Source: Chloroflexota bacterium | GTDB lineage: Bacteria > Chloroflexota > Dehalococcoidia > E44-bin15 | Length of the DNA stretch: 64,000 nucleotides | NCBI GenBank assembly: GCA_030604825.1 | Contig: JAUVVB010000004.1 | Span: 1-64,000 of the forward strand | Direction: 5' to 3' | Part shown: in pieces, positions 1-64,000 of the stretch | Layout: every line of letters begins with the position of its first letter | Numbering within the stretch: the first letter of the stretch is position 1 | Notes under the pieces: model-generated | The model's input: only the letters and a program-made list of their open reading frames with translations | Told to the model about the DNA's origin: nothing | The model's database searches: none | Translations under genes and position numbers: made by a program

Positions 1-859
1 CCTCGCTGACGATGCCGGCTAAGCTCTCATTCATGGTGGCTATCTCCGCAGATTCACGGATCCCGCTAGCGTCGAGGAGATAGAGGAAGCCCAAAGGCCT
101 GAAAGCCAGGTATTGGTGCAGCCATTCTTCCACTACGGCGTCTATGGTGTAGCGCAAGTCAGCATCCTCAACGATGGTGGTAGGATACGTGGCGGCGAAA
201 CCACCAAGCTCCACAACCAGCGATGACACGCCCAACTCATCGGTCTCAGACTCTATTTTCTCCTTGGCATCAAGGCTGAGGTCTTGGCTTAGCACAACCC
301 GGTGCGCCAGCTCTAGCCTATCCCTGGGGGAAATCACCAGCAAATGCGGTGGCGGTTCAAATTCAAAGTTCACTGGCGGGAATACAAACTTCAGCTGAAG
401 GTAGCTGTCCACGGGGTTAAGAATGCCTTCCTCGATCAGCACCTCCGTTATCTGCTTTTCCAATATCCCCTCAGCGGTATCCTCCAAGGCAGCTCTTCGT
501 TGTTGCAGGCGTTCTAGCTGGTCTTGCAAAAGGGCTAGATCGCTCTCCGATTCCAAAGCTTGAATTTGCCCAGCCAGAGAGAAATATTCGCTGACTATTT
601 GCGCTTCGTCACCGCTTACCTTCTCGCTGGGGAGGAAGACCAGCCTTAACTCATTGGCCAGGGTTCTAAGCTCCCACTTGAGAAGGCTGAAGCCGTAGGG
701 CTCTACTATGGAATGCAGTTGGCGGTCAAAATCTCCTGTAGAAAAAGCACAGCTTGCCACAAGCAAGATGCCTATGAGCAAGCTTAGCAATAGCGTCCTG
801 CCGAGCAGGGTAGCCCCTTTCTTTTGGCAGAGCCTCGCACCAGATGGATTAATAAACAT
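1..859 (-). CDS. Putative lipoprotein, C-terminus cut off by window edge
   Basis: An open frame of 286 codons runs off the left edge of the window. The N-terminus has basic residues, a hydrophobic stretch (about residues 22-36) and a lipobox ending L-V-A-S-C at Cys37, so I infer a membrane-anchored extracytoplasmic lipoprotein. A Leu/Gln/Arg-rich coiled-coil-like segment follows at roughly residues 100-130. The visible C-terminal part contains an E-E-W-L-H-Q-Y-L stretch, resembling conserved Chloroflexota hypothetical proteins, but I assign no function. The start ATG (complement of 857-859) lacks a clear Shine-Dalgarno sequence, so the exact start is uncertain. It lies 44 bases downstream of degV on the same strand. 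Confidence 0.6.
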   Translation of the reverse strand, partial: MFINPSGARLCQKKGATLLGRTLLLSLLIGILLVASCAFSTGDFDRQLHSIVEPYGFSLLKWELRTLANELRLVFLPSEKVSGDEAQIVSEYFSLAGQIQALESESDLALLQDQLERLQQRRAALEDTAEGILEKQITEVLIEEGILNPVDSYLQLKFVFPPVNFEFEPPPHLLVISPRDRLELAHRVVLSQDLSLDAKEKIESETDELGVSSLVVELGGFAATYPTTIVEDADLRYTIDAVVEEWLHQYLAFRPLGFLYLLDASGIRESAEIATMNESLAGIVSE

Positions 860-903
860 CGCCACTGATTGGGAGGGGGAAGGGAGCCAAAAAGTAAATT
901 ATT

Positions 904-1785
904 CTACGTGGGGGCAGGGGCCTCAGCATGAAAGCAAACCCCCACTACCCCAGGACCAGTGTGAGTGCCCATCACCGGAGTGAAGTCGGTCACGTAAAGC
1001 TCAGCGCAGTTAAACTGAGATTGGACGCGCTGCTTAAGCCTCTCTGCTTCTTCCGGCACATTGGCATGCATTACGAAAACGTGCACCGGGACGGTTGTTC
1101 CCACCCGCCCCTTCATTATCTCCAAGAGACGTTCTACCGCTTTGCGCTTGGTTCTAGTCCTTTCCGCCAGGGTCACCTCGCCCTTGGTTTCATTGGTGAT
1201 GCAAAGAATGGGCTTAACCCTGAGGATCGAGGCCGCCCAGGCTGCTGCTTTGGGCACACGACCACCCTTTGCCAGATAGTACAGGGTATCCAGCACGGCA
1301 AACAGGTTTACCTTTGTCATAACCCTCTCCGCTGCTTGGGTAACCTGAGCCAGGTCTCCTCCCGAAGCTGCCGCTTTAGCTGCTGCTAAGACGACAAGGC
1401 CCAGGGATGGTGCTGCAGTTAGAGAATCGATCACCTCTATTCTGGTCTGGGGAAGGACATCCTTAGCCATTTCCTTGGCCTGCATTGCTGAGTCGAACCC
1501 CATGCTCAGCTTGGAGGAAAGCGTGATGCAAACGATGTCGGCCGTCCCCTTGCTTTGTGACCGGTAGGCGTCCAAATAGACTGATGGAGGGGGAGCTGAC
1601 GTGGTGGGAAGCCTTTCTGCCCGCTCTAGGAGTCTAAAGAATTCACTGGCCGTTAGATCCACCCCGTCTAGATAAGCCTTGTCTTCGAATATGATCGTTA
1701 GCGGCACGACGAAGATTCCGTATTGCTCTATCAGTCCTGGTGGTACACAAGCCGTGCTGTCAGTGACGATGGCAACCCTTGGCAT
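904..1785 (-). CDS. degV: DegV family fatty-acid-binding protein
   Basis: This 293-residue protein belongs to the DegV/FakB family. These proteins bind a single fatty acid in a cleft and, in Firmicutes, present it to a fatty-acid kinase. The hallmark N-terminal T-D-S-T-A motif is at residues 8-12, the conserved T-T-S-A-P region follows near residue 60, and G-G-R-V-P-K-A appears mid-protein. The length matches the family (about 280-300). I chose the ATG at 1783-1785 because the protein begins there with the canonical M-P-R-V-A-I-V-T-D-S-T and AAAGGAG lies upstream. No fatty-acid kinase partner is visible nearby. Confidence 0.9.
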   Translation of the reverse strand: MPRVAIVTDSTACVPPGLIEQYGIFVVPLTIIFEDKAYLDGVDLTASEFFRLLERAERLPTTSAPPPSVYLDAYRSQSKGTADIVCITLSSKLSMGFDSAMQAKEMAKDVLPQTRIEVIDSLTAAPSLGLVVLAAAKAAASGGDLAQVTQAAERVMTKVNLFAVLDTLYYLAKGGRVPKAAAWAASILRVKPILCITNETKGEVTLAERTRTKRKAVERLLEIMKGRVGTTVPVHVFVMHANVPEEAERLKQRVQSQFNCAELYVTDFTPVMGTHTGPGVVGVCFHAEAPAPT

Positions 1786-1827
1786 AGAAGCTTCTCCTTT
1801 ATTTGTTTCAACGATATAATCGAACAA

Positions 1828-1856
1828 ATTATAACATAGCCGCACCTAGGGCGAAA
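1828..1856 (-). promoter_or_regulatory. Candidate promoter for degV
   Basis: On the minus strand, TATAAT (complement of 1828-1833) is preceded after 17 bases by TTTCGC (complement of 1851-1856). The -10 is perfect and the -35 is weak. It lies about 45 bases upstream of the degV start. Confidence 0.4.
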
Positions 1857-1904
1857 GCACGGAGGCAGGTTGAGATTCTTATAGAATTTTGGGGGAAGAC
1901 GCTC

Positions 1905-1933
1905 TTGACAAAAGACCCCCATCGTGGTATTAT
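1905..1933 (+). promoter_or_regulatory. Strong sigma-70-type promoter of the orphan RNA
   Basis: TTGACA (1905-1910), a 17-base spacer, then TATTAT (1928-1933). The predicted transcription start, about 1940-1942, coincides with the first base of the closing stem of the structured RNA that follows. No coding sequence lies downstream on this strand before a terminator-like T-run. Confidence 0.8.
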
Positions 1934-1940
1934 TTTTGTC

Positions 1941-2052
1941 GGCCCTGAGTAGTCAGGCTAAAGAACCGGGACCGAACCGAGGTAGCACGCGAAAGCGGTG
2001 TGAAGCGGAGGTGAGGGTCCCGGGAACGGCAAGGCTACTCAGGGCGTTTTTT
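1941..2052 (+). ncRNA. Unassigned structured non-coding RNA (~110 nt)
   Basis: This interval has the layout of a free-standing RNA gene: a near-consensus promoter, a highly structured body and a T6 run. The 5' end (1942-1952) pairs perfectly over 11 bp with the 3' end (2035-2045), which is followed by TTTTTT at 2047-2052. Inside, CCGGGACC (1966-1973) pairs with GGTCCCGG (2016-2023), and a GAAA tetraloop capped by C-G pairs sits at 1988-1997. No open reading frame fits. I compared it by eye with the small SRP RNA, 6S RNA, T-box leaders, glycine, TPP, SAM, c-di-GMP and c-di-AMP riboswitches and found no match to their conserved cores. It lies between degV and the HPRT fusion gene, both on the opposite strand, so it is not their 5' leader. 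Confidence 0.7.
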
Positions 2053-2101
2053 AGGCGTTTCCTTCGCCCCCTTGTGTCAGGCTTTAGCTGAAGCCCTGCC
2101 G

Positions 2102-3556
2102 CTATTTTGCCTCGGTTGGAGATGGGGTGACAATCCCAATAAAGGGTAGATTCCTGAACTCCCCGTTATAGTCCAAACCATATCCCACCACGAACTCGTC
2201 GGGGACCTCAAAGCCAATATACTTAAGGGGCACATCCACCAGTCGGCGCACTCTCTTGTCCAGCAGGGTACACACCTCGAGACTGGCCGGGTTACGTGCC
2301 GCGAGGTAATGCAGCACATAGTTCAGCGTCATGCCGGTGTCTACGATGTCCTCGACCATGATCACGTCAAGCCCAGCTATGCTTCTATCCAGGTCCTTGA
2401 TGATTCTTACACTCTCCGTCTCCTGGTCACCGTAATAGGAAATGGCCATAAAATCCACGCTTACCGGCAGTGAGATATTGCGCATCAGGTCCGGCATGAA
2501 ACACACTACACCCTTGAGGATGCCTATCAGTAGAGGACTCCGTCCTGCATAGTCACCAGAGATCGCCTTTCCCAACTGACGCACCCTTCTCTGTATTTGA
2601 GGGGCGCTGAGTAAGATCCTTTCCACATTTACCTCGGCCCGGCCCAAAGGCCCATATCCGTACTTTGCCAGCAGGCGATGATAATCCCTCTTGGTGAGGA
2701 GCTTGATATTGACCTCGGGGTAGAGCTCCTTCAGGCGACGCAGCTTGCGGGTCTTTTCCCTGATGAGCTCCTGCTTCATGGTAGTGAGTTCTACGTAAAG
2801 GTCCAGTTCAGGCAGGTAAAAATCTGGAGTGAACATCTCCTTTACCTTGTCCCCATCCCACTCCAGGGGGAAGGAGCGGGGCTCATACATCCACTGTATC
2901 TTGTAGAAGTCAAGGAGCCTGGCAAACTCCTCCTCAGAAGGATGGGAAAAGGAGATAGGTCTAATCAGATCCTGTGCCAGTCTCGGTACATCGGGTTGGG
3001 AGAACATTGCATCCCTTGCTGCCTCTAGCTCGCGGAGCTGGGCATTTTCTACAGCAACGGCGGCGAGACCAGCCACCGCTGTGAGGAACGCAATGTCGTC
3101 GGTGGAGAAATGGCGGTGCTCACGGGTGTATACCCTTAGCGCGCCGATAATGCTGCCCCTTTGCCTCAGCGGCACGCTGACCATGGAGGCAATCCCCTGG
3201 CGTTGTGCCATTTCCCTGTATTGGACTCGAGGGTCGGTGGCGGCATCGAGCACGGTTACCACTTTGCCCTCGAGGGTATCGCCCAAGCTTTTATCCGCAT
3301 CGAGGAAGCCTTTTCGTAGATACCAATCGCTGAGCCCATGGGAGACGGCGTGCAACAAGCGTCGGCTTGCGGCATCGAAAAGCAGCACTGAGCAGCCTGA
3401 GGATTTCATTGCTGAGGCAGTCTTCTTGGCCATAGTGGCTAGGGTGTCTCTCAACGTGTCGCCGGAGACAGCTTCAGTGGCCAGTTCCTGAAGCACTTGA
3501 TAGTAAGCGGCAACATGCTGTCCCATGGTCGTGCCCTCGCCAAACGAGTTCAACAT
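2102..3556 (-). CDS. GAF - nuclease-like - hypoxanthine phosphoribosyltransferase fusion protein
   Basis: This 484-residue protein has three parts. Residues about 15-180 look like a GAF sensor domain. Residues about 200-300 resemble a VSR/PD-(D/E)xK-type fold, with E210, T-P-D-F at 243-246 and V-E-L at 255-257; the canonical Lys after the last Glu is missing, although K261 is near. Residues about 310-484 are a hypoxanthine-guanine phosphoribosyltransferase with the PRPP loop V-E-D-I-V-D-T-G (401-408) and the purine-binding G-L-D-Y-N-G-E region (460-466). Stand-alone HPRTs have about 180 residues, so the first 300 are an addition. Purine salvage is a confident role for the C-terminus; ligand-controlled or nucleic-acid-linked regulation by the other domains is inference. 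AGGAGG lies nine bases before the start. Confidence 0.85.
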   Translation of the reverse strand: MLNSFGEGTTMGQHVAAYYQVLQELATEAVSGDTLRDTLATMAKKTASAMKSSGCSVLLFDAASRRLLHAVSHGLSDWYLRKGFLDADKSLGDTLEGKVVTVLDAATDPRVQYREMAQRQGIASMVSVPLRQRGSIIGALRVYTREHRHFSTDDIAFLTAVAGLAAVAVENAQLRELEAARDAMFSQPDVPRLAQDLIRPISFSHPSEEEFARLLDFYKIQWMYEPRSFPLEWDGDKVKEMFTPDFYLPELDLYVELTTMKQELIREKTRKLRRLKELYPEVNIKLLTKRDYHRLLAKYGYGPLGRAEVNVERILLSAPQIQRRVRQLGKAISGDYAGRSPLLIGILKGVVCFMPDLMRNISLPVSVDFMAISYYGDQETESVRIIKDLDRSIAGLDVIMVEDIVDTGMTLNYVLHYLAARNPASLEVCTLLDKRVRRLVDVPLKYIGFEVPDEFVVGYGLDYNGEFRNLPFIGIVTPSPTEAK

Positions 3557-3654
3557 AACTCTAGCCCTCCTGGACTCCAGATGTCAAGTCTGGCATTTGC
3601 GCCAGAAAGGCCTTTGCCCAGGGGCAAGCCAGGCGAAGTTGTTAGAGGAGGTTA

Positions 3655-3683
3655 TTGCGCTAGACGGCATTTGCTTGTATAAT
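3655..3683 (+). promoter_or_regulatory. Promoter of tRNA-Glu
   Basis: TTGCGC (3655-3660), a 17-base spacer ending in TG (extended -10), and TATAAT (3678-3683). The predicted start lies about 48 bases before the mature tRNA 5' end. Confidence 0.6.
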
Positions 3684-3737
3684 CCCATACGGGTCTGGCA
3701 GTTAGTTCTTGCTTTCATCCCGAGGGGCCAGCATTTT

Positions 3738-3814
3738 GGCGCATTCGTCTAGGGGTTTAGGACACCTCCCTCTCAAGGAGGAGATCGCGGGTTCGAATCC
3801 CGCATGCGCCACCA
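3738..3814 (+). tRNA. tRNA-Glu (anticodon CUC)
   Basis: Full cloverleaf. The acceptor stem GGCGCAT pairs with ATGCGCC, the anticodon stem CCTCC/GGAGG encloses the loop C-T-C-T-C-A-A giving anticodon CUC, and the T-loop GTTCGAATC is canonical. The 3' CCA is encoded (3812-3814). Confidence 0.95.
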
Positions 3815-3940
3815 ACAAAGCTGAGTGAGCTATGGACGTCGGGCACAGCAACATAGTTGGTTTGTGATAACATCCTTGTCACAAAACCGTCCCTGAGGGA
3901 GGAGGCGCGGGGCTACATCATCAGCCTAAAGGCATCAGGG

Positions 3941-4138
3941 CTATCTCCTCGTCCTCCTGCTGATGGCGGCAGCTAGCGGCGCTATCACCAGCCAGAGGGC
4001 AATGGTAACCACCATAGCATTAAGATAGCCTATGGTGTCCGCTCCAAACCAGGGAGCGATAATGCCCCAAAATAGCATGGCGAGGAAGGAGCTGAAAAAG
4101 AAGCCACCGACTGCAGTGGGGATAGCAAAATAACCCAT
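3941..4138 (-). CDS. Small two-helix membrane protein
   Basis: A 65-residue protein with two predicted transmembrane helices (about residues 9-29 and 38-58) and a basic C-terminal tail S-R-R-T-R-R. A strong ribosome-binding site, AAAGGAGG, lies a few bases before the ATG. It follows the DUF4389 gene on the same strand at 161 bases and may be cotranscribed. I do not recognise a family. The translation signal and hydrophobic pattern support a real gene. Confidence 0.65.
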   Translation of the reverse strand: MGYFAIPTAVGGFFFSSFLAMLFWGIIAPWFGADTIGYLNAMVVTIALWLVIAPLAAAISRRTRR

Positions 4139-4299
4139 TGTTTAACCTCCTTTATCCATTTCATTTCTGCTCGCATCCTCGACCGGGACCTGCACCCACG
4201 GCCATCAAGATTCAGCGGCCGTTTCGATATTTACCTTCACTAGGATCATCCCAATCGGTCTTCAGGTGAGAGAGAACTTTGCCAGCCTGTCGACCAGCG

Positions 4300-4917
4300 C
4301 TAATCCCAAAGGCGGAACGGCGGGTATTGGTCTGTCATCAGCGCCGCGTAGGCCCAAACGCGGTATGTCCAGCGGTTCATGCCCACCACGAAGTTGAAAA
4401 TGTCCTTAGGATACTTGCCGGTAAATAGCAATGCTACTCCAGCAAAGATGGCGAAGACAAACACCAAGCCACTATATCGGGACCACCCCCAGCCTCCCTG
4501 GAAGATGCCAACCACGATGTAATGGGGAATGGCCAACAGCCACCACTTGACTAGTACCAGCCCGCGGGAGAGTCTCTCTGGATAGGGCACGTCCAAATCA
4601 GCAGGGTAGCCACCCGCTTTGAGGGTAAAGGGTGGATATTTGTCAGTGCCCAGGGCTTGATAGCTGTAAAAGCCTACACGCCATGTCCAGCGCAGAACCC
4701 CTACGTTGAAGTCAAACAGTGTCTTTGGGTACTTCGCAGTGAACAGGATAGCAAAGAAGGCTATAATACTCACCACTACAAAGGCTATCCACAGGAACAT
4801 CAACACGATGTAATGTGGTATTGCCAACAACCACTTGATTAGCCACCAACCGCGAGCCGGTGGCTCCGTAAGTTCGCCCACGACGGAGACTGGATAGGCT
4901 ATCTGTTCTTGTGACAT
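4300..4917 (-). CDS. DUF4389 family membrane protein, tandem duplication
   Basis: The 205 residues contain two similar halves (about 1-95 and 105-205). Each has W-W-L-(I/L)-K-W/K-W-W-L-L followed by A-I-P-H-Y-I-V, then a transmembrane stretch, then K-Y-P-K and a W-T-(W/Y)-R-V region ending in D-(K/Q)-Y-P-P-F. This is the DUF4389 pattern. Family function is unknown; it is common in Actinobacteria and Chloroflexota. About four transmembrane segments are predicted. TGAGGAGG precedes the ATG, and a perfect-consensus promoter lies upstream (4947-4975). It is divergent from the ATPase operon. Confidence 0.88.
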   Translation of the reverse strand: MSQEQIAYPVSVVGELTEPPARGWWLIKWLLAIPHYIVLMFLWIAFVVVSIIAFFAILFTAKYPKTLFDFNVGVLRWTWRVGFYSYQALGTDKYPPFTLKAGGYPADLDVPYPERLSRGLVLVKWWLLAIPHYIVVGIFQGGWGWSRYSGLVFVFAIFAGVALLFTGKYPKDIFNFVVGMNRWTYRVWAYAALMTDQYPPFRLWD

Positions 4918-4946
4918 TGACTACCTCCTCAAACGTGATGGCGGGC

Positions 4947-4975
4947 ATTATAAGCGGCGGAAGGACTCCTGTCAA
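4947..4975 (-). promoter_or_regulatory. Perfect-consensus promoter for the DUF4389 gene
   Basis: Minus-strand TTGACA (complement of 4970-4975), exactly 17 bases, then TATAAT (complement of 4947-4952), about 30 bases upstream of the ATG. Confidence 0.8.
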
Positions 4976-5048
4976 GTCCACCATGAGCTGAAAGCTCAAC
5001 GCTGCTTCTATGATAGAGGTGTGCAATGTCGGAGATAAACATCGACTT

Positions 5049-5078
5049 TGACTAGGCGGGTTAGAAGCGTGTATAATC
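5049..5078 (+). promoter_or_regulatory. Promoter of the A/V-type ATPase operon
   Basis: TTGACT (5049-5054), an 18-base spacer and TATAAT (5073-5078). The predicted start near 5085 leaves a leader of about 50 bases before the first gene. It is divergent from the DUF4389 promoter about 75 bases away. Confidence 0.75.
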
Positions 5079-5135
5079 TGAGCGCGTTGGGAGATGGGAG
5101 TATTCAAATTCAGATAAGCGCTAGATAGGTGTGCT

Positions 5136-5456
5136 ATGTCCCTGGAAGAAGTGGCTCGCACTGTGGAAACCATCGAGGCTGAAGCCGAAAAGGTGCTTGA
5201 GGGGGCCAGAACCAAAGCCACCGAGATTCTGCTTAAAGCCAAAGAGGAAGCCGACAAGATCCTCTCCTCCGAATTGCCCGTGGCGGAAGTCAAGATAGAG
5301 TGCGAGAAGACCATACATAAGGCTGGAGAAGAAGCTGACAAGAAGGTCGAAGATTCGAGAAGGAAAGCCTCTGAGATTAGAGCCAATGCCGAGAGAAAGC
5401 TGGAAGAAATTTCACAGCGCATTGTGCGGATCATTACCGGGGCAGACTTAAAATGA
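5136..5456 (+). CDS. atpH: A/V-type ATPase subunit H/G (peripheral stalk)
   Basis: A 106-residue protein that is almost entirely charged coiled coil, rich in Glu, Lys and Ala with no hydrophobic segment. It matches the archaeal AhaH (V-ATPase G) stalk subunit that pairs with subunit E and links the catalytic head to subunit I. It is the first gene of the operon, as in Methanosarcina (aha H-I-K-E-C-F-A-B-D). Its stop overlaps the start of the subunit I gene by ATGA. Identification rests on composition, length and position, since this subunit is poorly conserved. Confidence 0.82.
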   Translation: MSLEEVARTVETIEAEAEKVLEGARTKATEILLKAKEEADKILSSELPVAEVKIECEKTIHKAGEEADKKVEDSRRKASEIRANAERKLEEISQRIVRIITGADLK

Positions 5457-7438
5457 TGCCCGTAATCCTCAATACGCCGGAACCCATGATCAAGGTTCGA
5501 GTGATCACGATGAAGGATTACTCGGAGAAGGCTCTTAAGACCCTGCATAGATTGGGGGTACTTCATGTTGAGGAGAGTGAAGCGTTAGAGCCCATAGATA
5601 GAGCAGCCATTGAACAACAACGAAGGGAAGTCAGCGAGCTAGCAACATGCATTGACAATTTGCTGGCTTATATCCCGGAGGCAGAGAGGGTGTCTCTGGG
5701 AGAGGGCGTTGAAGTAATATATGCTCGACCTTTCAATGAACTCGATACTGAAGTACGGTCATTATGGGACAGGCTTAACCGCCTTTACCACAAGACCGTT
5801 GGCCCTAGCGAGGAGCTTAAGCGGTTAACGGAACTGAAGGGGTATCTTGAATCGCTTGCCCAGCATACAGACCTCAGCCTGAGAGACCTGAACTTTTCCG
5901 GGAAATACCTCTGTGCCAGGGTTCTCGTGCTTCCAAGTAAGTCATTTGAAACCTCATACGATGGGCTTAAGGACTACCTTTTCGCAAGCACTGTTGCCCC
6001 CGGGGAAAGCGAGACCGTTCTCCATGTAATTGCCAGGGCCCAAGACCAGCGGGTCATTGAGTCCGTGGTTGCCGATGCCGGGGGCAGAATCCTTCAACTG
6101 CCGGATGAGGATTTAACCCTGAGGGAATTCCTTGAGGTGGCCGAAGACAAAATCCGTAGCCTCGAAGCGGAGCTGGCAAAACTAAATGGGGAGCTCCACA
6201 GCAAAGTAGGGGAGGACCTGGAGAGAATGGCTCTTCTAAAAGGGGTGCTCACGGCAGAGAATGAGAGGCTTTCGGTTCTGGAAAAGGCCTGTGAGGCGAA
6301 GTATGTGACCCTGACTGAAGGCTGGATCCCGGAGAGCAACGTTGAGTTTGCCATCTCTGAAGTCAAAGATAGCATAGACTACGCGTTCATTGACACCAGG
6401 AAACCTGGGCCGCAGGAGGAGCCCCCCACCGAGCTTAAGAACCCGCGTGGGTTGAAGCCGTTCCAGGTCATCACCAACCTCTTTGGCTCCCCGAAATATA
6501 GAGAATGGGATCCGACACCGCTAATAGCCTATTCGTTCGCCGTTTTCTACGGCCTCATGCTGTGTGATGTGGTTTATGCTATCGGGGTAATGCTGGTGGC
6601 AAGGTTTGGCCTGCGCATCTTCGTTGACGATCCCAATACCGAGGGGTTTAAGCTATTCCAACGGGTACTATATATCAGCAGCGGCGTTGCCCTGGTCCTT
6701 GGCCTGCTTACCGGGGCATATCTGGGAGATGTTTACCGTTTCTTCGGAATCGAGAGCATGGCACTGGCAGAATCGATAAAAGGAGTGCTTGGCGACCCCA
6801 TCTCCTTCATCATCCTTGCCATCGCACTAGGCCTGGTTCACGTAAATATAGCCCATGTCCTGGGATTCATTAAAGGGTTCAGAGAAAGGCAAAAGGGCGT
6901 AGTGGTCAATAAGGTCGGCCTCTTTGCCCTCCAGCTCTTCGGCATTCCCCTGATCCTGCGGTGGTTGTTCGATGTATCCCTGCCGCTGAGCGCTGGGGTG
7001 TATTCCATCTTCATGTACATTGTGCTCGCCAGCGTGGTGGTCATCATCGTCTCCGCCTTCATGCAGCGGGGTGGCCTGGGGGCCATCTTCTGGCTCTTCG
7101 ACATGACTGGCCTTTTAGGCGACGTTATGTCGTACTCCAGGCTGGCGGGAGTGGGCCTGGCCACATTTTACCTGGCATCCAGTTTCAATATGCTGGCGGA
7201 ATTGTTCTACGAGATGATACCGGGTGTGGCCGGAGTCCTCATCGGTGGCCTTCTAGCGATTCTAGTCTTGGCCTTTGGACATGCCATCAACCTAGTCCTC
7301 AGCGGTCTCACCGCCTTTATACACTCCCTTAGGCTGTGTTATGTGGAATTCCTATTCAAGTTTTTCGAGGGAGGTGGTAGGGAATACAGTCCCTTTAAGT
7401 TGAGGGCCCCAGCGACTGTAATGGTCGGGGCAAAATGA
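5453..7438 (+). CDS. atpI: A/V-type ATPase subunit I (membrane stator, a-subunit equivalent)
   Basis: 661 residues, the usual size for this subunit. Residues 1 to about 350 form a soluble arm with coiled-coil stretches (around 75-110 and 225-290), ending in a conserved V-T-L-T-E-G-W-I-P segment. The C-terminal part has about seven to eight transmembrane helices beginning near residue 350 (L-I-A-Y-S-F-A-V-F-Y-G) and forms the ion half-channels against the K ring. The D-V-M-S-Y-S-R-L-A-G-V-G-L-A and G-H-A-I-N-L-V-L motifs are characteristic. The start codon overlaps the preceding stop (ATGA). Confidence 0.95.
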   Translation: MMPVILNTPEPMIKVRVITMKDYSEKALKTLHRLGVLHVEESEALEPIDRAAIEQQRREVSELATCIDNLLAYIPEAERVSLGEGVEVIYARPFNELDTEVRSLWDRLNRLYHKTVGPSEELKRLTELKGYLESLAQHTDLSLRDLNFSGKYLCARVLVLPSKSFETSYDGLKDYLFASTVAPGESETVLHVIARAQDQRVIESVVADAGGRILQLPDEDLTLREFLEVAEDKIRSLEAELAKLNGELHSKVGEDLERMALLKGVLTAENERLSVLEKACEAKYVTLTEGWIPESNVEFAISEVKDSIDYAFIDTRKPGPQEEPPTELKNPRGLKPFQVITNLFGSPKYREWDPTPLIAYSFAVFYGLMLCDVVYAIGVMLVARFGLRIFVDDPNTEGFKLFQRVLYISSGVALVLGLLTGAYLGDVYRFFGIESMALAESIKGVLGDPISFIILAIALGLVHVNIAHVLGFIKGFRERQKGVVVNKVGLFALQLFGIPLILRWLFDVSLPLSAGVYSIFMYIVLASVVVIIVSAFMQRGGLGAIFWLFDMTGLLGDVMSYSRLAGVGLATFYLASSFNMLAELFYEMIPGVAGVLIGGLLAILVLAFGHAINLVLSGLTAFIHSLRLCYVEFLFKFFEGGGREYSPFKLRAPATVMVGAK

Positions 7439-7451
7439 AAGGAGGCGAAAT

Positions 7452-7916
7452 ATGGATCCCGCATCCTGGGCAACCCTCGGTGGTGCGTTAGCCCTTGCCG
7501 GTGGCCTATTGGGCTCCGCCATCGGGATAGCCATTGCTGCATCGGCTGGCCTGGCTACCTTATCTGAAGACTCTGGGCAGTTCCGGAATGTGATAATACT
7601 TTCCTCACTGCCGATGACGCAGTCCTTTTACGGGCTCATAGTGATGATACTGGTACTGACATCGATAATCCCAAATTTACCGGCCGAAGGCAGCGGCGGT
7701 TTCATGGTGTTGGGCGTCTGCCTAATAGCTACCTTTGCCTTTGCTGCCTCGGCAATATACCAGGGTTCAGTTTGCGCCTCGGGTAACTCGCTCCTACCCA
7801 AGACGAAAGGGGGGATATTGACCTCCTCCATGATGCTAGCGGTGTTCGTTGAGTTGATAGCCGTGCTGGGATTGGTGTTTACCATAATGGCATTCACCCT
7901 GGTGGGAGTCATGTAG
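7452..7916 (+). CDS. atpK: A/V-type ATPase subunit K (rotor ring proteolipid), Na+-type binding residues
   Basis: 154 residues with four transmembrane helices (two fused hairpins), the double-size proteolipid that forms the rotor ring. The first hairpin has L-P-M-T-Q (L53, T56, Q57) and no carboxylate at that site. The second has Q104 (I-Y-Q-G) and the essential ion-binding glutamate E134 (F-V-E-L-I). These correspond to L61, T64, Q65, Q110 and E139 that hold Na+ in Enterococcus hirae NtpK, so I infer Na+ coupling. One carboxylate per four-helix subunit also implies the V-type gear ratio. GGAGG lies ahead of the ATG. Confidence 0.95.
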   Translation: MDPASWATLGGALALAGGLLGSAIGIAIAASAGLATLSEDSGQFRNVIILSSLPMTQSFYGLIVMILVLTSIIPNLPAEGSGGFMVLGVCLIATFAFAASAIYQGSVCASGNSLLPKTKGGILTSSMMLAVFVELIAVLGLVFTIMAFTLVGVM

Positions 7917-7925
7917 AGGTGCTTT

Positions 7926-8537
7926 ATGTCGACCGCAGGGATGGATAAGATAAGGGAGGCTATACTGGCCAAGGTGGAGGCGGAGGCCCAGGGTATAATA
8001 AAGGAGGCCGAGGAAAAGGCACGGGAGGAAATAGAGAAGGCCCAAAAGCAACGGGAACGCAGGTTTGAGGAAGTAGGACGCAGGCTAATGGAAGAGGCCG
8101 AGGGGGAAGCTGCCAGGATCCAGGCCCAAGCCTCTATAAGAGCGCGTCAGGAGGTATTGGCGGCCAAGGCCGGCATTATCGGTGAGATAACCGACAGGGT
8201 GAAAAGGGTGCTAGAGGGAGTTTCGGGTGACGAGAGCGCTAAATTGAGCTTGATCCGGGAAGCCTTGGATGGCCTTGGTGTAGATAAAGCCAGAATCTAT
8301 GTTTCCCCTAAGGATGTAGGTGAAGTGAAGCGACTAGTTGAAGGGGATAGAGAGCTTGGGGCCAGGATAGTGGAGAGCAGGGAGTTTGACTGCTCGGGGG
8401 GGGTTATAGCCGAGGACATCGCTGGCAAGGTCAGGATAGACAATACCTATGAGACCAGGCTTGAGATATTACTACCCAAGATCCTGCCCCAGATAGAAGG
8501 AGAGCTGTTCGGCTCTATAGGGGCTGAAGTTGACTAG
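7926..8537 (+). CDS. atpE: A/V-type ATPase subunit E (peripheral stalk)
   Basis: 203 residues. A long N-terminal charged helix (about 5-100) is followed by a globular C-terminal domain with the conserved G-G-V-I-A-E-D region (about residues 158-164) and the D-N-T-Y-E-T-R-L-E signature near 171-180. It pairs with subunit H in the peripheral stalk and caps subunits A/B. It lies nine bases after the K gene and its 3' end overlaps the TTG start of the subunit C gene. Confidence 0.93.
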   Translation: MSTAGMDKIREAILAKVEAEAQGIIKEAEEKAREEIEKAQKQRERRFEEVGRRLMEEAEGEAARIQAQASIRARQEVLAAKAGIIGEITDRVKRVLEGVSGDESAKLSLIREALDGLGVDKARIYVSPKDVGEVKRLVEGDRELGARIVESREFDCSGGVIAEDIAGKVRIDNTYETRLEILLPKILPQIEGELFGSIGAEVD

Positions 8538-9576
8538 CACAGGTTACGCCTTTACATCCGCATACCTGAAAGGGGAGGAGGCCAGACTCATAACCTCCGA
8601 GCACGTGGACCGGATGCTCAGCGCCCCCAACATAGAGGGTGTATTGGAGGTCATCAAGGATACCGATATAGGGAGCTACCTCGGAGAGGTCACCCTCAAG
8701 AGCTTCAACGACATCGACGAGTCCCTTTGGGTCTATTTGGCACGGTGCCTGGAGCTCCTGGAGGGGTTCAAGATGGTGCCGGCTGAGGTGTTGACGATAT
8801 TGAGCGCCTACAAGGTGAAATACGATATGCTGAACGTCAAAGCCGCCTTGTGGAGGGTGGCCACAGGTAGAAAAGCCCGCCTTATACCGGTGGGCGCCAT
8901 CCACAGCTGTGGGCTATTGGACAGACTGGTGAATGCTGAAAACCTGGACGATATCATGGAACTACTTACCAGATGTAAGCTGGGAAACTACGCCGACATC
9001 CTGAAGCAGCACGAGCCGCACCTGAGCGGGGGAGCGAGCTCCAGGCTCAAGGTCGATGCCAGATTGGACAACGAGTACTATAGGAACCTGCTGAACATCA
9101 CCAGGGGCTGCCCAGATGCCCTTATGTTCTCCAAAGCCATCGGCATCCTCATAGACCTTACCAATCTCCAGATCATATCGAGGGCCATAATCGAGGGTCT
9201 GGGGCTGGAGGCAGCCGACTATGCCATCGGCGGCGGAGCCATGTTATTGGGTGAGACCATCACGGAACTACTATCGCTCAAGCTAAGCGATGTGCCGCAG
9301 AGGCTAGAGCATACCCAATACCGGGATGCGGCAGAGGAAGTATCAAGCGGTTACGATAGAACAAAGAGCATCGCCGTTGTAGCCGAGATCGTTGAGGTGC
9401 ATAAGCTCAGGCTCATCAAAGAGATACTGGCGCCGAGGGTGCTCTCCCCCCTGATGATACTCTACTATTTAATCCTCAAAGAGGCTGAAATACGAGACTT
9501 AAGGCTGATTCTGAAGGCCATGGTCGATGGCATACCCCTGGAGGAAACGAAAAGCTATCTGGTGCTGGCATCATGA
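8530..9576 (+). CDS. atpC: A/V-type ATPase subunit C (rotor-stalk funnel)
   Basis: 348 residues, the usual length of archaeal subunit C / V-ATPase d. It seats the central shaft (D/F) on the K ring. It is mostly helical with Y-A-F-T-S-A-Y-L-K-G-E-E near the N-terminus and the repeated three-lobed pattern of the family. The start is TTG at 8530-8532 inside the end of the subunit E gene. This is the only start that keeps the conserved N-terminus and is consistent with translational coupling. The end overlaps the subunit F start (ATGA). Confidence 0.92.
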   Translation: MTSTGYAFTSAYLKGEEARLITSEHVDRMLSAPNIEGVLEVIKDTDIGSYLGEVTLKSFNDIDESLWVYLARCLELLEGFKMVPAEVLTILSAYKVKYDMLNVKAALWRVATGRKARLIPVGAIHSCGLLDRLVNAENLDDIMELLTRCKLGNYADILKQHEPHLSGGASSRLKVDARLDNEYYRNLLNITRGCPDALMFSKAIGILIDLTNLQIISRAIIEGLGLEAADYAIGGGAMLLGETITELLSLKLSDVPQRLEHTQYRDAAEEVSSGYDRTKSIAVVAEIVEVHKLRLIKEILAPRVLSPLMILYYLILKEAEIRDLRLILKAMVDGIPLEETKSYLVLAS

Positions 9577-9929
9577 TGCCGATTAGACACCTAGATGTAG
9601 CGGTGGTGGCCGATGAGGATCTGGTCAGCATGCTGAGGCTGGCCGGTGTCAGCAGATACCATATAGTGAGGGGCGGTCCAAGTCCCGGCGAGGATGTGAG
9701 AAAGGCGCTGAGTGACTTGCTCGAACAGCCCGATGTGGGCATCATAGTGATAGCCGAGGACTACGGGGAGTATGTAGCGGATCTGCTCGCCCCGTTTAGG
9801 GGAGGGAAAAGGATGACCCCGGTGATCATCGAGGTCCCCTCAGGATACCAGGCAACCTACCGTGATGCCCGGGAATACTACGAAGCAACTATCAGGAAAT
9901 TCATCGGGTTTGATATAGAGGTCTACTAA
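9573..9929 (+). CDS. atpF: A/V-type ATPase subunit F (central shaft)
   Basis: 118 residues with the CheY-like fold expected for subunit F: a hydrophobic strand D-V-A-V-V-A-D-E near the start, and G-I-I-V-I-A-E-D-Y, where other members have I-x-I-T. Subunit F inserts with D in the A3B3 head. ATGA overlap with the subunit C gene; 24 bases before the subunit A gene. Confidence 0.9.
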   Translation: MMPIRHLDVAVVADEDLVSMLRLAGVSRYHIVRGGPSPGEDVRKALSDLLEQPDVGIIVIAEDYGEYVADLLAPFRGGKRMTPVIIEVPSGYQATYRDAREYYEATIRKFIGFDIEVY

Positions 9930-9953
9930 TTGCCTTAGGGAGAGAGGGAAGCC

Positions 9954-11702
9954 ATGGGAAGGATATGGAGAATTTCAGGCCCCCTGATCATAGCTGAGGA
10001 GATGAAGGGAGCCCAGGTTTACGAGATCGTTGAGATAGGTGAGGAGGGACTAATAGGGGAGATCATAGGCCTGGAAGGTGATAGGGCGATGATCCAGGCC
10101 CACGAGGATACCGTGGGATTAGAAGTCGGCCAAGGGGTTAGCGGGATGGGAAGGATTCTAACCGCGGAGCTAGGCCCAGGGATCGTTGGCTCCATTTACG
10201 ATGGGCTCCAGAAACCGCTGACCGTGTTGATGGAGAGCGGCTCTTTCTTGAAACGAGGCGTCAAGGTATCCCGGCTGCCGCGGGATAGGAAGTGGCATTT
10301 TACTCCCCAGGTTGCGGCAGGCGATAGGGTTAACGGGGGGGACATAATTGGTACCGTCCCTGAGACCGAACTCATAGAGCATAGGGTAATGGTACCCTTG
10401 GGAATGGGGGGCGTGGTAAAGGAAATAGGCGAGGGTGATTATACCGTCGAGGAACCTGTAGCCTGGGTAGAAGTCGATGGCGAGGTGCAGGGGCTCACGC
10501 TGATGCAGGAATGGCCGGTGAGGAAGCCCCGACCCTATAAGCGGAGGCTCGCCCCTTCACAATTGCTCATCACCGGCATGCGTATCATGGACTACATGTT
10601 TCCCCTGGCTCTGGGGGGCAAGGCCGCCATACCCGGAGGTTTCGGCACGGGAAAGACGGTTGCCTTGCAGCAACTGGCCAGATGGGCCCAGACTCATCTG
10701 AACATTTACGTGGGGTGTGGCGAAAGGGGCAATGAGATGGCCGATGTGCTCTATAGCTTTAGGCAACTTAAGGACCCTTCAACAGGAAGACTACTGCAAG
10801 AGAAGGAAGTCTTTCTGGCTAACACCTCCAATATGCCGGTAGTGGCCCGTGAGGCCAGCATCTTTGTCGGGATTACAATAGCCGAGTACTTCAGGGACAT
10901 GGGCTATGATATCTTGCTGGTGGCGGATTCAACCTCGAGATGGGCTGAAGCCATGCGGGAGGTGGGGGGAAGGCTTGAGGAGATGCCGGGGGAGGAGGGC
11001 TTCCCCGCATATCTGGGCTCGCGGCTTTCCTCATTTTATGAAAGGGCAGGGCTTGTGGAATGCGAGGGAAGCCCCCAGAGGCGCGGTTCAGTAACCATAG
11101 TCGGTGCGGTAAGCCCGCCTGGGGCTGACTTCAGTGAGCCGGTAACCCAGAATACCCTGAGGATAGTGGATGCCTTATACTCCTTAGATGTCTCCCTGGC
11201 AAACAGGAGGCATTTCCCCACCATAAGCTGGCTTTCCAGTTATAGTCTCTATGTGGATGCAGTTAGAGATTGGTGGTCGAATGTCGCTCCCGAATGGGAA
11301 CAGACCAGAGCCACCGCCCTGAAGATCCTGCAGGAGGAGGCTGGGCTGGAGGAGATCGTGAGGCTGGTGGGCCCTGAGGCTTTGCCTGAGAAAGATAAGC
11401 TACTTCTGCTGGTGGCGAGGATGATCCGGGAGGACTTCCTGATGCAAAGTGCCTACCATGAGATCGACACCTACTGCCTGCCCCAAAGGGCTCACTCCAT
11501 GCTTGCCACCATATTGAAGTTCTACGAACTGGCGGGGAAGTTGTCAGAGGAGGGGATAAGCGTCGCCGAAATACGCTCCTCTCCCCTAGTCTATAAGATA
11601 TCCAGGATGAAGGACATACCCCATGATGAGTTCGACGATAGGATTAAGCAGTTATGGGACGAGATGGAGGTAGGTCTAGTGTCTCACAAGGGGGTAGCAT
11701 GA
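9954..11702 (+). CDS. atpA: A/V-type ATPase catalytic subunit A
   Basis: 582 residues, typical length. The order is an N-terminal beta-barrel (1-70), the A-subunit-specific bulge insertion (about 110-185), the nucleotide-binding domain with P-loop G-G-F-G-T-G-K-T (residues 228-235) and catalytic G-C-G-E-R-G-N-E (Glu257), then a helical C-terminus. The variant P-G-G-F-G-T-G-K differs slightly from the common G-P-F-G-S-G-K but keeps every essential residue. It hydrolyses or makes ATP at three catalytic sites. The stop overlaps the B start (ATGA). Confidence 0.97.
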
Positions 11703-13102
11703 GTTTCTGGCCGCTTTACGTAAAAGAAACCGGGGCCATTACCAGCGCTAAGGGTGCCTTGATCATGACTGAAAGTATCCCGGGCATAAAATTCGGGGAG
11801 ATAGTCGATGTCCGGCTCAGCAATGGCGAGGTAAAGCGAGGTCAGGCTATAGACATCAGCAAAGAGACAACTGTAGTTCAGGTATTTGGTGGGGTCAGCG
11901 AGGTAGACCTGGTGGGGAGCAGGGTAAGGTGCAAGGGTGAGACGCTGAGGCTGCCGGTATCCATTGACATCCTGGGACGGGTGTTCAATGGGATGGGGGA
12001 GGCTATAGATGGAGGTCCGCCTACAGTTGCTGAAGACTACCTGGACGTTAATGGCGAGCCGATAAACCCTGCGTCTCGCCTGCCCCCGGCTGAGTTCATT
12101 GAAACTGGGATCTCGGCGATAGACGGCTTGAATTCTCTGGTCAGAGGACAGAAGCTGCCCATATTCAGCGCCTCGGGCCTTCCCCACAATCGGATCGTGA
12201 CCCAAATAGTAAGGCAGGCCCAAGTCCGGGGCAGAGAGGAAAGGTTTGCCATCGTGTTTGCCGCCATCGGTGTGAGTTACAATGATGCCTCCTTTTTCAT
12301 GAAGAATCTTGAAGAGACCGGCGCTCGGGAAAGAGCGGTGCTGTTCATCAACACCGCTTCAGACCCTATCATCGAGCGCATAGCAACGCCGAGGCTAGCG
12401 CTAACCGCCGCCCAGTACCTGGCCTGGAAGCACGGTATGCATGTGCTGGTCATCCTGAGCGATATGACCAACTATTGTGAGGCGCTTCGGGAACTATCTG
12501 CCATGCGGGAGGAAATACCGTCAAGGAGAGGCTATCCAGGATACATGTACACTGACCTGGCCACGATGTATGAGCGGGCGGGCAGGATCGCCGGGGAGGA
12601 AGGCTCGGTAACCATTATGCCCATCCTGACCATGCCTGATGATGATATAACACACCCTATACCTGACCTTACCGGCTACATTACCGAAGGGCAGATCGTG
12701 CTTTCCAGGGAACTTGAAAGAAAGGGTATATATCCGCCAATAGATGTGTTCCTGTCTCTCTCCAGGATGATGAAACAGGGAATCGGCGGGGGCAAGACCA
12801 GGGAAGACCACAACAATGTCTTCATGCAGTTATATGCTGCTTATTCCGAGGGATGTTACCTCAGGGAGATATCCACCATCATAGGTGCCGAGGCACTAGC
12901 TGAAAGGGACAAAATATACCTGGCGGCTGCAGATAGGTTCGAGAGAGAATTCATATCCCAGGGCGAGTTTGAAAGAAGAAGGGTGGAGGACACCCTGGAC
13001 ATAGGTTGGGGGTTATTCTCCATGTTACCCGAAGAAGAGCTGAAGCTGATCAGCGAAGAATTCATCAACAGGTACCTCCCAAGGCACTCGGAGAAGATCT
13101 GA
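11699..13102 (+). CDS. atpB: A/V-type ATPase regulatory subunit B
   Basis: 467 residues. It has the F1/V1 nucleotide-binding fold but lacks a Walker A lysine loop (S-A-S-G-L-P-H-N in its place), as expected for the non-catalytic B subunit. [17 protein letters not shown] is the conserved B-subunit region, and G-G-G-K-T-R-E-D-H is near the C-terminal third. I chose the ATG at 11699 (ATGA overlap with the A stop) over an in-frame start further upstream inside gene A, because homologues start at this point. Confidence 0.96.
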
Positions 13103-13113
13103 GGGGCTGACAA

Positions 13114-13746
13114 ATGCCACCGCAATTGATCAAGGTTAGGCCGACGAAGACCGAGCTTATAAAGCTAAAGCGAAGGCTTTCATTGGCGACGAGGGTGCAA
13201 AAGATAGTAAGGGATAAGCTCTCCATACTGTCCATGGAGTTCGTTGAGACAGCAAGGGAGAGCGTGGAAGCTAGAAGAAGACTGCTCGACCAGTTCTCCC
13301 AGGCTTATAAGGCATTATCGATTGCGGCGGGGTATCACGGGTATATCGCGCTGGAAAAGGAATTAGTAGCCACCGAGGTGGGTTCGAAGATCGCCGCTGG
13401 CTCAAGGAATATAGCTGGCGTTAGAACCCCATCCTTTGAGCTGACGGGGGCTGAAAGGGTGATAAGAGGATATAGTTTAGTTGATACATCGTCATGTGTG
13501 GATCGAGCGGCACAGCTAGCTGAAAGGTGCCTCGAATCTATTGCCGAGCTGGCTGAGTTGCAGAGAAGCCTTGAGTTGCTGGGGATGGAAATAGCCAGGA
13601 CAAAGAGGATCTCGAATGCTTTGGAATATGTAATGATCCCGGGGCTACAAGCGACGATGAAGTACCTTTATATGAAGTTTGAGGAAAGGGACAGGGAAGA
13701 GAAAACACGGCTCAAGCGCATCAAGGTGCTGCTTCAGCAAGCGTAG
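13114..13746 (+). CDS. atpD: A/V-type ATPase subunit D (central shaft)
   Basis: 210 residues of predominantly long alpha-helix. The N-terminal P-T-K-T-E-L-I-K-L-K-R-R-L and the C-terminal R-I-S-N-A-L-E-Y motifs are the subunit D signatures. D is the rotating axle equivalent to F1 gamma. It lies 11 bases after the B gene with a weak upstream purine stretch and four bases before the UPF0216 gene. Confidence 0.95.
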   Translation: MPPQLIKVRPTKTELIKLKRRLSLATRVQKIVRDKLSILSMEFVETARESVEARRRLLDQFSQAYKALSIAAGYHGYIALEKELVATEVGSKIAAGSRNIAGVRTPSFELTGAERVIRGYSLVDTSSCVDRAAQLAERCLESIAELAELQRSLELLGMEIARTKRISNALEYVMIPGLQATMKYLYMKFEERDREEKTRLKRIKVLLQQA

Positions 13747-13750
13747 GCAG

Positions 13751-14188
13751 ATGCACGATATGCTACCCTATGACAGGATGCTTCAGGAATACTTGAGGGA
13801 TGAGCTCAGAGTACTAAATGCCCATTTACCGCGCCATCAAAAATCGTTAGCCGACTTATTGCGCGAGGAGTACCCCCACGTAGCATGCAACAATGGCAGC
13901 ACTCACCTCTTCAAGAGGAAGGAGCTGGAGTACCTTGCAAGCCTGATAGGCGCTGATGAGCAGGAAGCACTATTACTGCCCATGCTCATAGAGCTGGGAC
14001 AAAACCAGGGAGAGGCGGCAGTAATATGCGGCGAGGAAGTAGTAGAGGAAGTCATCTCGAAGGTCCTTGATATGCCTATCAGGTGCAAGCAAAAGAGGAT
14101 TACGATATACAAACCACAGTTAGCCCTGCTGAGGAGGAAGCTAAAAACGACAACGCAGTATGTGTTTTCCCCCAGAGTCCGCGAATAG
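13751..14188 (+). CDS. UPF0216 / DUF61 family protein
   Basis: 145 residues matching the archaeal UPF0216 (DUF61) family along its length: D-R-M-L then L-R-V-L-N-A-H-L-P-R (about 20-29), S-L-A-D-L-L, F-K-R-K-E-L-E-Y-L, L-L-P-M-L-I-E-L and the C-terminal Y-K-P-Q-L-A-L-L-R-R-K-L with T-T-T-Q-Y. The family is, to my knowledge, almost entirely archaeal and of unknown function. It starts four bases after the subunit D stop, so it is the last gene of the ATPase transcript. I chose the ATG at 13751 because the longer frame only reads through the end of gene D; ATG 13760 is an alternative. Confidence 0.85.
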   Translation: MHDMLPYDRMLQEYLRDELRVLNAHLPRHQKSLADLLREEYPHVACNNGSTHLFKRKELEYLASLIGADEQEALLLPMLIELGQNQGEAAVICGEEVVEEVISKVLDMPIRCKQKRITIYKPQLALLRRKLKTTTQYVFSPRVRE

Positions 14189-14197
14189 GCTACGCTG

Positions 14198-14226
14198 TTG
14201 ACAGATAGGCAGTTCTTTGTTAGTCT
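14198..14226 (+). promoter_or_regulatory. Candidate promoter ahead of the CoA-transferase gene
   Basis: TTGACA (14198-14203), 17 bases, TAGTCT (14221-14226), 117 bases before the ATG. The bases after the -35 (GATAGGCAG) nearly repeat those of the promoter at 43711. Confidence 0.5.
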
Positions 14227-14342
14227 GCCACAGAACCTTCGTGGAGAGCAAGAACGGAGGGGAGTTTTAATCGGTTGTCAACCCCTGTTAGATTTACCCC
14301 ATCTTGCCTCATCAGAGGAATTTCCCGCCTAAGGAGGATGCC

Positions 14343-15473
14343 ATGGCGCTGCCGCTGGAGGGCATAAGGATTCTATCTATGGCAGAGCAGCTTCCCGGCC
14401 CCTATTGCTCTATGCTCCTCGGCGATCTGGGTGCGGAGGTGATCCTGCTGGAACGGCCGGGGGTGGGCGACCCCGCCCGATTGGTCCCCTACTTCCTCTC
14501 CGTCCTCGGCCGCAATAAGAAGAGCATCACCGCCAATCTGAAATCGGAGAAGGGAAGGGAAATCTGCCTAAAGCTAGCGCAGAGGTCAGATGTCTTTCTG
14601 GAAGGCTTTCGACCTGGGGTGATGAGGCGCCTGGGCTTGGATTATGAGAGCATCAGGAAGGCAAACCCCAAAATCATCTATTGCTCCATTTCGGGCTATG
14701 GGCAGCAGGGCCCCTATCGTGACCTCCCCGCCCATGATACCACCTATCAGGGGATTGCCGGAATGCTTTCCACCTACATCGAACGGGGCGACTTCCCACA
14801 ACGCCCCACTGTTCCCATCGCAGACCTTTCCTCGGCGATGTTCGCCGTCATCGGAGTTCTGGCTGCGCTTATGGCCCGGGAGCGACTGGGAGTGGGGCAG
14901 TTCGTGGATGTCTCCATGACCGATGGCCTGATATCGTGGATGAGCGTGGTGCTGGGCTTTTTCTTCAACACCGGCTCTGCCACCCATCCCGGGGGGAGGG
15001 AGCCCGCCTATGGGGTCTTCCAAACAAGGGATAACAAATACCTCACCCTGAGCATTGCCCATGAGGACCACTTCTGGAGGAATCTTTGCCGCGCCTTGGG
15101 AAAGGAGGAGCTGGGCGAAATGCCCAGGGAGGAGAGACGCCAGAGGAGGGAGGAGCTGGTCACGATGCTCAGGGAGATGCTCAGGGCTAAAACCAGGGAT
15201 GAGTGGCTCAAGCTGCTCAGCGAGGCCGATGTCCCCTGTGGCCCTGTCTCCACCATCGAGGAGGTGGTCGCAGACCCCCAGGTCCGGCACCGGGGGATGA
15301 TCGTTGAGGTGGGAAGTGTTAAGCAGGTAGCCCACCCCATAAAGTTCTCCCAGACCCCAGCCCAGATAAGGATGCTGCCTCCAAAGCTCGGGGAGCACAC
15401 CGAGGAGATACTTTCGTCCTTGGGGTATTCCCCCCGGGAAATAGAGGAGCTGAGGGCAGGCGGGGTTATTTGA
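14343..15473 (+). CDS. Class III CoA-transferase (CaiB/BaiF family)
   Basis: 376 residues, near the usual 380-430. The N-terminal L-G-D-L-G-A-E-V-I-L-L-E and R-N-K-K-S-I-T-A-N-L motifs bind CoA. A-H-D-T-T-Y-Q-G-I-A-G (around residue 125-135) holds the Asp expected to form the acyl anhydride intermediate, and G-Q-F-V-D-V-S-M follows. The family transfers CoA between carboxylic acids, and the substrate cannot be read from sequence. AAGGAGG precedes the ATG at 14343; the longer in-frame start has no such site. It converges with the gene ending at 15495. Confidence 0.9.
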   Translation: MALPLEGIRILSMAEQLPGPYCSMLLGDLGAEVILLERPGVGDPARLVPYFLSVLGRNKKSITANLKSEKGREICLKLAQRSDVFLEGFRPGVMRRLGLDYESIRKANPKIIYCSISGYGQQGPYRDLPAHDTTYQGIAGMLSTYIERGDFPQRPTVPIADLSSAMFAVIGVLAALMARERLGVGQFVDVSMTDGLISWMSVVLGFFFNTGSATHPGGREPAYGVFQTRDNKYLTLSIAHEDHFWRNLCRALGKEELGEMPREERRQRREELVTMLREMLRAKTRDEWLKLLSEADVPCGPVSTIEEVVADPQVRHRGMIVEVGSVKQVAHPIKFSQTPAQIRMLPPKLGEHTEEILSSLGYSPREIEELRAGGVI

Positions 15474-15494
15474 GGGCGCAAAGCTCCCCAAAAC

Positions 15495-15974
15495 CTAGCG
15501 CAGGCGAGCAACGGCAATAAGGATGCCAATGACAACGCCGATGAGAGTGTAGAAGTCAAGCCGGGGCACAAAGAGGTAATAGACAGCGTAGCTCGCCACC
15601 ACGCTGATGCCGCCGATGGCCTGTAGGCCCGGGCCCCGCTTGCGGTTAACGGAAAGGCTGATTAACTCCCCTATGGCATATCCAATGCCAGCTGCTATCA
15701 ACAGGGAGAGCATCAGAAAGTGAATGTGGCTCCAGATAAAGGCCCAGGCAATGCCACCGGGGATGGCGATCCCAAGGCCCACCCCGGTGGCAATCATATA
15801 CCCCCTGACGGAGACCTGATAGGTAGGCAAGCGCCTTACCTTGGCGCAATCCGGGCAGCGCGCTCCCACCGGCGTCTGCACCATGCACTTGGGGCAGATG
15901 GGTCGGCCGCATTTCCCACATCTCAGGTTGGTTTCCACATCGGGGTGGGCTTCACATCTCATCTCTGATGGCAA
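15495..15974 (-). CDS. B-box-type zinc-finger membrane protein
   Basis: 159 residues. The N-terminal 45 residues carry paired Cys/His ligands (C-x6-H-style start, C-G-K-C-G, C-P-K-C, C-P-D-C) typical of bacterial B-box/RING-like zinc fingers. They are followed by about four predicted membrane helices and a basic loop (N-R-K-R-G-P). Such proteins are widespread in Chloroflexota with no established role. The listed start is TTG (15972-15974); an in-frame ATG four codons later has no better ribosome site. It is the last gene of the nadE-to-plsY leftward cluster. Confidence 0.72.
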   Translation of the reverse strand: MPSEMRCEAHPDVETNLRCGKCGRPICPKCMVQTPVGARCPDCAKVRRLPTYQVSVRGYMIATGVGLGIAIPGGIAWAFIWSHIHFLMLSLLIAAGIGYAIGELISLSVNRKRGPGLQAIGGISVVASYAVYYLFVPRLDFYTLIGVVIGILIAVARLR

Positions 15975-15980
15975 GAGAGA

Positions 15981-16715
15981 CTACTTCCCATTTTCTGTGG
16001 CATCCTTCTCAGTTCGGTGGAGCCTCCCCTTTGGCTGCCCTTCCCCCTCGTTGGGGGCTCGGCGTACCCAGGCCTCCCGGTCGCGAATATCGCGGTCGAA
16101 GAGCAGGCGGTTGATGGCCACATGCCTCCAGTCGCTGATCAAGGCGAAGATGCCCTGGTTTCCCATCAGCCTCTTGGCGATCAATAGCAGCGCCATGGCA
16201 ACCAGCATTAGGGTCAGCGAAAGTTCTTCCCCAAAGCCCCAGCTGGCTATGGGCAGGGATATCTGGGCGATGAGGGCGCCAATGGGGGAATTAAAAATGG
16301 CGAGGACGATGAGCCAGACGCCGATGAAAACCAGCAGCTCCCTTGGTGCCAAAAGGGCGAGAACGCCGAAGAGGGTGGCAATCCCCCGGCCTCCGCTAAA
16401 GCGAAGGAAGACGGACCAGCTATGACCGGCAATGGCAGCTAAGCCCACCACCCCCTGGCCCCAGATGGGGAAATTTAGCACATAATAGGCGATGGCTAGC
16501 GGTATAAGCCCCTTTAAGACATCGGCAATTCCCACCGGGAATACGGCCCAGCGAGCTACGGAGTGCCACACGTTGGAGCCACTGACGCTCCCGCTGCCAT
16601 AGCTTCTCACATCTATCCCCTTGAGCACCCTGCCCGCAATATAGGCTGTGGGGATAGAGCCTAGAAGGTAGGCACCTATGGCGAGTAGCGTTACCTGAAG
16701 GGACAGGGCTACCAT
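15981..16715 (-). CDS. plsY: PlsY-type glycerol-3-phosphate acyltransferase
   Basis: 244 residues; PlsY proteins have about 200. It has multiple membrane helices. L-L-G-S-I-P-T-A-Y near the N-terminus, the glycine motif G-S-G-S-V-S-G-S-N (variant of G-S-G-N-x-G-A-T-N) and H-S-W-S-V-F-L-R-F-S-G-G-R-G-I-A-T (about 97-113) identify the family, which acylates glycerol-3-phosphate from acyl-phosphate in phospholipid synthesis. A charged C-terminal extension of about 45 residues is unusual. It is adjacent to the hydrolase gene (two-base gap). Confidence 0.85.
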   Translation of the reverse strand: MVALSLQVTLLAIGAYLLGSIPTAYIAGRVLKGIDVRSYGSGSVSGSNVWHSVARWAVFPVGIADVLKGLIPLAIAYYVLNFPIWGQGVVGLAAIAGHSWSVFLRFSGGRGIATLFGVLALLAPRELLVFIGVWLIVLAIFNSPIGALIAQISLPIASWGFGEELSLTLMLVAMALLLIAKRLMGNQGIFALISDWRHVAINRLLFDRDIRDREAWVRRAPNEGEGQPKGRLHRTEKDATENGK

Positions 16716-16716
16716 A

Positions 16717-17565
16717 TCATTTCCCCCTCTGCTCCCCGTCCTTCAATGCGGAAACGAGCCAATCGATCCATCTTTTCCTCAGCTTTCCTGGCAGCAGGGG
16801 CGAGGTATGGAAACCGCCTTCGGATAGGAAAAGCTCCTTTGGTGCCCCTGCCCTTCGGTATAGCTCCACAGCACCCTCATAGGGGGAAAGCCTATCCCCT
16901 TTGCAGTGGACGAATAGCTTTGGGAAAGCCCCCAACTTCTCCACGGCAGGGTAAAGCCCTTGCCCTCCCCAGAACTCTATGCTTTTCATCCAGTTTATCC
17001 TCAGCCGGTAACCGCGCAGCCGCATCCAGAGGACGGATGCCATGCCCGCTATCTTCCCCAGCCCGGGAATGGGACCATGGCGGGGATGCTCGAAGATGAA
17101 GCTTCCGATCTGCGCCGCCTCATGGTAAAGGGAGGAGAGGAATCTTTCCGCCCGACCACCCATCTCCGAGGGGCTGGAGAGGGAGACCAGGGCTCGCAGC
17201 CCTCTTAGCTGGCTTGCGGCTCGGATCACCGCCATGGCCCCCATGCTGTGCCCCACCAGGGCAAGGCGCTTGGCATCCACCTTGGGGTGATGGCGCAGAA
17301 AATCCATGGCGGCAAGGACATCCCCTTCCACATTCCCATTGAGGGTCCCCCCACTTCGCCCATGACCGCGAAAGTCGAAGGTGAGGGTAGCAATCCCATG
17401 GCGGGTAAGCCTCTGGGCACAGGGCCTCATGGTGCGGTGATCCGACCCCAGCCCATGACAGAGAACGGCTCCGGGGAAAGGCCCCTCCGCCTTGGGGAGG
17501 AGGAACTCCCCGTGGAGCATCCCGTCATCGGTTACCAGGCTTAACGACTGCGTGTGCCACTTCAC
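16717..17565 (-). CDS. Alpha/beta-hydrolase
   Basis: 282 residues. The oxyanion-loop H-G-L-G-S-D-H and D-F-R-G-H-G-R-S-G are followed by the nucleophile elbow G-H-S-M-G. Near the C-terminus a catalytic Asp in C-K-G-D-R-L-S-P and a His in E-G-G-F-H-T complete the triad. It is an esterase or peptidase-like serine hydrolase of unknown substrate. I chose GTG (17563-17565) because it overlaps the PHP stop as GTGA; the longer frame would overlap that gene by more than 50 bases. Confidence 0.85.
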   Translation of the reverse strand: MKWHTQSLSLVTDDGMLHGEFLLPKAEGPFPGAVLCHGLGSDHRTMRPCAQRLTRHGIATLTFDFRGHGRSGGTLNGNVEGDVLAAMDFLRHHPKVDAKRLALVGHSMGAMAVIRAASQLRGLRALVSLSSPSEMGGRAERFLSSLYHEAAQIGSFIFEHPRHGPIPGLGKIAGMASVLWMRLRGYRLRINWMKSIEFWGGQGLYPAVEKLGAFPKLFVHCKGDRLSPYEGAVELYRRAGAPKELFLSEGGFHTSPLLPGKLRKRWIDWLVSALKDGEQRGK

Positions 17566-18407
17566 TTCGTCACCAACTTTGCCCTTTTCTGCGCCAGGGC
17601 GATGAGCTGCTGAGCGCACTCCATGGGGACATTCACTCTCCCAATGGGGGTCTCATTTGCTCCCTCAAAGCCATGAAAGTCGCTACCGCCGCAGGCGATC
17701 AGGGAGTGCTTACTGGCTAGGGCAACCAAACGATGGATGGTTTCCTGGCGGTAACCATCGTAATAGGCCTCCAAGCCCACAAGCCCGGCCGCTTTAAGCT
17801 CGAGGAGCAGCCCCTCCAGATCATCGAGGTTTGCCGGGTGTGCCAAAACGGGTAAGCCCCTTGCTCTTATCACCAGCTCCACTGCTGCCACCGGTGAAAG
17901 CCGCTCCCGTTCCGCATAGGCCGGGCCTTCACGACCAATATATCTGGTGAAGGCCTGCTGAAGGGAAGAGATATAGCCCTGCTCTAACATCGCTTGAGCG
18001 ATGTGGGGCCGCCCGATGGAGCCGCCCCCGGCTAGCTGCTTCACCCTTTCCCAATCCACCTCCATTCCCAGCCTTGCCAGCTTAGCGATCATCTTGCGTG
18101 CCCTTATCTTGCGGGAGTGGCGTAGCCTCTTCAAGGCCCGCTTAAACTCCTCGCTCTGATGATCGATGAAATAGCCCAGGATGTGAATCTCGCCACCGGG
18201 GATATCGGTGTTGATCTCCACCCCGGGGATCACCTTAAGCGGGGGGAAGGACTCCGCCGCCGCCAGGGCAGCGGCAATGCCATCTGTGGAATCGTGGTCG
18301 GTGATGGAGACCACGCTCAGCCCCTGCTTCGCCGCCAGCTGAACCACCTCCTCTGGCGTCAGCCTGCCATCGGAGGCAGTGGTATGAAGATGAAGATCGA
18401 CCCTCAT
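17562..18407 (-). CDS. PHP-domain phosphoesterase (YciV/RnaAM-like)
   Basis: 281 residues. It begins with the PHP metal motif D-L-H-L-H (4-8), then S-D-G, T-D-H-D-S-T (36-41), G-V-E-I-N, H-I-L-G-Y, A-H-P at about 200 and G-G-S-D-F-H near 240. This is the complete set of ligands for a trinuclear centre. Relatives include 3',5'-nucleotide phosphatase and 5'-3' exoribonuclease RnaAM. Location between ymdB and a hydrolase in the rny operon suggests RNA or nucleotide turnover, by inference. The ATG overlaps the ymdB stop (ATGA). Confidence 0.88.
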   Translation of the reverse strand: MRVDLHLHTTASDGRLTPEEVVQLAAKQGLSVVSITDHDSTDGIAAALAAAESFPPLKVIPGVEINTDIPGGEIHILGYFIDHQSEEFKRALKRLRHSRKIRARKMIAKLARLGMEVDWERVKQLAGGGSIGRPHIAQAMLEQGYISSLQQAFTRYIGREGPAYAERERLSPVAAVELVIRARGLPVLAHPANLDDLEGLLLELKAAGLVGLEAYYDGYRQETIHRLVALASKHSLIACGGSDFHGFEGANETPIGRVNVPMECAQQLIALAQKRAKLVTK

Positions 18408-19177
18408 TTCTCCTCTACTTGTCTATCGATTCGGGCAATCCCTGTTGCCTTTCCGCTGCTCTCATCCACCTCCACCAGAACGGAATTGAGGATAATGTCT
18501 CCCTTGCCCACCGATAGCCGGTGGGGAAGCTGGGTGAGAAACCTCCTGATCGCCGCTTCGCTATCATCCCCGATCACCGAATCAATGGGGCCGGTCATGC
18601 CTACATCGCTGATGAAGGCAGTGCCCTTGGGCAGAAGACGAGCATCGATGGTGCCTACATGGGTATGGGTTCCCAGTATAGCGCTTACCCTGCCATCCAG
18701 ATACCATCCCAGGGCGGCCTTCTCCGAGGTGGCCTCACCGTGAAAATCGACCACCACTATCGGGGGCCTATCGGTGAGTTCCTGCAGAAGGCGATCCATG
18801 GCCCGGAAAGGGCAATCGAAGTTGCCTATAAAAACTCGCCCCACCAGGTTAACCACCAGCACGCCCCACTTTACCAGGTAGCCACGGCCGGGAACGCCTG
18901 GTGGGTAGTTTAAGGGGCGCACGATGGCGAGCTCACCATCAAGGGAGGGCAGGATCTCCTTATGATCCCAGATGTGGTTTCCTGAAGTGAGCACATCGAC
19001 CCCGGAAGCCAAAAGCTCCTCTGCCGTCTCCCTGGTCAGGCCCAGCCCCCCAGCGGCGTTTTCACCATTGGCAATGACCAGGTCAACCCCATATTCTCGG
19101 CGCAAACCTGGCACCATAGCCCTGACCGCCCTTCTGCCAGGCCTACCCACCACGTCGCCAACCATGAGGATTCGCAC
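18404..19177 (-). CDS. ymdB: YmdB-type metallophosphoesterase
   Basis: 257 residues, the normal length for the TIGR00282 family (2',3'-cyclic-nucleotide 2'-phosphodiesterase). Di-metal ligands are visible: V-G-D-V-V-G (6-11), N-G-E-N-A-A (37-42), G-N-H-I-W-D (66-71), D-F-H-G-E-A-T (about 144-150) and G-T-H-T-H-V-G-T (about 169-176). The order recA-rny-ymdB is the conserved Bacillus-like arrangement. GGGAG precedes the ATG, eight bases after the rny stop. Confidence 0.94.
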   Translation of the reverse strand: MRILMVGDVVGRPGRRAVRAMVPGLRREYGVDLVIANGENAAGGLGLTRETAEELLASGVDVLTSGNHIWDHKEILPSLDGELAIVRPLNYPPGVPGRGYLVKWGVLVVNLVGRVFIGNFDCPFRAMDRLLQELTDRPPIVVVDFHGEATSEKAALGWYLDGRVSAILGTHTHVGTIDARLLPKGTAFISDVGMTGPIDSVIGDDSEAAIRRFLTQLPHRLSVGKGDIILNSVLVEVDESSGKATGIARIDRQVEEK

Positions 19178-19185
19178 CGCTCTCC

Positions 19186-20724
19186 CTATTTGGCGTAGTC
19201 CGTTGCCCTAGTCTCCCTGATAACGGTGACCTTTATCTGACCAGGATACGCCAGCGTCTCCTCGATCTTCTTCGCCATATCTCGGGCAAGCCTCATTGCC
19301 TCCAGGTCATCTACCTCCGTTGGCTTGACCATAATCCGAATCTCACGGCCTGCCTGGATGGCATAGGATTTCTCCACCCCGGGGAAGCCATTGGCCAGGT
19401 TCTCCAGGGCCTCCAGGCGCTTGAGGTAATGCTCCAGGGATTCCCTTCTCGCCCCCGGTCTCCCCCCGCTGATGGCATCGGCAGCGGAGACGATGAACCC
19501 CATCACGCTCATGGAGCCAGCCTCCCCGTGGTGCTCGGCGATGGCACTTGCCAACTCTTCGGAGGTATCCAGTTGCTTCACCAGCTCGGTGCCGATCTGG
19601 GCATGGGACCCCTCCACATGAAAGTCCACCGCCTTGCCGATGTCGTGAAGCAGCCCCGCTTTCTTGGCCAGATCAACCTTTGCCCCTATCTCGGAGGCTA
19701 TCATGCCGGCGAGGTGAGCCACCTCGATGCTGTGAAGCAGCACGTTCTGCCCATAGCTAAAGCGATACTTGAGCTGACCTAGAAGCTTGATCAGCTCAGG
19801 GTGAAGCCCGGCCACCCCTGCCTGGTATGCCGCCTGCTCTCCTTCGGTCTGAATGGTCTCCTCCACCTCAGCCCTCGCCTTTTCCACCATCTCCTCGATG
19901 CGGGCGGGATGAATTCTGCCATCGAGGATGAGCCTTTCCAGGGCGATACGGGCGACCTCACGGCGCACCGGATCAAAGCTGGAGATGGTCACCGCCTCCG
20001 GGGTGTCATCGATGATGAGGTCAACGCCGGTGGCGTTCTCCAGCGCCCGGATATTGCGCCCCTCCCTGCCGATGAGGCGCCCCTTCATCTCATCGCTGGG
20101 CAGCGGAACTACGGAGACGGTGGTCTCCGATACCACATCGGTGGCGCAGCGCTGAATGGCCTGGGCGATGGTCTCCCGAGCCCGCTCATCGGCCTCCTGC
20201 TTCAGCTCTGCCTCCATCTCCCGAACGCGACGGGACACATCCTCTCTGACCTCATCCTCCATGGCCTTGATCAGGTGTTCCTTGGCCTCGGCGCTGGACA
20301 TCCCGGAGATGAGCTCCAGCTGCTGGATCTGCTTTCGCCTCAGCTCCTGAAGGTGAGCCTTTTGCCCTTCCGCCTCCTTCTCCTTGGCAGCCAGGCTACG
20401 CTCGCGGCGGTCCAAGGCCTCGTACTTTCGGTCGAGATTCTCCTCCTTTTGGGAAAGCCGCCTTTCCTGACGATGGAGCTCGCTACGACGTTCATTGATC
20501 TCCGCCTCCGCCTGAGACTTGATCTTTAACGCTTCCTCCTTGGCCTCAAGGAGAGCCTCCTTGTGCTTGGTTTTGGCATCGACAAGGAGCTTTCCGGCCT
20601 CCTTCTCGGCCACCCTGACCCGGCGACCTATTATCACCTGCCAGGTGGCAAAGGCAACAAAGCCGCCAATGGCGAATCCACCCAGGGTGGCAACTATTAA
20701 TAGGAATATATTTATAGTTTCCAC
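19186..20724 (-). CDS. rny: Ribonuclease Y
   Basis: 512 residues, the family length. An N-terminal membrane anchor (about 4-27) is followed by a long Glu/Lys/Arg coiled coil (about 30-190), a KH RNA-binding domain with G-R-E-G-R-N-I (about 219-225), and an HD domain with G-L-L-H-D-I-G-K (metal-binding His-Asp). Rny starts bulk mRNA decay at the membrane. The start codon is GTG, with GGGGGTG seven bases upstream. It lies between recX and ymdB. Confidence 0.96.
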
Positions 20725-20820
20725 AGCCCTTCACCCCCTATTATCTGGAGCTTTCCGTCAACACCATCTTGATTATCCCCACATTAAACCCCTTATCCAA
20801 AGCTATGTCAAGGCGATTTG

Positions 20821-21447
20821 CTATCTGGACTCCCACCATAGCCGCTCCACAGTGTGCCTTATCACCTCGTAATCGAAGCCCCGCCTGCGGAGGAAGGCAC
20901 CCAGCTTTCGGCTGAAGGTATCATGGTCCTCCCTGGCCCAAAGGCGAACCTTCCTAGAGGCTGCGCGATAGGCGCTATCCTCCTCATCGATCCCCTCCAT
21001 CACCTCCGCCACCAGCTGGGGGTCAACCCCCTTCTGCCTCAGCTCAAGCTGGAGCAGCCTCCTGCCCCGGGGGCTATGGGAATCCCGATTCTCCCTCCAA
21101 AAACGGGCGAAGGCCACATCATCTACCATATTCCTTTCCTTCAGCCAAAGGAGAACCCGGTCGGTGATTTCCTCATCAAATCTTCGCTTCAGCCTCAGCC
21201 TCAGCCTCATCTCCGCCTCACTGCGGGGACGGTAGCTGAGGAGGCGCAGGGCAGCGTTGACGCCCTTTTGAAAGAGGTCAGCCCTGCCCAGCTCCTCTAA
21301 CTGGGAATCGGTTAGCATCTGGCCTAGCTTGAGACCCCTCTCTTCCACCACCTCCATCCCCAGGCTGAAGGCGAAGGCACCATTGAGGAAGACGTTCACC
21401 CGATCCTTCCCCCTCTTTTGAGCTTCAATGGCGGTTATGGTCTTCAT
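20821..21447 (-). CDS. recX: Regulatory protein RecX
   Basis: 208 residues made of RecX three-helix repeats, with R-P-R-S-E-A-E-M-R-L-R-L and D-D-V-A-F-A-R-F-W as family landmarks. It modulates RecA filaments. I chose the ATG at 21445-21447. The frame extends upstream, but that extension lies within the terminator hairpin (21460-21491) and has no ribosome site, whereas GAGG precedes this ATG. It is immediately downstream of recA. Confidence 0.88.
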   Translation of the reverse strand: MKTITAIEAQKRGKDRVNVFLNGAFAFSLGMEVVEERGLKLGQMLTDSQLEELGRADLFQKGVNAALRLLSYRPRSEAEMRLRLRLKRRFDEEITDRVLLWLKERNMVDDVAFARFWRENRDSHSPRGRRLLQLELRQKGVDPQLVAEVMEGIDEEDSAYRAASRKVRLWAREDHDTFSRKLGAFLRRRGFDYEVIRHTVERLWWESR

Positions 21448-21459
21448 CGCCTCAAACAT

Positions 21460-21491
21460 AAAAAGGCCGGGCAACTACTCCCAGCCTTTTT
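21460..21491 (-). terminator. Intrinsic terminator between recA and recX
   Basis: Read leftward: A5, GGCTGGG, an eight-base loop, CCCGGCC, T5. The stem has seven pairs including one G-U. The reverse direction also has a T-run. Some read-through must feed recX, whose start lies 13 bases further, as is known for E. coli recA-recX. Confidence 0.8.
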
Positions 21492-21545
21492 CGCTCCGGG
21501 GCGAGGCTTATACTAACCAGTTTCCGCTATCTGGGCATCAGCACT

Positions 21546-22538
21546 TCAGGTGGTGAAGACAATGGCCCTGATCTGCTTTTCCATCTCCTCGGTGAGCTCT
21601 TTATGCTGCCTCAGGTATTGCTTGACGTTCTCCCTTCCTTGACCAAGGCGGGTTTCACCAAAGGAGTAAAAGGCGCCCATCTTCTTCACCAATCCGGTCT
21701 CCACCCCAAGATCGAGGAGGTTTCCCTCTTTGCTTATCCCGTGGTCAAACATTATGTCAAATTCGGTGCTCTTGAAGGGAGGAGCAACCTTGCTCTTTAC
21801 CACCTTGGCTCTCACCCGACTACCTATGACCTCAGCACCCTCCTTGATGGCTTCCACCCTCCTCAGGTCGATCCTCACCGAGCTGTAGAACTTCAGCGCC
21901 CTACCCCCTGGGGTGACCTCGGGATTGCCGAAGAAAACCCCCACCTTTTCCCGCAATTGGTTGATGAATATCACCGCAGTGGATGAACGGTGAATGGCGG
22001 CTGCCAACTTTCTCAGTGCCTGGGACATGAGCCGAGCCTGTAGCCCCATGTGAGCCTCCCCCATCTCCCCCTCCAGCTCAGCCCTGGGCACCAGGGCAGC
22101 CACGCTATCGATGACCACCACGTCCACTGCGGCGCTGCGCACCAATGCCTCAGTGATCTCCAGAGCCTGCTCCCCGGTATCTGGCTGGGATAACCATAGC
22201 TCATCTACCTTGACACCGCAGTTGGCGGCATATGCAGAATCAAAAGCATGTTCCACATCGATATAGGCGGCCTCGCCACCGCGACGTTGAGCCTCGGCGA
22301 TGACGTGAAGTGCCAGCGTCGATTTCCCTGTCATCTCCGGGCCAAAGATCTCGGTGACCCTACCCCTGGGAATGCCGCCAATGCCAAGGGCGAGGTCCAG
22401 GGAGAGGGCACCGGTGGGGATGGCATCCACCGCCATCATGATAGATGCCTCCCCCAGTCTCATGATCGCCCCCTTACCAAATTGCTTCTCGATCTGGCTT
22501 ATCGCCAGCTCAAGGGCCTTCTTCTTCTCCGTAGCCAT
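21546..22538 (-). CDS. recA: Recombinase RecA
   Basis: 330 residues, slightly shorter than E. coli RecA because the acidic tail is absent. Walker A reads G-P-E-M-T-G-K-S-T instead of the near-universal G-P-E-S-S-G-K-T-T. Walker B is [10 protein letters not shown]. Loop L2 ([16 protein letters not shown]) and G-G-R-A-L-K-F-Y are present. The usual D-A-E-H-A-L-D reads D-V-E-H-A-F-D. The start ATG at 22536-22538 follows GGGGCGAG; the longer frame would begin inside the promoter. Confidence 0.96.
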
Positions 22539-22576
22539 CTCGCCCCTTGGTGTCAAGAAATCAACGATATTAGCGT

Positions 22577-22605
22577 ATGATAGCACAGCCCTCCGGCTAA
22601 AACAA
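22577..22605 (-). promoter_or_regulatory. Promoter of recA
   Basis: Minus-strand TTGTTT (complement of 22600-22605), 17 bases, TATCAT (complement of 22577-22582). The -35 sits beside the nadE stop codon. I see no obvious palindromic SOS box. Confidence 0.6.
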
Positions 22606-22609
22606 GGGG

Positions 22610-23329
22610 TCAGAAGGGTGGGATTAAGGGGGTTGATCTTTTATGGGCGCTTGCTGCCATCATCATCTCCACCATTTTCCTTATCCCCTCCTCAGCTTCC
22701 CCGGTGGCCAGATAGCGGTCCAGCTCCTCGTAGCTTAGCCCCATCTCCCCCTCATCGGTCTGACCCTCCCACAGTCCCGCCGATGGGGGCTTCTCTATGA
22801 TCTCCCTGGGGATGCCCAGATGCAGGGCCAGTTCCTTGACCTGGCTCTTCAACAGATTCCCCAGGGGCAGGATATCAACCCCACCATCGCCGTATTTGGT
22901 GAAGTAGCCCACGGAGAGCTCGCTCCTGTTTCCGGTGCCCACCACCAGATAGCTGAGGCGATTGGCCAGGTAGTACAGGGTGACCATCCTCAGCCTCACC
23001 TTCACGTTGGCCTCAGCCATCCTCTTGGTAGCGGGCTCATATTCGCCGCCGAGCACCTTCGTCAGGGATTCGAAGGCATCCTCCAAGTTGATGGTCTTGG
23101 TTTGGATCTGGAATTTGCGGGCCACATCCCGGGCATGCTCGATATCGGTCTCATTGCTATAGCAGGGCATGATCACCCCCAGGGAGCTCTGGGGGAAGGC
23201 ACGCTGGCACAGTGCCCCCACCACCGCTGAGTCAAGGCCGCCGCTCAGGCCAAACACCACCCCCCCACGCCCCGCCCTCTTTACCTGCTCCCTTATCCAA
23301 AGCACCAGTTTATCGGCTAGCTGCTTCAT
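22610..23329 (-). CDS. nadE: NH3-dependent NAD+ synthetase
   Basis: 239 residues, ammonia-dependent NadE with no glutaminase domain. The pyrophosphate loop S-G-G-L-D-S-A-V-V lies around residues 29-37. [19 protein letters not shown] and E-K-P-P-S-A-G-L-W are diagnostic for deamido-NAD binding. It makes NAD+ from deamido-NAD+, ATP and ammonia. I prefer ATG 23329 over the TTG five codons earlier, and neither has a strong ribosome site. Confidence 0.93.
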
Positions 23330-23338
23330 GGGGAAAAC

Positions 23339-23368
23339 TTGCACCAGTTAGTCTTGTTGAAGTATACT
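23339..23368 (+). promoter_or_regulatory. Candidate promoter of the ABC exporter
   Basis: TTGCAC (23339-23344), 18 bases, TATACT (23363-23368), 33 bases upstream of the ATPase gene. It overlaps the divergent nadE 5' end. Confidence 0.5.
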
Positions 23369-23401
23369 CCTCCCTGACCTTGGAAGTCAAAGGGGAAGGC
23401 G

Positions 23402-24475
23402 ATGGAAAGCACGATCCTTATCATACTGGTGGTGGCCATCGTGGTTTTCCTGGCGCTTCGCATCCTGCTTCGAGTTTACCTCAAGCGCCGTATGGAGGGA
23501 CGGGGGGCAGAGGAGGTGGCTCCGCCAGACATAAAAAGGGCACCCCCTATCGAGGAGGCTACTGCACCCCGTGATGGCGGGAATACGGTGGAGATATCGC
23601 ATCTCTATAAGTCCTTTGGCGGGGTTCAGGTAGTTAGGGATGTTTCCTTCACCCTGGCACCGGGCGAGGTCCTCGGCCTGGTGGGGCCCAATGGGGCAGG
23701 CAAGACCACCACCATCAGGATGCTCATGGACATCATAAAGCCCGATGCGGGGGAGATAAAGGTCTTTGGCCAGCCCCTGGAGGAGGGCACCAAGAACAGG
23801 GTAGGCTACCTGCCTGAGGAGAGGGGACTTTACCGCAAGATGAGGGTCTCCGATTCCATGGTTTATCTCGCTATGTTGAAGGATGTGAATTCCACCATAG
23901 CCAGGGGGCGAGCAACGGAGCTTTTGCGCCAGATGGACATGCTCCCCCATAAGGATAAAAAGATAAACGAGCTCAGCCGCGGCATGGGGCAGATAATTCA
24001 ATTTCTGGTCACCATCCTCCACAACCCTGAGCTGGTGGTCCTGGACGAGCCCTTCGCCGGCCTCGACCCGGTGAACCGGCAGCTGCTCAAGGATATAGTG
24101 CTGGAGCGCAAGGGGCAGGGGAAGGCCATCATCCTCAGCACCCATATGATGAACGAGGTGGAGGAGATGTGCGACCGAGTCCTGATGATCGATAATGGGC
24201 GCGTCGTCCTCTATGGAGACCTGAGGGAGATAAAATGGCAATACCGGAATAACTCGGTCTTTGTGGAGTGCCAGGGTGAAATCGGCGAGTTAGAGGGGAT
24301 TGTGGGCAGAAAGGATCATGGTAACTATGTGGAGCTATTTCTGGATGGCGAGGTCTCTCCTCAAAAGATACTCAGCCAGCTTATGGAGAAGAACATCCCG
24401 GTCGACCGCTTCCAGGTTTCCACCCCATCGCTAAATGAGATATTCCTTCAGGTTGTGGGGCGGGGAAATGAATAA
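23402..24475 (+). CDS. Membrane-anchored ABC transporter ATPase (NatA-like)
   Basis: 357 residues. An N-terminal transmembrane helix (about 5-25) and a linker precede the ABC domain, which is unusual because NatA-type ATPases normally lack an anchor. Walker A G-P-N-G-A-G-K-T-T (about 98-106), Walker B V-V-L-D-E-P-F-A-G-L-D and H-loop S-T-H are intact. The signature is L-S-R-G-M-G-Q rather than L-S-G-G-Q. A DrrA-like C-terminal extension follows. It pairs with the downstream permease, overlapping by eight bases. The substrate is unknown; Na+ or drug export is typical of the subfamily. Confidence 0.88.
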   Translation: MESTILIILVVAIVVFLALRILLRVYLKRRMEGRGAEEVAPPDIKRAPPIEEATAPRDGGNTVEISHLYKSFGGVQVVRDVSFTLAPGEVLGLVGPNGAGKTTTIRMLMDIIKPDAGEIKVFGQPLEEGTKNRVGYLPEERGLYRKMRVSDSMVYLAMLKDVNSTIARGRATELLRQMDMLPHKDKKINELSRGMGQIIQFLVTILHNPELVVLDEPFAGLDPVNRQLLKDIVLERKGQGKAIILSTHMMNEVEEMCDRVLMIDNGRVVLYGDLREIKWQYRNNSVFVECQGEIGELEGIVGRKDHGNYVELFLDGEVSPQKILSQLMEKNIPVDRFQVSTPSLNEIFLQVVGRGNE

Positions 24476-25685
24476 GACCTGGATCATCGCCAAACAGGAG
24501 TTTTTGACCACCATAAGGAGGATCTCCTATATCCTGATCACCATAAGCTTCCCCGTTCTGGCACTTTTGGGGATACTCATCTATCAGGGGGTGGTGCACT
24601 GGGCTGTTCCCCCTGCCCCTGAGCAACAGAAGATTGGCTATGTGGACGAGACGGGGATGTTCACCGACTATACCAGCCAACCGGGGGTTCTTTTCCTGCC
24701 TTATGCCACCGAGGCGGAGGCCAGGGATGTCTTGGTCAATGGGGATATTGGCGAGTATTTTATCATTCCCGATGATTATCTTGCCACCGGGCAGATCACC
24801 AGGTACACCACGAAGCGGGAACTGGGGCTGCCGGAAGCCACCATAGAGCGCATGGAGGACTTTCTCATCTCCAATCTGCTCGCCGGGGAGGCCAGTGAGC
24901 AGGTTCTGGAGCGGGCAAAGACGCCGCTAATACCGATGTCCTACAGGTTGGATCCAGAAACGGGGGAAATCGTGCCCCCGGAGAGCGTGTTTGCCGCCTT
25001 CGGCCTGCCCTACATCTTTGCCATTCTATTCATGTTCTCCCTCTTCTTCTCCTCGGGGTTTTTGCTTCAGGGGGTTGCTGAGGAGAAGGAGAACCGACTC
25101 ATTGAAATCCTGCTGTCCTCGGTTTCCGCAAGGCAACTCTTGAGCGGGAAGGTGCTTGGGCTCGGTGCCGCCGGACTTTTGCAAATCGTGGTCTGGCTTG
25201 CCACAGCAGTGATACTCGCTGCCATCGCCTCAGCCACCATCCTCCCCCTCACCGGGCTCACCATCCCCATCGGCCTCATAATCTTCGGCATCATCTACTT
25301 CATCCTGGGCTATCTGCTCTTCGGCATAATGATGGCCGGCCTGGGCTCCATCGGCTCTACCGCCAGGGAGAGCAGCCAGTGGACGGCGATCGTCGTCCTG
25401 CCGGCAGTAGTCCCGCTGATGCTCATCAGCGTTATCGTCACCCAGCCCAATGGTATCGTCTCCACCGTGCTCACCCTCTTCCCCCCCACCGCCCCGATAA
25501 CGGCGGTGATGAGGCTCAGCATCGCCTCGCTCCCCGCCTGGGAGCTTGTGCTCAGCCTTTTCGTACTCGTTGCTTCTGTTATTGGGGCTATGTGGTTAGC
25601 ATCAAGGGTGTTCAGGGTATGCCTGTTGATGTACGGCAAGAGGCCCAGCCTGAGGGAAATCTGGCGATACGTCAGGGAGGGCTAG
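24468..25685 (+). CDS. ABC-2 type permease (NatB-like)
   Basis: 405 residues: one N-terminal membrane helix, a large extracytoplasmic domain (about 50-185), then five to six helices, the ABC-2/NatB layout. E-E-K-E-N-R-L-I-E-I-L-L-S-S is the conserved coupling-helix motif of this family. The ATG at 24468 lies inside the end of the ATPase gene; an upstream in-frame start would overlap it further. It ends two bases from the convergent glnA stop. It forms an exporter with the preceding ATPase. Confidence 0.9.
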   Translation: MNKTWIIAKQEFLTTIRRISYILITISFPVLALLGILIYQGVVHWAVPPAPEQQKIGYVDETGMFTDYTSQPGVLFLPYATEAEARDVLVNGDIGEYFIIPDDYLATGQITRYTTKRELGLPEATIERMEDFLISNLLAGEASEQVLERAKTPLIPMSYRLDPETGEIVPPESVFAAFGLPYIFAILFMFSLFFSSGFLLQGVAEEKENRLIEILLSSVSARQLLSGKVLGLGAAGLLQIVVWLATAVILAAIASATILPLTGLTIPIGLIIFGIIYFILGYLLFGIMMAGLGSIGSTARESSQWTAIVVLPAVVPLMLISVIVTQPNGIVSTVLTLFPPTAPITAVMRLSIASLPAWELVLSLFVLVASVIGAMWLASRVFRVCLLMYGKRPSLREIWRYVREG

Positions 25686-25686
25686 C

Positions 25687-27018
25687 TTACAGGATGGGGA
25701 GATACCTCTTTAATTCATAGTCGGTAACCTGGCTGCGGTAATTATTCCACTCTATTTCCTTGTTCTTGATGAAGCTGTCAAAGAGGTGATCGCCGAGGCA
25801 TCTCCTCACCAGCTCGCTGTCCTTGGTCAACTGAATTGCCTCCCACAGGCTTCCGGGCAGGGTTCCGACCTCCCTTTGCTTCCTCTGCTCCTCGCTCATC
25901 TCAAATACGTTCTCCTCCACCGGGTGGGGAAGCTCATATTCCTTTTCCACCCCCTCCAGCCCTGCTGCCAGCATAACGCTGAAGACGAGGTAGGGGTTAC
26001 ATGCCGGGTCGGGGGACCTGAATTCCACCCTGGTCTCGTTTTCCCTTCCTGGCTTATACTCCGGCACCCGGATCAGATCGGAGCGGTTCCTTCTGGCCCA
26101 GGTGATATAGACCGGGGCTTCATAGCCAGGGATCAGCCTCTTGTAGGAATTCACCCACTGGCAGGTGACTGCGGTGATCTCAGGGGCGTGCCTTAATAAG
26201 CCGGCGATATAGTGCCTGGCGGTCTTGGATAGGTGCTGCTCATCATCCTTATTGAAGAAGGCATTGCGCTCGCCCCTAAACAGCGATTGGTGTACATGCA
26301 TGCCGTTGCCGTTTGCGGCGAAGATGGGCTTGGGCATAAAGGTAGCGTAGACGCCGTGTTTCATTGCCACCTCCTTGACCACTAGGCGGTAGGTCATCAC
26401 GCTATCGGCCATGGTCAAGGCATCGGCATACTTTAGGTCGATCTCGTGCTGGCTGGTGGCAACCTCGTGGTGGCTGAACTCCACCTTGATGCCCAGTGCC
26501 TCCAGGGCAAGTACCGTTTCCTGCCTCAGCTCGCTGGCCACATCCAGCGGGGTGAGGTCGAAATAGCCCCCTTCATCCAGGGGCTTTGTGCTCTGAGAAT
26601 CCTCAAAGTAGAAATACTCCAGCTCCGGTCCTACATAGAAGGTATAACCGAGGTCGGCAGCCTTTTTGAGGTTCCTCTTCAATATATATCGGGGGTCACC
26701 TTCAAAGGGTTGACCTCCGGGCAAGAGGATGTCACAGAACATCCTGGCCACCCCCCTCTCCATATGCTTCACCGGAAATATCTGGCAGGTAGCGGGGTCG
26801 GGCAGGGCCACCATGTCGCTCTCATCGATCCTGGCAAAGCCCTGGATAGAGGAGCCATCAAAGCCCATCCCCCTTTCCAGCGCCTCCTCCAGCTCCTCCA
26901 CAGTGATGGCAAAGCTTTTCAAAAAGCCCAGGATATCGGTGAACCAAAGCCTGATGAATTTCACATCATGCTCCTTTGCCTCCCTGAGCACATCCTGCTT
27001 ACTCTTGTCTGCAGCCAT
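25687..27018 (-). CDS. glnA: Glutamine synthetase, type I
   Basis: 443 residues, the short GSI-alpha length. G-F-D-G-S-S-I-Q-G-F is near residue 50; the metal-binding E-L-E-Y-F-Y-F, N-G-N-G-M-H-V-H-Q-S-L and R-V-E-F-R-S-P-D-P-A follow. The Tyr-containing adenylylation loop of GSI-beta is absent, so control by product or by a repressor is more likely than by GlnE. It fixes ammonium into glutamine. I chose ATG 27016-27018 with GGAGGTGG upstream; the longer frame extends through the promoter. Confidence 0.95.
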   Translation of the reverse strand: MAADKSKQDVLREAKEHDVKFIRLWFTDILGFLKSFAITVEELEEALERGMGFDGSSIQGFARIDESDMVALPDPATCQIFPVKHMERGVARMFCDILLPGGQPFEGDPRYILKRNLKKAADLGYTFYVGPELEYFYFEDSQSTKPLDEGGYFDLTPLDVASELRQETVLALEALGIKVEFSHHEVATSQHEIDLKYADALTMADSVMTYRLVVKEVAMKHGVYATFMPKPIFAANGNGMHVHQSLFRGERNAFFNKDDEQHLSKTARHYIAGLLRHAPEITAVTCQWVNSYKRLIPGYEAPVYITWARRNRSDLIRVPEYKPGRENETRVEFRSPDPACNPYLVFSVMLAAGLEGVEKEYELPHPVEENVFEMSEEQRKQREVGTLPGSLWEAIQLTKDSELVRRCLGDHLFDSFIKNKEIEWNNYRSQVTDYELKRYLPIL

Positions 27019-27049
27019 CGATTTCCACCTCCATCGGTTTAACTTACCC

Positions 27050-27078
27050 AGTATAACAAAAATGGGGGGAATTTTGAA
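27050..27078 (-). promoter_or_regulatory. Candidate promoter of glnA
   Basis: Minus-strand TTCAAA (complement of 27073-27078), 17 bases, TATACT (complement of 27050-27055), 32 bases upstream of the ATG. The -35 is weak. Confidence 0.45.
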
Positions 27079-27142
27079 TAAAAAGCAACATCGACTGCCA
27101 AAGTCAGGGGTGATACAATATCTTTGTATTTGGGGGAGAGCA

Positions 27143-28687
27143 TTGAAAGGGAAAGCAGACCGCATCTTATATAATGCCAATGTGATAACCCTGGATGGGA
27201 GCAGGCCCAGGGCTCAATTGGTGGCGGTTAAGGGCGAAAGGATAGCCTGGGTGGGCGATAATGATGAGCGAAGAGAGATTGGTGGGCGAAACACCAGGCT
27301 CATTGACTGTGAGGGGAAGACCCTGGTGCCCGGGTTCAACGATGCTCACTGCCATATCCTCGCCTTGGCCTCAAGCCTCACCAGCGTCGATTGCAGCCCG
27401 CAACGGGTGAGTTCCATCGCCGATATAAAGGCCCAAATTCGAAAGCAGGCGCAGAAGCTGCCCCCAGGCTCATGGATCAGGGCGGTGGGGTATAACGAGT
27501 TCTATCTTGCCGAAGGGCGACATCCCACCCGCTGGGACCTGGATGAGGCAGCTCCCCTTCACCCGGTGAAGCTGGTGCACCGCTCAGGGCATGCCTCGGT
27601 GCTCAATAGCCTGGCGCTCTCCCTCGTTGGAATCTCCATGGATTCTGCAGAGCCGCCGGGAGGGCTTATCGAAAGGGACCTGGAAACGGGAGAGCCCAAT
27701 GGGATTTTGTTCGAGATGGAAGCTCACATCGATAAGCTGGTTCCACCCCTATCAGAGGCGGAGTTCGAAGAAGGGATCAGACTGGCCAATGAAAGATACC
27801 TCTCCCTGGGCATCACCTCCCTTCAGGATACCACGGTTCATAATGGGCTTAACGAGTGGCAGACCTTCCACCAGCTCAGGGAAAGGGGAGATTTGGTGCC
27901 CAGGTTATCGCTGATGATGGGCATCGATGCCCTTATGCAAAGTGGTCTCCCTCCTCGCCACGGCGATGACGGGATGCGCCTGGGGGCGGGGAAGATAGTT
28001 CTGGATGAGACCACGGGCAGGCTTCACCCCAGCCCGGAGGAGCTGGAGCAAAAGGTGCTTGGGGCACACCAGGCTGGATTTCAAATTGCCATCCATGCCA
28101 TTGAGGAGGGGGCGGTGGAGGCGGCAGCAAAGGCGCTGGAGAACGCCCTGGCTCAAATCCCCAGAGAAGATCACCGCCATCGCCTAGAGCACTGCTCGGT
28201 CTGCCCGCCGCATCCACTGGAGAGGCTGAGAGCGTCCCATGCCATTGTGGTCACCCAGCCCGCCTTTATCTACTACAGTGGCGAGAGGTATCTAGCAACG
28301 GTTGCTGAGGGGCAACTGCCCTGGCTTTACCGCATTGGCTCCTTCCTCCGAAATGGGCTAATAGCGGCAGCCGGCTCCGATAGCCCGGTAGTGCCCAATG
28401 ATCCCCTGGTCGGCATCTATGCCGCGGTCACCAGAAAGGCGGAGAATGGAGAGGAGCTTCTTGTTGAGGAGGGGATTTCACCTATAGAAGCCTTAAAGAT
28501 GTACACGGTTTACGCCGCCTTCGCCTCCTTCGACGAGGAGGTGAAGGGCTCCATTGCCGGGGGGAAGCTTGCCGACCTCGCCCTTTTGAGCGCTGACCCT
28601 ACAGCCGTTGCGCCCGATGAGATAAACGGAATCGAGGTGGAGATGACCATCATCGGTGGCCGGATAGCCTGGCGGGGAGCGCATTGA
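27143..28687 (+). CDS. Amidohydrolase family protein (YtcJ-like)
   Basis: 514 residues of the amidohydrolase family 3 type. A beta-domain (1-60) is followed by the metal motif N-D-A-H-C-H near 70, conserved I-A-I-H-A-I and H-R-L-E-H-C, and A-G-S-D-S-P with the catalytic Asp. The C-terminal G-S-I-A-G-G-K-L-A-D-L-A-L-L completes the beta-domain. The substrate is unknown; relatives hydrolyse formamides or cyclic amides. I chose TTG at 27143, preceded by GGGGGAG, because homologues start at this point and the longer frame overlaps glnA on the other strand. Confidence 0.86.
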   Translation: MKGKADRILYNANVITLDGSRPRAQLVAVKGERIAWVGDNDERREIGGRNTRLIDCEGKTLVPGFNDAHCHILALASSLTSVDCSPQRVSSIADIKAQIRKQAQKLPPGSWIRAVGYNEFYLAEGRHPTRWDLDEAAPLHPVKLVHRSGHASVLNSLALSLVGISMDSAEPPGGLIERDLETGEPNGILFEMEAHIDKLVPPLSEAEFEEGIRLANERYLSLGITSLQDTTVHNGLNEWQTFHQLRERGDLVPRLSLMMGIDALMQSGLPPRHGDDGMRLGAGKIVLDETTGRLHPSPEELEQKVLGAHQAGFQIAIHAIEEGAVEAAAKALENALAQIPREDHRHRLEHCSVCPPHPLERLRASHAIVVTQPAFIYYSGERYLATVAEGQLPWLYRIGSFLRNGLIAAAGSDSPVVPNDPLVGIYAAVTRKAENGEELLVEEGISPIEALKMYTVYAAFASFDEEVKGSIAGGKLADLALLSADPTAVAPDEINGIEVEMTIIGGRIAWRGAH

Positions 28688-28728
28688 CTGCCTTGGCCCG
28701 GCGGGGTAAAATAGAGGAGGAGGGGGAA

Positions 28729-28968
28729 ATGCCGATATACGAGTATTCTTGCCCCAGCTGCGAGCACAGGTTTGAATTGCGGCGTCCCTTCAGTGAGGCG
28801 GGTAAAGCCGCTTCTTGTCCCCAATGCCATGCCCCGGCGAGGAAACTTCTCTCCCTTTTCACCGCCTTCTCCAAAAGCGGCGAAGGGGAGGCTAGCTCCG
28901 TAAGCGGCATGGACGCTTGCAGCACATGCACCGCTACAAGCTGCGCCAGTTGCAACATAGCTAGCTAG
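28729..28968 (+). CDS. FmdB family zinc-ribbon protein
   Basis: 79 residues starting M-P-I-Y-E-Y-S-C-P-S-C, with the second pair C-P-Q-C at about 24-27, the FmdB/CxxC-CxxC zinc ribbon. The C-terminal tail adds further Cys residues (C-S-T-C, S-C-A-S-C). Its role is a putative regulator with no established target. The ATG at 28729 follows GGAGGGGG; the longer frame overlaps the amidohydrolase end. It converges with the DUF1461 gene, and the two stops interlock at CTAG. Confidence 0.85.
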   Translation: MPIYEYSCPSCEHRFELRRPFSEAGKAASCPQCHAPARKLLSLFTAFSKSGEGEASSVSGMDACSTCTATSCASCNIAS

Positions 28969-29669
28969 GCCCTCTCCTTTTTCCTTCTTGCCATCAAGAA
29001 GCCAAACCCAATGCCCCCAATAACTAAGGCCTCGAAAATCGTTGCCCCGGCAATGAAAAGGGTGCAATCGCTGAAGAAGCCCGCGGGAAAGAGCCTGAGC
29101 AAATAGTCTGTAGGGCCGAGCATCCAGTAATCGCTGCCAAAGAAAAGATGATGAAATTTGAGGAAAAGCCAGTCGAAATTGACCATGGCCCCTATCCCTA
29201 AAAGGATGAGCAGCGCAATGGTGAGGGCACTTCCACCTGAAGCCAGCCTGGCCAGATGGGGCCAAAAGCGCCTCCGCTGCCAGACGAAGCCCACGGCGAG
29301 AAATGCAGCCAGGAAGCCAAAGGTGCCCTCCTGAAGGTGATAACAGAGCCTAACCAGGCCCTTGACCTCCTTGAGATGGAGCACCTCCCTTTCAGTGAAT
29401 AGGCCATCCTCCTCTGTCGAGACCTCTATTTGAAGGAATTCCTCCCCCGAGTTGAAGTAATGAATAAGCTCCTGCGCCACCCTCAAGAGTTCCTCATTCC
29501 CGATGCCGGTTTCCTCGCCGACCTGGTATTTATCGAATCCATATTGATAAAGGCGCACCTCGTTAACCGCCCAGCGAAGATTGCTGGTGAGCAGAAAAAC
29601 GGGGAGGCAGAGGACGAAAAGCCCCATAGCGAGGACACCAAGGATGCTGAGCAGCCTCTTTTTAGCCAT
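28965..29669 (-). CDS. DUF1461 (TIGR01906) integral membrane protein
   Basis: 234 residues: an N-terminal membrane helix (about 7-27), a soluble domain with H-L-x-E-V-K (about 97-103), then three further helices and F-H-x-L-F-F-G-S-D-Y-W with L-F-P-A-G-F-F, which are the TIGR01906/DUF1461 landmarks. Function unknown. The start ATG lies only 11 bases after the -10 of an upstream promoter, giving a very short leader. Confidence 0.85.
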   Translation of the reverse strand: MAKKRLLSILGVLAMGLFVLCLPVFLLTSNLRWAVNEVRLYQYGFDKYQVGEETGIGNEELLRVAQELIHYFNSGEEFLQIEVSTEEDGLFTEREVLHLKEVKGLVRLCYHLQEGTFGFLAAFLAVGFVWQRRRFWPHLARLASGGSALTIALLILLGIGAMVNFDWLFLKFHHLFFGSDYWMLGPTDYLLRLFPAGFFSDCTLFIAGATIFEALVIGGIGFGFLMARRKKERA

Positions 29670-29680
29670 GGCAACCTGAC

Positions 29681-29709
29681 ATGGTAGCGGGCCTAGTCCG
29701 GATTGTCAA
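29681..29709 (-). promoter_or_regulatory. Promoter of the DUF1461 gene
   Basis: Minus-strand TTGACA (complement of 29704-29709), 17 bases, TACCAT (complement of 29681-29686). The predicted start is about four bases before the ATG, so the mRNA would be nearly leaderless. Confidence 0.55.
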
Positions 29710-29739
29710 TCCAGGAGCTGTGGCTCAATCCCGCAACCA

Positions 29740-30927
29740 TTATGGCGTAGGGGTTGGCGTGGGCGTTGGTGTAGGCGTCGGGGTTGGTGTAGGCGTAGGC
29801 GTGGGCGTAGGTGTTGGAGTGGGTGTAGGGGTTGGCTCAGGCGTTGGTGTTGGGGTGACCTCAGGCGTAAGTGTTGGAGTGAGTGTAGGGGTTGGCTCAA
29901 GCGTTGGTGTTGGGGTAACCTCAGGCGTAGGTGTTGGTGTGGGTGTTGGAGTTGGCGTAGGGGTTGGCTCAGGTGGTGTTGGTGGCGGATTATAAGTGAC
30001 GGTGAGCAATGGCCGATTGCCTATTGTGCTCGCCTCGGAGGAGGAGAAGGAGCTCTTGCCATCCGATGTCGCTTGCAGGATAACGCCAAAATTTGTCTCA
30101 GGGTTGTTGACCCAGTCCTGGACAGCGCTGGTGACATCCACTACATATGTTCCCAAAGTGCTGACGGTGAAGCTGTCTACCGCTGTGCTCGAACGAGAGT
30201 CTCCTTGCGCACCATCCGCCCCGCCTGAATCGACCCATGAAATGCTGCCCTTAATCATGGCCCCATCGGGGTGCGGAGAAGCGGTGGTGCCGCTTACCCC
30301 CCTTAGCAGTTCATTGAAACTGGTAGCGGTTCTGCTGCCGTACCAGATGATCTCGGAATCGATCATGATCAGCCCCTCTGTGGGCCAATTGGATATGGTG
30401 ATCGGATCAACGGTCACCGAGGTATCGCTGGCAGAAATGCCATCGGCATCATCGATAGCGGTAGTATCGTCCAGGCCCAATTTCTGGGCGTGCGAGGTCG
30501 TGGCGCCATATTCACCAGCCCAGTCCACCTTATGGCCATCTATATTCCCCTCGATCCACTGATCAAGTAACTTGTAAACGTAGACGGTGTTGCCTGTATT
30601 TGTACAATTCAGGGTAAGGGTGGCAGAGATAATGTTAGCCCCCTGTGGCACTTGGTTGGGTCCGATAAAGCGGGGGAACTTGATCAACGAGACACGCTTT
30701 ATAGAGCCAGCAGTTCGAATTACGTCAAGGCTGTCTGAGACACCGTAATTCCGATAGGGGTTTCCTATTGCCAGATAGGTGTCATACGCTTCAGAAAAGG
30801 TGCCTCGATGAGCAGCGGTCGCTGTCATGTGGGACGTCTCGATGTCGTTGTAAAATGACCATGTGCTCACTCCAATTAGACCGACAACCGAGCAGACTAT
30901 CAGCAGACCCAGCAGGATTCTCTTCAC
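29740..30927 (-). CDS. Secreted DNRLRE-domain surface protein with Pro-Thr tail
   Basis: 395 residues. The N-terminus (hydrophobic 5-22, then [10 protein letters not shown]) resembles the SipW/TasA-type secretion signal, which reads F-x-D-x-E-x-S after the hydrophobic core. Residues about 40-315 form a beta-rich DNRLRE/CBM96-like domain with [14 protein letters not shown] near its end and R-P-L-L-T-V-T-Y closing it. The last 80 residues are Pro-Thr repeats interrupted by E-V and L-E. It is likely an extracellular adhesin or matrix protein with a wall-spanning or glycosylated stalk. No sortase motif is seen. The start lacks a strong ribosome site. Confidence 0.72.
29745..29990 (-). repeat. Pro-Thr coding tandem repeat
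   Basis: A low-complexity hexamer repeat (complement of GGNGTN units) encodes the Pro-Thr tail. Within it, a block of about 72 bases around 29814-29886 is repeated almost exactly at 29886-29950. The interruptions L-E and E-V recur in step. Confidence 0.85.
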
Positions 30928-31058
30928 TTGCTCATACCCCGCTCAATTCCCCCTGTTGAGCACCCCCGCATATAAAAAGGCAATGCTTATGCTACAAGAA
31001 GGCTGGGCTAATTGTCAACGTGGGGCATGGCCACTGGTTGGGTCGCCTCCTGGCGGAC

Positions 31059-31087
31059 TTGCCTCCACCCCTATTGCGGCGTATACT
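31059..31087 (+). promoter_or_regulatory. Candidate promoter of mazG
   Basis: TTGCCT (31059-31064), 17 bases, TATACT (31082-31087), 37 bases before the GTG start. The remaining bases between this and the divergent DNRLRE gene show nothing recognisable. Confidence 0.5.
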
Positions 31088-31123
31088 TGTGGGAAGGAAT
31101 CAACCCTTTTGGAAGGGGCGCAA

Positions 31124-31906
31124 GTGGATATTGAGGGGAAACAGGACAGCTTTGAGACCCTGGTGGAGATCATTGCCAAGCTTCGAGGTCCCCAGGGTTG
31201 CCCCTGGGATAGGGAGCAGACCCATTTTTCCATCAAGGGCAACCTTGTGGAAGAGGCGTATGAAGTATTGGAGGCAATCGACGAAGAGGATATGGCAAGG
31301 CTTTGTGAGGAGCTGGGCGACCTGCTGATGCAGATCGTGCTTCACGCCCAGATGGCGAGGGAGGAGAAGGAATTTGAGATAGGCGATGTGGTGCGCCAAA
31401 TAAACGAAAAGCTGATCCGCCGCCACCCCCATGTCTTCGGTGAAGCCAAGGCGGCGGATGCCCAGCAGGTGATCGCCAATTGGGAGGCACTAAAGCGGGA
31501 GGAGGGTAAGGGAGGCGAATCCATTCTCGACGGCGTGCCAAAGGGGATGCCGTCCGTGGCCTATTCTCAGGCAATTCAGCGTCGCGCTTCCCGGGTAGGC
31601 TTTGACTGGGAGGATGCGGAGGGCATTATGGAGAAGCTGGCTGAGGAGGTGGCGGAGCTCAAGAAGGCCAGCGGACACCAGGAGCGGGTGAAGGAGTTTG
31701 GCGATTTGCTTTTCACCCTGGGCAACATTGCTCGCAAGCTCGATATCGACTTGGAGATGGCACTGCGGCAGGCTAATGAGCGGTTCTATCGCCGCTTCTC
31801 ATATATGGAGCAGGTTTGCAAAAAGAGGGGCATCGCTCTGGAGAGCCTCTCTCTTGAGGAGCAGGACGCCCTGTGGGAGGAGGCGAAGAGGGAGGTAAGG
31901 GACTAA
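31124..31906 (+). CDS. mazG: Nucleoside triphosphate pyrophosphohydrolase MazG
   Basis: 260 residues, close to the 263 of E. coli MazG. L-R-G-P-Q-G-C-P-W-D-R-E-Q-T is the classic N-terminal signature. Two MazG domains each have the E-E-x-x-E...E-x-x-D Mg2+ motif (E-E-A-Y-E with E-E-L-G-D, and E-E-V-A-E with K-E-F-G-D). It hydrolyses NTPs to NMP and pyrophosphate, a house-cleaning role. I chose GTG 31124 with GGAAGGGG upstream; the longer frame reads through the promoter. Confidence 0.94.
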   Translation: MDIEGKQDSFETLVEIIAKLRGPQGCPWDREQTHFSIKGNLVEEAYEVLEAIDEEDMARLCEELGDLLMQIVLHAQMAREEKEFEIGDVVRQINEKLIRRHPHVFGEAKAADAQQVIANWEALKREEGKGGESILDGVPKGMPSVAYSQAIQRRASRVGFDWEDAEGIMEKLAEEVAELKKASGHQERVKEFGDLLFTLGNIARKLDIDLEMALRQANERFYRRFSYMEQVCKKRGIALESLSLEEQDALWEEAKREVRD

Positions 31907-31931
31907 GTCAAAGCAAAGAGGAGAGAATCCT

Positions 31932-33638
31932 TTAGTAACCCTCCAAACCAAGCTCACTGTTTATCCTCTCCAATATAGCTCTGATTTCATCGTCTATTTC
32001 CCCAGCATCCATTGACCCAGCAACCATTTTTGCAACATGAGTCTTCCACTTACCCTGAGGAGCGTAACGAAGCTTTTCAGCTAATAACTTCTCAATGTTC
32101 TCACATCTTGGACTCCTGACTATTTCTTTCTCCTCATCTTTTTTCTCATCTTTTGCAAGCTGAAGATTATATATGTTAGTCAAAGCACTGATAAGCTTCT
32201 TATCAGGATAATACTCCTCAAGGTCTCCCTTTTTTAAAGTAAAAAGATTCTTATCCCTTACTAACCTATACTTCTTTGGTAGCGCTTTAGCTTCGGCTTC
32301 AGCATCCTTATCCAATAGGACAAAAAATGGGAGATTAGTATTGTTTGCAGCCTCGATCCATACTTCCAAGTGGTATCTCCCCTTAGTCTTACCCATTATA
32401 GGAATGAATGAGATGCCTCTTTGAGGAAAATTGAACTTCAATTTTTCTGACCAGATAGAATATGCTATCTTATCTGAAGTTCCTTCTACAAAAATTATAG
32501 CGTTTGGGAAAAATAGGTCGCTTGGTCTATGCCCAAGCTCATATAGAAGCATTTTCAAGTCGCTACTCTCTTGTATCATATGAAAGATGGTTGCCCCGTC
32601 CTGCTTTCTGGTTATCCATACATTCTCCATATCCACTGCGTCAACAAATGCTGTGGAATGAGTTGTAACAAAAACTTGCTTATCCTCACAGATTTCTTTC
32701 AAAAATCTCAGGAATCCTCGTACTAGTTCAGGATGAGAATGTAACTCAGGCTCTTCAATCCCAAAGAAGCAATCCCTTTCAGCTAAGAGTCTATACTCAA
32801 GCGCAATTAACTCCTGATGACCACTACCACCAAGAGCGAAAGGAAGTTGCATCCGGCTTCCTTGCTCTCTGATGGTAAACTCCGAACCAACTAACCTAAC
32901 ATCTTGGACAGTTCTCGATGTTTTGGCTACCTGGTCTAGAAGACCTATCATCTTCTCATATTCCCCTATGTTTTGCGCTAGCGACCTTAACTCATTTAAT
33001 ATATTATTGCTAACGATAGAAGGACGGCGCTGAAAGCCACTAAAATCTGCACTAGCATTCCTTGTGGATGGGATGTAGATAAACCTTGTCTTTAGTTTTT
33101 GCAGCAGATTGGGCGAGATTGCAGCAAGCAAATCATTGGATTCCGTTTGAGCTGGTGTTGGAGGTGGCGTTTGAGTTGGCTCTTGGTCACCCTCCGTCTC
33201 ATTAGTTTCAATGGATTTCAACTTTCTGGGTGGAGCTACAACATTTAACTTAATAGATGTAACACCCCAAAGAGCGGAATTAGCAGGACCCTTTATTGCA
33301 CGATTAAAAATGACTTCGCTTTTGTCCTCAATTTGGTAAGCCTCCTTGCTACCCTCAGGTAACATATTTTCTATTTCATCTTTACTAAATTCGATTAAAA
33401 CCTCGAACTCAATAGGTTGTTTGTCATCCCTATCAAACCAAAAATAGTTATCCAAACTCCCCAGGCTTCTCTCTGTTGTCTCAAAATCTAGTTCATTAAA
33501 GAATAAAGTCAAAGCTTCTAAGAGATTGCTTTTCCCGGAGCCATTCGCTCCTATAAGGATAATCAAATCTCCTATATTTTCCATCAGAACTTTTTTCAAG
33601 CTTTTGAAGCGCTGGATAGATATTCTTCTAATTTTCAT
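31932..33638 (-). CDS. OLD-family ATPase/TOPRIM nuclease
   Basis: 568 residues. The ATPase part has the P-loop G-A-N-G-S-G-K-S (about 30-37), an ABC-like signature L-G-G-S-G-H-Q (about 269-275), Walker B G-I-E-E-P-E-L-H-S-H-P (about 293-303) and T-T-H-S. The TOPRIM part has F-V-E-G-T-S-D-K (Glu about 385) and L-L-D-K-D-A (Asp 443, 445). A P-T-Q-T-P-P-P-T-P linker interrupts the ATPase at about 155-166. This is the OLD nuclease architecture, associated with phage and plasmid defence. No UvrD-like partner lies beside it, so it is not a complete Gabija pair. It is visibly A+T-richer than its neighbours and starts 36 bases behind tRNA-Pro. ATG 33638 fits AAAAGGAG better than the ATG two codons earlier. 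Confidence 0.88.
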   Translation of the reverse strand: MKIRRISIQRFKSLKKVLMENIGDLIILIGANGSGKSNLLEALTLFFNELDFETTERSLGSLDNYFWFDRDDKQPIEFEVLIEFSKDEIENMLPEGSKEAYQIEDKSEVIFNRAIKGPANSALWGVTSIKLNVVAPPRKLKSIETNETEGDQEPTQTPPPTPAQTESNDLLAAISPNLLQKLKTRFIYIPSTRNASADFSGFQRRPSIVSNNILNELRSLAQNIGEYEKMIGLLDQVAKTSRTVQDVRLVGSEFTIREQGSRMQLPFALGGSGHQELIALEYRLLAERDCFFGIEEPELHSHPELVRGFLRFLKEICEDKQVFVTTHSTAFVDAVDMENVWITRKQDGATIFHMIQESSDLKMLLYELGHRPSDLFFPNAIIFVEGTSDKIAYSIWSEKLKFNFPQRGISFIPIMGKTKGRYHLEVWIEAANNTNLPFFVLLDKDAEAEAKALPKKYRLVRDKNLFTLKKGDLEEYYPDKKLISALTNIYNLQLAKDEKKDEEKEIVRSPRCENIEKLLAEKLRYAPQGKWKTHVAKMVAGSMDAGEIDDEIRAILERINSELGLEGY

Positions 33639-33673
33639 CTGCATCTCCTTTTATGGTGCAGTTTTGACCCAAC

Positions 33674-33751
<78 letters not shown>

Positions 33752-33758
33752 CAGCCAT

Positions 33759-33787
33759 ATTATAGGCTGACAGGCAGAGATTAGCAA
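33759..33787 (-). promoter_or_regulatory. Promoter of tRNA-Pro
   Basis: Minus-strand TTGCTA (complement of 33782-33787), 17 bases, TATAAT (complement of 33759-33764), eight bases before the tRNA. The OLD gene has no clear promoter of its own and may be read from here. Confidence 0.7.
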
Positions 33788-33793
33788 GCCTTC

Positions 33794-33822
33794 TTGAATT
33801 GCCCCCTATCCACTGCTATACT
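33794..33822 (+). promoter_or_regulatory. Promoter of apgM, leaderless arrangement
   Basis: TTGAAT (33794-33799), 17 bases, TATACT (33817-33822). Only nine bases separate the -10 from the GTG start, so the transcript should begin at or within about three bases of the start codon. Confidence 0.65.
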
Positions 33823-33831
33823 TAATAAATC

Positions 33832-35019
33832 GTGAAATACTGCGTGCTGATAATCGATGGCGCTTCGGGCTGGCCGCTTCCCGACCGTGAGGGCAAGACC
33901 TGCCTGGAGCTGGCGCATACGCCCAACCTGGACCGGATGGCACACGAGGGGGTTGTCGGCATGGCGCGTACCGTGCCGCCGGGTATGGAACCCAGTAGTG
34001 CCTGCGCCTGCATGTCCGTGCTAGGCTATGACCCCAGGGTCTATTACCGGGGCAGGAGCGCCATCGAGGCCAGGAGTATGGGAATCCCTCTCAATGAAAG
34101 AGAGGTTGTGTTTCGCTGTAACCTAGTCGCCATCCAGGATGGGAAGATGTGGGACTATAGCTCAGGTCATATAGCGAGCGATGATGCTCGCCCCCTCATC
34201 GCCGCTTTGGAGGAAAGGTTGGGCAATGAAAGGATACACTTCTACCCCGGTGTCAGTTACCGACACATATGCAAGATAAGGGATAGGGAGGAGACACTTC
34301 TGGCTACCTGCACCCCGCCCCACGATATCCCGGGAAAGCCTATCGATGAATTTCTTCCCCATGGGCCGGGGAGTGAGCTTTTACGAGAACTAATGGCACG
34401 TTCGGAGGATGTGCTGCGGGACCATCCGGTGAATATCAAGCGGCGCTCTCACGGCGAGGTCCCGGCCACCATGATCTGGCTGTTCTGGGGTAGTGGGAGG
34501 ATACCCGATCTCCCTCCCTTCAAGGAGCTTTACGGCCTGGATGCTGCCCTGACATCGGGGGTCGATCTGCTGCGAGGATTGGCCAAGATGCTGGGAATGG
34601 AGGCGCTGGAGATTCCGGGCGTGACTGACGGCCTGGACAACGATTATGCGGCACAGGCAATCGGTGCCCTCAACGCTCTGGAGGAGCATGACCTGGTGGT
34701 TATCCACGTCGAAGCGCCGGATGAGGCTGCCCATGCTGGCTCCATCGATGACAAGATAGATGCCATCCAGCGGGTGGATGGGGAGGTGGTGGCTAGACTC
34801 CTGTCCCAGGGGAAAAACGCGCTGCGCATGCTGATCATGCCCGACCACGCCACCCCCATCGAGGTGCAGACCCATACCCCCGATCCGGTTCCCTTTATGC
34901 TCTGGGGTCAGGGGTCTGAGGGCAGCGGTGCCAGGAAATTCAGCGAGGTAGAGGCCGGAAGGACAGGCATCTTCATCGAGGAGGGGCATAAAATTATGGG
35001 TAAGCTGATACAGGGGTAA
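33832..35019 (+). CDS. apgM: Archaeal-type cofactor-independent phosphoglycerate mutase
   Basis: 395 residues of the alkaline-phosphatase superfamily ApgM type, distinct from bacterial GpmI (about 510). Metal ligand D9 in I-I-D-G-A, the nucleophile region P-S-S-A-C-A-C-M-S-V-L-G-Y-D-P (about 54-68), H-V-E-A-P-D-E-A-A-H and M-P-D-H-A-T-P are visible. The nucleophile region differs from the usual G-S-D-V-A-N-L-S. It interconverts 3- and 2-phosphoglycerate. The start is GTG with no ribosome site, consistent with leaderless mRNA. It is followed ten bases later by lysC. Confidence 0.9.
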   Translation: MKYCVLIIDGASGWPLPDREGKTCLELAHTPNLDRMAHEGVVGMARTVPPGMEPSSACACMSVLGYDPRVYYRGRSAIEARSMGIPLNEREVVFRCNLVAIQDGKMWDYSSGHIASDDARPLIAALEERLGNERIHFYPGVSYRHICKIRDREETLLATCTPPHDIPGKPIDEFLPHGPGSELLRELMARSEDVLRDHPVNIKRRSHGEVPATMIWLFWGSGRIPDLPPFKELYGLDAALTSGVDLLRGLAKMLGMEALEIPGVTDGLDNDYAAQAIGALNALEEHDLVVIHVEAPDEAAHAGSIDDKIDAIQRVDGEVVARLLSQGKNALRMLIMPDHATPIEVQTHTPDPVPFMLWGQGSEGSGARKFSEVEAGRTGIFIEEGHKIMGKLIQG

Positions 35020-35028
35020 GGAGGCGAT

Positions 35029-36252
35029 ATGGCGCTCATTGTGCAGAAGTACGGCGGTAGCTCCGTTGCCGATGCGGAGGGGATAAAGAGCGTTGCCCGC
35101 CGTGTCGCCGCCACCAGAGAGAAGGGCAATCAGGTGGTGGTAGTGGTCTCCGCCATGGGTGAAACCACTGACCAGTTAATCAACCTGGCTCATCAGGTCA
35201 CTGAAAAGGCCGATGACAGGGAGCTGGATGTTCTCCTCTCCACCGGAGAGCTGGTGTCCAGCACCCTGCTTGCCATGGCGCTGAAGTCTCTGGGATACGA
35301 GGCCATCAGCCTCAGCGGAGCCCAGGCAGGCATCTGGACGGATGCCGTTTATAGCAGGGCGCGCATCATCACCGTTGAGGCGCATCGCATCGTGAAGGAG
35401 CTGGAGGAGGGTAAGATCGTTATCGTTGCCGGCTTTCAGGGTATCACCCGAGACATGGATATCACCACCCTGGGCAGAGGAGGCTCCGATACCACAGCGG
35501 TAGCCATGGCTGCCAGCCTGGGGGCGGATATCTGCGAGATCTATACCGATGTGGAAGGGGTTTATACCGCCGACCCGCGCCTTGTCCCCCAGGCGCGAAA
35601 ACTAGCCGAGATCGGCTACGAGGAGATGCTTGAGCTCGCCAGCTACGGTGCCAAGGTGCTTCATCCCCGCGCCGTAGAGCTGGGGGAGCTTTTCAATATC
35701 CCTGTCCTGGTTGCCTCAAGCTTCACCGAAGCTCCAGGAACGCTGATTCAGGGAGGAATCGCTATGGAAGTGCGAAATAAGGTGAGGGGCATTGCCCATG
35801 ACCTTGATGTGGCCAAGATTACCATCCTTGGCGTCCCTGACCGGCCGGGAATTGCCACCGCCATCTTCGAGTCCCTGGCTAAGGAAAACATCAATGTGGA
35901 TACCATCGTCCAGAACGCCAGCGTGGACAGGATCACCGACCTCACCTTCACCGTTGCCAAGAGCGAGTCGGAGAAGGCAATGAGGGCGGTGGAGCCAGCG
36001 GTCAAATCCATCGGGGCCAGGGGCTGCGTCTTGAATGCCAATCTGGGAAAGGTGAGCATTATCGGCACCGGGATGCAGAACGTGCCTGGCTTTGCGGCAA
36101 GGATGTTCCGCGCCCTCTACGAGCAGGGGATCAATATAGAGCTGATCACCACCTCTGAGATCAGGATCACCTGCATTATCGACCAGGCCAGAGTTCCCGA
36201 TGCCCTCGTCGCCCTGCATAAGGCCTTCGAGCTGGAGAAGGAAGGGATTTAG
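35029..36252 (+). CDS. lysC: Aspartokinase
   Basis: 407 residues, the monofunctional class. It begins with the K-Y-G-G-S-S-V kinase signature, then G-R-G-G-S-D-T-T-A and [12 protein letters not shown] for ATP/aspartate binding. Two C-terminal ACT domains (about 265-405) imply feedback inhibition, typically by lysine and/or threonine. It starts lysine, threonine and methionine synthesis. AAGGAGG precedes the ATG. Confidence 0.95.
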
Positions 36253-36267
36253 CCATATTTTGCCAGC

Positions 36268-36301
36268 AAAAAGGGGCAGCGGAGGACTCCGCTGCCCCTT
36301 T
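36268..36301. terminator. Bidirectional terminator between lysC and the NifU-like gene
   Basis: A perfect 11-bp stem (36273-36283 with 36288-36298) encloses a four-base loop, with A5 on the left and T3 on the right. It serves the leftward NifU gene best and probably lysC as well. Confidence 0.85.
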
Positions 36302-36315
36302 GCATCTCGGGATTC

Positions 36316-36534
36316 TTAGACGGCGACGACTTCCTTGACCTCGGGCACCTGCTCCTTGAGGATGCGCTCAATGCCGCCCTTGAGGGTCATGATTCGCATT
36401 GGACACCCGCTGCAGGCACCGGTGAGCCTCAACTTTACTGTGCCCTCCTCGATATCCACCAGCTCAACGCCACCGCCATCCGCCTCCAGATGAGGCCTTA
36501 TCTCGGCGAGAACCTCTTCAACCTTCTGTCGCAT
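36316..36534 (-). CDS. NifU C-terminal-domain Fe-S scaffold protein
   Basis: 72 residues, a stand-alone NifU C-terminal (Nfu) domain with the cluster-binding G-A-C-S-G-C-P motif. It likely carries or delivers a [4Fe-4S] cluster. The ATG at 36532-36534 has GGAGG upstream; the longer frame runs into its promoter. Confidence 0.92.
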   Translation of the reverse strand: MRQKVEEVLAEIRPHLEADGGGVELVDIEEGTVKLRLTGACSGCPMRIMTLKGGIERILKEQVPEVKEVVAV

Positions 36535-36568
36535 AGCATTCCTCCTTCTTTGACCCCAAGCCCAATTC

Positions 36569-36597
36569 ACTCTATCATAATGGGGAGACCTTGTCAA
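36569..36597 (-). promoter_or_regulatory. Promoter of the NifU-like gene
   Basis: Minus-strand TTGACA (complement of 36592-36597), 17 bases, TAGAGT (complement of 36569-36574), about 35 bases upstream of the ATG. Confidence 0.65.
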
Positions 36598-36648
36598 AGG
36601 ACAAAAGTCTCTTTCTTAGAGGGGGTAGACCCAAAAAGGATGATGGTA

Positions 36649-36654
36649 TATAAT
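36649..36654 (+). promoter_or_regulatory. Candidate -10 element of the glycosyltransferase-methyltransferase gene
   Basis: TATAAT at 36649-36654, 20 bases before the ATG at 36675. A clear -35 is not visible. Confidence 0.4.
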
Positions 36655-36674
36655 CGCTAAAACCCGCGGAGGTA

Positions 36675-37976
36675 ATGGTGGAGCTTGCAATAATCATACC
36701 AACGTTCCACGAAGCCGAAAATATCCGGGCTCTCATCCCTAAAATACGTGCTGCGCTCAAAACCAACTACACCATCGTCATCGTTGATGACAACTCACCC
36801 GACGGCACACAAACCGTTGTCAAAGAGCTCTCCAGGACTTATCCCATCAAACTGGTCTGGCGACCTCATAAACTCGGCCTTGCCTCGGCAGTGAACGACG
36901 GCATGAAATCAGTGGCAGCAGATGCTTACATCATCATGGATGCCGACTTCAGCCATCCCCCTGAGATACTCCCCGAGCTACGTAGTCAAATTGAAATGCA
37001 CGACTTGGTGGTAGCATCTCGCTATGTTAAAGGCGGCAGCACATCGGGCTGGCCGCTCAAGCGCAGGATCATCTCATGGGTTGCCACTATGCTAGCACGT
37101 CCGCTGACCCCCATCAAAGACGCAACATCTGGCTTCTTCGCCATACGCCGTGAATGCCTCCACAACGTCAACCTGACGCCCTTAGGCTTCAAGATCGGCC
37201 TGGAATGCTTTGTAAAGGCCAATTGGAGAAGCTTTGGCGAAGTACCCTTTGCCTTCACCAACAGAAGACATGGGGAGAGCAAGCTGAGCCGCCGGGAATT
37301 TATCGCTTACCTCAGGCAATTATTCCACCTGTACGCATACGCTTTTGCTCGTTTCCTAAGATTCCATGCCAAGAGGAGCTTCAATGATGCCGATTACGAG
37401 TGGATCGGCTGGCATCGGGGTAACCCCATACAAAGGTGGTGGAAGAAAACCCTAGCCCGCAAAGTCCTCCACTGCTCCGCCCTCCCCCAAGGGGCAAAGG
37501 TTCTGGACCTGGGCTGTGGAAGCTCGCCGCTGATAACCCTGCTGGACAACGATTGTATAGGCATTGACACAAATGCATCCAAACTCAGCTTCATGCGCCG
37601 GCGCAGCACCTCGTCATTCCTCAAGATGGATGTACAATCCCTGGCCTTCAAAAACGATTGCTTCGACCACGTAATGTGCATAGAAGTTCTGGAACACCTG
37701 AGCAATCCCAAACTTGCAATACGTGAAATATCACGTATATTAAAGCGGCACGGCACCGTTGTCATTGCCACACCCGACTACGCTACATTGCGGTGGAGGA
37801 TCGTGGAGAAGCTGTACTCCATTGCCATGCCCAATAGCTATGCAGCCGATCACACCACAAGGCTAACCAGGAAAAGCCTGATCGAAGTCTGCAGGCAACA
37901 CCGGCTGGCACACATCGCCACGCATTACGTGCTTGGAGCGGATATGGTGCTTTTGTTCCGAAAATCCGCATCCTAA
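36675..37976 (+). CDS. Family 2 glycosyltransferase fused to SAM methyltransferase
   Basis: 433 residues. Residues 1 to about 225 are a dolichyl-phosphate-mannose-synthase-like GT2 domain with I-V-D-D-N-S-P-D-G-T (36-45), the D-A-D metal motif in M-D-A-D-F-S-H-P-P (88-96) and D-A-T-S-G-F-F-A-I-R-R (149-159). Residues about 260-433 are a class I methyltransferase with V-L-D-L-G-C-G-S (276-283) and E-V-L-E-H-L (337-342). It probably adds a sugar to a polyprenyl or lipid carrier and methylates a product, but the methyl acceptor is unknown. GGAGG lies before the ATG. Its base composition is a little lower in G+C than the flanks. Confidence 0.85.
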   Translation: MVELAIIIPTFHEAENIRALIPKIRAALKTNYTIVIVDDNSPDGTQTVVKELSRTYPIKLVWRPHKLGLASAVNDGMKSVAADAYIIMDADFSHPPEILPELRSQIEMHDLVVASRYVKGGSTSGWPLKRRIISWVATMLARPLTPIKDATSGFFAIRRECLHNVNLTPLGFKIGLECFVKANWRSFGEVPFAFTNRRHGESKLSRREFIAYLRQLFHLYAYAFARFLRFHAKRSFNDADYEWIGWHRGNPIQRWWKKTLARKVLHCSALPQGAKVLDLGCGSSPLITLLDNDCIGIDTNASKLSFMRRRSTSSFLKMDVQSLAFKNDCFDHVMCIEVLEHLSNPKLAIREISRILKRHGTVVIATPDYATLRWRIVEKLYSIAMPNSYAADHTTRLTRKSLIEVCRQHRLAHIATHYVLGADMVLLFRKSAS

Positions 37977-38036
37977 GCATTGAGGTCCATTCTGCGAAAT
38001 GATAGGATTCCCTGCCAAATAAAGGCCATTTTCCTC

Positions 38037-38064
38037 TTGACATCTGGGAAAACACGGTTAAAAT
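38037..38064 (+). promoter_or_regulatory. Promoter of the TPR gene
   Basis: TTGACA (38037-38042), 16 bases, TAAAAT (38059-38064), 26 bases before the ATG. Confidence 0.7.
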
Positions 38065-38090
38065 AGGTCGGCGATGGTCGAGGTGGGGCG

Positions 38091-38921
38091 ATGCATTATC
38101 AAACCGGGGAAGCAAGGATGAGGCGGCAGCGCACCAAGGAAGTCATTTCCCTGGCGATGCAGGGTCGGTGGGAGGAAGCCGTTATCGCCAACAGGGGCAT
38201 CATCGATATCTTCCCCCACGACGTCGGTGCCTATAATCGGCTGGGAAAGGCGTTGACGGAGTTGGGCCGCTACCGGGAGGCCAAGGAGGCCTATAGCGGA
38301 ACGCTTGAGATCGATCCCAAGAACGCCATCGCTAGGAGGAATCTGCGTCGCCTATACTTGCTGGAGGAGATGCAACCGTCGCTGGAGGGAGATCCCAATG
38401 GGGCTGTCCCCCATCTTTTCATCGAGGAGATGGGTAAGGCCAGGGTAGCCAGGCTTCAGCAATTGGCACCGAGGGAAGTGCTGGCCAAGATGGCTGCTGG
38501 CGACCTGGTATACCTCAGGCCTGAGGGGCAGAGTCGGGTCGTGGAAAATAGGGGGGGTGAGTACCTGGGGAAGGTGGAGCCAAGGATTGGCTCGCGACTC
38601 GTCAAGCTAATAAAGGGGGGCAACAGGTACACTGCGGCCATCACCAGCCTGGCGGATAATGAGGTCAGGGTGATCATTAAGGAGATATTCCAGCATCTCA
38701 GCCAGCAAGGACGCCCCTCTTTCCCGGTTAAGGGCCGTGGTGACTTCCGGCCCTACGTTAGGGATAGCATCCTCAAATATGAGCTTGAGGAAGAGCAAGC
38801 TTTTGACGACGCCGGCTACCCGCTGGAGTGGGAAGAGGAGACGGAACAATTACCCGAAGGCGTCTCCATTGTGGACGATGAGGCCGATGAGGAAAGGGAT
38901 GATATGGTAGAGGAGGAGTGA
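38091..38921 (+). CDS. TPR-repeat protein with conserved C-terminal domain
   Basis: 276 residues. Residues about 10-85 form two to three tetratricopeptide helices (G-R-W-E-E-A, A-Y-N-R-L-G-K-A-L, G-R-Y-R-E-A-K-E-A-Y). Residues about 120-215 form a beta-rich domain with G-D-L-V-Y-L-R-P, E-Y-L-G-K-V-E-P-R-I-G-S-R-L, somewhat like HIRAN-type modules. The C-terminal 50 residues are strongly acidic. It is probably a cytosolic protein-interaction factor. GAGGTGG lies before the ATG. Confidence 0.7.
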   Translation: MHYQTGEARMRRQRTKEVISLAMQGRWEEAVIANRGIIDIFPHDVGAYNRLGKALTELGRYREAKEAYSGTLEIDPKNAIARRNLRRLYLLEEMQPSLEGDPNGAVPHLFIEEMGKARVARLQQLAPREVLAKMAAGDLVYLRPEGQSRVVENRGGEYLGKVEPRIGSRLVKLIKGGNRYTAAITSLADNEVRVIIKEIFQHLSQQGRPSFPVKGRGDFRPYVRDSILKYELEEEQAFDDAGYPLEWEEETEQLPEGVSIVDDEADEERDDMVEEE

Positions 38922-38959
38922 CCCCCCTCGGCTGGAGGCCACCCCTGCAATCTCCCCCT

Positions 38960-38988
38960 TTGACTAGCCTGGCAAAGCATGATATCCT
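38960..38988 (+). promoter_or_regulatory. Promoter of gyrA
   Basis: TTGACT (38960-38965), 17 bases, TATCCT (38983-38988), about 50 bases upstream of the ATG. Confidence 0.6.
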
Positions 38989-39040
38989 TTAGCAACATCC
39001 CTTTTGCTCGCGATGCCCTTTTTGTTCTGTCGGAGGTCTT

Positions 39041-41485
<2,445 letters not shown>

Positions 41486-41505
41486 GCTTCGGGGAGCATT
41501 GCGGA

Positions 41506-42102
41506 GTGGCAGTCTTTGAGCAGCTGGTGTTAAGTTTCATCCCCCTTTTCGTCGCCATGGATGCCATAGGGACCTTGCCCTTCCTGCTTTCGCTAACCGA
41601 AGATATGACCACCCTTCAGCGAACCAGAGCGGTGCGCTATGCCCTGATCACCGCCCTGGCTTTGGGATTGGGTTTCATTGCCCTGGGAAAGGGCGTTTTC
41701 TGGCTGCTGGGCATCACCGTTGCCGACTTCCTGGTTGCTGGTGGGCTGATCCTCCTTGTCCTGGCCATAAATTACCTCGTCAGGGGGAGGTTTATAGAGC
41801 TTGCCGTGGCAGCGGAGAGGGAGACCGTTGGCGTTGTCCCCCTGGGAACGCCCCTCATCGTGGGCCCGGCGGTGCTTACCACCCTGTTACTTCTCATTGG
41901 GGAGTATAATATCTTCCTGGTGCTCGGTGCCTTTATCGTTAACATAGCCATCGCCTGGCTGGCCTTTGCTCAGGCAAACAGGATAGCGCGCTTCCTGGGA
42001 GCTGGAGGGCTGAGCGCCGTATCGAAGATAATGAGCCTGCTCTTGGCTGCCATCGCCATAAAGATGATCCGCGAAGGCATTATGGGGATCCTGGCGGTTT
42101 GA
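41506..42102 (+). CDS. MarC family membrane protein
   Basis: 198 residues with six predicted membrane helices. D-A-I-G-T-L-P-F near residue 20 and P-L-G-T-P-L-I-V-G-P-A (about 112-122) are the paired family motifs. The family was once linked to multiple antibiotic resistance, but its function is unsettled. The start is GTG, 20 bases after gyrA, probably cotranscribed. Confidence 0.92.
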   Translation: MAVFEQLVLSFIPLFVAMDAIGTLPFLLSLTEDMTTLQRTRAVRYALITALALGLGFIALGKGVFWLLGITVADFLVAGGLILLVLAINYLVRGRFIELAVAAERETVGVVPLGTPLIVGPAVLTTLLLLIGEYNIFLVLGAFIVNIAIAWLAFAQANRIARFLGAGGLSAVSKIMSLLLAAIAIKMIREGIMGILAV

Positions 42103-42196
42103 CCAAAATGGTCACCGACCATTAGAACAAAGGAATCTTCTTCTGGAGAAGGCCTTCATTGACCCAGACTTTATAGTTCAAAAAAGGAGGTAGAGA

Positions 42197-42958
42197 ATGA
42201 CCCTGCCTAACCTTTCCCTTGAGAAGAAGGTAGCTATCATCACCGGGGGAAGCCGAGGTATCGGGAGGGCAATTGCCCTGGGCTTTGCCCAGGCCGGTGC
42301 CGATGTGGTGGTCTGCAGCCGCACCCTGCCTGACCTGGAGAAGGTGGCCGATGAGATTCAAGCCCTGGGCCGGCGCTCCCTGGCGGTGGAGGCAAACATC
42401 GCCATAAAAGGCGATGTGGATAACCTGGTGGCCAAAGCGGTGAAGGAATTCGGCACCATCGATATCCTGGTCAATAATGCGGCGATAAACATCATGCGCC
42501 CCCTCATCGAGCTCAGGGAGGATGGCTGGGATAAGGTGATGAACGTGGGGCTCAAGGGCTATTTTCTGTGCAGCCAGGCGGCGGCACGGGTGATGATGGA
42601 GAAGAAAAGCGGCAACATAATCAACATGGCCTCCGGGGCTGCGGCTAAGGCAGCCCCGGCACTGGGCGCCTATAGCATATCCAAGGCCGGGGTTGTCATG
42701 CTCACCAGGATCTTGGCGGCGGAGCTGGCACGCTACAACATCAGGGTTAACGCCATTGGACCGGGTGTGGTGAGAACGGGGTTCAGCCAGCCCATGTGGG
42801 CAAACCCCGACATCCTGAAGACCATCGAAGCCACTATCCCCCTGGGGCGCATCGCCGAGACCGGCGATATCGTGGGGGTGGCCCTTTTCCTGGCCTCCGA
42901 TGCCTCCAGCTACATCACGGGGCAGACCATATATGCCGATGGGGGAACTATGGCATGA
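42197..42958 (+). CDS. Short-chain dehydrogenase/reductase
   Basis: 253 residues, classical SDR. Cofactor site T-G-G-S-R-G-I-G (about 16-23), N-N-A (about 93-95), catalytic Ser in M-A-S-G and Y-S-I-S-K (Tyr/Lys pair about 158-162). The C-terminal Y-A-D-G-G-T closes the fold. It is an NAD(P)-dependent oxidoreductase of unknown substrate, similar to FabG/glucose-dehydrogenase-like members. AAAGGAGG precedes the ATG. ATGA overlap with the next gene. Confidence 0.9.
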   Translation: MTLPNLSLEKKVAIITGGSRGIGRAIALGFAQAGADVVVCSRTLPDLEKVADEIQALGRRSLAVEANIAIKGDVDNLVAKAVKEFGTIDILVNNAAINIMRPLIELREDGWDKVMNVGLKGYFLCSQAAARVMMEKKSGNIINMASGAAAKAAPALGAYSISKAGVVMLTRILAAELARYNIRVNAIGPGVVRTGFSQPMWANPDILKTIEATIPLGRIAETGDIVGVALFLASDASSYITGQTIYADGGTMA

Positions 42959-43641
42959 AGCTCATCTTCATCCATGGCTCCGGAGGTTCTAAGGAGGCGT
43001 GGTGCTTTCAGATTGAGCGCTTCCCCAATGCCGAGGCCATCGACCTTCCGGGCCACCCCGAGGGCGAGCCCTGCACCAGCATAGAGGACTACGCAGAATG
43101 GCTCAGGGGTTATATCCATAAAAAAGGCTATCGGGATGTGGTTCTCGCCGGTCACTCTCTGGGGGGTGGCATTGTATTGGCCTACGCCTTGAAATATCCC
43201 CCGGAGCTGAAGGGAATAATTCTCATCGGCTCAGGGGCCAGGCTGCGGGTTCACCCCATGTATCTGGAGATGCTGGAGAAAGCAGTTGGGGAACCCAGCG
43301 TGCTGGAGCAGTTCTTCGAGGTGGGATGGGAGCTCATCGATCCCGAGCTTAAGGAGGTGCTCCAGAGGAGAGCCTTTGAAAACGGCCCCGCAGTTTTCCT
43401 CAACGATATGCTCTGCTGCGACAGGTTCGATGTCATGGATCGGGTGAACCGGATCAGGCTGCCCACCCTGGCCCTCTGCGGCAGCGAGGATATAATGACC
43501 CCGCCCAAATACACTAGATACCTCGCCGATAACATCCCGGGGGCAAAGGCGGTGGTCATCGATGGCGGAACCCATATGGTCTTCGCCGAGAAGCCCCGAG
43601 AGGTCAATAAGGCCATCGAGGATTTTTTGAAAGGCCTCTGA
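42955..43641 (+). CDS. Alpha/beta-hydrolase
   Basis: 228 residues. F-I-H-G-S-G-G-S near the start forms the oxyanion loop, A-G-H-S-L-G-G-G carries the nucleophile Ser, and C-G-S-E-D followed by G-G-T-H completes the triad. It is translationally coupled to the SDR (ATGA), so both may act on the same metabolite. The start at 42955 gives a complete fold; the longer frame overlaps the SDR. Confidence 0.88.
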   Translation: MKLIFIHGSGGSKEAWCFQIERFPNAEAIDLPGHPEGEPCTSIEDYAEWLRGYIHKKGYRDVVLAGHSLGGGIVLAYALKYPPELKGIILIGSGARLRVHPMYLEMLEKAVGEPSVLEQFFEVGWELIDPELKEVLQRRAFENGPAVFLNDMLCCDRFDVMDRVNRIRLPTLALCGSEDIMTPPKYTRYLADNIPGAKAVVIDGGTHMVFAEKPREVNKAIEDFLKGL

Positions 43642-43710
43642 ACTAAGCTTTGGCCGGGTTGCCAAATTGCGCAGGCCTAGGATATAATTGCTGAAAATTG
43701 CATAAAATTA

Positions 43711-43740
43711 TTGACAAATAGGCAGAAGCTATGCTAGCCT
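43711..43740 (+). promoter_or_regulatory. Candidate promoter of the repetitive surface protein
   Basis: TTGACA (43711-43716), 18 bases, TAGCCT (43735-43740), about 100 bases before the ATG. The following AATAGGCAG resembles the promoter at 14198. Confidence 0.5.
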
Positions 43741-43840
43741 GTTCAGGGGCTTTCCTGCATGGTAAGCTAAGGGTTGACATCCGCTTACAATTGTGTTAAG
43801 AAATGTTAATTTAAATATAGCTTTTGGGGGAGGCTGATAG

Positions 43841-45883
43841 ATGAAAGCAAAAGTAGCGAGAATAGCGATTCCAGTCATTATGGCGCTTTTCCTCATCCTA
43901 GTAATGGCGAGCCCGGCGTTTGCCGCCGCAACGGTAACGCCTGCAAGTGGTGGAGGCGCGATCTCAGCAGATGATTTTGGAACAGGGACATATACGGATC
44001 TTGGCGCCATCGTGATAGCAGAAGGAGCAATCGGAGACATCGGGGTGGGCACCATAATTTTGGATGTGCCAACTGGATTCGAATTTCGTACAGCGCCTGC
44101 ACCTGATGTCGCGGTAACAGGTGCAGGTGAACTAGTTGCAACATTCACCTCGATTACGACAACTCAGATTACAATCACCGTCACCACTGCTTCAGCAACC
44201 GCGACGAATACCTTGACGATTGGTGGAGTTTCAGCAATCGGGGTTCGTCCAACCCAAGGAATACCTCTTGCATCCGGCAACATAATCATGGACGCAGCCT
44301 CGACATCAACAATTCTTGGTGTTACGACAGGACCAGGAGGAACCAACTTCGGCACATTGACTGAAGTTCCAGGGACGGCGGCATCGTTCAATGTGGTGAC
44401 GTCTGGCGGTGGCACTGAGACTGCAGGAGCGGCATTTAGTGTCACCCTTACCGCGCTGGATACCTACGGGAACACCTGTGACAGTGGCCCAAACGCCTAT
44501 ACTGGGGCCCATACCATTAACTTCGCATCGGCGGCCACGCCTTCCCCAAATGGCACACCACCAACAATCCCAGCCAGCGAAAGCATTAACTTCACCGCTG
44601 GCGTGGGTACTTCCTTAACCAGCTTCATCCTGACCAATGCTGAGGAGATAGTGGCGCCTACCATAGGCGCCACCGATGGCATCGTTACCGGCTTCTCCGC
44701 TCCTATCACCGTCAACCCGGGGCCTGCGGTCTCCTTCAATGTGGTGACCTCTGGCGGTGGCACCGAGACTGCAGGCGTGGCATTTAGCGTTACCCTGACC
44801 GCACTTGACGCCTATGGGAACACGTGCGACAGTGGCTTAAACGCCTATACTGGGGCTCACACCATCAACTTCACGTCGACGGCGACAAATTCCCCAAATG
44901 GCACAGCACCAACGATCCCAGCCAGTGAAAGCATTAACTTTGCCGCCGGCGTGGGCACTTCCTCAACCGGCTTCATCTTGGTCAATCCTGGGGAGACGCC
45001 TACCATAACCGCGAGCGAAACAGCCGGTCCCAGCGGCACCTCAGCTCCCATCACCGTCAACCCGGCAGCGCTTGCCAGTTACACGGTGGCCCCTGCCGCT
45101 GGACCATATACCGCGGGGGTGGCGTTCACGGTCACTACCACCGGCTACGACGCTTATGGCAACGTGGTGACCAACGACAGCACCTCTATTGTCACCTACA
45201 CTTCGAACTCGGCGACGATGGTGTTTGACGCCAACCAGGATGGAACCTTTACTGACAACTCCGAGGCATTAGCTGCCGGTGTTTCGGTCATCGATGTCAA
45301 GGATAACACTGCTGCCAGTGGGGTCACCATCACTGCTACCACTGGTGCCGTGAGCGGCGTTAGCCCTGCGATCACCATCAACCCCGCAGCTATCAACTAC
45401 TACACGGTGACCTCGGCTTCCTATAACCAGACGGCGGGCGTTGCCTTCACCGTCACCGTCACCGCCTATGACCAATATGGAAATGTGGTGACTACTGACT
45501 CAACCACCTCGGTCACCATGACATCAAGTTCCGCTACTATGCTCTTCGATAGCAATGGCAATGGCATCTTTGGTCAGAGGGGGGACAATATCAAGACGCT
45601 GAGCGCCGGCACATTCAACATCCCCGCCAGGGATACCATCGGCCGTAGCGGGGTGACCATCACCGCCACTGACCCCAATGGCAACACGGGGACCAGCTCT
45701 CCCTATACCATTTCTGGCTGGACAGGACAAGCGGGACCAGGTGCAGCACCACCCGCCGCTCCGCCACCTGCTGCCGCTGCCCCTCCATCAGGTGGCATGC
45801 CTGTGGGAGCCTTAGCCGGGCTATGGGCAGGGGTGGCTGTGATATGCGGGCTGATAATCTGGCTTGGGATTTTCCGAAGATAG
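43841..45883 (+). CDS. Secreted repetitive surface protein with C-terminal anchor
   Basis: 680 residues. The signal peptide (about 1-28) ends A-F-A-A-A. The body is Thr/Ala/Gly-rich beta-sandwich modules. Two nearly identical units (about residues 182-297 and 298-407) start with S-F-N-V-V-T-S-G-G-G-T-E-T-A-G, and two more diverged units (about 408-515 and 516-625) keep T-A-G-V-A-F-T-V and D-x-Y-G-N, the bacterial Ig-like pattern. The last module has D-S-N-G-N-G-I, a possible Ca2+ loop. A Pro/Ala linker precedes a membrane helix (about 655-677) and R-R. Likely S-layer-like or adhesive. GGGGGAGG lies upstream of the ATG. Confidence 0.8.
   Translation: MKAKVARIAIPVIMALFLILVMASPAFAAATVTPASGGGAISADDFGTGTYTDLGAIVIAEGAIGDIGVGTIILDVPTGFEFRTAPAPDVAVTGAGELVATFTSITTTQITITVTTASATATNTLTIGGVSAIGVRPTQGIPLASGNIIMDAASTSTILGVTTGPGGTNFGTLTEVPGTAASFNVVTSGGGTETAGAAFSVTLTALDTYGNTCDSGPNAYTGAHTINFASAATPSPNGTPPTIPASESINFTAGVGTSLTSFILTNAEEIVAPTIGATDGIVTGFSAPITVNPGPAVSFNVVTSGGGTETAGVAFSVTLTALDAYGNTCDSGLNAYTGAHTINFTSTATNSPNGTAPTIPASESINFAAGVGTSSTGFILVNPGETPTITASETAGPSGTSAPITVNPAALASYTVAPAAGPYTAGVAFTVTTTGYDAYGNVVTNDSTSIVTYTSNSATMVFDANQDGTFTDNSEALAAGVSVIDVKDNTAASGVTITATTGAVSGVSPAITINPAAINYYTVTSASYNQTAGVAFTVTVTAYDQYGNVVTTDSTTSVTMTSSSATMLFDSNGNGIFGQRGDNIKTLSAGTFNIPARDTIGRSGVTITATDPNGNTGTSSPYTISGWTGQAGPGAAPPAAPPPAAAAPPSGGMPVGALAGLWAGVAVICGLIIWLGIFRR
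44386..45060 (+). repeat. Intragenic direct repeat, 348-base period
   Basis: The segment beginning about 44391 (A-T-G-T-G-G-T-G-A-C) recurs at 44739, an offset of 348 bases (116 codons). High nucleotide identity extends through the T-A-G, D-x-Y-G-N-T-C-D-S-G and A-Y-T-G-A-H-T-I-N-F stretches. The second copy is slightly shorter at its end. Confidence 0.85.
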
Positions 45884-45889
45884 GCGGGG

Positions 45890-47746
45890 CTAAAAGGGCT
45901 TAGTCTTGCCGGTAGTGGCCTGATGGCTTCTCCGGCAGGCGGGGTGCCAGCGCTCCATGCCGCAGGCGATGCATTGTTCGTAGCGGCAATCGTCAGTCTC
46001 CTCCCCGTTGAGGGAGCGCTGATATTCCCTCTTCAGAAAGGCGGGGCTAACCCCGGCATCGATGTGACCCCAGGGCAATACCTCATCCAGGGGTCGCTCC
46101 CGGTGGGTGTAGAAAGAGGGGTCGAGCCCGGAGTCCTCAAAGGCGGCGAGCCATTTTGAGTAATCGAAACGCTCGCTCCAGGCATCAAAGGTGCAGCCCA
46201 GCTGCCACGCTCGGTAGATGACTTTTGCCAGGCGACGGTCTCCCCTTGCCATCACCCCCTCCAGAAGGCTCATCCGGGGCTCCTGCCATGATAGGCGCAC
46301 CCCGGACCTTCTGAGACCTTGTCTCAGGGCTTCTATCTTAGCTGCCAGTTCCTCCTCTGTGTTCTGAGCCACCCATTGGAAGGGGGTATGCGCCTTGGGC
46401 ACGAAGGCTGAGGCGCTAAGCTTTACGTTGAAAGGCCTGCCTCGCCTTTCCCATCCCACATGGCAGACCTTCCTCACCATCTGAACAATGCTTTCTATAT
46501 CGTCAGCGGTCTCTGTGGGCAGGCCGAGCATGAAATAGAGCTTAACCCCGCCCCATCCCCTTTCCGCAGCCGTCCTTATCGTCTGAAACAGCTCATCCTC
46601 GGAAAGGCTCTTGTTGATCACCCGGCGTAGCCGCTCGCTTCCCGCCTCTGGGGCAAAGGTTAAGCCGGTCTTCTTCCCCATGGGAAGGGAATCCACCAGC
46701 CTTACCGAGGTGCTGTTAATGCGAAGGCTGGGCAGGGAAAGCTTCAGGTAATGATCCCGATAGCGCGCCACCAGGGCAGTGACCAGCTCCTCAATTCCTG
46801 GATAGTCGCTGGTGCTCAGGGAGAGGAGGACGAGCTCGTTATAGCCACAACTTCTGAGCAGTTCCTGGGCAGCCTCCAGGATCTCGTCCTGGGGGCGTTC
46901 CCTGATGGGGCGATAGATGTTTCCCGCCTGGCAGAAGCGACAGCCCCTGGTGCACCCCCGCTGTATCTCGATGGCCACCCTATCGTGGATCACCTCCACA
47001 TAGGGAACTACCGGCCTGGTCAGCGGTGGGGGTAGCTCAGTTATCACCCGTCGCTCGACCCTGGGGCTTGCCGCGGCAACCAGGGGGGAGATGCCGCATA
47101 TGGTGCCATCCTCATTATAGTCAACCCGGTATAGGCTGGGCACATAGATTCCAGGGATATTTGCCAGTTCTTCCAGCAGCTCTTGCCTGTTTCCTGCACC
47201 CTCCAGCTTCCTCCGGCGGAAGGCCTCCACCAGCTCCAGGATCACCTCTTCGCCCTCGCCCAGAACGAACAGGTCGATGAACTCCGCCATCGGCTCGGCA
47301 TTGAGGGCACAGCTTCCCCCGGCGATGACCAGGGGGTGGGAGTCATCCCGCTCGGCGGCGAGGAGCGGTATGCTGGCCAGGTCCAGCATATTGAGCACGT
47401 TGGTATAGGTGAGCTCATATCCCAGGGAGAAGCCAACGATATCGAAATCCCCCAGCGGGCGTTTCGATTCCAGGCTGAAGAGGGGGATGGAGGCCTTCCT
47501 CAGCTCAGCCTCCATATCCCCCCAGGGAGCATAGACACGCTCGGCAAGGGCTTTGGGCTGCCGGTTGACCACATCGTAGAGGATGGCAAGCCCCAGGTTG
47601 GACATCCCCACCTCATAGAGGTCAGGGTAGATGAGCGCCATCCTCACATCGATGGCATCCCAGTCCTTCACCACGCTATTCCACTCCCCCCCGGTGTAGC
47701 GGGCTGGCCTGGTTACCCTGGGAAGGAGCTGATCGAGATGCGTCAT
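45890..47746 (-). CDS. B12-binding-domain radical SAM protein (TIGR03960 type)
   Basis: 618 residues. A B12-binding-like domain occupies about 30-190 (V-G-M-S-N-L-G-L-A-I-L-Y; V-I-A-G-G-S-C-A-L-N-A-E-P). The radical SAM core has R-G-C-T-R-G-C-R-F-C-Q-A-G (about 263-275), with the C-x3-C-x2-C cluster ligands. E-A-G-S-E-R-L-R-R-V-I-N-K follows, and a Cys-rich tail (C-R-Y-E-Q-C-I-A-C-G) ends it. This architecture matches TIGR03960, usually paired with a DUF2344 protein near rplU/rpmA; the ribosomal genes are nearby but no DUF2344 partner is seen. Reaction unknown. Confidence 0.9.
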   Translation of the reverse strand: MTHLDQLLPRVTRPARYTGGEWNSVVKDWDAIDVRMALIYPDLYEVGMSNLGLAILYDVVNRQPKALAERVYAPWGDMEAELRKASIPLFSLESKRPLGDFDIVGFSLGYELTYTNVLNMLDLASIPLLAAERDDSHPLVIAGGSCALNAEPMAEFIDLFVLGEGEEVILELVEAFRRRKLEGAGNRQELLEELANIPGIYVPSLYRVDYNEDGTICGISPLVAAASPRVERRVITELPPPLTRPVVPYVEVIHDRVAIEIQRGCTRGCRFCQAGNIYRPIRERPQDEILEAAQELLRSCGYNELVLLSLSTSDYPGIEELVTALVARYRDHYLKLSLPSLRINSTSVRLVDSLPMGKKTGLTFAPEAGSERLRRVINKSLSEDELFQTIRTAAERGWGGVKLYFMLGLPTETADDIESIVQMVRKVCHVGWERRGRPFNVKLSASAFVPKAHTPFQWVAQNTEEELAAKIEALRQGLRRSGVRLSWQEPRMSLLEGVMARGDRRLAKVIYRAWQLGCTFDAWSERFDYSKWLAAFEDSGLDPSFYTHRERPLDEVLPWGHIDAGVSPAFLKREYQRSLNGEETDDCRYEQCIACGMERWHPACRRSHQATTGKTKPF

Positions 47747-47796
47747 GGTACCTCCATTATAGCTTTAAGCGTCCTCAGCACGCAACCGGGGGCCGG

Positions 47797-47825
47797 TTGA
47801 CATCGTACCCGGGCAATGTTAAGTT
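47797..47825 (+). promoter_or_regulatory. Promoter of the 47.9 kb lipoprotein gene
   Basis: TTGACA (47797-47802), 17 bases, TAAGTT (47820-47825), 27 bases before the ATG. Confidence 0.55.
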
Positions 47826-47852
47826 TATGTCACCCCAAATGGAGATGAAGGG

Positions 47853-49277
47853 ATGGTCAGAAAGACATTTCTTCTAACTATGATCGTTGCCCTAATGGCT
47901 GGCTTGGGTGGTGCCATCGGATGTGCGTCACCATTGGGCATTGCGGCGATAGATCTGGTGCCCCAGCAGGCAAATCTAATAGGCGGCATAAACATAAACA
48001 GGATCTTGGCCGACCAGGACGTCAAAGCAGCCCTTGATGTTGCTTTGAGAGGGAACGCTGGAATATACGAGCAGTACACCGAAAACGAGGACGACCAGTG
48101 GAGATTCCATGGTAAGACTTGGTTGGCGCAGAGCTTCACCCCGGCCACAGCCCACGAAATAGAGCGAGTGGTGTTGAGGATCTGGAGGGTAGGCGATCCC
48201 GGCGATCTGGTGGTCGGCATTAGGGCAACGGATGGAGATGGGCATCCCGCGGGAGAGGACCTGGCATCGGGGAGGTTATCACAGGATGAGGTCTCCCCGG
48301 AGAGGTGGATGTGGCAGGAAATAGATGTCACTCCCTATCCCTTGTCCGCCGGCACCAAGTATGCCATTGTGGTAAGGGCACCAGACGCTAATGGGATAAG
48401 TCACTATCGCTGGAAGTATGACCATTATGAGGGGCAGTATCCTGGAGGGAGTAACGAGTATAGCGGTAACTGGGGAGAGTCATGGACTACCCATCCCGGC
48501 GATTTCCTGTTCAAGGAAGGGGAGAAGCTCACCCTAGACCAGGCGCTGGAGTGGATGGAGGATGAGATAGGCATCGACCTCAGGGATTTCTCTGAGGCGG
48601 TGATCTTTGGCAACACCGAATTGGAGAATTATTTTGGGGCTATCCTAAAGGGTGCTTTCGATAAAGAGGCGCTGATCGAGGGCATAGAGGGGGTAGCAGG
48701 CGAAGAGCTAACCATCACCGAGTACAAGGGTTATCAAATCTACACCACAACCATTGATGCTGAGAAAGGGGCGATCTGCTTCTTGGGTGGCGACACCATC
48801 CTTTGCGGTCTGGTGGGAGCGGTTAGAGATGCCATCGACGTCAAGGAGGGAGCCCCTCATCTCAGCGGACCGATCTACGAAGCCTACAATGCCCTGGGCG
48901 ATGCCTGGATCAAGGTGGTAGCGGCAGTGCCTGAGACAGCCATGGGGGAGATTCCCGAGGATGTTTCCATAGGTTTGGAGGCGTTTAGCGATGTGGAGAT
49001 GCTTGCCCTCAGCCTCAACAAAGCGGGGGAGGCCGTATCCCTCCAGCTGAAGCTACTCTTTTCCAGCAGCGAGGGCGCAGCGGATGCCGAAGATACCATC
49101 AGCGGCCTGCTGAGCTTCATCTCCATCCTGCCAGATATTCCCCCGGAGCTTATTGATATGATAGATGGGCTGGATGTGAGCGTAAGTGGTTCCTGGGTAA
49201 CGATATCGTTTCAGACAACGCTGGCAGAGGGCCAGGAGTTGGTGCAAGCTTTGGCGGAAATGGGTGGAGAAGAGTAG
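47853..49277 (+). CDS. Lipoprotein with inserted lectin-like beta-sandwich
   Basis: 474 residues. The signal sequence ends in G-A-I-G-C, with lipid-accepting Cys24. Residues about 35-60 and 225-474 form an alpha/beta body with recurring E-x-L-I-E-G-I and A-x-x-D-A-I-D-V elements. Between them, residues about 75-215 look like a jelly-roll insert (L-A-Q-S-F-T-P, V-V-L-R-I-W-R-V-G-D-P-G-D-L, Y-A-I-V-V-R-A-P), as in carbohydrate-binding or adhesive modules. Function is not recognised. Likely outward-facing. AAGGG lies close to the ATG. Confidence 0.7.
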   Translation: MVRKTFLLTMIVALMAGLGGAIGCASPLGIAAIDLVPQQANLIGGININRILADQDVKAALDVALRGNAGIYEQYTENEDDQWRFHGKTWLAQSFTPATAHEIERVVLRIWRVGDPGDLVVGIRATDGDGHPAGEDLASGRLSQDEVSPERWMWQEIDVTPYPLSAGTKYAIVVRAPDANGISHYRWKYDHYEGQYPGGSNEYSGNWGESWTTHPGDFLFKEGEKLTLDQALEWMEDEIGIDLRDFSEAVIFGNTELENYFGAILKGAFDKEALIEGIEGVAGEELTITEYKGYQIYTTTIDAEKGAICFLGGDTILCGLVGAVRDAIDVKEGAPHLSGPIYEAYNALGDAWIKVVAAVPETAMGEIPEDVSIGLEAFSDVEMLALSLNKAGEAVSLQLKLLFSSSEGAADAEDTISGLLSFISILPDIPPELIDMIDGLDVSVSGSWVTISFQTTLAEGQELVQALAEMGGEE

Positions 49278-49312
49278 TGGGCGCTGGCAGGGCTGGCTGC
49301 CCCTTTGTGCTG

Positions 49313-49341
49313 TTGACAGCTTCGAGGAGGACGGATAAAAT
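49313..49341 (+). promoter_or_regulatory. Promoter of the rplU-rpmA-rpmE operon
   Basis: TTGACA (49313-49318), 17 bases, TAAAAT (49336-49341). The predicted start is near 49348. Confidence 0.75.
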
Positions 49342-49354
49342 CTAAGGGATTGAA

Positions 49355-49690
49355 ATGCCCCTGATGGAGGAACCCAGGATTTACGCCATTGTTCAGACAG
49401 GTGGAAAGCAGTATAAGGTCTCCCCTGGCGACACCATCGATGTGGAGCGCCTCCCCGTAGAGGAGGGGAGCACCATCGAACTGGATAGGGTGCTTCTGGT
49501 TGCCGATGGGGACAAGGTGACCGCGGGCACGCCCACCGTGGAGGGAGCGAAGGTTATCGCCCAGGTTCTCGGCGAGGGCAAGGGGGAAAAGGTCATCGTC
49601 TTCAAATACAAGCCAAAGGTGCGTTACCGGCGCAAGAGCGGGCATCGCCAAATCTACACCAGACTTGCGATTAAAGACATAATATGTTAG
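49355..49690 (+). CDS. rplU: 50S ribosomal protein L21
   Basis: 111 residues from the first ATG, with [13 protein letters not shown] at the N-terminus and the conserved K[13 protein letters not shown] region. E. coli L21 has 103 residues. An ATT at 49379, eight codons in, would give exactly 103 and has GGAGGA seven bases upstream. The first ATG lies only about seven bases after the predicted transcription start. Either start is possible. L21 binds 23S rRNA near the tunnel. First gene of the L21-L27-L31 operon. Confidence 0.93.
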
Positions 49691-49710
49691 CATGATTGGG
49701 GTGATTTGAG

Positions 49711-49965
49711 ATGGCGCATAAGAAGGGTGGTGGCAGCACAAGGTTAGGGCGGGACAGCCAGGCGAAGCGGCTTGGGGTCAAGCGTTACGGCGGTGAACAT
49801 GTGCGCGCCGGCACGATAATCGTTCGCCAGCGGGGCACCAGGATTCGCCCTGGAAATAATGTCGGCGTGGGGCGGGATCATACCCTTTTCGCCCTCGTCG
49901 ATGGCGTGGTCAAATTCGAGCCAGCCACCAAGGACAGAAGAAAGGTGAGCGTCTATAGCTCCTGA
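49711..49965 (+). CDS. rpmA: 50S ribosomal protein L27
   Basis: 84 residues. [16 protein letters not shown] is the canonical N-terminus reaching the peptidyl-transferase centre. There is no cleavable N-terminal extension of the Firmicutes type. [11 protein letters not shown] follows. 20 bases downstream of rplU. Confidence 0.96.
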
Positions 49966-49971
49966 AGAGAG

Positions 49972-50172
49972 ATGAAAGAGAAGATCCACCCTGAGTATAT
50001 GGAGGCGAAAGTCATCTGCTCCTGTGGCAATACCTTTACTACTGGCTCCACAAAGCCAGTGCTCAAGATAGAGGTCTGTAGCAAGTGTCATCCCTTCTTC
50101 ACCGGGGAGCGTCGCATCGTCGACACCGCAGGAAGGGTGGAGCGCTTCAAGAGGCGATATAAGATAGAGTAA
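49972..50172 (+). CDS. rpmE: 50S ribosomal protein L31, zinc-binding form
   Basis: 66 residues. I-H-P-E-Y near the start, C-S-C-G-N-T-F (16-22) and [11 protein letters not shown] (35-45) supply the zinc cysteines (C+ form). Six bases after rpmA. Confidence 0.95.
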
Positions 50173-50216
50173 GGGGCTTTCTTCTGCAAAGGGGGGCTGC
50201 GTAAGGCGGTCTCCTT

Positions 50217-50528
50217 TTATATCTCCTTCAGCTCCTGAAAGAAACAGGTCCTATTGCCGGTGTGGCATACCGGACCGGTGGCATCCACCTTAATCAGCAG
50301 GGTATCCTCATCGCAGTCCTTAAAGATGGAACGCACATTGAGATAGCTTCCCGAGGTCTCCCCCTTATGCCACAGCTCCTGGCGACTGCGACTATAGAAC
50401 CAGACCTGGCCGCTGGCAAGCGTCCTCTTTAGCGACTCCTGGTTCATATACCCCAGCATAAACACGTCGCCGCTTTCATCATCCTGAATGATGGCAGGGA
50501 TTAAACCCTTTTCATCGAACTTGAGCAT
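50217..50528 (-). CDS. hisI: Phosphoribosyl-AMP cyclohydrolase
   Basis: 103 residues, the stand-alone HisI form without His[11 protein letters not shown] near 24, [17 protein letters not shown] (44-60), D-C-D-E-D (Mg2+ ligands) and [11 protein letters not shown] (Zn cysteines) are all intact. It catalyses the third step of histidine synthesis. It is 33 bases downstream of the methyltransferase gene in the hisA cluster. Confidence 0.94.
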
Positions 50529-50561
50529 GACCCACCACCTTCCTATAGATCAAGGCTATGT

Positions 50562-51194
50562 TCACCTCTTGCCAAAGTTTACGACATAAACGAAGAAATT
50601 GCCAAATTGCTGAAAAGGCTCAAACCCTGCTTTAGCTGCTCGGGAAATGGTGGTCCTCCGCAGCGAATAATCTGGGTCAATAAGTATCTCCCATATCGAT
50701 AACACTCCACCCGGGCGAAGCACCCGGTAAAGCTCGTTTAGGGCTGCATCCTTATCTGGTATTTCGCCCAAAACGCCTACCAGGAAGGCCAGGTCAAGGC
50801 TATCCTCCTTCAGGGGAAGGGCTGCGCCATCCCCTACCAGTAGCGCCACATTTTCCAGCCCCTCCCTTTCGATCTTACCCTTGAGCCTTGCTATCAGCAC
50901 CGGCTCTATATCCAGGCAGTATAGCTTTCCTGAGCTCACTCGCCGTGATGCCTCCGCGGTCAAAAAGCCAGAGCCAGGGCCGAGTTCCAGCACCCTCATC
51001 CCCTCCTTTACCCCTATCTGCTCAATGGTTTTGGCTGGGCTGAGGAAACGCCTGCGCCCGGGGTTATCCAGAATCAGGGCCAGCCGCCACGGGATGGGGA
51101 TGGGATGAAGCTTTTTAATAATTCGTGCCACTACATGCCACAAGAAGAGGAAGGCACCGATTAGACTGAGGATGGCGATTAAAGCAGGATGCAT
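50562..51194 (-). CDS. Class I SAM-dependent methyltransferase
   Basis: 210 residues. An N-terminal membrane-like helix (about 5-24) is followed by V-L-E-L-G-P-G-S-G (about 69-77, motif I), L-D-I-E-P (motif II) and L-R-P-G-G-V-L-S-I (motif post-III). It is UbiE/UPF-like; the substrate is unknown. Its ATG directly abuts the hisA stop, so it is translated with hisA, though no role in histidine synthesis is implied. Confidence 0.82.
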   Translation of the reverse strand: MHPALIAILSLIGAFLFLWHVVARIIKKLHPIPIPWRLALILDNPGRRRFLSPAKTIEQIGVKEGMRVLELGPGSGFLTAEASRRVSSGKLYCLDIEPVLIARLKGKIEREGLENVALLVGDGAALPLKEDSLDLAFLVGVLGEIPDKDAALNELYRVLRPGGVLSIWEILIDPDYSLRRTTISRAAKAGFEPFQQFGNFFVYVVNFGKR

Positions 51195-51917
51195 CTAGCG
51201 CCCCCCCACTGCCCTCAGCGCCTCCTTCAAATCCACATCCCCTGTATAAAGCGCCCGACCCACTATCACGCCCTCCACGCCAAGCTGGGCCAGCTTCTTG
51301 ATATGCTCCAGAGAGGAGATGCCTCCCGAGGCTATTATGGGGAGATGAGTCTTGGCAACCAGTTCCCCTATTTCAGCGAAATTGGGCTCACTCAGCGTGC
51401 CATCGCGGGCGATGTCGGTATAGATAAAGCGCTTAACCCCAAGGTCAGCCATCATCCCCACCAGCTCGCCGGCGCTGACCGTTGTCCGCTGCCTCCAGCC
51501 ATGGGTGGCCACATAGCCCTCTTTGGCATCGATGCTCACCACGATCCTCTGGCCAAACCGGCGGCATGCCTCTTGGACCAATGCATGATCCTCTATAGCC
51601 GCCGTTCCCAGGATGACTCGCTCCACCCCCAGCCCCAGCACCTCCTCCACCGCCTCCAGGCGGCGCAGCCCCCCTCCTAGCTGAAGGCGAATTTTGGCCC
51701 GGCGCGCCATCTCCGCAATGAGGGAAGCATGGCAGATTTCGCCCTTAGCCGCCCCATCGAGGTCAACGAGGTGAAGCCGGGGTGCCCCCAGTTCCTGCCA
51801 GTGAAGCGCCATGCCAATGGGGTCTTCGGAGAAGACCGTCTCCTGGCTATAGTCGCCCTGGTAGAGGCGAACGCATTTCCCGGCCCTCAGGTCGATGGCG
51901 GGAATGATCTCCATCAT
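51195..51917 (-). CDS. hisA: ProFAR isomerase
   Basis: 240 residues of (beta-alpha)8 barrel. The catalytic Asp is in P-A-I-D-L-R-A-G-K (5-13), D-L-D-G-A appears near 51-55, the Asp of Y-T-D-I-A-R-D-G (about 130) is the second acid, and S-G-G-I-S-S and G-V-I-V-G-R-A-L-Y bind phosphate. HisA converts ProFAR to PRFAR. It lies six bases downstream of the acyl-CoA dehydrogenase gene. Confidence 0.95.
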   Translation of the reverse strand: MMEIIPAIDLRAGKCVRLYQGDYSQETVFSEDPIGMALHWQELGAPRLHLVDLDGAAKGEICHASLIAEMARRAKIRLQLGGGLRRLEAVEEVLGLGVERVILGTAAIEDHALVQEACRRFGQRIVVSIDAKEGYVATHGWRQRTTVSAGELVGMMADLGVKRFIYTDIARDGTLSEPNFAEIGELVAKTHLPIIASGGISSLEHIKKLAQLGVEGVIVGRALYTGDVDLKEALRAVGGR

Positions 51918-51923
51918 CCTTTC

Positions 51924-53126
51924 CTATCGGTAAGCCAGATACTCCCTTCCCAGAAGCTCCCTGGCTACGATGAGCTTCATCACCTCGGTTGAGCCCTCGG
52001 CCAGGGTAAAAGACCTCACCCCCCTCAATGCCCTCTGTTCCTGGCATTCCTTGGAATAGCCAAAGGCGCCCTGCCACTGCATGGCATCATTTATGGCCTC
52101 GAAGGCCCATATCGGGGAGAGCATCTTGGCCATCGCTATCGCCTTAGACACCTCAAATCGAGAGAGCCTGTCTCCCTTCTGCTCCCGATCATACATCCAT
52201 AGTGCCCGGTAAGCCAGCAGCCTTGCCGCCTCCAGCCGGCTGTAGTCCTCAGCCAGGGCAAACTGGAGCCCCTCGTACCTGGCAATGGCCCGGCCAAAGG
52301 CCTCCCTCTGTTTCATGTAATCGATGGCATTTTCCAGTGACCTCATGGCAGCCCCCACACATACCAGGGCGATGAGCCCGCGGGCAAACTCGTAGCCCTC
52401 ATGAACTATATAAAATCCTCGGTTCTCCTCGCCGATGAGATAATGCCCGGGGATGCGGACATCATCGATGTGGAAGCCCCCCCAGGAGACCCCCTCCCTG
52501 CCCATCTCCTCCAGATGGGTTATCTCTATCCCGGGAACGTCCTTTAGCGGCAGATAGAAGAGGGTCATCCCCCTGGCCCCAAGCTCTGGGGTCATCCTGG
52601 CAAGGGTGACATAGCCGCCTCCGTATCGCTCCACCTCCCGAACCCCGCTGATGTAGCTCTTCTCCCCGCTGACCACATACCCATCGCCCTCTTTTGAGAT
52701 TCTGGTTTTCATCGATGCCAGGTCGGAGCCAATGTCAGGCTCGGTGGTGGCAATGCCGAGGAAGGACTCACCCTTCCTCACCTTTGGCAGCACTTCGTTT
52801 TTGGCCTCCTTGGTGCCATATTTGTCCAACAGATAGCCCCAGGCGTTCTGGATGAGGAAGAAGGCAGGGATGGCACAGCTTGTGTCTGCCCAAGCCAGCT
52901 CCTCGGCGGCGATCCCCGCCGTCACCGCGTCCAGTCCAGTGCCCCCGTACTGCTCGGATATGGACATGGCAATCAGCCCCATCTCTGCCAGGTCCTTGAC
53001 CAGGTCATCGGGAATGGCCCTATTCTCCTCCATCTCCTTTAGCCGGGGAAGCGCCTTATCCCTACAAAATCGCCTCAGGTTTGCTCGAAAAAGCTCTTGC
53101 TCCTCGGTGAAGCTAAAGTCCAACAA
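51924..53126 (-). CDS. Acyl-CoA dehydrogenase
   Basis: 400 residues, the usual length. The N-terminal helical domain is followed by A-T-T-E-P-D-I-G-S-D (about 130-139) and S-G-E-K-S-Y-I-S-G, the ACAD signature for FAD binding. R-E-A-F-G-R-A-I and the C-terminal A-E-G-S-T-E-V-M (catalytic Glu region) complete it. It oxidises an acyl-CoA to the 2-enoyl-CoA and passes electrons to ETF. I chose the TTG at 53126 with AGGAGG six bases upstream; the longer frame begins in pduO. Confidence 0.93.
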   Translation of the reverse strand: MLDFSFTEEQELFRANLRRFCRDKALPRLKEMEENRAIPDDLVKDLAEMGLIAMSISEQYGGTGLDAVTAGIAAEELAWADTSCAIPAFFLIQNAWGYLLDKYGTKEAKNEVLPKVRKGESFLGIATTEPDIGSDLASMKTRISKEGDGYVVSGEKSYISGVREVERYGGGYVTLARMTPELGARGMTLFYLPLKDVPGIEITHLEEMGREGVSWGGFHIDDVRIPGHYLIGEENRGFYIVHEGYEFARGLIALVCVGAAMRSLENAIDYMKQREAFGRAIARYEGLQFALAEDYSRLEAARLLAYRALWMYDREQKGDRLSRFEVSKAIAMAKMLSPIWAFEAINDAMQWQGAFGYSKECQEQRALRGVRSFTLAEGSTEVMKLIVARELLGREYLAYR

Positions 53127-53136
53127 CCTTTCCCTC

Positions 53137-53655
53137 CTATTCGGTCTCCTCATAGCGAGCCAGGGTAAAAATCAGGTCCGCTAGCCTGTTGAGATACTCC
53201 AGCACCCGCTCGTTTGGCACCTTATTTTCGTGCTTAAGCGCTACCACCCTTCTTTCCGCCCTCCTGATGATGGTTCGTGCCAGGTCCAGAGCTGCTGAGC
53301 TTGGGGAATTGCCCGGGATGATGAAAAGCCTGGGCATCTCCATCTCCTGCTCAAAGGCGTCGATGAGGCTCTCCAGCCGCTCCACCATCTCGGCGGTAAC
53401 CACCCGATTCCGCGCCTCAAGTTTATGGTGATCCGCGGTGGCAAGCTCGGCGCCAACGATGAAAAGGTCCTGCTGCAGGGTGTAAATGATGTCCGAAACC
53501 CGCTCCTTTGTGGTCAGGGCCCGGGCCAAACCCAATGCCGAAACGGCCTCGTCAATGGTGCCATAGGCCTCACATCGAGGGTGGCTCTTGGCAACCCGCC
53601 CCCCGTAAAGCAGGCTGGTTTCCCCCTTATCGCCCCTCTTGTTAAAGGTCTTCAT
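53137..53655 (-). CDS. PduO-type corrinoid adenosyltransferase
   Basis: 172 residues. N-K-R-G-D-K-G-E-T-S-L-L-Y (5-17) is the ATP loop, R-C-E-A-Y-G-T-I-D-E (27-36) and L-D-L-A-R-T-I-I-R-R-A-E-R-R (about 123-136) are the signature helices. It attaches the 5'-deoxyadenosyl group to cob(I)alamin, producing coenzyme B12. First gene of the leftward ACAD-hisA-hisI cluster and close to the B12-dependent mutase. Confidence 0.94.
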   Translation of the reverse strand: MKTFNKRGDKGETSLLYGGRVAKSHPRCEAYGTIDEAVSALGLARALTTKERVSDIIYTLQQDLFIVGAELATADHHKLEARNRVVTAEMVERLESLIDAFEQEMEMPRLFIIPGNSPSSAALDLARTIIRRAERRVVALKHENKVPNERVLEYLNRLADLIFTLARYEETE

Positions 53656-53737
53656 GCTTCGCTCCTGCTTAGGGCATTATAACACGGAGGAGGCAAATCG
53701 CCCAAAATAAATGTAAAGGCAAAAGCTGTAAAAGAAG

Positions 53738-53770
53738 GAGCAACCGCTCGACAGGCGGTTGCTCTTAATA
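53738..53770 (-). terminator. Terminator of the Met-rich lipoprotein gene
   Basis: A perfect 10-bp stem (53738-53747 with 53755-53764) encloses a seven-base loop. Read leftward it is followed by a C/T-rich run ending TTCTTTT. Confidence 0.75.
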
Positions 53771-53789
53771 GCTGTGGGCAAGAGAAGCG

Positions 53790-54638
53790 CTAAGGCATAG
53801 GCACTTCCTCAGCCTCTTCCGCCTCTGGCGGCAGCTCGATGGTTACCGGCTCTTTGATGTGGTGCATAGTCATGGTCATCGTCATGTCCGCAGTGGCATC
53901 GAACTCGTCAACTAGCCCTGGCGGTATGCCCAGGGACTCGGGTGTAAATACCATTGTGAGATTCACTGCGGTCTTTCGAGGGAAGTATGTATCCTTTGCT
54001 ACCCATTGCCTAAGGGATAGGTCGGTGATCAGCTCTTCAACGTCTAGCTCCGGTGGCAATCCTTGCTCTGCCCCCGCCGATTGCATCAGTGCCCAGAGTT
54101 TTTCCAGGTCAGGCGTCACTTCGAGAACGTAGCACTCGGTTCCGTCAACCGTCTCAGTGCCAAGAAGTTCCACCTCGACATCTAACAGCATGTTGACTTG
54201 TTGCGATGTTATATCTAGTTCCTCCCAGTCGCCTGCTTCCATCGGGGATTTCATCCATGTTGGAGGCTCACCGGGCATTTCCATCTTCATATACACCCAA
54301 TCCTCTACGAGATACATTTCCATCGACACTTGCATGTCCTCTTCGCCGGGCACCTCCATGAACATGTCCATATGCATGTACATCTTTTGGCCTGGCTCAT
54401 CAATTGCACCCTCACCATCCACTGACATCGTTATTTCTATTGTCTCCCCCCCCATCGCCATCCGCAGGTCCATCGTCATATCCATGTCAAACTGGCATGT
54501 AGCGATATCAGCGCCCGCTGAAATCGCCTCGTCCCTTATCTGCTCAGCAGCTCCCCCTGGTGCCCCACCGCCGCAGGCAAAACCTGACAGCAGCAAGGCA
54601 GCGAAGAGCAGAACGGCCAAAAATCCTTTGACTTTCAT
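53790..54638 (-). CDS. Methionine-rich lipoprotein (LppX/LprG-like)
   Basis: 282 residues. The signal peptide ends S-G-F-A-C, with Cys22 for lipidation and a Gly-rich linker. The body resembles LppX/LolA-like half-barrels that carry lipids. It contains many alternating Met residues (M-D-M-T-M-D, Y-M-H-M-D-M-F-M, M-E-M-Y, Y-M-K-M-E-M) on predicted beta-strands. W-V-A-K-D-T-Y-F-P and a terminal acidic stretch follow. I chose ATG 54638 (AAGGGG upstream) over TTG 54644. It is divergent from btuR. Confidence 0.78.
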   Translation of the reverse strand: MKVKGFLAVLLFAALLLSGFACGGGAPGGAAEQIRDEAISAGADIATCQFDMDMTMDLRMAMGGETIEITMSVDGEGAIDEPGQKMYMHMDMFMEVPGEEDMQVSMEMYLVEDWVYMKMEMPGEPPTWMKSPMEAGDWEELDITSQQVNMLLDVEVELLGTETVDGTECYVLEVTPDLEKLWALMQSAGAEQGLPPELDVEELITDLSLRQWVAKDTYFPRKTAVNLTMVFTPESLGIPPGLVDEFDATADMTMTMTMHHIKEPVTIELPPEAEEAEEVPMP

Positions 54639-54667
54639 CTGCAACCCCCTTCCCCTAAGCGAGTGCC

Positions 54668-54696
54668 AGTATACGGCCCTTTTTCTCCGGTGTCAA
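54668..54696 (-). promoter_or_regulatory. Promoter of the Met-rich lipoprotein gene
   Basis: Minus-strand TTGACA (complement of 54691-54696), 17 bases, TATACT (complement of 54668-54673), 29 bases before the ATG. Confidence 0.75.
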
Positions 54697-54713
54697 CGCC
54701 CAAGAAGTTCTCC

Positions 54714-54742
54714 TTGACAAGCGATGGCCCTCTTGTTAGACT
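54714..54742 (+). promoter_or_regulatory. Promoter of the btuR-mutase operon
   Basis: TTGACA (54714-54719), 17 bases, TAGACT (54737-54742), start near 54749. It is divergent from the lipoprotein promoter; their -35 boxes are 17 bases apart. Confidence 0.7.
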
Positions 54743-54762
54743 TGCCGTGAGAGGGAAGGGAT

Positions 54763-54805
54763 GCCCGCCGCCGAAATCGAAAGGCCCATGGCGGACGGGC
54801 TTTTT
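54763..54805 (+). terminator. Attenuator-like hairpin in the btuR leader
   Basis: GCCCG-CCGCC (54763-54772) pairs with GGCGG-A-CGGGC (54790-54800, one bulged A), followed by TTTTT at 54801-54805. This is a textbook intrinsic terminator placed after the promoter and eight bases before the btuR ATG. It could attenuate the operon. The loop and the short leader (about 15 bases before the stem) do not match a cobalamin riboswitch. Confidence 0.65.
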
Positions 54806-54812
54806 AGCTGAA

Positions 54813-55343
54813 ATGAGTCCCCTGGAAAAAGGGCTGGTGGAGGTCTTCACTGGAAGCGGCAAGGGTAAGACATCTGCCGCCCTGGGGGTGGTGCTTCGCG
54901 CTTCTGGTCAGGGACTTCGAGCCCATATCATCTACTTCATGAAGGGTGATTATCCCTATGGCGAAAGAAATACCCTGGCCCTCCTGCCCAATGTCAGCCA
55001 CCAGAGCTTTGGACATGAGTGCTTCATCGACCCAAATAGGGTGACGGAAGAGGAGAGGGAGCAGGCGAGGCAGGCACTGGAGGCAGCCTGCAATGCCATC
55101 GCCAGTAACGATTACGATCTGGTGGTGCTGGACGAGATAAACATCGCCGTTGCCTGGAAGCTCATTGAGATTGAAGATGTGCTGCGGCTCATCGAGGAGA
55201 AGCCCGAGAATGTGGAGCTCATCCTCACCGGTCGCCATGCTCACCCCAAGCTTATCCAGAGGGCTGACCTGGTCACCGATATGGTGGAGGTCAAGCACCC
55301 CTTCCACAAGGGGATAAAGGCGAGGAGAGGAATCGATTACTGA
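54813..55343 (+). CDS. btuR: BtuR/CobO-type corrinoid adenosyltransferase
   Basis: 176 residues. Walker A T-G-S-G-K-G-K-T-S (about 13-21) is followed by V-V-L-D-E-I-N (about 108-114) and L-T-G-R-H-A-H-P, the CobO signatures; it ends in H-P-F-H-K-G-I-K-A-R-R-G-I-D-Y. It adenosylates cob(I)inamide or cobalamin. I chose ATG 54813 because the longer frame runs through the terminator and promoter, although no good ribosome site precedes it. It lies upstream of the B12-dependent mutase, nine bases away. Confidence 0.93.
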   Translation: MSPLEKGLVEVFTGSGKGKTSAALGVVLRASGQGLRAHIIYFMKGDYPYGERNTLALLPNVSHQSFGHECFIDPNRVTEEEREQARQALEAACNAIASNDYDLVVLDEINIAVAWKLIEIEDVLRLIEEKPENVELILTGRHAHPKLIQRADLVTDMVEVKHPFHKGIKARRGIDY

Positions 55344-55352
55344 GGGGATGCC

Positions 55353-57008
55353 GTGTTCGACCAGCAAAAGCTGGAGGTAAGAAGAGGGAAGAGGGAGAGG
55401 AAAGGGTCTCAGCCGGGGGAGAGGAAAGACCGTTTCGTTACCACCTCGGGAATACCCATACAGCGGCTTTACACCCCCGAGGACATTGCTGAGATGGACT
55501 ACGTGGCGGATCTGGGTTTTCCCGGGGAGTATCCCTTCTTGCGCGGCATTCACTACACCGGGCATAGGGGGCGGCTGTGGACGATGCGCATGTTTGCTGG
55601 CTTCGGCACCGCTGAGGAGACGACTGAGCGCTTCAAATACCTCTTGAGCCATGGCGAAACGGGGTTGAGCGTTGCCTTCGATATGCCCACCCTCATGGGC
55701 TATGACACCGATGCCCCCGAGGCGCGGGGGGAGTTTGGGAAGTGTGGGGTGGCGGTATCCTCCCTTGCCGATATGGAGGCGCTTTTCCAGGGCATCCCCA
55801 TGGATAAGGTGACCACATCGATGACCATCAACAGCCCGGCGGCGGTGATCTGGGCGATGTACATCGCCGCCGCCGAGAAGAAGGGCATCCCCATGGAGCG
55901 GCTTGGGGGCACCATTCAGAACGCCATCCTCAAGGAATATATCGCCCAAAATGAATACCTCTTTCCCCCCCAGCCCTCCATGCGTCTCATCGTCGATACC
56001 TTTGAGTTCGGCACCAAATACCTCCCCCTGTGGAACACCATCAGCATCAGCGGCTATCACATCCGCGAGGCGGGGGCCACCGCTGCCCAGGAGCTGGCCT
56101 TCACCCTTGCTGACGGCCTGACCTATGTGGAGGCAGGGGTGGAGAGGGGGCTGAGGGTGGATGACTTCGCCCCCAGGCTCAGCTTCTTCTTCAACGTGCA
56201 TAACGACTTCTTCGAGGAGATCGCCAAGTTCCGCGCCGCCCGTCGCATCTGGGCTCGGGAGATGAAAAGGAGGTATGACCCCCAGAACGAGCGCTCCCTC
56301 TGGCTTCGCTTCCACACCCAGACCGCAGGCTGTACCCTGACGGCGCAACAGCCTGAGAACAACACCGTTCGTGTCGCCCTTCAAGCCCTGGCCGCAGTGC
56401 TGGGAGGAACCCAGTCGCTGCATACCAATTCCCTGGATGAGGCCTGGGCTCTGCCCTCGGACAAGGCAGCCCTCATCGCCCTCAGGACACAGCAGATCAT
56501 CGCCCATGAGACTGGGGTAGCCAGCACCGTTGATCCCCTGGGGGGCAGCTTTATGGTGGAGGCCTTGACCAATAAGATGGAGGAGGCTTGCTACGATTAC
56601 TTCCAGCGGATAGATTCCCTGGGGGGCGTCATCCCTGCCATAGAGAAGGGCTTTTTCCAGCGGGAGATCGCTGAGGCCGCCTACCGCCACCAGCAGGAGA
56701 TTGAAAGCAAGGAGCGCATCGTTGTGGGGCTGAACGAGTATGTTTTGGATGAACCTGTAGCTGTCCCAATCCTGGAGATGGATGAAGAGGGTGAAAGGAG
56801 GCATCTGGAGCGGCTAAATCGGGTGCGCCGGGAGCGAAGCTCCAGGGACGTCTCAGGGAGGCTGGCTGAGCTGCGCCGTGCTGCTCAGGGGAGGGAAAAC
56901 CTCATGCCCTATATTTTGGCGGCGGTGCGGGCCTATGCCACCTTGGGCGAGATCTGTGATGTTTTCCGTGAGGTTTTCGGGGTATATAAGCCCACGGAGG
57001 TTGTTTAA
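55353..57008 (+). CDS. Coenzyme-B12-dependent acyl-CoA mutase, large subunit, isobutyryl-CoA-mutase-like
   Basis: 551 residues: the TIM-barrel large subunit without the C-terminal B12-binding domain, so a separate small subunit is needed and none lies in the window. [14 protein letters not shown] and [14 protein letters not shown] place it in the methylmalonyl-CoA mutase superfamily. The specificity residues are Phe81 and Gln199 (K-E-Y-I-A-Q), where methylmalonyl-CoA mutase has Tyr89 and Arg207; Phe80 and Gln198 are the isobutyryl-CoA mutase pair. I therefore favour isobutyryl-/n-butyryl-CoA mutase or a related branched acyl-CoA mutase. GTG start; nine bases after btuR. Confidence 0.9.
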
Positions 57009-57028
57009 CCTTAGAAAGGAGGAGGAAG

Positions 57029-58126
57029 ATGAAGATCACCCTAAGCGTTATCAAGGCTGACATTGGCGGTTATGTGGGGCACTCCAGCTCCCATCCACTG
57101 GTCCTGGAAAAGGCAAATGAGTGTCTGGAGAAACAGCGGGGCAAGCTTCTGGTGGATTTCCATATCACCAGGTGCGGGGACGACCTGCAGTTAATCATGA
57201 CCCACCAGCGGGGTGAGGAGGATGAGGCCATTCACAAGATGTGCTGGGACACCTTCCTGGAGTGCACCAAGGTGGCGAGGGAGCTAAAGCTTCATGGGGC
57301 AGGTCAGGACCTTCTCGCCGAGGCCTTCTCGGGAAACGTCAAGGGGATGGGACCAGGGGTCGCCGAAATGGAGTTTGAGGAGAGGGGATCCGAGCCGATT
57401 ATCATCTTCATGGCCGATAAAACATCGGCAGGGGCATGGAATCTGCCCCTGTACAAGATATTCGCCGACCCCTTCAATACCATCGGGCTGGTCATCGCCG
57501 AGAACATGCACCAGGGCTTTCGCTTCGAGATTCACGATGTCAAGGAGCACAAGAAGATCACCCTTGATGCCCCTGAGGAGATCTATGACATGCTGCTCTT
57601 CATGGGGGCACCATCCCGCTATGCGGTGAAGGCGGTCTATCACCGGGGCTCCAACGAGATCGCCGCCGTTTCCTCCACCCAGCGCCTGGCGCTGATCGCC
57701 GGAAGATATGTGGGCAAGGATGACCCGGTGTGCATCGTCCGCTCTCAGGGGGAGTTTCCCGCAGTGGGGGAGGTGCTGGAGCCCTTCACCCATCCTCAGC
57801 TAGTGGAGGGCTGGATGCGAGGCTCCCATCACGGCCCCTTGATGCCGGTAGCGGTTAACGACTCTAACCCCTCCCGCTTTGACGGTCCGCCGCGGGTGAT
57901 TGCTGCTGGCTTCCAGCTCTCCAGCGGCAAGCTGGTAGGGCCCAGGGACATGTTCGACGACCCCAGCTTTGATATGGCCAGGCGCCAGGCAAATGAGATC
58001 GCAGACTATATGCGCCGCCATGGACCCTTCGAGCCCCACCGGCTGCCCCTGGAGCAGATGGAATACACCACCATGCCTCAGGTGGCAAGAAAGCTGGACA
58101 AGAGATTCGTAGACCTTGAGGAATGA
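57029..58126 (+). CDS. Fructose-1,6-bisphosphate aldolase/phosphatase (FBPase class V)
   Basis: 365 residues, typical length. M-K-I-T-L-S-V-I-K-A-D-I-G-G-Y-V-G-H (1-18) supplies the Mg2+ and phosphate ligands. Y-V-G-K-D-D-P has Tyr227 and Lys230, corresponding to the Schiff-base Lys232 and Tyr229 of the Sulfolobus enzyme. H-H-G-P-L-M-P and F-D-G-P-P-R-V are also diagnostic. It makes fructose-6-phosphate directly from triose phosphates, committing carbon to gluconeogenesis; it is common in archaea and deep-branching autotrophic bacteria. AAAGGAGG precedes the ATG. ATGA overlap with rdgB. Confidence 0.95.
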   Translation: MKITLSVIKADIGGYVGHSSSHPLVLEKANECLEKQRGKLLVDFHITRCGDDLQLIMTHQRGEEDEAIHKMCWDTFLECTKVARELKLHGAGQDLLAEAFSGNVKGMGPGVAEMEFEERGSEPIIIFMADKTSAGAWNLPLYKIFADPFNTIGLVIAENMHQGFRFEIHDVKEHKKITLDAPEEIYDMLLFMGAPSRYAVKAVYHRGSNEIAAVSSTQRLALIAGRYVGKDDPVCIVRSQGEFPAVGEVLEPFTHPQLVEGWMRGSHHGPLMPVAVNDSNPSRFDGPPRVIAAGFQLSSGKLVGPRDMFDDPSFDMARRQANEIADYMRRHGPFEPHRLPLEQMEYTTMPQVARKLDKRFVDLEE

Positions 58127-58731
58127 GCTTGCCCAAGCTGCTCCTGGCTACAAAGAACCAGGCTAAGGTGCAGGAATACCTGCTGTTGCTCCAAGGTGTG
58201 CCCTTCGAGCTGACCACCCCCGCTGCAGAGGGCATCGAAACGGCGGTCAGGGAGACGGGGGAAACCCTGGAGGAAAATGCTACCATCAAGGCCTTAGCCT
58301 ATGCCTCAGGGAGCAATCTGCTTGCCCTTGCCGACGATTCGGGGCTGGAGGTGGTGGCTTTGAATGGCGAGCCTGGCGCCCTGTCGGCACGTTATGCCGG
58401 GGCAGATGCCTCCGATGAGGAGAGGATCGAGTACCTGCTGAGAAGGCTTGAGGGCATTCCCTGGGAGCGTAGAGCCGCTCGCTTTAGGTGCGTTATCGCC
58501 ATCGCCTCCCCTGAAGGCGAGGTGGAGCTTTGTCAGGGGGAGTGCCAGGGCATCATCAGCTTTGAGCCAAGGGGTGAAAATGGCTTCGGCTACGACCCCA
58601 TCTTCTACCTGCCGCAGCGGGGCAAGACCATGGCTCAGCTATCCACGGAGGAGAAGAACGAGGTCAGCCATCGCGGCCTGGCGGCAAAGCGGGCACGGCA
58701 GATCCTATTAAGACTGGGACGAAATAAATGA
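58123..58731 (+). CDS. rdgB: Non-canonical purine NTP pyrophosphatase (RdgB/HAM1)
   Basis: 202 residues. L-L-A-T-K-N-Q-A-K (7-15), E-E-N-A-T-I-K-A-L-A-Y (about 50-60), A-D-D-S-G-L-E-V (about 69-76), F-G-Y-D-P-I-F and S-H-R-G-L-A are the complete HAM1 signatures. It removes dITP/XTP by hydrolysis to the monophosphate. ATGA overlaps on both sides (with the FBP gene and with moaA). Confidence 0.95.
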   Translation: MSLPKLLLATKNQAKVQEYLLLLQGVPFELTTPAAEGIETAVRETGETLEENATIKALAYASGSNLLALADDSGLEVVALNGEPGALSARYAGADASDEERIEYLLRRLEGIPWERRAARFRCVIAIASPEGEVELCQGECQGIISFEPRGENGFGYDPIFYLPQRGKTMAQLSTEEKNEVSHRGLAAKRARQILLRLGRNK

Positions 58732-59708
58732 GCGGGCTTTCCGATTCCTTTCAGCGCCCCATAAACTACCTGAGAATATCGGTCACCGACCGCTGCAACC
58801 TGCGCTGCCTCTACTGCATGCCATCAGGGGGATTCCCGCTGATGCCCCGCCATGAAATACTGCGTTACGAGGAGGTCGAGGCCATCGCCCGACTGGCGGT
58901 GGAGATGGGCATAAGCAAAGTGCGGCTCACCGGTGGCGAGCCTCTGGTGAGGCGGGAGCTTCCCAGTCTGGTGGACATGCTTTCTCGGATAGAGGGCATT
59001 GACGACCTCTCCCTGACCACCAATGGGGTGCTGCTCAAGCGATATGCCATCTCACTTAGGGAGGCGGGACTTAAGCGGGTGAATGTGAGCCTGGATAGCC
59101 TTAACCGGGAGAGATACCAGCAGATCACGGGATACGACGGGCTTAACGACGTGCTTGAGGGCATGGAGGCGGCGAGGGAGGCGGGGCTTGAGCCGGTAAA
59201 GGTGAACATGGTGGTGATGCGGGGGATAAACGATGACGAGGTTCTGGCTTTCGCCCGCCTGAGCATGGAAGCGGGATGGCATGTGAGGTTTGTCGAGCTC
59301 ATGCCTTTTTCGACCTATGGAGCTACTCTAAAATTTGTGCCTGCCTCCGAGATACAAAAACGCATCCTTTCCCTGGGCCCCTTAGAGCCCTATCCCCTCA
59401 GCCAGGGAAATGGCCCCGCCAGGTACTTTCGATTCCCCGAGGCAAAGGGTACGGTGGGCTTTATCACCCCCATAAGCGAACACTTCTGCTTCTGTTGTAA
59501 CCGCCTCAGGTTAACCGCGGATGGCAAATTGCGCCCCTGCCTGTTAGGCGATGAGGAGGTGGACCTCAAGAAGCCGCTGAGGGAGGGGGCATCGCAGAAG
59601 GAACTGCGAAGGTTGATTCGCCAGGCGGTAGCCCTGAAGCCCCAGCGCCACCGGCTTACAGAGGGGATAATTCCCCAAGGGCGATCCATGTGTCAGGTGG
59701 GAGGTTAA
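58728..59708 (+). CDS. moaA: GTP 3',8-cyclase MoaA
   Basis: 326 residues. [13 protein letters not shown] (about 21-33) binds the radical SAM cluster, T-G-G-E-P-L-V-R lies at about 69-76, the second cluster is in [14 protein letters not shown] with the third Cys in R-P-C-L, and the essential C-terminal G-G (Q-V-G-G) is present. First step of molybdopterin synthesis. ATGA overlap with rdgB; two bases before moaC. Confidence 0.96.
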
Positions 59709-59709
59709 A

Positions 59710-60162
59710 TTGGAGTTTCAGGAAGGGGCGAGGATGGTGGATTTGACGGGAAAGCCGGCCACCAACAGGTTGGCGGTGGCAAAGGGCATAGTAAGGATGA
59801 AGCCAGCTACGCTTTCCCTGGTGAGGCAGGGGAAGATGGCAAAGGGGGATGTCCTTGCCGTGGCTCAGGTGGCGGGAATCATGGCGGCAAAGCAGACCTC
59901 CCACATCATCCCCATGTGCCATCCCTTGATCATCGATGAGGCCAAGGTGGAGTTCGATTTCCTGGAGGAGGGCGTGGAGATCACCGCCACGGTGAAGAGC
60001 AGCGGTAAGACGGGGGAGGAGATGGAGGCGCTTACCGCAGTGGCGGTGGCTGCGCTGACCATCTACGATATGTGCAAGGCGGTTGAGCGGGGCATACGCA
60101 TCGAGGGGATTCGCCTGGTAGAGAAGAGGGGTGGCAAGAGTGGAACCATCATCTTGGAATAG
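59710..60162 (+). CDS. moaC: Cyclic pyranopterin monophosphate synthase MoaC
   Basis: 150 residues. M-V-D-L-T-G-K-P near the start, I-P-M-C-H-P-L (about 76-82, substrate site), [10 protein letters not shown] and D-M-C-K-A (catalytic Asp/Lys) identify it. With MoaA it makes cPMP. The start is TTG at 59710; an ATG at 59734 has a stronger ribosome site but would remove the E-G-x-A-R that family members keep. It is the last gene of the operon. Confidence 0.95.
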
Positions 60163-60170
60163 CACCACCT

Positions 60171-60569
60171 TTAAGGCGATGACCCCGATTCCTGTCGCTC
60201 CAGGAGCAGCCTGGTGATCTCACACAGGGCATTATAGGCATAGGGGATGTAGTCCTGGGGCGGCAGCTTAAGCTCCTTGGTCTCCTCCTTGCGGGACGGC
60301 TCGGGGAAGGGGCCACCCACCGTCACCGTGTAGATGTATTCGTAAAGCTTCCCATCGGGGCAAGCAACCACACAGCCTCGATCCCCTTTTGAAGCACCCC
60401 CCGGCTCCGCCTCAATTGCCCTGATGGAGAAACTCCCCATGAAAAGGGGGAAGGGGTCCAATTCCCTCGCCGCCTCGTGGAGCATCTCCCTTAGCTGGGA
60501 GGCAGTTCTCTGTATCAACACATCTGCCTTTGCCCTTCTGGTTAGAGCATCCGTTCCCTTTTCGGACAT
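60171..60569 (-). CDS. Conserved hypothetical protein
   Basis: 132 residues, soluble, with no signal peptide or membrane helix. The N-terminal half is helical (Q-L-R-E-M-L-H-E-A-A-R-E-L); the centre is beta-like (G-C-V-V-A-C-P-D-G-K-L-Y-E-Y); the C-terminal helix contains Y-N-A-L-C-E-I-T-R-L-L-L-E-R. No family is recognised. A good GAGGGGGAAA site precedes the ATG. It converges with moaC (eight-base gap). Confidence 0.65.
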   Translation of the reverse strand: MSEKGTDALTRRAKADVLIQRTASQLREMLHEAARELDPFPLFMGSFSIRAIEAEPGGASKGDRGCVVACPDGKLYEYIYTVTVGGPFPEPSRKEETKELKLPPQDYIPYAYNALCEITRLLLERQESGSSP

Positions 60570-60646
60570 TTTCCCCCTCTCACAGTGATGCTGTTGAAAT
60601 TATAGACCAAGCTGGGCAAGTTAACAAGCATGGAGAGAGCTTTTCC

Positions 60647-60676
60647 TTGGCAACCCCGGTTTTTATATGCTATACT
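60647..60676 (+). promoter_or_regulatory. Promoter of the Fe-S oxidoreductase gene
   Basis: TTGGCA (60647-60652), 18 bases, TATACT (60671-60676), start near 60683, 14 bases before the ATG at 60697. Confidence 0.6.
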
Positions 60677-60696
60677 ATCAGAGGGTAGAGGAAAGG

Positions 60697-62694
60697 ATGG
60701 CCTCTCGAGAGATATTCTGGAACATCGGGGCTTATGGACACATCCTCTACTATCTTTTGATCCCCCTGGCAGTGATCCTCACCTACGCCGTTTACCGACG
60801 TTATCGCTTGTGGCGCCTAGGGCGACCCGAAAACAGGCTTGGCGACCTCAGGAAAAGCATATGGTCCTTTGTCGTCACTGGCATCATAGATGGCGTCATC
60901 CACCGGCGTTTCCTCAGGGAGCCCTACCCCGGGTTAATGCACTTCCTCATCTTCTGGGGCGCTATCATCTTCCTCCTCGGCGCAGCTACAGACTTCATAA
61001 CTCACTATTTCATGGGAGGGCTGGAGGGTGCCCCTTATCTGGGCCTTTCCTTCACCGTGGACATCTTCGGCATTGCCGTGCTCATCGGGGTGGGGATTGC
61101 CACCTTCAGGAGATATGTTCAAAGGCCTACCAGGCTGGATAACAAACCGGAGGATGCCATCGCCCTGGCTCTGGTTTTTGTCATTGTCCTCACCGGCTTC
61201 ATAATCGAGGGGCTGCGCATTGCAGCGCTGAACCCCGAGTGGGCAGCCTGGTCGCCTGGGGGCTGGGTGGTGGCTCAGATATTTGGCGGCCTCTCCATCG
61301 GAACATTGCTAACATTGCATGAGAGCCTTTGGTGGTTCCACGTGGCCCTTGTGCTGGGGGCACTTGTATATGTGGCGCTCGCCTTCTCCTCGCTGGCCCA
61401 CATCGTTGTTGCCCCCTTTAACGTGCTCTTCAGGTCGATGCGCCCCAAGGGGGCGCTGGCCCCCATCGACCTGGAGACCGCGGAGACCTACGGAGCAGCC
61501 AAGATAACCGACTTCACCTGGAAGCAGCTCTTCGACCTCGACGCCTGCACCCGCTGTGGCCGCTGTCAGGATATCTGCCCTGCCTACCTCAGCGGGAAGG
61601 CCCTCTCCCCCAAGAAGCTGATCCAGGACCTGAAGCGGCACTGGCTGGAGGCGGGCCCCAGCCTGATCAGTGGGAAGGGGAACCCCGATGGTTCCATGAT
61701 TGGCGATGTGATAACCCCCGAGGAGATCTGGGACTGCACCACCTGCCGCGCCTGCATGGAGGCATGCCCGGTGTTCATCGAGCACATCGATAAGATCATC
61801 GACATGCGCCGCAATCTGGTGCTGGAGCAGGCGGAGATGCCCGAGACCACCGAGATGATCCTGAGGTGCATCGAGGAAAGAGGGCACACCTGCCGCGGCA
61901 CCACCTACTCCAGGGGAGACTGGTGTGTTCCCCTTGGCCTGCCCTCGGTCTCCGAGGATAAGGATGTGGACATAATATACTGGGTGGGCTGTGCCGCCTC
62001 CCTGGAGGACAGGAACATGAAGGTTGCCGTTGCCCTGGCTGATGTGCTTCGGGCAGCGGGGATCAAGGTGGGGGTGATGTGCGAGGATGAGACCTGCTGC
62101 GGCGAGCCGGCGCGGCGTATGGGCAACGAATACCTGTTCCAGATGCAGGCGCTGAAGAACATCGAGGCGTTCAACAAATATGGCATTAAGAAGGTCCTGG
62201 TCACCTGTCCTCATTGCTACAACACCTTCAAGAACGAATACCCCCAGTTCGGCGGCGAGCTGGAGGTTGTCCACCACTCCCAGTTCATCGCTGACCTGAT
62301 AAGGCAGGGCAGGCTGAAACTCGCCAACGAGCTTGCGGAAGTAATAACCTATCACGATGCCTGCTATCTGGGGCGGCATAACGACATCTACGAGAGCCCA
62401 AGGCAGGTGGTGAAGGGCATCCCCGGAGCCAAGCTGGTGGAGATGGAGCGCTCCAGAAACAGGAGCTTCTGCTGTGGCGGCGGTGGTGGGCACTTCTGGA
62501 TGGAGGAGAGGGAGGGCGTCAGGATCAGCGAGATGCGCACCGATCAGGCGATAAAGACCAAGGCCGATATCCTGGCCACTGCCTGCCCCTATTGCCTCCA
62601 GATGTTTGAGGATGCCATAAAGGCAAAGGAGGCAACAGAACACCTCAAGGCGATGGACATCGCCGAGCTGGTGGCCAGTGCCCTCCGGGACTAG
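60697..62694 (+). CDS. HdrD-like membrane Fe-S oxidoreductase (probable ETF:menaquinone oxidoreductase type)
   Basis: 665 residues. The N-terminal 250 residues have five to six membrane helices like the NarI/cytochrome-b gamma subunit (His residues in Y-G-H-I-L-Y-Y and L-M-H-F-L-I). Then come two [4Fe-4S] motifs, C-T-R-C-G-R-C-Q-D-I-C-P and C-T-T-C-R-A-C-M-E-A-C-P, and two CCG domains (D-E-T-C-C-G and S-F-C-C-G-G-G-G-G-H). This architecture is used in syntrophs and acyl-CoA-oxidising anaerobes to move ETF electrons into the quinone pool. I chose ATG 60697 with GAGGAAAGG; the earlier in-frame ATG overlaps the promoter -10. Confidence 0.9.
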   Translation: MASREIFWNIGAYGHILYYLLIPLAVILTYAVYRRYRLWRLGRPENRLGDLRKSIWSFVVTGIIDGVIHRRFLREPYPGLMHFLIFWGAIIFLLGAATDFITHYFMGGLEGAPYLGLSFTVDIFGIAVLIGVGIATFRRYVQRPTRLDNKPEDAIALALVFVIVLTGFIIEGLRIAALNPEWAAWSPGGWVVAQIFGGLSIGTLLTLHESLWWFHVALVLGALVYVALAFSSLAHIVVAPFNVLFRSMRPKGALAPIDLETAETYGAAKITDFTWKQLFDLDACTRCGRCQDICPAYLSGKALSPKKLIQDLKRHWLEAGPSLISGKGNPDGSMIGDVITPEEIWDCTTCRACMEACPVFIEHIDKIIDMRRNLVLEQAEMPETTEMILRCIEERGHTCRGTTYSRGDWCVPLGLPSVSEDKDVDIIYWVGCAASLEDRNMKVAVALADVLRAAGIKVGVMCEDETCCGEPARRMGNEYLFQMQALKNIEAFNKYGIKKVLVTCPHCYNTFKNEYPQFGGELEVVHHSQFIADLIRQGRLKLANELAEVITYHDACYLGRHNDIYESPRQVVKGIPGAKLVEMERSRNRSFCCGGGGGHFWMEEREGVRISEMRTDQAIKTKADILATACPYCLQMFEDAIKAKEATEHLKAMDIAELVASALRD

Positions 62695-62764
62695 AGGGCG
62701 ACCTCCTGCCCCGGCTCAAGGACGACCACCTCCACATTGGGGGCCTCTTTCCTCGCCGGTCTCT

Positions 62765-64000
62765 CTATGGTGTCCCATACTGCTCGCGGAGAACCCGCTT
62801 CAGCACCTTGCCCGTGCTGGTGCGGGGGAGCTCATCGACGAAGACCACCGAGCGCGGCCGCTTGAAGCTCGCCAGCTGCTGGCGGCAGAACTCGATGAGC
62901 TCCTCGGCGGTAGCTTGCTTCCCCTGCTTAAGCACCACTATCGCCCTGGGCTCTTGCCCCCATTCCGGATCGGGGATGCCAATCACCGCCGCCTCCTCAA
63001 TGGCAGGGTGGGAGTAGAGCACGTTCTCCACCTCCTCGGGGGAGATGTTCTCCCCTCCCCTGATGATGAGGTCATCGGCTCGAGCCGCCAGGTAGAAGTA
63101 GCCCTCCTCATCCACATATCCCATATCCCCGGTGCGCAGCCATCCATCCTTGGTCATGGCCTTTGCCGTCTTCTCCGCATCCTTCCAGTATCCGCTCATC
63201 AACCTGGGGCCGCGGGCAGCGATCTCCCCCACCTCGCCAGGAGACAGGTCATTGCCCGCCTCATCGATGATCTTCATCTCCACATCGGCCATTGGCCTGC
63301 CTATGGATGAGGTGAGCCTCATCAGCTTCTTCTCCTTCTCCTCCTCCGTTCCCTCGATGATGTGGTCATCAGGGCCAAGGGTGGTTATGGTGGAGGCGGT
63401 CTCCGTCTGCCCGAAGGCATTGATGAAGTTCACCCCGGGAAAGAGCTCGATGGCCCTCTTGATCACCTCGAAGGGCATGGGGGCAGCACCATAGGTTATC
63501 ACCTTGAGGCTGGAGAGGTCGTACTTATGGAATTCGGGATGGTCGATAACCCGCTTCAGCATGGTGGGGACCAGCATCGCCCGATTGGCCTTCTCCCGCT
63601 GAACCGTCTCCAGCCACTCATTGACCTCAAACTGCCTCATCGTCGCCAGCGCCCTGCCCCCGTAGGTGGCGGCCAGCATCGCCTGTGCCCCGGCAACGTG
63701 ATATAGCGGCATGGTGAGCAGGTTCGTCTCCTCTATCTCGGGATCGGCGGGGTTCACATTCTCCAGCACATAGACGGTAAAGCTATTATGGGTTAGGGGG
63801 ACCCCTTTGGGCAAGCCGGTGGTGCCCGCAGTATACATCAGCATGGTGATGTCATCATCCTGGATATCGGCAAACACCTCCTCATCGGAGGCAGCAGATA
63901 GCAAGTCCTCGTAGTAAAGCATGCCCTCCCTTTTGCCTTCGATGGAGATGTAGTGCCTTATCAGCGGGAGCTGGGGTCGCATATCGTTTACTATATCCAC
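62765..64000 (-). CDS. Acyl-CoA synthetase (AMP-forming), N-terminus beyond window
   Basis: 411 codons are visible; family members have about 520-560, so roughly 110-150 N-terminal residues lie beyond the right edge. Y-T-A-G-T-T-G-L-P-K-G-V is the P-loop-like motif, F-G-Q-T-E-T binds adenylate, G-W-L-R-T-G-D-M-G-Y is motif A7, and P-R-T-S-T-G-K-V-L-K-R carries the catalytic Lys. It activates a carboxylic acid (long- or medium-chain by similarity) to acyl-CoA, which fits the acyl-CoA dehydrogenase and Fe-S oxidoreductase. It converges with the oxidoreductase gene. Confidence 0.94.
   Translation of the reverse strand: MDIVNDMRPQLPLIRHYISIEGKREGMLYYEDLLSAASDEEVFADIQDDDITMLMYTAGTTGLPKGVPLTHNSFTVYVLENVNPADPEIEETNLLTMPLYHVAGAQAMLAATYGGRALATMRQFEVNEWLETVQREKANRAMLVPTMLKRVIDHPEFHKYDLSSLKVITYGAAPMPFEVIKRAIELFPGVNFINAFGQTETASTITTLGPDDHIIEGTEEEKEKKLMRLTSSIGRPMADVEMKIIDEAGNDLSPGEVGEIAARGPRLMSGYWKDAEKTAKAMTKDGWLRTGDMGYVDEEGYFYLAARADDLIIRGGENISPEEVENVLYSHPAIEEAAVIGIPDPEWGQEPRAIVVLKQGKQATAEELIEFCRQQLASFKRPRSVVFVDELPRTSTGKVLKRVLREQYGTP

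Follow-up and report, generated by a model that had tools for sequence, protein, structure and literature searches.

A structured RNA family of the Dehalococcoidia and its probable partner, an HPRT fusion protein with a PD-(D/E)XK-like domain

Background

Between two genes of the minus strand, a Dehalococcoidia genome carries on its plus strand a short, strongly folded unit with the appearance of a free-standing RNA gene. Does this unit belong to a known RNA family and, if not, with what might such an RNA work? We address the question in a 64,000-nt stretch of DNA, here called the window, which comprises positions 1-64,000 (forward strand) of contig JAUVVB010000004.1 in assembly GCA_030604825.1 (Chloroflexota; Dehalococcoidia; E44-bin15) and in which a sequence-only reading had drawn attention to the locus.

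It is rare for a structured noncoding RNA to be tied to one protein throughout a bacterial class, and RNA-protein pairs of this sort have mostly proved to be real ribonucleoproteins. The locus described here suggests that a purine-salvage enzyme fused to a nuclease fold has an RNA-related role.

Results and Discussion

The transcription unit and the fold of its RNA

As predicted from its signals, the span 1905-2052 (+ strand) is a complete transcription unit consisting of a promoter, a 112-nt rod-like RNA and a T6 tail. The -35 element TTGACA (1905-1910, with TTGAC at the same place in 62 of 66 homologues) is followed, after a spacer of 17, by the -10 element TATTAT (1928-1933), assigned from the sequence and by homologue comparison and accompanied by an extended -10 TG. 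This promoter, already picked out by the sequence-only reading, matches the consensus at 11 of 12 positions and predicts a transcription start at about 1940, the terminal stem starting at 1942. The structured noncoding RNA, about 112 nt long with its U tail, occupies 1941-2052 (+) and scores 63 bits with the covariance model R3 described below. The T6 tail (2047-2052), likewise recognised earlier, belongs to a predicted intrinsic terminator of which the terminal stem is the hairpin, and at least six T in eight positions are found there in 58/66 homologues. Along the + strand from 1389 to 2678, a program-made list of open reading frames holds none of at least 60 aa, and the flanking genes, DegV-like (904-1845) and HPRT fusion (2102-3556), are both on the minus strand, in agreement on both counts with the first description. 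A small ORF was considered and rejected, a frame of about 40 codons starting with ATG being open in one Dehalogenimonas copy and, by eye, broken in others.

The MFE fold of the window RNA has an energy of -62.7 kcal/mol, which none of 200 dinucleotide shuffles reached (z -6.9); the reverse strand of the locus folds more weakly (z -4.35). Its shape is an unbranched rod in which short helices are split by purine-rich internal loops. The 11-bp perfect terminal stem previously noted at the start of the RNA extends to 13 bp when a U-G and a C-G pair are counted, its 5' arm being GCCCUGAGUAGUC (1942-1954, +) and its 3' arm GGCUACUCAGGGC (2033-2045, +), and both fold and alignment place a 3-bp helix past the first internal loop (1957-1959 with 2028-2030, +). 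Next comes the inner 8-bp stem, which was also read correctly at the outset and in which CCGGGACC (1966-1973, +) pairs with GGUCCCGG (2016-2023, +). The apical module, AGGUA-GCAC-loop-GUGU-GAAGC (1980-2006, +), contains an (A/G)GUA...GAA pattern that 51 of 72 homologues possess, where shuffles give 16, and that 29 possess twice; from their sequence these strands resemble the sarcin-ricin/loop E motif and may adopt its three-dimensional form. A GAAA tetraloop had been proposed as well: the letters CGC-GAAA-GCG do occur, but the MFE fold instead pairs CACGC with GUGUG around a 7-nt loop.

Homologues and covariation

Plain BLAST within the window's family found the RNA itself only, and a first homologue was therefore sought by synteny with an orthologue of the HPRT-fusion gene. 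The family holds one close orthologue (genome G003, 79% identity), and just downstream of it, on the opposite strand, lies a homologous unit with the same TTGACA-17-TATTAT promoter and the same ends, a terminal stem in which a G-C pair has become A-U by compensatory change, and an inner stem that reads GGG-AA-CC / GG-AA-CCC. A covariance model from two sequences (R2) yielded over 20 class members, and its successor from 23 sequences (R3) has matches in 103 of the 393 genomes of the class and, beyond it, in other Chloroflexota, notably family f116. Where a Dehalococcoidia family had been suspected, covariance-model searching, suggested at the time as a check, bears out that the RNA is widespread in the class and shows that it is not confined to it, the f116 genomes lying outside. 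Members come in forms of 100-135 nt and of 156-195 nt.

The 23-row alignment was built without structure, the structure afterwards being chosen on that alignment, and 20 of its 24 pairs are changed on both sides; the figure is 22 of 24 in an alignment of 72 homologues, which was fitted to the model and hence leans towards it. In the latter, doubly changed cells number 217 against 80 in shuffles, and sliding the partners abolishes the signal. Helix 1, the terminal stem, is 97.5% paired, with 10 of 12 counted pairs doubly changed; compensatory changes in the stems, which the sequence-only reading had named as evidence that would favour an RNA, are thus plentiful. Over 70 homologues the fold z averages -4.6, and a sigma-70-type promoter matching at least 9 of 12 positions stands just upstream in 63/66 homologues, the rate in random windows drawn from these loci being 2.2%, so the structure and promoter originally observed lie far beyond chance. 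The promoter evidence is independent of R3 because the model starts downstream of the promoter. With the T-rich tail, again in 58/66, the RNA has its own promoter and terminator signals across members. An AGG beside the 3' arm of the terminal stem is nearly invariant; the interior of the RNA differs greatly from member to member, an uncommon trait in a site of specific binding. From comparison of the sequences, a structured RNA family is computationally well supported.

Comparison with known RNA families

Rfam 15 returned two tRNAs as its sole matches over the whole window and, at the RNA locus with E<=10, chance matches on the other strand only and none to the RNA. The divergent members likewise gave chance-level matches and no relevant one, and no family reached its gathering cut-off with the window RNA or with these members. 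The proposal of an unrecognised RNA family has therefore come through the Rfam search that was to challenge it, with strong covariation in two alignments besides, and the earlier failure to match SRP or 6S RNA is upheld. Small SRP RNA (RF00169) is similar in length and hairpin form but is ruled out, the genome's real SRP RNA being at another locus (G000:C17:42674-42773, 71 bits). A mobile repeat is also ruled out, the RNA being single-copy in the window genome.

6S RNA (RF00013), another stand-alone rod-like RNA, gives no score in the window and is ruled out as such. Could the window RNA nevertheless bind RNA polymerase in the manner of 6S? It has the rod shape and a strong promoter, and 30 of the 31 relatives searched, the window genome being one of the 30, gave no 6S match. 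It is, however, shorter than 6S, matches no 6S model and is restricted to genomes with one protein, which it tracks, and it is absent from relatives whose genomes are nearly complete (G001, for example, at 99%), where a substitute for 6S should be general. We consider this reading very improbable. As an observation in its own right, 6S RNA may be missing from the class or unrecognisable in it.

An anti-Shine-Dalgarno sponge was also considered: among the 72 members GGAGG is not enriched (41, against 34 in shuffles) and GGAGGU moderately so (20, against 6). No earlier description of the RNA was found in the open-access literature. An rdhA motif reported from Dehalococcoides is described as lying upstream of reductive dehalogenase genes, a different context (PMC11109978), and Chloroflexi-1 RNA (RF01698), which is a candidate RNA of the same phylum, has been reported from Chloroflexus aggregans only (PMC2864571) and gives no match to the window RNA in Rfam 15.

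Linkage to the HPRT-fusion gene

When genomes were searched by RNA alone, an RNA copy lay within 1.5 kb of a gene for a GAF / PD-(D/E)XK-like / HPRT protein in 79 of the 101 genomes with listed matches, typically convergent with that gene and at its 3' end. In the reverse direction, the neighbour's central domain, used as a probe of GTDB genomes, gave 549 encoding stretches; the best 80 of these, which were examined, are all from Chloroflexota. Among them 76 loci extend far enough past the gene, and at 68 of these R3 places the RNA downstream and convergent. These loci were selected by the protein, and the search by RNA alone is therefore the unbiased test. The RNA mostly ends between -17 and +184 nt from the protein's stop codon, with one exception 2.5 kb off (L085).

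Of the 393 class genomes, 101 combine RNA and protein, 2 have just the RNA, 51 have just the protein and 239 lack both, which gives an odds ratio of 237 (p 4e-52, a value inflated by shared ancestry). Counted by genus, the corresponding figures are 65, 1, 28 and 132, with p-values subject to the same inflation. Within the window's own family RNA and protein go together in two of 14 genomes and are both missing from the other 12, so that they have been lost or gained jointly. On the promoter side, 43 neighbouring proteins fall into 28 clusters, and the conserved gene order is therefore specific to the HPRT-fusion side. The RNA had been called an orphan, a description that fails in the face of this synteny (79/101) and co-occurrence (101/103). 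We regard it as highly probable that RNA and protein are partners.

Part of the 51 protein-only genomes are simply misses. In family f15, whose complete genomes of 1.4-2.1 Mb are probably Dehalococcoides and Dehalogenimonas, R3 gave a weak score or none in the large scan, and yet all seven genomes inspected have an RNA unit of 180-191 nt adjoining the HPRT-fusion gene, two of them with two tandem copies. Divergent RNA copies that the scan missed are present in the protein-positive genomes G027, G108 and G211. By eye, no RNA was found at eight other protein loci (L101, L103, L121, L124, L128, L139, L141 and L145). The RNA thus reaches what are probably the culturable organohalide respirers of the class.

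Copies away from the gene

Not every copy adjoins the protein gene: 71 of the 153 listed RNA matches do not, and there are up to five copies per genome. These unlinked copies retain promoter and terminator and are nearly all in genomes that encode the HPRT-fusion protein, which argues for a trans-acting RNA and not for a terminator. The RNA can, on this evidence, act in trans or have a role of its own.

Two alternatives may be weighed here. The first takes the locus for nothing more than a MITE-like inverted repeat, or for an element that separates two convergent genes as a bidirectional terminator or insulator. The terminal inverted repeats and the closeness of the RNA's end to the stop codon at most loci might speak for it; given an own promoter in 63/66, covarying internal helices, the signals kept by unlinked copies, the single copy in the window genome and the lack, in the window sequence, of a T-run after the stem on the protein-gene strand, we give it scarcely any credence. 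The second is an independent housekeeping or regulatory small RNA, acting for example by base pairing, that stands beside the HPRT fusion through conserved gene order only. The many copies away from the gene, each with its own promoter, suit such an RNA, but it is almost never found without the protein (101/103), even where unlinked, and gene order on its other side is not conserved; we judge this alternative unlikely.

The partner protein

The HPRT-fusion gene (2102-3556, - strand) encodes 484 aa in which domain searches and models delimit a GAF domain (35-169), a PD-(D/E)XK-like domain (about 199-300) and an HPRT domain (314-476). GAF is recognised by a Pfam match and is optional, L061 and others having the central domain and HPRT only. 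The HPRT part matches the equivalog TIGR01203 best (194.7 bits against a cut-off of 150), while PyrR models give at most 23 bits on this PRTase part, which is not of the PyrR type. The window genome has a second HPRT gene (G000:C7:72575).

For the central domain (2642-2974, -) no Pfam match was found, and comparison with T7 endonuclease I (PF05367; E 3.5e-4) reveals a conserved Glu, PD and Glu common to both. A fold search with the whole protein returned HPRT structures only, for which reason the domain was modelled separately (pLDDT 89.9). Searched alone, it finds various PD-(D/E)XK structures, weakly but consistently (best E 1.9e-3, none below 1e-3). Model and sequence together thus give it a predicted PD-(D/E)XK fold. 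It is like T7 endonuclease I (PDB 3cae) in sequence and in these conserved residues and differs from it in being cellular, vertically conserved, fused to HPRT and possessed of E-L-T in place of ExK. An invariant Thr occupies the position of the catalytic Lys, and catalysis is therefore doubtful; judged from these residues, the likelier remaining role of the domain is a putative binding of nucleic acid.

A nuclease-like protein beside an RNA gene recalls type III toxin-antitoxin systems such as ToxIN, the more so as some copies have two repeated modules. It may thus be supposed that the RNA keeps the protein inactive, by type III logic, or guides it in defence, a supposition consistent with the PD-(D/E)XK-like domain, with weak PADLOC matches to candidate defence families and with the Fic-, HicB-, MazF- and DUF262-like genes seen by eye near unlinked copies. 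Here, however, the RNA is a closed rod with its own terminator, convergent with and downstream of the protein gene, and not a tandem-repeat RNA upstream in one operon with a toxin; the protein belongs to no endoRNase toxin family, lacks the catalytic lysine and has a full-length HPRT domain, and the pattern of occurrence is broad and largely vertical. In our view a module of toxin-antitoxin-like or defence type is quite improbable.

A proposed ribonucleoprotein

We favour the explanation, probable on balance when taken as a whole, that the new RNA is the functional partner of the HPRT fusion in a nucleotide-linked ribonucleoprotein. The partnership is computationally well supported; binding and mechanism we infer. 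The separately transcribed rod would be the partner of the convergently encoded protein, whose nuclease-fold part, HPRT part or both would bind it via the terminal stem, the flanking AGG and the purine-rich internal loops. That the protein binds the RNA directly seems to us, from these features, rather more probable than otherwise. Such binding might in turn be coupled to the purine/PRPP or GAF-ligand state, the RNA either tuning the protein or serving as a regulatory output. By analogy a nucleotide-sensing regulatory role is conceivable, if somewhat doubtful.

PyrR is a uracil PRTase turned RNA-binding regulator, which acts on cis leader hairpins, the binding loops of pyr mRNA, and the use of RNA envisaged here would be loosely similar. 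In both cases a PRTase-fold protein would bind structured RNA, here purine-rich, and sense nucleotides or PRPP; in the present case, by contrast, the RNA is a separate transcript and the PRTase is of HPRT type, with a nuclease-fold and usually a GAF domain. On comparative evidence the RNA forms a new class and its protein partner is of a new kind, any biochemical role of the RNA being putative. More tentatively, we propose a new class of ribonucleoprotein in which HPRT, an altered T7-endonuclease-I-like domain and GAF would bind the RNA and couple the purine/PRPP state to RNA-based regulation, unlinked copies acting in trans within the same network. Existing cultures and a single purified protein would suffice for a direct test of the claim.

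Minor observations

In the window itself, a sub-threshold R3 match at 29581-29662 (14.4 bits, E 0.24) is probably due to chance. The tandem copies beside the HPRT fusion in probable Dehalogenimonas lie at L176:2484-2664 and 2974-3155 and at L182:2803-2982 and 3265-3445; one genome (G201) has a further, unlinked copy at L175:2439-2620. In family f44, unlinked copies of about 146 nt (L183, L184, L187, L191 and L192) are those with the Fic-, DUF262-, HicB- and MazF-like neighbours mentioned above, and G245 has two identical copies in an inverted duplication. At L194, outside the class in f116, the HPRT-fusion gene is again followed downstream by the RNA, a small gene of 92 codons separating the two, and at L069 (1816-1930) an unlinked RNA copy and a Moco riboswitch occur together, the riboswitch about 150 nt further downstream.
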